The position numbers and the translations under genes were made by a program. Positions 1 through 33,185 of a stretch of DNA of 33,185 nt are shown one piece after another. Source of the stretch: Planctomycetaceae bacterium (GTDB lineage: Bacteria; Planctomycetota; Planctomycetia; Pirellulales; Pirellulaceae); contig PBOG01000221.1 of the NCBI GenBank assembly GCA_002724245.1, positions 1-33,185 of the forward strand, read 5' to 3'. Each line of letters begins with the position of its first letter. Position 1 is the first letter of the stretch. Below the pieces are notes generated by a model. That model was not told where the DNA came from. It was given only the letters and a program-made list of their open reading frames with translations, and searched no databases.

Positions 1-2751
1 AGAGATTGTGGGTGCGGCGGGTGCGCTGCCTGGCATCCCGAAGGAAGAGGGGGACGCTTGCAGCCAGGAAAAGAAGTTCGTGGTCACCTCAGCCCGGTCA
101 TCGAGCGCCGCTAGGCTGGGGTACTTTTTGGTGGGGGTCACATTCTGGCTGGGGTCCGATTCGGTGGCCTGGGGCACCAAGTAGTCGATGGCCAGCGACT
201 GATCGTTACTGGTGGTGACTTGCTGCTGCAGCTCATTTGCGGCCTGTTCGGCCAGGTCGCGTGCGGCGATCTGGCGCAGGCTCTCCGCGACTTTTGTTTT
301 GACGCCTGGGTCGCTCAAATCGGGGGTCCGCTCCGCTTGCTCGTCGGTTTTCCAGACCAGGTATTCGACCGATTCGCCGCCAGGATTGTTTTTCTGTAAG
401 CGGACCGTTGTATACGGGAGCAGGTTCTGTGCGTAGGCAAATTGGCTGAACGGTTGTTGCATGAGGCTGAATAGCTGCTGCTGAAACGTCTGGCTCTGAG
501 ATTGCATGCGTTGCAGTTGGTTTCTTGCTCCCAACGCTTCAGGACTATCGGCACCCTTTTCAGCAATCGTCTGGCTGAGGATCTGTTGGGCCTGCTGGAC
601 TTGGGCATTCATCTGTTGCATCGGCTGGATGAGATCTTCAAACCGCCGGGTCAGGTCCTGTAGTTCGTCGTTTTCGGCAAACTCAAGGTCGCTGACCAGG
701 GCCAGTTTGCCACCTCGCAGGAACGCATGCGCATTGGTGGCCAGTTGGGCCGGATCAGGAGGTGCGGGCTGGCTGAGGTCGTTTCTGCTGAGGCTCTGCG
801 GATCACCATCTTTCTTGGCCCAACGTTTGAGCGCACCAAGCTTTTCCTTCGCCAACGCCTCGACGGGGATTACTTTGTCAGACGCATCGTCTGGCACATC
901 GATTTTGGCCAGTAGCTTGTCCCAGGCGCCGTCCAGCTCTTGCCGCAGTATTTGATCTGATTTGGCGTTCTCGTCTGCGGTACGGTCTGAGGTCTCTGCG
1001 TCCGGATCACCCGTCGCTTGTTTCAACAGTCGTTCGACGTGCACCCGCCAGCGGTTGCGTTCGCGTTGGTAGCTGCGCAGCTGGGGCAGAATGGTTTCCA
1101 GCTTCTCCCGCAGAGTAGTCTGGCCCTGCTCGCGGGCCTTGTTGTCCGCCAGCTCGTTGCGGATCTGTTCCCGCAAGTCGTCATCCAAGACACGCGTTAG
1201 CTTGGGTTCGGTTGGCGTTGCCGGTTGTGTCTCCGGTTTCACGTCGAGCGGCGGAACAGGCACCGCGGCGGCGTCTGCCGCTGGAGGGGCGTCTGTAGCC
1301 TCTGGATCGCTTACGGGTGCTGCTGCATCGCCGGCAGGCGGGTTGTCCTGGTCAGGCGCCGCCGGATCCTGGGCGGGCGTCTCCGCGGCTGGTGGTGCGG
1401 CATCTTGTTTGGTTTCTGGTGCAGCGGCTTCTGCATCCTGTAAGGCGACAAACCGGGTGGGCGTCGAGCCGGCTGCGCCGTCGCTTGCCTGTTTTGGGTC
1501 GGCCTGACCCTGGTCGGCCTCTTTCTCGGGCTCAGGGGCCGGTTTGGCATCCTCTGACGCGGGAGTTTCAGCAGGCTTGGCGGCGGGCGGGCTGTCCTGT
1601 GGTGTGGCTGCCTCGGCAGGCGCCGCATCGTCGGCTGCGGACGTACTGCTGGTCGGAGTTTCACTCGAGGACGGTTCTGGGGGCTGCTCGTCGGAAGCGG
1701 CGGCCTCCGGAGGAGCGACGTACGGCGGATGCCAGTTGTACGAGCTCTGGCTCAATCTGGCATTTTCGTAGCGGTCTTCGATTTCTTGGTCGGTGATCGC
1801 CTTCCGCGCGGCGGGCAGTGCGTCGGCGATGAAGGGTGCCAGGTCGGCGGCCACATAGGCCCAGCTTATTTTGCGGCGTTCTTTGAAGCCAGGTTCGTCA
1901 TCGAGCGGATTCTGGATGCGATCTTTGTGGTCCTCGAAGTGTTTTTTGACAGTCGCGTCGTCCGGCTCCTCGGTTGCGGCCATGTAGTCGGCCACCGGGA
2001 ACGGAACCACCGCCACCTTGATCTGTCGATTGACGCGATCGAAATATCCGCGTTCCTCAGCGGGAGTTGGGCGCGTGTTGGCCCAGCCAACCGTCAGGTT
2101 CTGGTATTGTTGGGCCAGCAGTTCTTTTTTCAGCTGCTCGTAGAGCTGAGGCCGTGAGAGTGGCTCGCGTGCTTGTTTGCGAATCTCATCCACCTGGTCC
2201 GCTGCGACGGTCAAGTTGGCGATGTTCTTGAGATAGTTGGTTACCGAATCGTCCGTAACCAGGATCCCGATTCGTTCTGCCTCCCGGGCAAAAAGAAGTC
2301 GTTGGACCAGCTGGGCTTCGTTGGCGACGATGGTTGGTAATTCAAAGGTGACAATTTGGTCTCCCAGATCGTTTCGCCCAAATTGCCCGGTCTCTCGATT
2401 GAATGTAATCGGGCTTAACGGCTTGAAAGTGCGTCCCTGCTGTTGGGCTTCCCGCTGCTCCTCTTCCGTCTGCGGCAGGTGCCGTTGATGTGCGGCTTGA
2501 AGCAGGCTCTGGAGAAACTGCACAGTGAGCACATGCGTCCGGTACTCACGCTGCAAATCGGTTTCATTGAACGAAAATTCCTGCCCTGCATCGTCGGTCC
2601 ATGTGACGACCGCGTCGTAGTCGCCCGTTTGAATCATGGCTTGTTGAGCCAGGTAATCATTGAGCGGTGGCGCGATCACGAACGAGAACATGAGGAACAC
2701 GCCGAACAGGACCAGCAGAGCCGCCTGGTACTTGCGAAATTTTTCAAGCAT
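1..2751 (-). CDS. Membrane-anchored PpiD/SurA-like chaperone/foldase, 3' end cut by window edge
   Basis: The frame is open for 917 codons from an ATG at 2751 to the window edge, so the C-terminus is missing. Residues 1-27 (MLEKFRKYQ, then a hydrophobic run to VIAPP) form one N-terminal membrane anchor with a short basic cytoplasmic side, as in PpiD. Residues about 145-220 resemble a SurA/PpiD N-terminal chaperone domain (LVQRLLFAREAERIGILVTD, then a helical LYEQLKKELLAQ segment). Residues 245-330 carry the following PpiD-like linker (IKVAVVPF, DDATVKKHFEDHKD). A long Ala/Pro/Asp/Glu-rich segment occupies about residues 345-515, followed by a charged, coiled-coil-like part (RRFEDLIQPMQQMNAQVQQ). 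I recognised no clear rotamase domain in the visible part. No strong Shine-Dalgarno precedes the ATG. It faces away from topA. The PpiD-like assignment is inferred from architecture; an unrelated planctomycete envelope protein remains possible. Confidence 0.72.
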   Translation of the reverse strand, partial: MLEKFRKYQAALLVLFGVFLMFSFVIAPPLNDYLAQQAMIQTGDYDAVVTWTDDAGQEFSFNETDLQREYRTHVLTVQFLQSLLQAAHQRHLPQTEEEQREAQQQGRTFKPLSPITFNRETGQFGRNDLGDQIVTFELPTIVANEAQLVQRLLFAREAERIGILVTDDSVTNYLKNIANLTVAADQVDEIRKQAREPLSRPQLYEQLKKELLAQQYQNLTVGWANTRPTPAEERGYFDRVNRQIKVAVVPFPVADYMAATEEPDDATVKKHFEDHKDRIQNPLDDEPGFKERRKISWAYVAADLAPFIADALPAARKAITDQEIEDRYENARLSQSSYNWHPPYVAPPEAAASDEQPPEPSSSETPTSSTSAADDAAPAEAATPQDSPPAAKPAETPASEDAKPAPEPEKEADQGQADPKQASDGAAGSTPTRFVALQDAEAAAPETKQDAAPPAAETPAQDPAAPDQDNPPAGDAAAPVSDPEATDAPPAADAAAVPVPPLDVKPETQPATPTEPKLTRVLDDDLREQIRNELADNKAREQGQTTLREKLETILPQLRSYQRERNRWRVHVERLLKQATGDPDAETSDRTADENAKSDQILRQELDGAWDKLLAKIDVPDDASDKVIPVEALAKEKLGALKRWAKKDGDPQSLSRNDLSQPAPPDPAQLATNAHAFLRGGKLALVSDLEFAENDELQDLTRRFEDLIQPMQQMNAQVQQAQQILSQTIAEKGADSPEALGARNQLQRMQSQSQTFQQQLFSLMQQPFSQFAYAQNLLPYTTVRLQKNNPGGESVEYLVWKTDEQAERTPDLSDPGVKTKVAESLRQIAARDLAEQAANELQQQVTTSNDQSLAIDYLVPQATESDPSQNVTPTKKYPSLAALDDRAEVTTNFFSWLQASPSSFGMPGSAPAAPTIS
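1215..1716 (-). repeat. Low-complexity Ala/Pro/Asp-rich coding segment
   Basis: Within the PpiD-like gene, about residues 346-513 are dominated by Ala, Pro, Asp, Glu and Gln with short imperfect repeats such as APPAAETPAQDPAAPDQD. No folded-domain pattern is visible. It probably forms a disordered linker separating the N-terminal chaperone-like part from the downstream helical part. Confidence 0.7.
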
Positions 2752-3108
2752 CGGTCAGGTTTTTTGGGAGGAGAACGGGTGTGCGTGGGACGGATGTACC
2801 CTTGACAGACGATATCGGCTTGACAGTATGAACGTGCTGCTTGGCGCGAATCTGCCGGGCAAACGAATTGTAGGGCCGATTGACGTAAATACAATCCCAA
2901 ACACGAGTGTCGACAATTTGCAGGGTGGAAATCCGCTTGGGTCACTGCTGGCCAGGTAATGCGGGCGCTAGTCCGCGAATGCCGGTTGAGACGGTTGAAG
3001 AAACGAAATAAAGCAGGCCGGTGGTGATCGCCGATGTTTTTGTCGCGTCCACTCAGTGTGGGGCTTCAGGTAACCACGGTGATCTAGCAAACGCAACTTG
3101 GCGTCGTT
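2752..3108. other. Divergent intergenic region between the PpiD-like gene and topA
   Basis: About 357 bp without a supported gene, lying between two divergent start codons, so it should hold both promoters. On the plus strand CTTGACAG occurs twice, at 2801-2808 and 2819-2826, giving two TTGACA -35-like hexamers 18 bp apart; neither has a good -10 partner. On the minus strand, TTGTCG and TGTATT spaced by 17 bp (about 2891-2919) could serve the PpiD-like gene. ORFs crossing this region are unlike any family I know and overlap topA in antisense. Confidence 0.4.
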
Positions 3109-5883
3109 ATGGCGAAGAAAACTGCAAACAAAAACGGCAAATCGCTGGTGATTGTCGAGTCTCCGGCCAAAGCCCGGACGATCTCGCGATTCTTGGGTTC
3201 GGGGTACACCGTCGAGGCCAGCGTGGGGCATGTACGTGACCTCCCCGAGGGTGCGAAGCAGGTGCCCGCTGATCTGAAGAAGGAAGAATGGGCCTATTTG
3301 GGCGTCAATATCGAAGACGATTTCAAGCCCATCTACATCGTTCCTCCCGGCAAGAAACAACAAGTTGCCAAGCTCCGGAAACTTTTGCGTGAGTCGAAGG
3401 AACTCTACCTGGCAACGGATGAAGACCGGGAAGGGGAGGCCATTAGTTGGCACCTGCTGGAGCTGCTCAAACCGAAGGTTCCGGTACACCGTCTGGTCTT
3501 TCACGAAATTACCAAGGAAGCTATTGCCGAGGCGCTGGAGCAGCCGCGTCAGATTGATGAATCGCTCGTCAAGGCGCAGGAAACCAGGAGGATCCTGGAT
3601 CGTCTCTACGGCTACGATGTTTCACAATTGCTGTGGCGCAAGGTGGCTAGCCGACTCTCGGCAGGGCGTGTGCAGAGCGTCGCGGTTCGCCTGGTCGTTG
3701 ACCGTGAACGTGAGAGGATGCGCTTTGTCTCTGCCAGTTATTGGGATTTACTCGGCACGTTCGTGACACAGCAGTCGCAGCAATTCAAGGCCACCTTGAT
3801 GTCGGTAGACGGTCGCTCCTTGTGCCGTGGCAAGGATTTTGACGCCGAGACGGGACGGTTGAAAGACGACCAGCTCTTGCAGATGGATGCCGATGCGGCG
3901 GAGAAACTGCTGGAGAGACTACGCGCGACGGACTTCCGGGTGAGCCAGCTTACCGTCAAGCCACAACGGGAAAAGCCGAAAGCGCCGTTTACGACCAGTA
4001 CCTTGCAGCAGGAGGCGAATCGCAAGCTGGGGTTCACGGCCCGGCGGACGATGAACGCCGCGCAGAGTCTTTACGAGAATGGGCATATCACCTACATGCG
4101 GACAGACTCCACGACGCTGGCACAAGTCGCCATTGAGGCGGCGCGGGATCTGGTGCGTACGGAATATGGCGACAGTTATCTTGCCGAGGAGCCAAGGACC
4201 TACGCCAACAAAGTGCGTAACGCGCAGGAAGCGCACGAGGCGATTCGCCCGGCAGGCCATCCTTTTGCGCTGCCGGATACTTTGAAAAGCCAGCTTTCGG
4301 GTGACGAGTTTCGCTTGTTCAGCTTGATCTGGAAACGCACGATCGCCAGCCAAATGGTGGATGCGCGTAAACTGAAGACGACGATTGCAGTGGAGGGAGA
4401 CGGCGCGGTATTTCAGGTGGCGGGTACGGCGATTGAATTTGAAGGGTTTTTGCGTGCCTACGTAGAAGGATCGGATGATCCGGAAGCCGAATTGGCGGAT
4501 CAGGAAACATTGCTTCCCAACGTCTCGGAAAATGAAATCTTGACGTGTCCGGGGATGGAACCGAACGAGCATTCCACCAAACCCCGCGCCCGCTTTACGG
4601 AGGCATCGCTGACCCGGAAACTGGAGGAAGAGGGGATCGGGCGGCCCAGTACCTACGCCTCTATTATCGAGACGATTCAGCGTCGCGATTATGTTTTCAA
4701 GCGTGGGAACGCGTTGGTACCCAGTTGGCTGGCTTTTTCGGTGACCCGTTTATTGGAAGAGCATCTGTCATCACTGGTGGATTATCAGTTTACGGCGCAG
4801 ATGGAAGACCTCCTCGATGCGATCAGTCGGGAGGAGGCGGAACGCACGGAGTATTTGCGGAAGTTCTATCTGGGGAATGGCCAGCCGGGTTTGAAGCAAC
4901 AGATCAACGCCAAGTTAGAGGAAATCGATCCACGGCAAATGAGCCGGTTTTCCTTGCCCTACGGCGTTCCCACCCCAACGGATGGAGGTGAGCCGGTTTA
5001 TGTCCGAGTCGGGAAGTACGGCCCATTTCTGGAGCAAGGCGAACGCCGTGCCAGTATTCCCGATGGCCTGCCTCCGGACGAGTTAACCCTGGAGATGGCG
5101 GAAGAGCTGTTGACGGCGGCGGCCAAGGTAGAAGAACCGTTGGGTCTCTGTCCTGATACCCATAAGCCAGTCTTCCTTAAGCAGGGACGGTTCGGTCCGT
5201 ATATTCAGCTGGGTACGCCAGATGACGGAGAAAAGCCCAAGAACGCATCGTTGCTCAAGGATATGCAGCCCGATGATGTTGACCTGGAAATGGCGCTGAA
5301 ATTGTTGAGTTTGCCGCTTGAGCTGGGCCCGCACCCGGATTCGAAAGACCCGGTAATGGCGGCCAACGGCCGGTATGGGCCCTATATCAAATGCGGCAGC
5401 GAAACGCGTTCGTTACCTGCGGAAGTGTCGCCGCTGGCGGTAACGCTCACCGAGGCGCTGGCCTTGCTGGCCCAGCCGAAGACGCGCGGACGGTCGCGGG
5501 CGGCCCCGCGGGAGCCGCTCAAGACGTTTGAGGTTTCACCGGTGACTGGAGAGCCAATCCGGTTGCTCGAAGGGCGCTACGGCCCTTACGTGACCGATGG
5601 AACCACGAATGCGTCGATCCCCAAAGGGACACAGGTGGAAGAGGTCGCTTTTGACCTGGCCGTACGGCTGTTGGAGGATCGGGCTGCGAAGGGGGGCGGG
5701 CGGAAAAAGAAGAAAGCCGCCAAGAAGAAGACTGCCAAGAAGAAGGCTGCCAAGAAGAAGACTGCCAAGAAGAAGACTGCCAAGAAGAAGGCTGCCAAGA
5801 AGAAGACTGCCAAGAAGAAGACTGCCAAGAAGAAGACTGCCAAGAAGAAGACTGCCAGTCAGGTTGCCGAATCATCCGAGTAG
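3109..5883 (+). CDS. topA: DNA topoisomerase I (type IA)
   Basis: Relaxes negatively supercoiled DNA by transient single-strand cleavage through a 5'-phosphotyrosine. The 924-residue product starts with a TOPRIM domain: Glu17 in VIVESPAK, and the acidic metal site TDEDREGE with D104, D106 and E108. The catalytic tyrosine is Tyr329 in HITYMRTDST. The type IA core runs to about residue 610. Instead of Cys4 zinc ribbons, the C-terminus has four topoisomerase C-terminal repeats, each with a YGPF/YGPY-like core (KYGPFLEQG, RFGPYIQLG, RYGPYIKCG, RYGPYVTDG). The protein ends in a lysine-rich tail built from nine AKKK[T/A] units. The ATG at 3109 lacks a clear Shine-Dalgarno, but the TOPRIM domain begins directly after it. 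It converges with the bicupin gene, leaving 22 bp between the stops. Confidence 0.97.
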   Translation: MAKKTANKNGKSLVIVESPAKARTISRFLGSGYTVEASVGHVRDLPEGAKQVPADLKKEEWAYLGVNIEDDFKPIYIVPPGKKQQVAKLRKLLRESKELYLATDEDREGEAISWHLLELLKPKVPVHRLVFHEITKEAIAEALEQPRQIDESLVKAQETRRILDRLYGYDVSQLLWRKVASRLSAGRVQSVAVRLVVDRERERMRFVSASYWDLLGTFVTQQSQQFKATLMSVDGRSLCRGKDFDAETGRLKDDQLLQMDADAAEKLLERLRATDFRVSQLTVKPQREKPKAPFTTSTLQQEANRKLGFTARRTMNAAQSLYENGHITYMRTDSTTLAQVAIEAARDLVRTEYGDSYLAEEPRTYANKVRNAQEAHEAIRPAGHPFALPDTLKSQLSGDEFRLFSLIWKRTIASQMVDARKLKTTIAVEGDGAVFQVAGTAIEFEGFLRAYVEGSDDPEAELADQETLLPNVSENEILTCPGMEPNEHSTKPRARFTEASLTRKLEEEGIGRPSTYASIIETIQRRDYVFKRGNALVPSWLAFSVTRLLEEHLSSLVDYQFTAQMEDLLDAISREEAERTEYLRKFYLGNGQPGLKQQINAKLEEIDPRQMSRFSLPYGVPTPTDGGEPVYVRVGKYGPFLEQGERRASIPDGLPPDELTLEMAEELLTAAAKVEEPLGLCPDTHKPVFLKQGRFGPYIQLGTPDDGEKPKNASLLKDMQPDDVDLEMALKLLSLPLELGPHPDSKDPVMAANGRYGPYIKCGSETRSLPAEVSPLAVTLTEALALLAQPKTRGRSRAAPREPLKTFEVSPVTGEPIRLLEGRYGPYVTDGTTNASIPKGTQVEEVAFDLAVRLLEDRAAKGGGRKKKKAAKKKTAKKKAAKKKTAKKKTAKKKAAKKKTAKKKTAKKKTAKKKTASQVAESSE
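5719..5853 (+). repeat. Nine tandem 15-bp units encoding the lysine tail of topA
   Basis: Nine in-frame copies of gccaagaagaag followed by act or gct encode AKKKT/AKKKA near the C-terminus of topoisomerase I. The units are almost identical at the DNA level, differing only in act versus gct, so copy number could change by slippage without loss of frame. Lysine-rich tails of this kind are known on topoisomerases and histone-like proteins of high-G+C bacteria and planctomycetes, where they add nonspecific DNA affinity. Confidence 0.95.
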
Positions 5884-5905
5884 CGGGGAGCAACAGCAAA
5901 TCCTG

Positions 5906-7210
5906 TTACCGGTGTCCGCTGTCACTGGTGCCGTGTCCTCGAATCAGGGCATCGAGGACAACAAGAGGGGCATCGCCCACTTGTCGTACCGTACAGCGGA
6001 GTCCCGCCGGAACGCCAAAGTGATCGTGTTGTGTCGCGTTCCGAGTGATGCCTTCAATATCGATCTCGGCTGTGCCGCGGGAAATGGAGAGCGCGCGAAA
6101 TCCGCTGGCCGGGTAGGAAAAGCCATTTTGATTGGCTCGCGTTAGACTCAGTTCCAGGCCACCACTACCTCCGCGATGGGTGACGGTGTAGGGAATCAGT
6201 GTCTTGCGCCAGCAGGAAGTGAGTTGGGCAGCACGCGAGATTTCTCGTTCCAGATAGACCATCTGGCCAAATGCGGGGCTGTCGCGTTCTACCTGCTGTA
6301 AGGTATCAACTGACTTTGTGCTCGGTTCCACATCGAGAAACACGCCCCAACCCGCGTGCTGCAAGGAGCCAAAGATAAACGGGACGTGATGGACCTGATC
6401 CGTGGTGTTGACCCACCCGTGATCCGTTTGAGGTGGGATCGGCATGGCGTAGCCTTCATCAACTTTGGCCCGGCGATTTCCCAGCACCGTCATGCCGTGT
6501 GTCGGTTCATAGCCAAGGTGAATTTCGACCCCATTTTCGTGCCGGTGTGTGGGGACGTTGCGTTCGTCACCTGCGAGCCACGCCAGGTTCCAGGAATGGT
6601 GTTCGCCGTAGACGAGCGGCACGATGGTGATTCCCAGACCGGGGACAACAAAACCTGCCTGTTCTGGGGCATGCGTGTCTTGCGTCAGATGAATGCCGCA
6701 TTCACCAGAAATGGACTCGATGATCTGTCGAAAACGGTCCTGAATCGTTCTCAGAGTTTGACTGGGGGCGATCGCTAATTCGGCTTGCAAGCTTTCGAGT
6801 ACGCGGAGAACTCCTCGGTGGTAGCGGTGCAGTGAAGTGATGACTGCCTGAAAATCGGTTGGTACAGGCTCCATCGATTGACTGGCCAGGTCTTCCAGTG
6901 TCTCAACGCCACGTTGCCGATAGGCTTTTCCCAACTGGCTGGTGGTTGGGCATTCGTTCAGGGCGATGCGGGTTGCATGGAAGGTGCCGATGACATGCAG
7001 TCGGAAGCCATAGCTGTAGAGCCGAGCCAGTGTCGTGTCTTCCGAGGTGATTTCGGACGGATTACGATTCTGCTGATGGCTCTGGTGGGCCTTCTCGATG
7101 ACCTGGCGGTAATTGGCGTGCATGCGAAGGTTCACGGCGGTACTCCAGCTGCGGTGCAACGTGGTGGGCCGGGATGGGGCGTGTAGAGCAGGTGGTATGG
7201 CCTGCTCCAT
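5906..7210 (-). CDS. Bicupin-fold protein of unknown substrate
   Basis: The 434-residue protein has an N-terminal helical part of about 170 residues followed by two beta-rich halves. The first half holds a cupin-like metal site: HRHENGVE gives the HxH(x)4E element and PPQTDHGWVN the second, Px(3)Hx(3)N-like element. The C-terminal half (RALSISRGTAEIDIEG, then HDHFGVPAGLRCTV) reads as a second cupin barrel that keeps an HxH and the VPAG turn. Proteins of this type are usually metal-dependent isomerases, dioxygenases or sugar-binding regulators; nothing visible decides between these. No signal peptide is seen, so it is probably cytoplasmic. The start is uncertain: ATG 7210 is used, but Met30 (7123) is an alternative and neither has a strong ribosome site. 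It converges with topA. Confidence 0.7.
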   Translation of the reverse strand: MEQAIPPALHAPSRPTTLHRSWSTAVNLRMHANYRQVIEKAHQSHQQNRNPSEITSEDTTLARLYSYGFRLHVIGTFHATRIALNECPTTSQLGKAYRQRGVETLEDLASQSMEPVPTDFQAVITSLHRYHRGVLRVLESLQAELAIAPSQTLRTIQDRFRQIIESISGECGIHLTQDTHAPEQAGFVVPGLGITIVPLVYGEHHSWNLAWLAGDERNVPTHRHENGVEIHLGYEPTHGMTVLGNRRAKVDEGYAMPIPPQTDHGWVNTTDQVHHVPFIFGSLQHAGWGVFLDVEPSTKSVDTLQQVERDSPAFGQMVYLEREISRAAQLTSCWRKTLIPYTVTHRGGSGGLELSLTRANQNGFSYPASGFRALSISRGTAEIDIEGITRNATQHDHFGVPAGLRCTVRQVGDAPLVVLDALIRGHGTSDSGHR

Positions 7211-7511
7211 GAGTCTGTGCGGCTCCCGGAACCCGCCTGGTAGAGATGTTCGCGTATGGGTAGCTGGTCAATCGTAGCATGAGAAGCAGCGACGCGAGCG
7301 GCGGAATTCTGCCGATTTTTGCGGTTTGTTGGCAGCAGCATCCGGGAGGGGAGAGGCTACCTCCAGACGTGGGGGCGCCCTTTGCGTTACCCGTTTGAGT
7401 CGCTAAACTCCGCACCCTGCCAGAGTTGGCACTCAGAGAGGGCGGCGGCACTCTGGCCTCCAGTATGCCGCTCCCCGTGGGGTGTGATGCTTTCGACCTA
7501 CCGAGCTGACG
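7211..7511. other. Divergent intergenic region between the bicupin gene and typA
   Basis: About 300 bp separating two divergent starts. A TTGACC hexamer on the minus strand (near 7268-7273) could be a -35 element for the bicupin gene, but no convincing -10 follows it. On the plus strand, G-rich tracts and a GGCACTC sequence repeated near 7428-7451 are visible but do not form a recognisable operator. No small gene is supported. Confidence 0.3.
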
Positions 7512-9347
7512 ATGACCATGCGCCGTGACGACTTGCGAAATATTGCCATCATTGCCCACGTAGACCACGGTAAAACAACATTGGTTGATGCGCTCCTGCG
7601 GCAGAGTGGCCAGTTTCGGGCCTCGCAACTCGAGGGTGAGTGCATTCTCGATTCCAATGATTTGGAACGCGAACGCGGCATCACCATCCTGGCCAAGAAC
7701 ATCGCGATTACCTATCAAGGTATTAAGATCAACATCATCGATACACCCGGACACGCTGATTTTGGCGGCGAGGTCGAACGCGTTTTGCAGTTGGCGGATG
7801 GCGTGCTGGTGCTGGTCGATGCCTTTGAGGGACCACGGCCACAGACCCGGTTTGTGTTACAGAAAGCGTTGGAACGCAAGCTCAAGCCGTTAGTGGTGGT
7901 CAACAAAATTGATCGCCCGGACTGTCGTCCTGATGAAGTGTTGTCGGAGATGTTCGATCTGTTGGCTGAATTGGGCGCCGACGACGCGACACTTGATTTT
8001 CCTTATGTCTATGCCAGTGCTCGAGACGGTTACGCGGTCCGTCAGTTAGCGGAGCTGGAGACCGCCAGGTCAGCAGGAGTGCGGCCGCTGTTAGACATGA
8101 TCGTGGAGCAGATTCCACCTCCCGACGTCGTTCCCGATGGTCCACTTCAGATCCTGGTCACGACGCTCGAATGGTCTGAGTATGTGGGGCGTGTCGCGAT
8201 TGGCCGGATTGCCAGTGGTGAGATCTCCCGTGGCCAGACGGTGGGGCTGACGCGGGCAGATGGTACCTGCTCGGTGGCTCCGGTGACCGCCATCGAGTTG
8301 TTTGACAAGTTGGGACGCGTGGAAGGCGAACATGCATTCGCGGGGGACATCGTGGCATTGGTAGGTTTGCCAGATCCGCAGATTGGCGACACTGTGACGG
8401 ATGCGGAGGCTCCGACAGCGCTTCCTCGAATTGCGGTTGACGAACCGACACTCTCGATGATTTTCACGATCAATTCATCCCCGCTGGCGGGGCAGGACGG
8501 CAAGTATGTGACCAGTCGCAATCTCCGTGAACGTCTGTATCGGGAGCTGCAGTCGAATGTGGCTTTGCGCGTAGCAGAGACGACCGACAAGGATTGCTTT
8601 GAGGTGTCGGGGCGGGGCGTGCTGCACCTGTCGATCCTCATTGAACAGATGCGACGCGAGGGGTACGAATTGTCGGTTGGCAAGCCACGTGTGATCGAAA
8701 AGGAAGTGGACGGCGCCTGGCATGAGCCGTACGAGATCCTGGTCATTGATGTACCGACCGAAGATGTGGGGCCCGTGATGGAGCTCGTCTGTAACCGTCG
8801 CGGACAAGTCAAGCAGATGTTGAGTGGAGATGGCGGGCTTTCACACCTGGAATTTTCCATTCCAGCGCGTGGTTTGATCGGGCTGCGCACGCGGTTGCTT
8901 AACGCGACCCGCGGCCAGGCGGTGATTCATCATCGTTACGATTGTTACCAGGCCCGTGAAGGCAGCGTGCCACGTCGTAACAACGGAGTCCTGGTTTCCC
9001 AGGAAAATGGCAAAGCCGTGGGCTACGCACTCTGGAAACTCCAAGAGCGCGCGGAAATGCTGGTCGCACCTGGCGCCGATGTCTACGAGGGAATGGTGGT
9101 CGGTGAAAACTCGCGGGATAACGACATGGTCGTTAATCCCGTGCGCACGAAAAAGCTGACGAATATTCGGGCATCCGGCTCAGACGACAATATTCTCCTT
9201 AAACCTGCCCGGGAATTGTCGCTGGAAGCGGCGCTGGAATACATCGAAAGCGATGAGTATGTTGAGATCACACCCAAGGTGATCCGGCTACGCAAGATCT
9301 TGCTGCAGGAAAACGCCCGTCGACGCATGGCCAGTCAGTCGCAGTGA
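7512..9347 (+). CDS. typA: Ribosome-associated GTPase TypA/BipA
   Basis: Translational GTPase of the EF-G family that binds the ribosome and supports 50S assembly and stress adaptation. All G motifs are present: AHVDHGKTT (G1), RGITI (G2), [14 protein letters not shown] (G3), NKID (G4) and YASA (G5). The domain order is GTPase, EF-Tu-like domain 2 ([20 protein letters not shown]), domains III and V, and the BipA-specific C-terminal domain ([34 protein letters not shown]). The length of 611 residues is normal for TypA. The start MTM offers two ATGs six bases apart; the first is used and neither has a strong Shine-Dalgarno. The TGA stop lies inside a 14-bp tandem repeat. It converges with the Nramp-like gene. 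Confidence 0.97.
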
Positions 9348-9376
9348 TTGGAACGCAGTGATTGGAACGCAGTGAT
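9340..9376 (+). repeat. 14-bp tandem repeat spanning the typA stop codon
   Basis: cgcagtgattggaa occurs at 9340-9353 and 9354-9367, followed by a partial third copy (cgcagtgat) at 9368-9376. The first copy contains the last codons and the TGA stop of typA. It looks like a local slippage or duplication product in the short convergent spacer before the Nramp-like gene. Confidence 0.9.
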
Positions 9377-9426
9377 CTGCTTCGTTGCTGTCCGGTGTTC
9401 AGCGGTGCGTGACCCCGTAGCTGGCT

Positions 9427-11199
9427 CTACATGCCCAACAGTTCTTTCAGCATGGGAAGTTGTTTCTGATAGAAGACCAGAATGGTCAGACCCATGTAAA
9501 ACACGCCGCAGAACAGGATTCCGATTCGATTGATCCACCCTGGGTGAAGTGCTTTGGGCAGGTATTTGAGGTTGTTGCGGAGGATGAAGAAGGCGGTGAA
9601 TCCCAAGGCGATGTTGTTCATATTGGCGACGACGAGCACCATCCCTTTGGGGGCCCCGTAGGTCTGGAACAGATAGGCCCCGATGAAGGTCCAGGTCACA
9701 TACAGGGCCAGAATCGTGTAGTAGATGCGGTGCACCTGGTCACTCGACATGCGATCACGCACGCGTTGGCTGCCCGACCAGAGGATGTCGGTCCATCGCC
9801 GGCAGGTGTTTTCTACGATCGACATTTGGCTTGGCAGCAGCACCAGCAGCCCGATGACGAGGGTCGCAATCCACATCATTTGCTGCATCCCAGCGGACAA
9901 GCCGGGGGCATGTCTGAAGCCGTCGGCAGACATGATCGCCTGAGCGTAATCTGGCGCATCCGGCATGTTGTAGAGCGGCGAGTGAGGTGAGAACTCGATG
10001 GAAATCAGCGCCGGCAGCGCCATCCCCATCACACAGCCAGGACCCCAGATCAGGAACTGATCGGTGATGATGTACTTCCACCAGCCTTTCCAGCGACGCA
10101 TGTTTTCGGGAGTCTCGGCAAATACTTTACCGATGTGGCTGAGGCTGATTTCACGACCACCGACGGCGCTGGGAATCGCGCCAACCTGGCTGCCCATTCC
10201 CCAGCCTTTGTCACGCACGTAGTTGGAGTAGGTGGAATTGCTCAGGCCCCCCCCGCCGGCGTACCCGGCAAAGGCACCAAGCAAGGCGATTTGCGTCAAC
10301 ATGAGTACGGGAAATTCTCCATCCCGCAACAAGGCCATAAAAACGTTGTCGATGTTCTCCCCGTCCCATTTGCCGTCGCCGTCGACATCGTTGAACTGGG
10401 TCACATTTCCGTAGATGTCACGTTCGGTAACTTCTTCAACGACGTCAAGCCGATTGTCATGGTCAAAATCTTCGCCGGGATCGAGCTTGCCATTTTGGTT
10501 GCGATCTTCCGGTGCGACGACCGGGATATTGCCGACTTTCAAAAATCCGCTGAAGACGCGTCCCCAGTTTTCGGCACTGATCATGGTGACGCCGACGATG
10601 ACGCAGAATCCCAGCACGATGATCACTTTGGTGGTCATCACCCATTGCATCATGTTGTAGATTTTGCCGCCGATCAAAATGGGAAGCGACACTGCGGCGA
10701 GCAGGATGTATCCCAGGGTGTTGATCAGGAACCGATCTTCCGGGCCCGGTGGCCGGTCCAGGTAAAGTGCGGCGATCACGGTCGCTGCAGTGGTCGAGAG
10801 GGCGGGGATAAAGGCACCCAGGCTGAGCAGGACAAAGATCGAAATCCAGAAGCCGGGTCCGGGGCGAGCACGCATGAACCCGGTGAAAACGGGTTCGCCG
10901 GTGTAAAGCGCGTAACGTCCGCACTCGATGTTGTAGAACATTTGTCCCAGGATCGAGAGCGCCGCCAGCCACATCAAGCTGCCGCCGTACTTGGCCGTAA
11001 TTTCTGCTCCCAGCAGCCACTCTCCACCGGCCAGTTGAATGCCGCACATGACGATGCCTGGGCCGATGAAGCCGGCCAGGTTTTTCATTCCCAGTGGCTT
11101 GGGTTCTGGTAGCTCGGCCAGGTCCCAGGTGGGCAGACAGGTCTGCGGCAATGCGTGTACGGTCGATTTATCGGCGGTGGCATCCGGTGCGTTATTCAT
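9427..11199 (-). CDS. Nramp-like (LeuT-fold) membrane transporter with EF-hand loop insertion
   Basis: A 590-residue polytopic membrane protein with about 11-12 hydrophobic segments. The first (residues about 41-62, FIGPGIVMCGIQLAGGEWLL) aligns with Nramp TM1, but the metal-coordinating DPGN is absent, with LAGGEW in its place. A segment like Nramp TM6 follows residue 295 (LLGAFAGYAGGGGLSNSTYS). Between the fifth and sixth segments is an approximately 75-residue hydrophilic insertion with three EF-hand calcium loops at residues 232-243, 244-255 and 271-282. With a cytoplasmic N-terminus this insertion would lie in the periplasm. The ATG overlaps the last 8 bases of the upstream kinase gene, so translational coupling is likely. 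Proteins of this kind are often annotated as Nramp divalent metal transporters, but loss of DPGN makes the substrate uncertain. Confidence 0.78.
   Translation of the reverse strand: MNNAPDATADKSTVHALPQTCLPTWDLAELPEPKPLGMKNLAGFIGPGIVMCGIQLAGGEWLLGAEITAKYGGSLMWLAALSILGQMFYNIECGRYALYTGEPVFTGFMRARPGPGFWISIFVLLSLGAFIPALSTTAATVIAALYLDRPPGPEDRFLINTLGYILLAAVSLPILIGGKIYNMMQWVMTTKVIIVLGFCVIVGVTMISAENWGRVFSGFLKVGNIPVVAPEDRNQNGKLDPGEDFDHDNRLDVVEEVTERDIYGNVTQFNDVDGDGKWDGENIDNVFMALLRDGEFPVLMLTQIALLGAFAGYAGGGGLSNSTYSNYVRDKGWGMGSQVGAIPSAVGGREISLSHIGKVFAETPENMRRWKGWWKYIITDQFLIWGPGCVMGMALPALISIEFSPHSPLYNMPDAPDYAQAIMSADGFRHAPGLSAGMQQMMWIATLVIGLLVLLPSQMSIVENTCRRWTDILWSGSQRVRDRMSSDQVHRIYYTILALYVTWTFIGAYLFQTYGAPKGMVLVVANMNNIALGFTAFFILRNNLKYLPKALHPGWINRIGILFCGVFYMGLTILVFYQKQLPMLKELLGM
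10354..10506 (-). other. Three EF-hand-type calcium loops inside the transporter
   Basis: Encodes residues 232-282 of the Nramp-like protein. Loop 1 is DRNQNGKLDPGE, a textbook 12-residue EF loop (Asp1, Asn3, Asn5, Gly6, Asp9, Glu12). Loop 2 follows directly as DFDHDNRLDVVE (Asp1, Asp3, Asp5, Asn6, Asp9, Glu12). Loop 3 is DVDGDGKWDGEN, with Asn rather than Glu at position 12. Helices flanking each loop are short or absent, as in dockerin-like and extracellular calcium-loop repeats. Confidence 0.85.
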
Positions 11200-12571
11200 C
11201 GGTCATACTGCCTGGGGATGTGTGGCGGATTTGCTGACTGGCGTCCTGGAAAGTGAGCGCCTGCCCGGAGGTGACGAGTGCCTGGATCAGTAGTCCCCAC
11301 AGTGTATCTTCTGAACCCCGGCAAACGCGATGGGCACAGTTAAACTGCTGGCAAATCGCTTCCAGCAAATGTGGTGAGTTCTGTGGCAGGCTACCTGACA
11401 GGACGAGCCGTTGCCAGGCTGTGGCTGGACTGAGCTGGTCAGCACAACGGCGGTAATTTTCGGCCATGTTGCGGAACGCCGCTCGAAACAGCGTGCCGAT
11501 GGTGAGATTTTCGATTTGTATATTGCTGATTGAGCCCCGGTTTCCCAGCGGGCCGGCAAAAAATGCCAGGTCGACCTCCAGGTCAGTATCTGGTGTGTCT
11601 TGCACGGCGCGCGCGATAGACGGCCAGGGATCGTGGTTGGGTGAGACATCTTGTGCAAGTTGGTGGACGAGCCCCACCAGGACATCCAGGCTGCGTCCCG
11701 CCGGAAGATGGGTGATGGAGTTGAGGAATTGGCCATCAAAATAGGTGCGGGTCTGATAGTTGCCCAGTTTCAATTGGTTGGACAAGTGGCTTACCTGGGA
11801 ACCGGTGGAGATGTTCAAGGAGAGTTCGCCAGCTTCCAGTCGCGTGCCCAGCAGTGCGCATTGGTGGTCTCCCAGAGGTGGAAAACAGGGCAGATCGTGG
11901 CCACCGATGGAAAGTGTTCCGATCGGTTCGGTCGGATTGGCCAGTCGCGGCCATTGAAGCTGTGGCAGGTCGAGGGCCGCAAACGCGGCATGGTGCCAGT
12001 CGCTCGTTGTCAAATTGAGGGCACCGAGCGCGTTGGTTCGCTCGACGGCGGGTGCGGCATCGCACAGGCGGGACCAGACATACTCGCCCAGCCCCAGTGG
12101 TGTGGCTCCGTGGGGTAGCTGCTGCTGGCATGCGAGCCAGTAGAGCAGGCTCGTTGACGCGCCGGTTTTCAGCTCTCCACCCAACTCGGCCCGTTGCTGG
12201 TCGGTCAGTTTCGCGTGTAAGTGATCGTAGTAACTGATGGACGTCGTCGGAGGGTTGTCCAGGACGCGCTGATCGCGCCAGGAGAGATAGCGGGTCAACG
12301 GTTGTCCCTGCCGGTCGACCAGGATTGTACCGGCCATTTGGGTGCAGCTGACTAGTCCAGCTGGAGCGTCGGCACTGGCAACCAGTTCGTCGAGGACTTC
12401 CCCGGTTGCTTGGATGACTGCGGCGGGGTCAATTTCGAAGTGGCGGGGAGGGAGACCCGGCACCGGTCCAGGGCAAGCGCGGCGGATCGTTGCGCCGATT
12501 TGGCGTCGTTCCAGGTCGAGCAGTGCGCCTTTGATCGAAGAAGAGCCAATGTCGAGGGCCAGGTACTGCAT
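11192..12571 (-). CDS. FGGY-family carbohydrate kinase (sedoheptulokinase-like)
   Basis: ATP-dependent sugar or polyol kinase with the actin-like fold, cytoplasmic, 459 residues. The N-terminal phosphate-binding loop is LALDIGSSSIKGALLD with Asp7. SWRDQR at 98-102 matches the W-x-D-x-R substrate segment. GDHQCALLG holds the expected catalytic base Asp235, and SLNISTGSQVS is the second phosphate loop. The C-terminal half has the usual LVLSGSLPQNSP-type adenosine motif. The sequence reminds me most of sedoheptulokinase-like FGGY members, but substrate cannot be fixed from sequence. The start is 19 bp after the stop of the epoxide hydrolase-like gene, and its stop overlaps the Nramp-like start by 8 bp, which indicates one transcript. 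No Shine-Dalgarno stands out. Confidence 0.88.
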   Translation of the reverse strand: MQYLALDIGSSSIKGALLDLERRQIGATIRRACPGPVPGLPPRHFEIDPAAVIQATGEVLDELVASADAPAGLVSCTQMAGTILVDRQGQPLTRYLSWRDQRVLDNPPTTSISYYDHLHAKLTDQQRAELGGELKTGASTSLLYWLACQQQLPHGATPLGLGEYVWSRLCDAAPAVERTNALGALNLTTSDWHHAAFAALDLPQLQWPRLANPTEPIGTLSIGGHDLPCFPPLGDHQCALLGTRLEAGELSLNISTGSQVSHLSNQLKLGNYQTRTYFDGQFLNSITHLPAGRSLDVLVGLVHQLAQDVSPNHDPWPSIARAVQDTPDTDLEVDLAFFAGPLGNRGSISNIQIENLTIGTLFRAAFRNMAENYRRCADQLSPATAWQRLVLSGSLPQNSPHLLEAICQQFNCAHRVCRGSEDTLWGLLIQALVTSGQALTFQDASQQIRHTSPGSMTDE

Positions 12572-12590
12572 AGAGATGGCGCTTCGGCGT

Positions 12591-13826
12591 TTACTGAGGT
12601 TCCTGTGGCGTTATTTCGTGCTGCCAGAGCGGGCGGAAAAATGTGCGCAAATCTTCGGCGTACGTTTCGGCTTCTTCGAAGATGCCAAAGTGTCCGCCTT
12701 GTTTCATCGAATGAAAACGTGTGACGTTGTAGTATTTTTCCGCCCTGGATTTCATCAGTGGCACGATGTCTTTGGGGAAAGAGAGGATTGCCGTGGGGAC
12801 TTCGATTCGATTTCCCGGTTTGACGCTCCAGGGATGGTGGTGCGATTCATAGTAAATACGGATGGCGGTTCCGAACGTGTTGTTGATCCAATAGAGCATG
12901 ATGTTGGTCAGCAAGTCGTCCTTGCTGAAGACTTCTTCAAAATCTTCCTGCCAATCGCTCCACTGGTGGTACTTTTCCACGATCCAGGCAGCGGCGCCAA
13001 CCGGTGAATCGGCAACCAGGTGGGCGAAGCTCTGGGGGCAAGTCATGTTCACATGACTGTAACCGGACTGGTCGATCCAGAAACGCTCAGCCGCTTTCCA
13101 GAATGTGAGGCTGTCCGGATCACGTGGCCGGATCGGCGCATTGGCAAGGCCGAATCCACGAATCAGATCAGGGTCCCGTTCGTCGTCGGGCCGCTCATCA
13201 CGCATGCGTTGGCCCATGTAGTTGATGTGAATGCCGATTAAATCCTGAGGGAATTGGTGGCCCCAGGGAAAGGTGATGATGCCACCCCAGTCGCCACCAT
13301 AGAGCCCGTAGCGCTGGTAACCCAGTTCGTGCAGGATGGATCGGTAGATGGCTGGATGGTGTTGGAAACCAAATCCGCGCTGCGGCACCTGGTCGGAGAG
13401 GCAGAACCCGCAAAGCGATGGGATCACCAGGCTGAATGCATCTTCGGCATCACCACCGAACGACTCCGGGTCGACCAGGCGTGGGATGATCCGTAAAAAA
13501 GTAGCCCATGACCAGGGATAGCCGTGCAACATGCAGAGCGGTGTCGGATTGGGGCCACGCCCGGGGATGTGCATGAAATGGACGCCCAGGCCGTCCACAT
13601 CCGCTTTGTAATGGGGGTACTGGTTGATTTCCGTTTCTTGTTTGCGCCAGTCAAACTCGTTGATCCAATAGTCGACCAGGCTTTTCATGTACTCGGTATT
13701 GGTCCCATAGTCCCATCCCTGTTCGGGGAACGACTGGGGCCAGCGCGTGCGCTGGAGGCGCTGTTTCAAGTCGGCGAGTAACTCGTCTGAGGCAGACAGC
13801 TGGTAGGGTTCGATCGTGACAGGCAT
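12591..13826 (-). CDS. Epoxide hydrolase-type alpha/beta-hydrolase
   Basis: A 411-residue alpha/beta-hydrolase with an N-terminal EHN domain (residues about 1-110, including LKQRLQRTRWP) typical of microsomal-type epoxide hydrolases. HGYPW at 101-105 is the HGxP oxyanion motif. GGDWGG places the nucleophile at Asp179, and the catalytic histidine is His379 in KQGGHFGIFEE. Tyr324/Tyr325 (IRIYYES) are candidates for the lid tyrosine that polarises the epoxide. No signal peptide is seen, so it is probably cytoplasmic. I chose the ATG at 13826 because a perfect AGGAGG lies four bases upstream; the frame extends to 13874 without such a site. It precedes the FGGY kinase by 19 bp, so the two are probably co-transcribed. 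A true epoxide substrate is inferred only from family membership. Confidence 0.87.
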   Translation of the reverse strand: MPVTIEPYQLSASDELLADLKQRLQRTRWPQSFPEQGWDYGTNTEYMKSLVDYWINEFDWRKQETEINQYPHYKADVDGLGVHFMHIPGRGPNPTPLCMLHGYPWSWATFLRIIPRLVDPESFGGDAEDAFSLVIPSLCGFCLSDQVPQRGFGFQHHPAIYRSILHELGYQRYGLYGGDWGGIITFPWGHQFPQDLIGIHINYMGQRMRDERPDDERDPDLIRGFGLANAPIRPRDPDSLTFWKAAERFWIDQSGYSHVNMTCPQSFAHLVADSPVGAAAWIVEKYHQWSDWQEDFEEVFSKDDLLTNIMLYWINNTFGTAIRIYYESHHHPWSVKPGNRIEVPTAILSFPKDIVPLMKSRAEKYYNVTRFHSMKQGGHFGIFEEAETYAEDLRTFFRPLWQHEITPQEPQ

Positions 13827-13838
13827 CGGTCCTCCTGG
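13827..13838 (-). promoter_or_regulatory. Strong Shine-Dalgarno fixing the hydrolase start
   Basis: On the minus strand the bases before ATG 13826 read CCAGGAGGACCG, a perfect AGGAGG with four bases of spacing. Most genes in the window lack such a site, so it decides the start over the longer frame beginning at 13874. Confidence 0.8.
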
Positions 13839-13946
13839 GGCCGAGGTTTGCGGCTCAAGAAATGAGCGTAGCATCAGGCAGATGCGCCGTTTACAGGCAG
13901 CTTAAGAGAACCGTCCGAGCAGGCTGCCGGCCAGGGCGATAGTGAT

Positions 13947-15203
13947 TTAGTCTGCCTTGCCGATGCGATAGAGGTTCTGGTCCGAGCGAATAAGTAGGGA
14001 TTGCTGGGTCACGCCATAAGAGGCCAGAGTGCGTTCGCCCAGCTTGTTCGTCGAGAGCAGTTCAAATTTCCGTGTCGCTCGGATGACGTTGCCCACCCCA
14101 GTTTCGCTTTGGAAATAGATTTTTCCTTCGGAGTAGAGAGGGGAAGCCGAGTACCCGCCGCCGCCACTCAGGCGTTGCTGCCAGTGCTGTTTTCCGGTTT
14201 TGGCGTCCAGACAACTGGCGACACCTTTGTCGGAAACCATGTAGAGCTCCTCTCCCACCACGAGCAGCGAAGGCGTATGTGGGATTGCCCGCTGGCGTTC
14301 CCAGCTGACGTGGGTTTTCGTCACGTCACCACTTCCGTCTGGACGAATGGCAAGCAGATGAGGAGTTCCATATCCGGTGCACACGTATACGAGCCCGTGG
14401 GCGAAGATCGGTCGCGGGATTACGGAGTAACCTTCTCCGTAGTTGACGCGCCAAATTTCCCTTCCGTCGGCCGGGTCGTACGCGCAGACGGCGCCACTAC
14501 CAGGGCTGATGATTTGCAGCTTCCCAGCTACCTCGATCACCGCGGGAGTCGTAAAGGAGAACTTCGCAGATGCGCCCGTGGTACGCGTGACTTTCCAAAG
14601 GACTTTGCCTGAGTTCTTGTCCAGTGCGACGACGAACGGATCGGAACCCCCATCGCAGCTGAATACCAGGCGATCGCCAACGATGACCGGTGAGCCACCG
14701 TTTCCGTGGACGGGTGGGTAGTTCAGTTCACGATTGCGCCACACAATCGTTCCATCGGTTTTCGTGCAGGCGGTACCCTGGTGTCCCCAATGCAGGTAGA
14801 CCCGGTCACCTTCGATGATTGGAGTCGGGCTGGAATGACCGTTTTTGGTGTGGATCTTGGCAGCGGTACTGCCGTCTTGGCGAAAGATTTCAACCGTCTT
14901 GGTGATCTCGCCACTGCTGCCGTCAAGTACCAGCATTTGCAGGGAGTAGTCTTGCTCGGTATTTGCAACAGGAACCGCTGCCGTGACGATGATCTGACCT
15001 TGGTGGATGACCGGCGAAGACCAGCCTTCACCCGGAATGGCCTGTTTCCAGGAGATATTGTCCTCACCTGTCCATTGGACCGGCAGGCCTGTCGCCTGCG
15101 AGTGGCCGTTTCCCAAAGGTCCGCGAAACTGGCTCCATTCCTCAGTCCAGGCAATCATGGGGGTCGCGAGCAGAAATACGATAATGACGGAACAGCGATG
15201 CAT
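13947..15203 (-). CDS. Exported PQQ-like beta-propeller protein
   Basis: A 418-residue protein with a signal peptide (MHRCSVIIVFLLATPMIAW, cleavage expected near residue 19). WSQFRGPLGNG follows, the usual opening of planctomycete PQQ-like propellers. The remainder consists of beta-propeller blades with typical turns: DGSSGEITKTVE, DKNSGKVLWKV, DPADGREIWRV and DAKTGKQHWQQ. Such proteins are paralogous to BamB and quinoprotein dehydrogenases but usually lack quinone catalytic residues, and their role is unknown. The ATG at 15203 was chosen because it opens directly on the signal peptide and has AAGGA about nine bases upstream; a longer GTG frame to 15386 adds no plausible protein. The downstream hydrolase begins 120 bp later on the same strand. 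Confidence 0.88.
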   Translation of the reverse strand: MHRCSVIIVFLLATPMIAWTEEWSQFRGPLGNGHSQATGLPVQWTGEDNISWKQAIPGEGWSSPVIHQGQIIVTAAVPVANTEQDYSLQMLVLDGSSGEITKTVEIFRQDGSTAAKIHTKNGHSSPTPIIEGDRVYLHWGHQGTACTKTDGTIVWRNRELNYPPVHGNGGSPVIVGDRLVFSCDGGSDPFVVALDKNSGKVLWKVTRTTGASAKFSFTTPAVIEVAGKLQIISPGSGAVCAYDPADGREIWRVNYGEGYSVIPRPIFAHGLVYVCTGYGTPHLLAIRPDGSGDVTKTHVSWERQRAIPHTPSLLVVGEELYMVSDKGVASCLDAKTGKQHWQQRLSGGGGYSASPLYSEGKIYFQSETGVGNVIRATRKFELLSTNKLGERTLASYGVTQQSLLIRSDQNLYRIGKAD

Positions 15204-15460
15204 GCCTGGATCCTTGCAATGAGTGCGGCGGGATACATGTCTGAAGGCGGGTGATTTCAGTGCCGGTTTCCGTTGGCGATGTGTCGTAGAGGTCGCACCT
15301 TTGCCCGTGTTCGGGCCTGGGCGACCGCGTTTGTAAGAAACGACACGTACCGCTGTGAAACAGGAACCCCAAACAGAGTAAGCCACACCCTGTCAGGTTG
15401 CAAGCGACGACGTGGCGGCAAGAGACCGGGGGCCGGGCCCCAGACGTCCCGCGTCGGTCA

Positions 15461-16939
15461 TCACTTGAGCGCTGCGGGGATTTTTGGTGCGCCGCCAAGA
15501 TACGGGTGTTGGTCGAAGTCCTGGCCGCCTCCCTTGGCGCGCGGATCGCCACTGCGCTCGAGCTGTTCCATCAGCTGTCCAGTGAGACGCGTCTGGACTT
15601 TCGTATACTGTGCCCTCCCCGCCACATTGACGAGCTGGTGCGGGTCTTTCTGGAGATCGTACAGTTCAATCGCGGGACGTTTCGCAAAAGACAAGTCGTA
15701 GAGCCGTTGATACTGGGCGTCGAGCTTCCGTTGCGTCACCATGATGGTTTTGGTGGGCCCGTTGTCGCAGTCGGCCAACCAGGCACCACGAATGGTTGCC
15801 TGCTGGTAGAAGGGCGTGCCTGCCGGCCAGCGATCGGGTTGGAAATTGCGGATCAACAGAAAATCGCGTGTGCGAATTGCGCGACAGGGATAACCACCTT
15901 TGTCAGGTGCTTCTTGCGCCACGACATGGCGTTCCTTGCCGAACAGGATGGATGGACGTAGTGGTGTGGCAGCAGTCTGTGGTTTTTGTTGCAGCAGTCG
16001 TGCCAGGCTGAGGCCGGTCATCTCATCGGGCACCTTGACCTCAGCCAGTTCCAGGTAGGTTGGTGCCAAGTCGGTCAAGCTGACAAAATCTTCAACCACG
16101 CGGGCTGTCGGGATACCCTGGGGCCAACGTACGGCCAGCGGGACACGTGTTCCCGTATCGTAGAGGTTGCTTTTGCAACGTGGGAACGGCATACCATGAT
16201 CGCCTGTCATCAGTATCAGGGTATTGTCCAATTCCTCCAGCTCTTCGAGTAGCTTCATTGCGGATCCGACGAGCTGGTCAAATCGCTGGACTTCGAAATA
16301 GTAGTCGGCAACGTCGCCGCGCACTTCGGGATGGTCTGGAAAGCAGGCTGGCAGTTTGATTTTCTCCAGGTCCATGCCGCTGGCTTTCCCTGATCCTGGA
16401 CGGTAGGGCCGATGGGGATCGCCTGTTCCTAGCCAGAAGCAGAAAGGCTGGTTCGGGGAGCGTTTCTGTAGAAAGGTCTGGAAGTTTTTGTACCGTGTTC
16501 CGGCAATGGCGCGGTTCCTGGTGGCCGTCCGGCCCGGGCCCCAGGCTTTGCCAGTACACCCCACCGCGTAGCCGGCTTCGGCCAGCAGTTCGGGATAGGT
16601 TGGCAGACGATCGGGAAAGACGGACCAGAGATTGGCCGCCGGCCCCAGTCGCCAGTGCCATTGGCCCGTGAGGATTGCACCACGGGAAGGCGTGCAGGAC
16701 GGTGACGAAACGTAGGCGTGGTGGAACAGGAGTCCTTCACGAGCCAACCGGTCAAAGGCCGGTGTTTTGACGACCGGGTCGCCGTAGGCGCCGGCGTGAG
16801 GCCAACCCCAGTCATCGGCAATGGCGAACAGAATGTTGGGGCGTTCCGCAGCGCTGCTGCTCGGTGTCTGGAACGAGGCAACCGCCACGCACAGCAAGAG
16901 CATGGTGGCCACGTGTTTCGCGCTGGTAGCAGATCGCAT
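15461..16939 (-). CDS. Secreted sulfatase (formylglycine-dependent)
   Basis: Hydrolyses sulfate esters or N-sulfates, probably on sulfated polysaccharide, outside the cytoplasm. The signal peptide covers residues about 1-31. RPNILFAIADDWGW supplies metal ligands Asp42/Asp43. The activation motif CTPSR places Cys82, to be converted to formylglycine, with Arg86 conserved. MTGDHGMPF gives the second metal site (DH) and CKSNLYDTGTRVPLAVRWP the conserved lysine/arginine region. Its 492 residues are normal for family S1. The pattern ADDWGWPHAGAYGD and the CTPSRGAILTGQ context resemble N-sulfoglucosamine sulfohydrolase-like sulfatases, but substrate is an inference. GAGAGAATT before the ATG can act as a ribosome site. 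It is divergent from the DUF1501 gene, an association common in planctomycetes. Confidence 0.92.
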   Translation of the reverse strand: MRSATSAKHVATMLLLCVAVASFQTPSSSAAERPNILFAIADDWGWPHAGAYGDPVVKTPAFDRLAREGLLFHHAYVSSPSCTPSRGAILTGQWHWRLGPAANLWSVFPDRLPTYPELLAEAGYAVGCTGKAWGPGRTATRNRAIAGTRYKNFQTFLQKRSPNQPFCFWLGTGDPHRPYRPGSGKASGMDLEKIKLPACFPDHPEVRGDVADYYFEVQRFDQLVGSAMKLLEELEELDNTLILMTGDHGMPFPRCKSNLYDTGTRVPLAVRWPQGIPTARVVEDFVSLTDLAPTYLELAEVKVPDEMTGLSLARLLQQKPQTAATPLRPSILFGKERHVVAQEAPDKGGYPCRAIRTRDFLLIRNFQPDRWPAGTPFYQQATIRGAWLADCDNGPTKTIMVTQRKLDAQYQRLYDLSFAKRPAIELYDLQKDPHQLVNVAGRAQYTKVQTRLTGQLMEQLERSGDPRAKGGGQDFDQHPYLGGAPKIPAALK

Positions 16940-17168
16940 AATTCTCTCGGAGCTGGTATTAGGGATTCCGGGAACGGCCGATTCGCCGCCTGCAGGATGC
17001 GTTTATGTACGGACTTTCGATCGCCGTGGTGGCACCAAAGCCGCACCATTTTCATCCTGCATATCGTCCTGCCATCGTACACGATCCGCCAGTGCGCCGC
17101 GCAGTCGCCACACTGGGCAGCGACGTTTGTTGTTTGACCGATGCTTCTGCGCAGCTAGGATGTGCGGG

Positions 17169-18536
17169 ATGAGCAGTTCCTTTTTTTCCGCCGGTGAGTA
17201 CTGTGACCGTCTTCCCCGGCGGAATTTGATCCAGGCTGGGCTAGGGGGACTATTCGGGCTCTCGTTGCCGACGCTACTCGGTCTGCAGACACGGAGTATC
17301 CAGGCCCAGAGTCTCCAGACCCAGAGTGGCAACGGGCTGGCCACGCGTGAGCGGTCGGTGATTTTCGTGGCTCTGGCGGGCGGGCCGACGCAGCACGAGA
17401 CGTACGATCCCAAGCCGGATGCTCCGCGCGAATACCGCGGTCCTTTTGGGGTTTCCGCGACGACGCTCCCGGGAATCTCATTCAGCGACCGGATGCCACG
17501 ACAAGCCGCGATCGCAGATCGTCTGGCCATACTCCGCGCAGTGCAGCACGAATCGGGCAGTCATACGTCGGGATCGCATTTCACACAGACTGGTTACTAC
17601 CTGCAGAATCCGCAGACCGTCGATAACGAAATGCCCTGCATCGGCTCTCTGGTCGCCAGAGTGCGCGGGACCCGTAACGGGATGCCGCCGTTTGTCTCGA
17701 TTCGCGGTGCGCTGCGGTATGGACGTGCTGCCTGGCTTGGTAGTGGTTATGACCCATTTGTGATTTCCAGTGATCCAGCGGCGCGAGACTTCAAGGTCCC
17801 CAACTTGAATCTGGTGGATGGTTTGACCCTGGATCGTTTGCAGGATCGTGAACGCCTATTGGCCGGATTCGATGCGGGCCGGAAGTACTACGATCGACAG
17901 GCGACGGCAGGCGCGCTGGACCGATTTACACGGCAGGCCTTTGAAACTGTCGGTACCGACCGTGTACGTCAAGCGTTTGATTTACAACGCGAGGCCGAAC
18001 CCACACGTCAGTCCTACGGGATGAACTCATTTGGCCAGGGGCTGCTATTGGCTCGGCGGCTCGCCGAGCGCGGCGTCCCCTTTGTCTCGGTCAATTCCGG
18101 AGGCTGGGACAACCATGGGGCAAAAGTGTGCGGATTTACCCTGGAAGAGAGCCTCAGGAAACGGGGGCCCATGTTCGACAGTGGAATTGCGGCCCTGGTG
18201 ACGGACCTCTATCAACGGGGCCTCGATCGAGATGTGTTACTGATTTGTATGGGCGAGTTTGGGCGGACTCCCAAGGTCAATAATGAGGCCGGTAGAGACC
18301 ATTGGGGACCACTCATGAGCGTGCTGGTATCCGGCGGCGGGCTGGAAGTGGGCCAGATTGTCGGTGGCTCCGATCGGCATGGTGGCTACCCGATAGACCG
18401 TCCCTACCGTCCTGAGAATGTGCTGGCGATGATCTACCGCCATCTGGGGATCAATCCGGAGTTGACATTTGCGGATGCCAACGGTCGCCCACGTTATTTG
18501 CTGGAGGAACGCGGCCTCATTCGCGAGTTGCTGTGA
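17169..18536 (+). CDS. Tat-exported DUF1501 protein
   Basis: A DUF1501 protein (alkaline phosphatase/sulfatase-like fold) of 455 residues, very common in planctomycetes and exported by the twin-arginine pathway. CDRLPRRNLIQAG followed by GLGGLFGLSLPTLLGL is the Tat signal. The core shows VIFVALAGGPTQHETYDPKP near the start, HTSGSHFTQTGYY, SVNSGGWDNHG, LICMGEFGRTPKVN with GRDHWG, and GSDRHGGYPIDRPYRPENVLAMIYRHLGI at the end, all hallmark segments. Its biochemical role is not established for the family. I prefer ATG 17169: AGGA lies about eight bases upstream, while the in-frame ATG at 17160 sits on that AGGA. The longer frame back to 16821 overlaps the divergent sulfatase. Confidence 0.92.
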   Translation: MSSSFFSAGEYCDRLPRRNLIQAGLGGLFGLSLPTLLGLQTRSIQAQSLQTQSGNGLATRERSVIFVALAGGPTQHETYDPKPDAPREYRGPFGVSATTLPGISFSDRMPRQAAIADRLAILRAVQHESGSHTSGSHFTQTGYYLQNPQTVDNEMPCIGSLVARVRGTRNGMPPFVSIRGALRYGRAAWLGSGYDPFVISSDPAARDFKVPNLNLVDGLTLDRLQDRERLLAGFDAGRKYYDRQATAGALDRFTRQAFETVGTDRVRQAFDLQREAEPTRQSYGMNSFGQGLLLARRLAERGVPFVSVNSGGWDNHGAKVCGFTLEESLRKRGPMFDSGIAALVTDLYQRGLDRDVLLICMGEFGRTPKVNNEAGRDHWGPLMSVLVSGGGLEVGQIVGGSDRHGGYPIDRPYRPENVLAMIYRHLGINPELTFADANGRPRYLLEERGLIRELL

Positions 18537-18598
18537 GGTGACGCCGTCGCATGCTGGGCGGGTGTTGCTGGTTTCAAGTTTCGAGTGCCAAGGCCTGT

Positions 18599-19801
18599 TC
18601 AACGATCTACAGCATTCGCATTATTGCCGTCGCCGCGGAGCCGTACGTGCAGCTGTTGCCCTTTTAGTTGGGCTTGCAGGCCGGCCTGATTCAGCAAGTC
18701 GTCAAGCGCTCGCTGCAACGGAACCTGTTCGCCGACCAGGTTGACCAGCGTTTGATGCTGTTTCCCGACCTGTGGATCGAAGTGCAAAGACCAGCTGGCT
18801 TGACGGCACAGGGCCTGCAGCGCTTGTGCGGCCGTGACGTTGCGCAGGGTGAGTTTCTGGAAAATGATGCGTTGGGGATCGGGTGGGATAGGGCGAGTCG
18901 GGGTTGGTGCTGCGCCGGTGAGCCACAGACGCAATTGCTGGTGGGCTTCGAGAGGCCCGGACATGGTCGGGCCAGAAATGTGGATTTCCGGAAAACGATA
19001 TTTTAACTGCGCGACGAGAGCAGGTTTTCCGCGTAGCGTGTAGCGGCGCGTAAGCGCTGGGCGGGTCGGCAGGGAGATGAACTCCAGCCGATTGCGGGCC
19101 TTGTCGTACTTGTAGGTTAGGTCAAAACCGGCCAGGACCAGCGTCAGACGCTGGCTGACAGGTAATGCAGGCAACTGATTGCCAGCCCAGAGATCGTGGG
19201 GGATCTGGGCGAGATTGGCGGTTTGTATCTCGGCTTCCTGGCATAACCGCGCCACCAGGTCCTGAGGGGTGTCGAGGTCCTCCCAGGAAAACGGTTGGGA
19301 GTGGGCGAGACGCCGTGCCAACTCCGGAGCTTGCTTGCCGACTTCCAGGCGTTTCAATTCCACCATGGTCGCCAGTCGGCGCGTGACTGTCGGGGGTCCG
19401 AGGTAGACCACCCGCCCAATGACGCTGACCCCCACATTCAACTGGCTTGCCAAGGCGGAGATTCTTTGGTCCAGACTGCCGGCGAAGTTGCCATCAATCG
19501 TCTGACCTGGATCCACCCGGCGATCGAGCAGTAGCGACACCTTCTCGGTCGTTGCCAGCCCCTGCAGGGCTCGCCGCAGCGTCTGCCCTTGCCAGGAAGT
19601 GGTGCCCTGGCTGGTGCGAAAACCCTGTGGCCAATGGATCGGTCGTGAAGCGGGCACGTCCTGGAGAGTATCGGGGGTTGCCGCAATAGCGGCCAAAGCC
19701 AGGGGCTGGCAGAGAATGACGCCCCAGAACAGGGGCCAGGCGAACGGACGCAACGCCTGGGAGGTTTGGGATAGGTCGTAACGGGAAGAAAATGGCGACA
19801 T
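18599..19801 (-). CDS. Exported protein with two STN (secretin/TonB short N-terminal)-like domains
   Basis: A 400-residue protein starting at ATG 19801, where GAGGGC lies about seven bases upstream and a signal-peptide-like segment follows (ALRPFAWPLFWGVILCQPLALAA, residues 16-38). Residues about 73-136 (LRRALQGLATTEKVSLLLDRRVDP, then IGRVVYLGPP) match the pattern of an STN domain. A second STN-like unit occupies about 318-395 (LTLRNVTAAQALQALCRQA, VPLQRALDDLLNQAGLQAQL). No secretin pore or TonB-dependent barrel follows, so it is not a complete secretin. The frame extends to 19933, but the added residues look non-coding. A periplasmic role beside an envelope machine is plausible but unproven. 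It converges with the DUF1501 gene. Confidence 0.68.
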   Translation of the reverse strand: MSPFSSRYDLSQTSQALRPFAWPLFWGVILCQPLALAAIAATPDTLQDVPASRPIHWPQGFRTSQGTTSWQGQTLRRALQGLATTEKVSLLLDRRVDPGQTIDGNFAGSLDQRISALASQLNVGVSVIGRVVYLGPPTVTRRLATMVELKRLEVGKQAPELARRLAHSQPFSWEDLDTPQDLVARLCQEAEIQTANLAQIPHDLWAGNQLPALPVSQRLTLVLAGFDLTYKYDKARNRLEFISLPTRPALTRRYTLRGKPALVAQLKYRFPEIHISGPTMSGPLEAHQQLRLWLTGAAPTPTRPIPPDPQRIIFQKLTLRNVTAAQALQALCRQASWSLHFDPQVGKQHQTLVNLVGEQVPLQRALDDLLNQAGLQAQLKGQQLHVRLRGDGNNANAVDR

Positions 19802-20130
19802 TGCCCAGCCCTCATGACTTGCGAAACCTGTCCGGTTTCCATAGTTCCTATTTTTGTCGAAACTGCCGGCACGGAAAAGCAAAATATTGGTATCTCGGGG
19901 GTTGCGACTATTGTCACCCTGTATAGCCGGCACTAGACTCGAACTTGTACCTGCTGGGAAGCGGATGTCGTTTATCGATCTGCGGTTTCAAGCAAGAACA
20001 CCTGTTCTGATACCCATCAATACCTTCGGGTGGCTCGCGTGCCACGCCGGCGACGGATGGAAAATTTTGATGAATTTGGGTGGCCGGCCGGTCTGTTTTT
20101 CCGGTTGTCACCCGCACTGGAGTGTTATTC
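19802..20130. other. Divergent intergenic region between the STN-domain gene and the HEAT/TPR gene
   Basis: About 330 bp between divergent starts. A plausible sigma70-like pair on the plus strand is TTGTCA (19911-19916) and TAGACT (19934-19939), 17 bp apart, about 190 bp before the HEAT/TPR start. The palindrome tgccggca at 19864-19871 and the related gccggcac at 19926-19933 are noted. No small gene or RNA is recognised. Confidence 0.35.
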
Positions 20131-20784
20131 GTGGCAGCATCGTCTCGTCGTCCTTTGTTGGAACTGTTGTACCGGCAGTTTTTGACTGATGAACATTCAG
20201 CTTCCTTTATCAAGGAAGTATCGACTCGTTACTCGATCTCCACGCTCGAGCGGTTGGCTCAAGCGGGTTCAAGTTCTTCGCGTTGCTGTGCGACATTGGC
20301 GCTAGGCTTTCTTGCGGATTTCTCTTCCAATCAAGTGTTGGCAGGTTGTTTGCACGATGAGAGTGACGCAGTGCGCATGATCGCGGAACGGAGCATTCGC
20401 GAAGTGTGGTTGCGAGACGGATCGGATCGCCAGCGTCAGCAGTTGTCTTGCGTCATCCGCATGAATGCCTCCGGGCAATTGGACGAGGCGATTGTCGACG
20501 CGACCGAGCTCATTGAGAGTTTGCCTGAGTTTGCCGAAGCCTGGAACCAACGCGCGATTGCCTACTTCCAGCAACGTGACTTTGACGCCGCCGCGGAGGA
20601 CTGTCGCCAGACACTGGAGCGGAATCCGTGCCACTACGGGGCTGCGGTCGGGCTGGCCCATTGCTACCTGCAAATGGATGACGTCCAGGCAGCCGTGGAA
20701 ACGTTTCACTGGGCGCTTGACCTGAATCCCGGCATGGAAGGCGTGCGGGCGCAGTTGGCCCGTTTGAAGCGAGCTCTTGGTTAG
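20131..20784 (+). CDS. HEAT/TPR-repeat protein
   Basis: A 217-residue protein, or 234 if translation starts at GTG 20080. The N-terminal half is alpha-helical and HEAT-like (RCCATLALGFLADFSSNQVLAGCLHD followed by DAVRMIAERSIREVW). The second half contains about three TPR units (NASGQLDEAIVDATELIE, AEAWNQRAIAYFQQRDFDAAAEDCRQTLERNP, AAVGLAHCYLQMDDVQAAVETFHWALDLNP). It is probably a protein-protein interaction scaffold; no catalytic residues or signal peptide are seen. I favour GTG 20131 because GGAG lies eight bases upstream, while GTG 20080 has nothing comparable. It is encoded upstream of purM on the same strand, 172 bp apart. Confidence 0.75.
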   Translation: MAASSRRPLLELLYRQFLTDEHSASFIKEVSTRYSISTLERLAQAGSSSSRCCATLALGFLADFSSNQVLAGCLHDESDAVRMIAERSIREVWLRDGSDRQRQQLSCVIRMNASGQLDEAIVDATELIESLPEFAEAWNQRAIAYFQQRDFDAAAEDCRQTLERNPCHYGAAVGLAHCYLQMDDVQAAVETFHWALDLNPGMEGVRAQLARLKRALG

Positions 20785-20956
20785 TCGGTTGATTCTTCTG
20801 ATCCATGGCAACCGGATGCGTTCAAATGGATGAGGAAATTCGGCACGCCCCGGCGGTGATCTGTCCCCGCGGTTGCCGAGTGCTGGTCTAGAATGCATAT
20901 TGCACGCTCTCTGTTGATGTGCGCGCAGTTGGTTTCGATTGAAGAGAATCCACACG

Positions 20957-22006
20957 ATGGCCGGTTTGACCTACAAGGACGCGGGTGTTGATCTGGATGT
21001 CTACACCGAGTCGATGTCTCGTTTGCCAAAGTTGATGCGGCGCACGTTTTCCCCGCGAGTACTCAGATTGGACGGGGGATTTGCGGGGCTCTTTCAGCTT
21101 GATTTCAATAGCCGGCTGTTTTCCCGTAATTATTCTCAGCCGGTACTGGTTTCGGGTACCGATGGCGTGGGGACCAAGCTGAAAGTAGCCCAGCTGACGG
21201 GTTGCCACTCGACTGTTGGCATCGATCTCGTTGCCATGTGCGTCAATGATGTACTCTGCTGTGGCGCCGAACCCCTGTTTTTTCTTGATTATGTGGCGAT
21301 GGCCAAAGACGATCCGGCGCAGCTCGAACAGATCGTCCAAGGGATTAGTGATGGCTGCGTTGACGCCGATTGTGCCCTGTTGGCGGGAGAGACGGCGATC
21401 ATGCCCGATCTCTATGCCGCAGGTGACTATGATCTGGCGGGTTTTTGTGTGGGGGTAGTCGAAAAACGAAGCTTGATCGATGGCGCCGCGATTGCGGCGG
21501 ACGACGTGCTCATCGGCGTCGCCTCCAGCGGCTTGCATTCCAATGGCTTTAGTTTGGCTCGAAAGATCGTCTTGGAACACGCAGGTTTGGGAATCGATGA
21601 TCGGATTGAGGAGTTCGGGCAGACGGTTGGCGAAACCTTGTTAACGCCCACTCGCATCTATGCGCGGGCGGTACGGCAGATTCTCGGTCATTACAAGGTC
21701 AAGAACGTGGTCCATGGAATCGCCCACATCACGGGCGGAGGTTTGTCTGAAAACCTGGCACGTATCGTGCCGGCGCATCTGCAGACTGTGGTTGATCGAG
21801 ATGCATGGCCGGTGCCTCCGGTGTTCGACTGGCTGCAGCAATTGGGTGACGTGTCTGCGGCAGAAATGGAACGTGTTTTTAATATGGGCCTCGGCATCGT
21901 GCTGGTCGTCAGCCCTTATTTTTCGGAGAGCATCATGCGGATGCTCTCCGATGCCGGCCACCCCAACTGGCAGATTGGGCACGTGGCCGCTGCCAGCAGC
22001 AAATGA
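20957..22006 (+). CDS. purM: Phosphoribosylformylglycinamidine cyclo-ligase (AIR synthetase)
   Basis: Catalyses the ATP-dependent ring closure of FGAM to aminoimidazole ribonucleotide in purine synthesis, cytoplasmic. The 349-residue length is normal. Motifs are YKDAGVDLD at the N-terminus, [13 protein letters not shown] at 66-78, [36 protein letters not shown] (GGETAEMP in many bacteria), [16 protein letters not shown], and [16 protein letters not shown] in the C-terminal domain. The ATG at 20957 is used; the six-codon extension to TTG 20939 adds nothing of the family. A TAGAAT hexamer at 20889-20894 could be a -10 element, but no clear -35 accompanies it. It converges with the dsbD gene. 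Confidence 0.96.
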
Positions 22007-22067
22007 TCCGCTGGTGGGCGCTTTGTAGCGTGTCGTCCTGCAACGCCGCCCAGATACCGCCTGGCTT

Positions 22068-24440
22068 TTACTTGAGTGCGGTCTGTCGAGCCTCTCCGGT
22101 TTGACTGGCGGAGGGGCCAGCCTGCTCCAGGGCTTCCAGCACCTGTTCCAACGTGATCAGTCCATCCATGGTCTTGGGTGGGCCGCCGTCGGCCGGGTAG
22201 ATTGCCACGAAAGGAATAGCTCTGCCGGCATTGCCCAGTTCGAGCAACAGTGCGTCCACATCGGGCGCGGGTTGTGTCTTGTCGGCTTTGATGGCGATGA
22301 CATCGTTCTTGTTGATCAGTCTTTTGGTTTCCCAGCGGTTCAAGGCAACTGCCTCGTTAAATTTGCAGGTGCCTCACCAGTCTGCCGTGAAGTCGACGAG
22401 AATCGTACGCCCTTCCGCGCGATAGTTGTCCAGCGATCCGCGGCTATAAGGTTCCCACGAGAGCTCATTCATCGTGAGCAAATAAGGCACCAGGTAAAAC
22501 GCGGACACTGCAGTCAGCACTGCGAAGGAAGTGCCGCCTGCCCAGGCCCGCATTTTCTGGGCACCTGTCGCGGTAAAGGGTGTGCGACCAATTAACCAGC
22601 ATGAAAAGCCGAGGGCTACGAGCAGACTGAGTGCCTGCACGGTGTACTGCTTATCGAGGAAAAAGAAGATGAACACAACCGTTCCCATGAGTACGAAACC
22701 CATGACTTCCTTGAACGTGTTCATCCAGGCTCCCGGCTTGGGGAGGATACTAATCAACTTGGGAAAGGCCCCGATCAGCAGGTAAGGTGTCGCCATACCC
22801 AGTCCGACACAGGTAAACGTGATGTAGTTCATCACGACCGGCTGTTTGATCGCCCAGCCAATGGCAGGGCCGAGGAAGGGGCCGGTACAGGGGGTGGCCA
22901 GTACAGTGGTCAACGCGCCTTTGCAGAACGCTCCAAAATAGCCTTCCTTTTCAGTCAATTCGCTCGCCTTACCGCTGCCGACGAGCCCCGGGATGGGAAT
23001 TTCCCAGACACCGAGCAGGCTCAGCCCGAACACGAATACGACAGCCATCAAGACGACATTGAAACCTACACTCGAAAATTGGTCTCCCCAGCCGACCTGC
23101 AGAAAAAACGCTGTCGTAGCGAGAATCCAGAAAACAAAGAGCAGCCCCAGCGAATACCAGAAATTGAGGGCAAATACCTGCATCCGGCTTTGTCCGGCCT
23201 GTTGGACAAAGGCCATGATCTTGAGCCCAATCACAGGGAGCACACAGGGCATGACATTCAAGATGAGACCTGCCAGAAAGGCCAGAAACAAAATGACGAC
23301 CGGGTGCATGCCTGCCAGCGAATCGCTGCCGGCGGCCACCTTGGGAGCCACGCGTTCACGGACTGTCGAGTACTTGCTTTCCTGAAAGGTCAGGAGCACT
23401 TGTCCGGTCTGTTCCTCATCGGCGACCACCAACGTTGCCTGGAATTGCGCTGCCGTGGGAGGATCACAGCCCTTGGCGTCACAAGTCTGGTAACCAATGA
23501 AGCCGCCGATCTGGAATTCGCCTGGCGTGGCATCCTGGGGAACCGTCAGATCGATCGTCCAGCTGACCGGTTGTTCGTGGTAGTGCTGAATGGGTTGTTC
23601 TTTCAGCCCCGTTTCTTTCTCGACGGGCTTCGCGGAGGCGGTGACAGGTCCGGTTACCCACCCGGCGTTTTCTGTCAACAAGATGAGGGTGGGCTCGGTT
23701 AGTGCCTGGTCGTCCTGTTTGGCATACGCGTAAATGTGCCATTCCGCGTCTGGTTCGGCTGTGAGCGTCACCCGCACGGTGCTGCCAGGGGTTGCGACCG
23801 CGGGTTCCAGGTGTCCCCGCAGCGTGACATGAGTCAGCTCGCCACGGTGTTCACCACTGACATAGAAACCGCCGAATTGGATGGGTACGTTTTCATGTTC
23901 GATAGGCAGGCAAGTGCCGTTGGTTGTACAGACCTGGCCATCAAAAAAGACCTCAATAGCAAGTTTTTCCGGGTCTGTGTCCGCCGCCAGCTCAATCGGC
24001 GCGGTAAACACCACGGTTTCATCAAATTCCTCGATGGGAACGCCGGGATAGATCGGGTCGTCGTGACGGTACGGTTCGCGATCGGGCCGAAATGGGCCGA
24101 TCACTTTGAATGCGGGCGATTCGGTGACCGTGATCTGGGAGCGTTGCGGTCCACCGTCGGGTTGCGTTTGGGAATAGATGTGCCACGTAGGAGCACTTTG
24201 GACGGTGATCGCGAGACGCCCACGTCGCTGACCTTTTTCTACTTGAAAGGATCCGTCGAAGACGACTTTTTCGTCGGGTTCTGTACCGGGTAACCCGGTT
24301 CCAGCGAGTGGGTCGAGTGGAAAACCGAACCCAGGATCTGCGGTGGCATCCTTGTCTGTGCCCTCTTGCGACCAGCCTGGAGCGGTCGCATTAGCCAAGG
24401 TCAGAAGCAGGCCCAGCGTCAGTAGTGTCAACCGATGCAT
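22068..24440 (-). CDS. dsbD: Thiol:disulfide interchange protein DsbD, probable selenoprotein (UGA at the thioredoxin CxxC)
   Basis: Transfers electrons across the inner membrane to periplasmic thiol proteins. Read with the in-frame TGA as selenocysteine, the product has 790 residues. Order: signal peptide (1-24); periplasmic DsbD-alpha-like region with Cys pairs in VCTTNGTC and TCDAKGC; a membrane domain from about residue 385 with the redox cysteines in NVMPCVLPVIGLK and ATPCTGPFLGP; and a C-terminal thioredoxin domain. There ILVDFTADW is followed by TGA (codon 689) and GTCKFNEAVALNRWETKRLI, so the expected CxxC reads UGTC with the second cysteine Cys692. The domain continues normally to the cis-proline (RAIPF) and a TAA stop. 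Conventional calling gives a 688-residue truncated DsbD plus a 91-residue orphan in the same frame. Sequencing error or a nonsense mutation are the alternatives. Confidence 0.82.
22341..22356 (-). promoter_or_regulatory. Candidate bacterial SECIS hairpin in dsbD
   Basis: Immediately downstream of the TGA the mRNA reads CGAGGC-AGUU-GCCUUG: a six-pair stem (one G-U) closed by an AGUU loop. The stem begins 17 nt and the loop 23 nt after the UGA. Bacterial SECIS elements are described as a short stem-loop just 3' of the UGA within the coding region, with a G among the first two loop bases; here the second loop base is G. The element would recruit SelB with Sec-tRNA. No folding calculation was run. 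Confidence 0.6.
22374..22376 (-). other. In-frame TGA, candidate selenocysteine codon 689 of dsbD
   Basis: On the minus strand the codons read GCA GAC TGG TGA GGC ACC TGC AAA, giving A-D-W-U-G-T-C-K. The TGA is at the position of the nucleophilic first cysteine of the thioredoxin motif. TGA also serves as a normal stop in this genome (typA, DUF1501 and purM), so general reassignment of the codon is unlikely. Confidence 0.75.
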
Positions 24441-24566
24441 GATAGGTGCTACCTGTTGCGGAAAAGCGGATTCCTGAAACGGGTTCTAATTTTAGACGTC
24501 TCCTGGCGAGGGTCAACGCCGTGATTTTCGAGCTGCGAGTTCCGTGGACGTACTACCCCCCATTCT

Positions 24567-25595
24567 TTAGTTGCCAGGACAGGGGGAATAGCCAGCAGCC
24601 AGCTGGGCCAGCCGGGCCGCATTCTCATCGAGACGCCTTAAAATAGCTTCCCTGTTTTCAAATCGGCGTCGTTCCATGGCCAGCCACCAGAGCCAGTTCA
24701 TGCCGGACAAGGTGATGGCACTGCGGTCATAAACACCAATCAACGCGCGTTCGGCAGCGTCGAGGTGCCGGACTTCCTCGTAGCCAGCCAGCCCGAGTTG
24801 CCAGCGCTGCGGGTTGTCTCCCACCAGACTTCCCAGCAGACGCGCCAGGTCCCCGGCAACCGTTTCCATGCGCATCGCGCCGAAATCGATCAGGCCAGTG
24901 ACACGGTCACCGGAAAACAGGATGTGGTCGTGCCAGATGTCACGCAGACAGGGTTGCAGCCGGACCTTGGTCTGAGCGGCCTGCTTCAGTTCGGCTGCGA
25001 TTTGCGATTGGACGCGGGTAAACAAGGCCCTGACCCGTTCGGCTCTGGCCAACCAGCCCGGCCATGTGACGGCGGCCACGGCCTGGGAGAATGCGGCCGC
25101 ATTCACTTCCTGGAACTGCTGCAGTCGGTGCAGTCGCTGTTGGACGCCGGGGGCGGTTTCAGGAGGACGTCGCTGCGAGTCACCACACCGGACGGTTGCC
25201 AGATGGAAGCGGGCGAGTACGCGCATGGCAGCCAGTAGCTTTTCATCGCTTGGGTCCTGGTGGAAGTTTGCGGTGCCCGGCATCCAGGGACTCAATTCCC
25301 AGTCGTACTGCTGCCAGTGTGTCAGTCGTTGGCCTTGCACGTTGACCAGTGGAACCGGGATCTCCGGCAGACCCGCGGAGCCCGCCTGCACCACCACCTC
25401 GTGGATCCACTTTAACCGTGCACGGTTGGCCTCCTGAGGCCACCTCCGCAGGCAGCAGGGTCCGGCGGAGGTGGCCAGTTTCCAGAATTGGGCTCCACTG
25501 TAACCACCCGCGTTTTGCAATGCCCGGATCTGGCTGGGCTGATACGCGGCAGGGAAGCAGGCGAGCAGGGCTGCGACTTCAGGGTGACCATTCAT
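24567..25595 (-). CDS. APH-fold phosphotransferase (kinase-like) of unknown substrate
   Basis: A 342-residue protein of the aminoglycoside phosphotransferase/choline kinase fold. The catalytic loop is CLRDIWHDHILF, with Asp219 as the expected catalytic base. The metal-binding DFG-like motif is LIDFGAM with Asp237, followed by ETVAGDLARLLGSLVGD. At the position of the usual catalytic-loop asparagine the protein has His224. The N-lobe has GGYSGAQFWKL as a short glycine loop and the usual nucleotide-pocket tryptophans. No signal peptide. Members of this superfamily phosphorylate small molecules such as choline, homoserine or aminoglycosides; this one should not be taken as an antibiotic-resistance enzyme. 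It lies upstream of dsbD on the same strand with a 126-bp gap and is divergent from the sialidase-like gene. Confidence 0.8.
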   Translation of the reverse strand: MNGHPEVAALLACFPAAYQPSQIRALQNAGGYSGAQFWKLATSAGPCCLRRWPQEANRARLKWIHEVVVQAGSAGLPEIPVPLVNVQGQRLTHWQQYDWELSPWMPGTANFHQDPSDEKLLAAMRVLARFHLATVRCGDSQRRPPETAPGVQQRLHRLQQFQEVNAAAFSQAVAAVTWPGWLARAERVRALFTRVQSQIAAELKQAAQTKVRLQPCLRDIWHDHILFSGDRVTGLIDFGAMRMETVAGDLARLLGSLVGDNPQRWQLGLAGYEEVRHLDAAERALIGVYDRSAITLSGMNWLWWLAMERRRFENREAILRRLDENAARLAQLAAGYSPCPGN

Positions 25596-25738
25596 CGACT
25601 GCGATTATCATCGAAGTGGCGTGCCGCGAACAGGCGAACGTGGGCTGTCCAGCCACGTGTCGGGGATCGTGGCGGTGGTGCCAGTGGATCACGTCGTGTT
25701 GCCGTTCCTGGCCGTGTGGCCCCCGGGAACAGCGGCGT

Positions 25739-25744
25739 TACAAT
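25739..25744 (+). promoter_or_regulatory. Possible -10 element of the sialidase-like gene
   Basis: TACAAT (one mismatch to TATAAT) lies 51 bp upstream of the ATG at 25796 in the divergent spacer. No good -35 hexamer is present at 17 bp, so the call rests on the -10 alone. Confidence 0.3.
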
Positions 25745-25795
25745 GACGGCGTGCCATTGGTTTGTGCCCGTATACATTCGCCTGGGAGACCTGCG

Positions 25796-26827
25796 ATGCG
25801 ACAACTGGCGGTAGGCTGTTTCGTGATGTGTGTGTCGCAAGTACTGGCCGAACCGGCAGTATTGCTGGAAGAGTTCATCTACGAGTCTGCTCCGTTTCCA
25901 CAGTGTCACGCGTCTTCGATTGTGGAAACGCCGGGTGGACTGGTTGCCTGCTGGTTTGGGGGGACTCGTGAAAAACACCCGGACGTTTGCATCTGGATTG
26001 CCCGGCACCGTGAGGGGAAATGGACAGCCCCGCAGAAAGTGATTGACGGAGTGCAGACCGACGGCACGCGACATCCTTGCTGGAATCCTGTTTTGTTCTT
26101 TGCGCCCGACGGTCAACTGCTGTTATTTGCCAAGGTCGGCCCCAGCCCACAGACCTGGTGGGGAGTGTTGCGGCGTTCGACCAATCAGGGCCAGACCTGG
26201 GGCCCGCTGGAGCGTTTGCCGGACGGGATTGCTGGACCGATCAAGAATAAGCCGGTGTTGTTGCCAGATGGCCGATTGCTATGCGGCAGTAGTACTGAAG
26301 ATCGAGGCTGGCGGGTGCACTTGGAATGGACACGCGATTTGGGCAAGACCTGGGAGCGGACGGACGTACTCAACGACGGCCAGACGTTGCATGCCATACA
26401 ACCCGCGATTTTGCGGCTCGATACAGGTGACTTGCAGATTCTCTGCCGTGGTCGGCGCGGTGTGATCGAGCAGGCCTTTGAGCGAGAGGGACGCTGGACG
26501 AAATTGCAGAAATCATCTCTGCCGAACAACAACTCCGGCTTGGACGCAGTGACGTTGCGCGACGGACGGCATTTGTTGGTTTACAACCATACGACGCGGG
26601 GCCGGACCCCGCTGAACGTTGCTGTTTCCAAGGACGGGCACCACTGGGAGGCCGCTGTGCGGCTGGAAACGGAGCCTGGTGAGTACTCGTATCCGGCTGT
26701 CATTCAAACGGCGGATGGTCGAGTGCACATTACCTACACGTGGCGTCGTCGGCGCGTCAAACACGTGGTTCTCGATCCCCAGCAGTTCCAACTGCGGTCA
26801 ATTGTGAATGGACGTTGGCCCGACTAG
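25796..26827 (+). CDS. Exported sialidase/neuraminidase-fold protein (BNR repeats)
   Basis: A 343-residue protein with a signal peptide (MRQLAVGCFVMCVSQVLA) and a six-bladed sialidase-like propeller. It has FPQCHASSIVETPGGLVACWFGGTREKHPDVCIW near the start, as in many exo-sialidase-like planctomycete proteins, and Asp-box turns STNQGQTWGP, TRDLGKTWER and the degenerate SKDGHHWEA. RHPCWNPVLF and KNKPVLLPDGRLLCGSS are further blade motifs. Activity on sialic acid is not implied; the family includes hydrolases of other sugars. The ATG at 25796 is chosen because GGGAG lies about nine bases upstream and the signal peptide follows; the frame extends back to 25349 but overlaps the divergent kinase gene. 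The enolase-superfamily gene follows after 76 bp on the same strand. Confidence 0.86.
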   Translation: MRQLAVGCFVMCVSQVLAEPAVLLEEFIYESAPFPQCHASSIVETPGGLVACWFGGTREKHPDVCIWIARHREGKWTAPQKVIDGVQTDGTRHPCWNPVLFFAPDGQLLLFAKVGPSPQTWWGVLRRSTNQGQTWGPLERLPDGIAGPIKNKPVLLPDGRLLCGSSTEDRGWRVHLEWTRDLGKTWERTDVLNDGQTLHAIQPAILRLDTGDLQILCRGRRGVIEQAFEREGRWTKLQKSSLPNNNSGLDAVTLRDGRHLLVYNHTTRGRTPLNVAVSKDGHHWEAAVRLETEPGEYSYPAVIQTADGRVHITYTWRRRRVKHVVLDPQQFQLRSIVNGRWPD

Positions 26828-26903
26828 CCACAGTGTGTTCGTGTCGCCTCGCCTTGCCGTTCTCGCGGCGTGGTCGGCCGGCCAGCTTTTTGCAGGACAA
26901 ATA

Positions 26904-27998
26904 ATGAGAATTGAAGACGTCCGGATCACGATTGTCGAGATTCCACAAATCGAGCCGATAGCTCCTTATCGCTCCCATATCCGTACCAGTTCGACTACGT
27001 GCAGTGCGATCGTAGAGTTGTGTTGTGACCAAGGGCTGGTGGGATGGGGAGAGTTCAATGTCAACTTTCTGCCGGGTACCACGGCTGGCCCCATGCAGGA
27101 GCAGGCACGTGATTTTCTGGTGGGCTGGGACCCTCGCGACGTAGAAGTTTTTGCGCAGCAGTGCCCATTTGAGAACCGCCTGAAATCTGGCTTAGAGATC
27201 GCGATGTGGGACGCGGCGGGCAAATCTGCCGGCTTGCCAGTAGCACGCTTATTGGGTGGAATTCTGCGGCCGGAGGTTGAATTGGCTGCCTGCATGGGAA
27301 TTCAGACCTACGAACGTGCAGGTGAAATCGCCCGCTGGTATGTTGAGCAGGGTTACACGACGCTGAAGACGAAGGCGGGAGCGAACGCGGAGGAAGACTT
27401 GGAAATGGTGCGCGGTGTCCGCGACGCCGTGGGCGATCGGTTGCAGTTGCGCATCGACCCCAACCGGGCTTATTCACCGCAACAGGCGGCTGAGCTGGCT
27501 CGCCAACTGGAGCCCTATCAACTCCAGTATTTCGAGCAACCGATTATGGCAGATCCGTTGGCAGATGCGGTTTGGCTAAGGCAGCAGACACAGACTCCGT
27601 TGGCATTGAATGAAAGCGTCATCGATCCGCCCAGTGTGTGGGAAATCCTGCGGCTTGATGCCGCGGAATTCATCTTGCCAGATACCCACATTGCCGGTGG
27701 TATTGGCCCCTGCCGCAAAATCGGTGAGCTGGGTGCCGCGGCCGGTGTTCCCTGCATCATGCACTGTGGCCACGACTTGGGTCCGAAAACAGCTGCCATG
27801 GTCCACGTTGCGGCCGCGTGCGAGGCCTACAGTCTGGCCAATGACAGTACGTACTACGGCTTGGTTGAAGACATTACGGTACGACCATTGGTCATCGAGA
27901 AAGGCCGCATCCGTGTCCCTGAAACACCCGGTCTGGGTGTCGAGGGAGATCCGGAGAAGATCCGCAAATATGCAGTTGATGCGGTTAGCCAGGCGTAA
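26904..27998 (+). CDS. Enolase-superfamily enzyme (mandelate racemase/muconate lactonizing type)
   Basis: A 364-residue cytoplasmic metal-dependent enzyme that abstracts the alpha-proton of a carboxylate. The N-terminal capping domain begins MRIEDVRITIVEIPQI. In the barrel, TTLKTKAG provides the KxK pair (Lys155, Lys157). The magnesium ligands are Asp185 (RIDPNRAY), Glu211 (FEQP) and Glu237 (LNES). PDTHIAGGIG (Asp260) and IMHCGHD (His287) occupy the opposite side, resembling the Asp-His dyad of the mandelate racemase/galactonate dehydratase group. Candidate reactions are racemisation, dehydration of a sugar acid, or cycloisomerisation. The ATG at 26904 has CAGGA about eight bases upstream; the frame extends to 26808 but overlaps the preceding gene. 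It is probably co-transcribed with the sialidase-like gene. Confidence 0.88.
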   Translation: MRIEDVRITIVEIPQIEPIAPYRSHIRTSSTTCSAIVELCCDQGLVGWGEFNVNFLPGTTAGPMQEQARDFLVGWDPRDVEVFAQQCPFENRLKSGLEIAMWDAAGKSAGLPVARLLGGILRPEVELAACMGIQTYERAGEIARWYVEQGYTTLKTKAGANAEEDLEMVRGVRDAVGDRLQLRIDPNRAYSPQQAAELARQLEPYQLQYFEQPIMADPLADAVWLRQQTQTPLALNESVIDPPSVWEILRLDAAEFILPDTHIAGGIGPCRKIGELGAAAGVPCIMHCGHDLGPKTAAMVHVAAACEAYSLANDSTYYGLVEDITVRPLVIEKGRIRVPETPGLGVEGDPEKIRKYAVDAVSQA

Positions 27999-28013
27999 GC
28001 AGAGGCCGGCGTT

Positions 28014-29441
28014 TCAAGGAGTCACTACGGTTTTCCGCTGGCGCACCGGCCACCATTGGTCGATGCGACTGGCCAGTTCCGCTACCACCGCGGGGTGCTG
28101 TTTAGCCAGGTTTTGTTCTTCATGGGGGTCTGCCAGCAAGTCGAACAGCTGTGGCCTGGTGGCCCTGCTGTCGTGTACGGCCTGGTAGCGGTTGACTTGA
28201 CCATCATACGTAAGCACCAGCTTCCAACGGTCGCGGATACACCAGCGGTAGAGCAGGGATGCTTCCGGCACACCCAAGTTAGCGATGTCGTGGGCAAACC
28301 CTTCGCCGAATAATGCATCTCGCTGCAGTGGACGGTTGTGCGTGGCCAGCGGCAACAGGTTGAGGCCAGGTAAATTTGCTGGCGCATCGCCGTTTGCTGC
28401 CGCCAATAGTGTTGGTACCAGGTCGATACTGCTGACGAGATCGTCGCGCCGGGCAGCCGGAATCCGGCCGGGCCAGCGGAGCATAATGGGCGTCCGCACT
28501 CCTCCTTCGTAGGGAGACTGTTTCGACCGGGGAGCGAATTGCGGCCGCCAGCCAGCCGGCACTTTGGTGCCGGCCGTCCTTTGGATCCAGCCATTGTCGG
28601 TGACGAAGGCGACGAGGGTATTTTTTTGTACCTCGAGATCCGTCAACGCGTCGAGCAACTGGCCGCATGTTTCGTCGAACCACTCGCACATTGCGTAGTA
28701 TTTAGCCAGCTTTGCTGGCCGGCCGGGTACACGGTAGCGGCGCAAAATCCGCTCGGGAGGATTGTGGGGCGAGTGTGGTAGGAAAGGCGCATACCAGACA
28801 AAAAAAGGAGTCTCCTGCTGGACCGCGCTGCGCATGAAATCCAGTACGGGCTGCAGACCCTGGCGTCCGACTTTCAGTCCGTCGTCGCCATGTCGTCCGC
28901 CCGGTTCGGGGAACCCGCGTGTCATGCCGTGGGTGAATCCGCCGCGTCGGTAGCTTCCTTCCCACCACTTACCGCTCTGGTGGCTGCGGTAGCCTTGTGC
29001 GCCGAGGAGCTGTGCTAATGTTGGCTGGCGGTCGATGTGATCGATCAGCCGGCTACGCAATTCTTTGTAGGCGTTGGAGGCTGGCGGAGCGAGCGCCGGC
29101 GACGGGTCGTTACCGGTCGTCAGGTGTTGATGGGCATACAGCCCGGTTGCCAAGGTCATCAGCGATGGGCGGCACAGCGAGGTGGGAACGTAGCCGCGTG
29201 GAAACAAGACACTCTGCCGGGCCAGCTGGTCTAAACGTGGCGTTTGCACTATGTCGTGGCCCATAAATCCGAAATCAGTCCAGGCCTGGTCATCGGAGAT
29301 AATGAGCACCAGATTGGGAGCGGCTGGTTTACCTGCCCCCCAGGCAGTTTGCCAGAGTGTGCATGCGCAGAGCACTGAGACCAGCGATAGCAGCGGTCCT
29401 AATTTCGGATAGGGAGAGTGCATTTGCATAGCCAGCCCCAT
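28014..29441 (-). CDS. Secreted sulfatase with non-canonical CRPSL activation motif
   Basis: A 475-residue S1-type sulfatase. The signal peptide is about residues 1-36. APNLVLIISDDQAWTDFG provides the metal aspartates Asp50/Asp51. The activation segment reads PTSLCRPSLMTLATG: Cys90 is present, but the arginine expected four residues later (CxPxR) is Leu94, and an arginine follows the cysteine directly. QSGKWWEG (lysine), PFFVWYAPFLPHSPHNPP, VAFVTDNGW (DN metal site) and SKQSPYEGGVRTPIMLRWPG are the other conserved elements, so the catalytic site appears otherwise intact. It ends 15 bp after the convergent enolase-superfamily gene. Alternative ATG starts at Met5 or Met7 would also keep the signal peptide. 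The substrate is unknown. Confidence 0.9.
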   Translation of the reverse strand: MGLAMQMHSPYPKLGPLLSLVSVLCACTLWQTAWGAGKPAAPNLVLIISDDQAWTDFGFMGHDIVQTPRLDQLARQSVLFPRGYVPTSLCRPSLMTLATGLYAHQHLTTGNDPSPALAPPASNAYKELRSRLIDHIDRQPTLAQLLGAQGYRSHQSGKWWEGSYRRGGFTHGMTRGFPEPGGRHGDDGLKVGRQGLQPVLDFMRSAVQQETPFFVWYAPFLPHSPHNPPERILRRYRVPGRPAKLAKYYAMCEWFDETCGQLLDALTDLEVQKNTLVAFVTDNGWIQRTAGTKVPAGWRPQFAPRSKQSPYEGGVRTPIMLRWPGRIPAARRDDLVSSIDLVPTLLAAANGDAPANLPGLNLLPLATHNRPLQRDALFGEGFAHDIANLGVPEASLLYRWCIRDRWKLVLTYDGQVNRYQAVHDSRATRPQLFDLLADPHEEQNLAKQHPAVVAELASRIDQWWPVRQRKTVVTP

Positions 29442-29777
29442 GGGGACGAAAATCCAGGCGCCGTCGCACCATCATCGAGCTGACAAGCCAGCCGGCGCCG
29501 CAGCATTGCCTGCGATGACGCATTGTAGGCCACGCCTCCTGGTTTGTGCAGCGTTGGAGCCTCTGGGCGGTTTGCCGACTCTGACCAGCGATGACGCACC
29601 ACGGTTCACCAGCCCGGCACCAGGAACTTGATCCTGGCGGTCCTGTCCCGTTGGTAGCCTTGTCTCAGTTCCTGATGCCGCGGATACTGGGGGAACAGCC
29701 TGTTCCGACGATTTTGCGGCGCTCGTAAGGCCGAGTGCGATTGGGGGCGATCTCTCTTGACGGTTGCGAAAACGACC
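29442..29777. other. Divergent intergenic region between the sulfatase and the thioredoxin-like gene
   Basis: About 336 bp without a supported gene. The ORFs present lack family resemblance. No convincing promoter pair, terminator or RNA gene was seen. Confidence 0.35.
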
Positions 29778-30338
29778 ATGAACTTTCCACAGATTTTTGC
29801 TGCCGGCCTGGGCTACCAGGACTATCTGGCGGAATTTGGTACACCTGAACATCAGCGGCGCTGGGGCGAGGTCGCAGAACAGGTCGCTTTAACACCCCCC
29901 CAGAAGTCCCTGCTGAGTGGATTCCAGAGGGAAATGCATGTGATCTGTGTCGCTGGTGCGTGGTGTGGGGATTGCGTGAATCAGTGCCCTGTTTTTCTGC
30001 ATTTTGAACAGGCCAGCAGCCGTATCCAGGTACGCTATGTGGACCGGGATAATGCACAAGTCTTGTCGGAACCACTCCTGTTGTGTGGTGGTGCCCGGGT
30101 TCCCCAGGTGGTCTTTCTCAGCGAGGATGACGAGTTTGTCGGACGCTACGGCGACCGCACGCTGGCGAAGTATCGCCAGATGGCCAGTCAGCAGTTGGGA
30201 CCGACCTGTCCCAGCGGTCTGGTGCCGCCTCCCGAGGATCTGCTGGCGGCTGTGGTGCAGGATTGGCTGAATGAGTTTGAACGCATCCAGTTGCTCCTCA
30301 GGACGTCGCCCAGACTGCGCGAACGGCATGGCGACTGA
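29778..30338 (+). CDS. Thioredoxin-like protein (CGDC)
   Basis: A 186-residue cytoplasmic thioredoxin-fold protein. HVICVAGAWCGDCVNQCPVF holds the redox motif CGDC (Cys63, Cys66) with an extra Cys70, and GGARVPQVVFLSED provides the cis-proline strand. An N-terminal helical segment (IFAAGLGYQDYLAEFG) and a C-terminal helical extension (DLLAAVVQDWLNEFERIQLLL) flank the domain, as in the Thioredoxin_9-type family. ATG 29778 is used rather than the upstream TTG 29757, although neither has a good ribosome site. It lies 137 bp before sufE on the same strand. A role in thiol repair is inferred from the fold only. Confidence 0.8.
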   Translation: MNFPQIFAAGLGYQDYLAEFGTPEHQRRWGEVAEQVALTPPQKSLLSGFQREMHVICVAGAWCGDCVNQCPVFLHFEQASSRIQVRYVDRDNAQVLSEPLLLCGGARVPQVVFLSEDDEFVGRYGDRTLAKYRQMASQQLGPTCPSGLVPPPEDLLAAVVQDWLNEFERIQLLLRTSPRLRERHGD

Positions 30339-30475
30339 ATGTGACAGTGCCTCGATGTCTCTGCTTGTGTGCAGACATTGAGAAAGGTAATTCCACGATC
30401 CATTGTTCTGAAGAGAGGATCCGGATTGGGCGTGTGAGGCGGTTCACCTGACCCGGTTGAAGACGGATACCAGTG

Positions 30476-30910
30476 ATGCGTACGACCACGATCGAAGAGT
30501 TGTTGGAAGATTTCGAGTTCCTGGACTCGTGGGAAGATCGCTACCGGTACATCATTGAACTCGGGGACGAGCTCGAAGACCTGGATGCTGAATTGCGGGT
30601 CGAGGAAAACCGTGTGCAGGGATGTGTCAGTAACGTCTGGCTGATTGCGAGTTTTGATGCGTCCTCGCCTCCGCAAATTTCGTTTCGGGCGGATAGCGAT
30701 TCACAGTTGGTGCGTGGCCTGGTATCGATCTTGATCATGCTCTGTAACGACCAGCCGGCGCCAACCGTCCTGGCGCTTGATGTCGAGGATTTATTTACTC
30801 GATTGGAACTACGCAACCACCTCAGTCGTTCGCGCAGCAATGGCCTGTTTTCGATGGTCAAACGGATTCGTGTCCTGGCGGCGGAGGGCATTGCGCAGGC
30901 CGACCATTAG
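30476..30910 (+). CDS. sufE: SufE family sulfur-acceptor protein
   Basis: Accepts persulfide sulfur from a SufS-type cysteine desulfurase for iron-sulfur cluster assembly, cytoplasmic. The 144-residue length is normal for SufE. IEELLEDFEFLDSWEDRYRYIIELGDEL is the conserved N-terminal helix pair. NRVQGCVSNVWL holds the acceptor Cys50. FRADSDSQLVRGLVSILI and the C-terminal LELRNHLSRSRSNGLFSMVKRI are the remaining family segments. The frame contains GTG ATG at 30473-30478; the ATG at 30476 is chosen. No sufS or sufBCD gene is in the window. Confidence 0.94.
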   Translation: MRTTTIEELLEDFEFLDSWEDRYRYIIELGDELEDLDAELRVEENRVQGCVSNVWLIASFDASSPPQISFRADSDSQLVRGLVSILIMLCNDQPAPTVLALDVEDLFTRLELRNHLSRSRSNGLFSMVKRIRVLAAEGIAQADH

Positions 30911-30943
30911 CCTGCTGACGCACGTGAATCGATTGGCCAGATG

Positions 30944-30974
30944 TTGCCGCGGCGGGGAAGCGGCGGCGCGGCAA
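30944..30974. terminator. Inverted repeat between convergent sufE and M50 genes
   Basis: TTGCCGCG (30944-30951) and CGCGGCAA (30967-30974) form a perfect 8-bp inverted repeat around a 15-nt loop, in the short spacer between two converging genes. The stem starts with TTG and ends with CAA and has no long T-run, so it is at best a weak intrinsic or bidirectional terminator. Confidence 0.35.
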
Positions 30975-30981
30975 GTCACTA

Positions 30982-32079
30982 TCAGTTTGACAAGAAAATG
31001 GCGCGAGGTGCGAAGCAGACGATCGGGATTGCTAGTGATACGCAGCCGATGGAGGTTCTCAGCCAACCGAGCTTGACGCTGTCATCACGGGTTGGGGGAT
31101 GATCCGGTCCGGAAAGTAAGAGCAGGCCGATCATCAAGATCCAGACTCGCTCGTTCGTGTACACGAGCCACGCCAGTGCCACGACCAGGAATCCCCGGGC
31201 CAGCCAATGGGCACGTCGACCAAATAACGCATAGGCGACGTGACCCCCATCCAGCTGGCTGACAGGGATCATATTCAAGCCGGTGATGATCAGACCGACC
31301 CAGCCAGCCATGAAATAGGGGTTGAGTTGTCCCTGCCAGAGGATTTCCCGCGCGTTTCCACTTTCCGGTGATGCTAGTTGCATGGCCCATTGTGCCAGTA
31401 ACGGTTGATCGAGCAGAAACACTCCGAATTGCGGTAGATCCGCGTCGAGTTGGCGGGCACCGACCCAGAGAATCGGTATGGCCACCACCAGTCCCGCGAG
31501 AGGGCCAGCCAGCCCGATGTCAAACATTTCCTTGCGATTGGCTTTCATGCCGTCCATGGCGATGACTGCTCCCATAGTACCTATGGGCGAAATCGGGAAT
31601 GGCAGGAACAGCGGGTAAGTGGCTGGGATTCGGTATCGGACCATTACCAGGTAGTGGCCCATTTCATGGGTCAGCAGGATTGCTAGCACACATGCCGTGT
31701 AGGTCAGCCCGTCCTGCCAATGACGCAGCAGGACCTGGCGAATGGGCATCAGACTACCCTGCTCGAGGGCCTCTACCAGTAAATAGGTGGGAGAAAAGTT
31801 GAGGCTGCCTGCCACCAGGGTCGACAGACAGGTCAACAGAAACAGAATGATCGGAAGTCGCAGGCGTTTTCGCTTGGGTTGCAACCCCCGGGATGTAAAC
31901 CGCCCACCATTGTCTTGGCGTGGTGGCTTCGCCAGCGTGGCAGTAATGGTCCCGGAATCTGACAGGCTGGACGGGGATTCACCGATTTGCGAGGGAGCAA
32001 ACTCGGCGCCGTTTTCCGGTGTGTGACCATCTGGAGCACTCATGCTGCCAGGATAACATTGCAGCGAGCTGCCAGCCAT
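30982..32079 (-). CDS. Site-2-protease-type membrane metalloprotease (M50)
   Basis: An intramembrane or membrane-embedded zinc protease family member of 365 residues. After a polar N-terminus of about 70 residues, several membrane segments follow. TACVLAILLTHEMGHYLV holds the HEMGH zinc motif (His138, Glu139, His142). LNMIPVSQLDGGHVAYALFG is the second M50 signature, with the LDGGH aspartate as third zinc ligand. PFPISPIGTMGAVI and FDIGLAGPLAGLVVA are typical of the S2P group without a PDZ domain. The start could be Met13 at 32043 instead of 32079; neither has a Shine-Dalgarno. Substrates are unknown. It converges with sufE. Confidence 0.92.
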   Translation of the reverse strand: MAGSSLQCYPGSMSAPDGHTPENGAEFAPSQIGESPSSLSDSGTITATLAKPPRQDNGGRFTSRGLQPKRKRLRLPIILFLLTCLSTLVAGSLNFSPTYLLVEALEQGSLMPIRQVLLRHWQDGLTYTACVLAILLTHEMGHYLVMVRYRIPATYPLFLPFPISPIGTMGAVIAMDGMKANRKEMFDIGLAGPLAGLVVAIPILWVGARQLDADLPQFGVFLLDQPLLAQWAMQLASPESGNAREILWQGQLNPYFMAGWVGLIITGLNMIPVSQLDGGHVAYALFGRRAHWLARGFLVVALAWLVYTNERVWILMIGLLLLSGPDHPPTRDDSVKLGWLRTSIGCVSLAIPIVCFAPRAIFLSN

Positions 32080-32329
32080 GGCCGGTAGTCCGTGTCATGC
32101 TCCGACGGCTGGGAAGCGCCCTTTTCCTGTTTTCCTGGTTTTGGTACTTAGCCACTCGCGAGGCTCGTTTGACTCGGCTACGGACGATCCGAAGTGATCT
32201 CTCTGGCGCTGACCCGATCACGGTCGAAGCAGTTGGGGACGCCGGCCGGAGTAATTCTCGCTGCGGTCGCTGCAGATACCGGGGCGTTGTGGCCTCTACG
32301 GGATGATCCAGGTACGAGGGACTATCGTC

Positions 32330-33185
32330 ATGAAACGGCTGCCCGCACAATTGGGAATGATCGCGATCATGATCTGCGGTGGTTTGGTGACTATTTTTTG
32401 GCCAACGGGGCAAACAGGGCCGTCTGCCGGAAGTGGCGTGGCGGCCACGGAACCATCGAGCGAGCCAGCCCTGCAACCGATCCCTGCGCCAGCTGATTCG
32501 GAAGGTCAGGCAGTTCAGGACGATTCCGGAACCACGGCGACTGCCTACGCGCTTCCTCCTGTCAGTCGAGCGCTTGGTGACCCGCCGCCCACGCAGCCAG
32601 GAAACGGGTACCAGCCGCAACGCATGGCACCCACCCCAGCTGGCGAACGCGAACTGGATAGCAGTCACCTGGCTTTGGCTTCTGCACCGATCGACGATGC
32701 TGCCGGTACTCCGGCTCCAGTCGACCCGCTTGCCACTCCGGTGCGGGCGGCCATTTCGTCATTGGATCCAGACGACACGGCAGATGGTGATTTCACGACC
32801 GATTCGGTTCGCGCCCGCTTCAACGCTCCACCAGCATCTGGCGTGGCACCTCCAGCAACGTTGTTGAACGCGTCGCCTGAGACGCGCGTGTTGTCTGGGA
32901 CCAGATCGAGGAACCCGGCGTGGGATGACTCAACTGTCCCACCTGTCGAGGGTGGTGCCCTGCACGCAGCAAACCCACCGGTCGATCCGGCGGCTGCTGC
33001 TCCAGGGGCATCCGTAGCAATAGAGGAGCGCGTGAACGTACCACTTCCGGCAGCAGCGGCTGTGTTCGACGTGCCTACGGGTGAGCCGGTGCCGGCAGCG
33101 GAATTGAAGCAACCTCTGGACGGGCAACCTCTGGACGGGCAACCTCTGGACGGGCAACCTCTGGACGGGCAACCTCTGGACGGGC
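32330..33185 (+). CDS. Exported Pro/Ala-rich protein with QPLDG repeats, 3' end outside window
   Basis: The frame is open from ATG 32330 to the window edge (285 codons), so the gene is incomplete. GAGGG lies about ten bases before the ATG. Residues 1-28 (MKRLPAQLGMIAIMICGG, then LVTIFWPTG) are an N-terminal signal or anchor. The remainder is low complexity, rich in Ala, Pro, Asp, Thr and Ser, without a recognised domain. The visible end consists of five perfect copies of QPLDG. Family and function are not recognised; an extracytoplasmic linker or cell-surface protein is the only inference the sequence supports. Confidence 0.75.
   Translation, partial: MKRLPAQLGMIAIMICGGLVTIFWPTGQTGPSAGSGVAATEPSSEPALQPIPAPADSEGQAVQDDSGTTATAYALPPVSRALGDPPPTQPGNGYQPQRMAPTPAGERELDSSHLALASAPIDDAAGTPAPVDPLATPVRAAISSLDPDDTADGDFTTDSVRARFNAPPASGVAPPATLLNASPETRVLSGTRSRNPAWDDSTVPPVEGGALHAANPPVDPAAAAPGASVAIEERVNVPLPAAAAVFDVPTGEPVPAAELKQPLDGQPLDGQPLDGQPLDGQPLDG
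33110..33184 (+). repeat. 15-bp tandem repeat (QPLDG) running off the window end
   Basis: Five identical copies of caacctctggacggg starting at 33110, 33125, 33140, 33155 and 33170 encode QPLDG in frame. The window ends within the next copy, so the true copy number is unknown. The identical DNA suggests recent expansion, and the window edge may be an assembly break caused by the repeat. Confidence 0.97.

Follow-up and report, generated by a model that had tools for sequence, protein, structure and literature searches.

A DsbD-type transmembrane reductant conductor from a planctomycete with a probable selenocysteine at its catalytic site

The gene at positions 22068 to 24440 on the minus strand of the window, by which we mean the whole stretch of 33,185 nucleotides that was analyzed, is read here as coding for a DsbD-type transmembrane reductant conductor (Sec-DsbD), in which selenocysteine (Sec), inserted by SelB recoding, replaces the nucleophilic cysteine in the motif U689-G-T-C692 and takes part in a DsbD relay. 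We give this reading a probability of about 0.9. On sequence comparison, the assignment of TGA codon 689 (22374 to 22376, minus strand), the first place of the UGTC redox motif, to Sec is strongly supported by the translation, the codons of homologues and alignment with solved structures, and Sec very probably occupies the catalytic site. The first-pass annotation had proposed a probable selenoprotein, which the alternation of TGA and cysteine codons, the sel genes and a TGA shared at this position by 20 genomes bear out. DsbD is a central electron supplier of the periplasm, and the Sec form would put selenium into a transmembrane electron conductor.

Reading frame and domain architecture

Translation of the minus strand from 24440 to 22068 yields 790 residues followed by TAA, and the TGA at codon 689 is the sole interruption of this one long frame, as first annotated. 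The codon lies in the context LVDFTADW-TGA-GTCKFNEAVALN and is followed by 101 residues before the TAA. It aligns with the first cysteine of the CxxC motif in the solved C-terminal domains of DsbD, namely 2fwe of E. coli and 6dnu/6dnl, which we take to be the domain from Neisseria; ADW-U-GTCK here corresponds to ADWCISCK in 6dnu and ADWCVACK in 2fwe, which agrees with the earlier placement of the TGA at the redox motif of the DsbD thioredoxin domain. The open frame alone is weak evidence, since 101 stop-free codons have a chance of about 0.025 (~2.5%) at the base composition of the window, and since the window contains 19 TGA codons, that of codon 689 included, that join a frame of at least 120 codons to an open stretch of 60 or more codons beyond it. 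One of the other 18 (15252 to 15254, plus strand), in an ORF that runs antisense to 13947 to 15386, even reads UxxC, which means that chance can produce the motif by itself. The TGA at 22374 to 22376 is distinguished from the other bridging TGAs, judging by the alignments, by homology and conservation.

If the TGA were an ordinary stop, translation would yield a DsbD of 688 residues that lacks a functional thioredoxin domain, or the gene would be decaying and the 3' part a remnant. TGA does serve as a stop elsewhere in the window, as had been claimed at first annotation: it closes 7 of 18 larger ORFs that were listed by hand, including the AIR-synthase-related (Pfam) and probably ThiL-like ORF 20939 to 22006, and the 19 bridged frames, to which the gene itself belongs, show that such arrangements are not rare here. 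However, the part after the TGA is conserved, C692 included, and fits a DsbD-type thioredoxin profile, and the TGA at the same codon in other genomes, the stem-loop and the sel genes described below also stand against this reading, which we consider very unlikely.

The read-through product exceeds the Pfam cut-offs for DsbD_N (36.5 bits; cut-off, 25), DsbD_TM (73.6; 27.1) and Thioredoxin_7 (43.1; 27). Together with conservation across the aligned rows, the first two families delimit an nDsbD-like domain (residues 65 to 184; 23889 to 24248, minus strand) with Cys171 and Cys177 and a DsbD transmembrane domain (residues 382 to 591; 22668 to 23297, minus strand) with Cys399 and Cys518, whereas Thioredoxin_7 and the matches to DsbD structures define the thioredoxin-fold, cDsbD-like C-terminal domain (residues 668 to 750; 22191 to 22439, minus strand). 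All three DsbD relay pairs, C171/C177, C399/C518 and U689/C692, are thus present, and Cys399, Cys518 and C692 are each cysteine in 64/64 rows. Sec-DsbD shares with the DsbD proteins represented by 2fwe and 6dnu/6dnl the three domains, the three cysteine pairs and the acidic residues at positions -6 and +7. It differs from them in the Sec-for-Cys replacement, in an extra N-terminal region with a cysteine pair, and in its score of 119.4 bits against NF001419 (protein-disulfide reductase DsbD subfamily), which is below the cut-off of 330 bits; four models of NCBIfam release 20 match Sec-DsbD, none of them at cut-off. The extra region (23406 to 23873, minus strand; Cys320/Cys325) has a weak DsbD_N likeness (E 0.041; 14.3 bits, cut-off 25) and is possibly a tandem nDsbD-like domain. 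Its pair (CDAKGC) is cysteine in all aligned rows, several rows being gapped there. A search of the gene's own genome returned a single match to Sec-DsbD, and therefore showed no equivalent with Cys that might serve as a backup.

TGA and cysteine codons among relatives

The catalytic codon is TGA in 7 of 30 loci, the gene's own included, and TGC or TGT in the other 23. After this set had been widened by fetching further TGA-flagged genomes, TGA was found at exactly codon 689 in 20 genomes (own included), which according to their group codes represent 13 genera and 3 families of the order. One of these is a second genome of the same genus, whose protein shares 81% identity. TGC or TGT is present in all 44 Cys comparison rows, which are what is left of 50 after removal of four repeats (L045, L046, L049 and L056) and two sequences from genera already represented (L061 and L072). 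A scan of named genomes, confined to the best 80 of 588 loci, of which 79 were mapped (all except L169), gave 8 TGA and 71 Cys forms; this set overlaps the first, at least L106 appearing to repeat locus L089. Its TGA carriers are metagenome-assembled genomes (MAGs) designated Planctomycetota bacterium (two, one of them NIOZ-UU7), Mariniblastus sp. (two), uncultured Pirellulaceae bacterium (two), Planctomycetaceae bacterium and simply "bacterium". These neighbors suggest that the host of the window is a member of Pirellulales.

The first-pass annotation had named Cys/TGA alternation among homologues as evidence for its reading and random stops downstream as evidence against it. The alternation was found at exactly codon 689, and the loci mapped in the first and the widened set list no further TGA after it and before the natural C-terminus, which lies at +92 or later. 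Two genomes at first flagged as Sec carriers, G133 and G262, were discarded: they have TGC or TGT at the catalytic codon, and the flagged TGA is the natural end at +92; likewise, the TAA flagged in G129 is the natural end at +92 of a gene with TGT. At E <= 1e-20, a survey of the phylum found matches in 19 of 392 genomes, with a TGA flagged in the own genome only, the query being too strict to show absence elsewhere. The 281 plasmid records returned by tblastn all had less than 60% identity (Pantoea, for example, 34%).

These data also bear on the possibility that a sequencing or assembly error, or a mutation of this strain, turned TGC or TGT into TGA. The own genome is a draft of 287 contigs, but the TGA is shared by the second genome of the genus and by 18 further genomes, and a SECIS-like hairpin is present in all 19 scorable TGA genes. 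The probability of such an error is close to nil.

A quick tree was built from 64 rows without the catalytic codon and the stem-loop columns; all 20 Sec rows fall inside one group of 28 (SH-aLRT 97). Placing the Sec/Cys label on this tree needs 8 changes, at least 7 of which are forced by starred branches, with the caveats that the stars of quick trees are less trusted and that L037 (a Sec row) and L043 form long branches. Shuffled labels needed 17 changes on average, and in 0 of 500 shuffles were there as few as observed. The tree does not separate gains of Sec from losses.

Sec and Cys forms differ around the motif. The tryptophan that precedes it (own codon 22377 to 22379) is present in 44/44 Cys rows and 11/20 Sec rows, the others having Gly (5, four of them near relatives from one genus) or Ser (4). 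Among the best 80 of 588 named-genome loci, this Trp is replaced by Asn in 2/8 Sec rows, both from Mariniblastus, and is missing in 1/71 Cys rows, L116, which has Gly. From these alignments, the WCxxC rule seems to be relaxed or replaced where Sec is present. L116, from a Planctomycetia bacterium MAG, combines the Cys form GPG-C-IIC with NEKLAL and has flanks like those of some Sec forms; its sequence is perhaps that of a Sec-to-Cys reversal. Position -6 is Asp in 20/20 Sec and 42/44 Cys rows, whereas position +7 is Glu in 19/20 Sec rows compared to 10/44 Cys rows; the +7 codon also lies within the SECIS stem, so this contrast has two possible causes.

The loss of the tryptophan (Gly or Ser in 9/20 Sec rows, Asn in 2/8 of the named set) indicates a reshaped site, as would be expected if Sec were inserted into a protein that reduces some other periplasmic substrate directly and feeds no nDsbD-type relay. 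However, the relay cysteines are kept in the Sec rows: Cys171 in 20/20, Cys177 in 18/20 (the remaining 2 are gaps) and both Cys399 and Cys518 in 20/20. We consider a direct reductase unlikely, and a DsbD relay with Sec at its C-terminal site is the preferred reading.

Stem-loop and selenocysteine insertion machinery

Downstream of the TGA, a bacterial SECIS stem-loop, CGAGGC-AGUU-GCCUUG, is predicted at 22341 to 22356 (minus strand), its apical loop lying 23 nt past that codon. The bSECIS model, in the available text of PMC13188914, comprises a loop of 3 to 9 nt with G in the first two places, a stem of 4 to 16 bp, a spacing of 16 to 37 nt and a minimum free energy threshold of <= -7.5 kcal/mol. 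The hairpin fits the loop, G, stem and spacing criteria; its energy in isolation is -7.4 kcal/mol, compared to the threshold of -7.5, which is reached by 2 of 19 TGA genes. For the comparison between forms, TGA and Cys genes alike had to begin the loop with G followed by G or U, and the spacing could vary from 16 to 37 nt; the counts refer to 44 Cys genes and to the 19 TGA genes without N, L086 having been left out for its N. In each of the 19 TGA genes a hairpin was found, its apical loop starting 22 to 23 nt past the TGA. Hairpins of <= -5 kcal/mol occur in 17/19 TGA genes and 0/44 Cys genes, those of <= -4 kcal/mol in 19/19 and 2/44, respectively, and in the named genomes (best 80 of 588 loci) the <= -5 kcal/mol class comprises 8/8 TGA and 0/71 Cys genes. 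This restriction of the stronger hairpin to TGA genes is a further argument against an ordinary stop. The 45 nt after the codon have a mean fold energy of -10.2 in TGA genes (n = 19) versus -6.8 in Cys genes (n = 50; p 1.4e-4).

The stems vary on both sides (GAGGC/GCCUU, GAGAG/CUCUC, GAGCG/CGCUC and UUAGAAC/GUUCUAA), a covariation that was judged by eye. The own gene and that of the same genus use the same codon at 323 of 638 positions with a shared residue, and their sole run of at least 8 identical codons, 695 to 705, covers the stem-loop. Folded to minimum energy, the own 44 nt (-13.6 kcal/mol) pair differently from the hairpin. Synonymous recoding gave an equally good hairpin in 5% of the draws for the own gene and in 0.4 to 8% for the seven others tried. 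An Rfam search gave no match to a SECIS family.

All four genes whose presence the first-pass annotation had proposed to check, selA, selB, selC and selD, were identified in the own genome, which is 98.8% complete. The selA (560.9 bits) and selB (366.8 bits) genes are adjacent on contig C55, and tRNA-Sec (selC) scores 70 bits with the anticodon tca. The selD gene (350.8 bits; L082, G000:C89:28294-29220) has an in-frame TGA of its own near the gene start, ASCAG-TGA-AGK, taken to be a Sec place by analogy with the UxxK motif in Table 1 of PMC13188914. In the other TGA genomes, selA is above cut-off in 17/19 and selB in 16/19; the two that lack selA carry selB and the three that lack selB carry selA, so that at least one of the two is found in 19/19. 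With the own genome, selA and/or selB accompany the TGA in 20/20 cases, which likewise argues against an ordinary stop. In genomes G115 (L086) and G120 (L084), a TGA gene and selB were found and selA was not matched; completeness is 62% for G120 and 96% for G115, with 8% contamination in the latter.

A full-length product would also result if another tRNA, or readthrough, placed Cys or Trp at the UGA. Against such decoding stand the TGA codons that terminate other ORFs of the window, the joint presence of tRNA-Sec, SelA, SelB and SelD, the in-frame TGA of selD itself, and the SECIS-like hairpin 3' of the TGA, and we regard it as highly improbable. Conservation, the shared TGA, the sel genes and the hairpin thus led us to reject a pseudogene, a read error and non-Sec decoding in favor of insertion of Sec.

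Across the order, selA is above cut-off in 82 of 296 genomes. In this sample it was found in 11 of at least 13 TGA genomes versus 71 of 283 others (Fisher p 2e-5), a contingency test that ignores relatedness, six of the 13 belonging to one genus. G085 and G039 contain selA, keep the Cys form and fall into the same clade as the Sec forms; genomes of this kind indicate that the machinery does not force the use of Sec.

Proposed electron route and relation to known selenoproteins

SelB with Sec-tRNA(Sec) would recode the UGA, helped by the stem-loop 23 nt downstream. Cytosolic thioredoxin would hand electrons to Cys399/Cys518 in the membrane, from where they would move to the U689-C692 pair (a selenenylsulfide when oxidized) and then via the N-terminal Cys171/Cys177 to periplasmic substrates, a route that we infer, like the topology and the attack by Sec itself, from E. 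coli DsbD. The first-pass annotation had placed selenium at the periplasmic or cytoplasmic exchange step. By homology, Sec would be located in the periplasmic C-terminal domain, and the exchange step would be the periplasmic one.

In E. coli, cDsbD receives electrons from the membrane domain and passes them to nDsbD; the pKa of its Cys461 thiol, 10.6, is raised by Asp455 and Glu468, is the highest reported for the nucleophile of a thioredoxin-family CXXC motif, and guards the reduced domain against side reactions, according to the text available of PMC3961690. Asp683 and Glu696 occupy the places in Sec-DsbD that match Asp455 and Glu468. Sec is described as having a lower pKa and as being reversibly oxidized (PMC11431864, available part). 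A plausible gain from Sec would then be a residue far more acidic than Cys at the Asp683/Glu696 site; the increased acidity might come at a price as well, given the protection that a high pKa affords the reduced domain. Given the record pKa of the E. coli domain, natural Sec/Cys pairs can show what this guarding costs and why some lineages escape from it. A wider scenario would be that selenium has reshaped the periplasmic reductant hub of the clade, Sec in cDsbD and the loss of a Trp that is nearly invariant elsewhere turning the guarded relay thiol into a fast, oxidation-resistant selenolate that can also reduce substrates directly, with lineages switching in both directions according to selenium supply. 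We consider this scenario unlikely.

The annotation's statement that no full-length Sec-containing DsbD of this type was known to its author overstated the novelty, because related sequences had already been listed. We take the conserved domain cd02953 to be the DsbD-gamma domain of CDD. The 2008 inventory of the GOS metagenome, in the part available, contains a UxxC family in cd02953, "Trx-like 2 (Thiol disulfide interchange protein)", with 22 in its first count column, taken as the number of Sec sequences (PMC2398784). Like Sec-DsbD, this family has UxxC, placed in the putative DsbD-gamma domain; it differs in consisting of metagenome reads, and the same text names no host and describes neither a full-length architecture nor a membrane domain. 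A "Thiol:disulfide interchange protein" selenoprotein is also listed in the available part of PMC1794560. In the accessible text of a 2026 inventory of 119 families (PMC13188914), DsbD is present only as the TsoB fusion, next to a thiol:disulfide interchange protein of PF13098.

TsoB, a rhodanese/DsbD fusion-like selenoprotein (NF045694), has a DsbD-like part as well, and Sec-DsbD matches its model weakly at positions 171 to 530, with 149.5 bits (144.8 in the genome search) and below the cut-off of 805. In contrast to Sec-DsbD, which leaves the first 170 model positions unmatched, TsoB has a UxxxxU motif with two Sec (PMC13188914, available text). The selenocysteine thioredoxin (PF00085) and the PF13098 protein of that inventory resemble Sec-DsbD in having UxxC in a thioredoxin fold; on our assumption they are soluble forms. 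Sec-DsbD differs from them in that Thioredoxin_7 is the best Pfam family for its C-terminal domain, PF13098 scoring 16.7 bits against a cut-off of 27. DsbD is mentioned by name in none of the available parts of PMC4807772, on planctomycete selenoproteins, PMC5029168, PMC12013277, PMC1794560 and PMC1088965. On these comparisons, full-length Sec-DsbD belongs to a selenoprotein type of which earlier inventories had made only passing mention. The full-length architecture, the planctomycete clade with repeated Sec/Cys switching, the SECIS variants and the frequent loss of the Trp before Sec appear to be new, none having been found in the literature searched. A gene caller without a fitting model would be expected to end this protein at 688 residues and thus to drop its thioredoxin domain.
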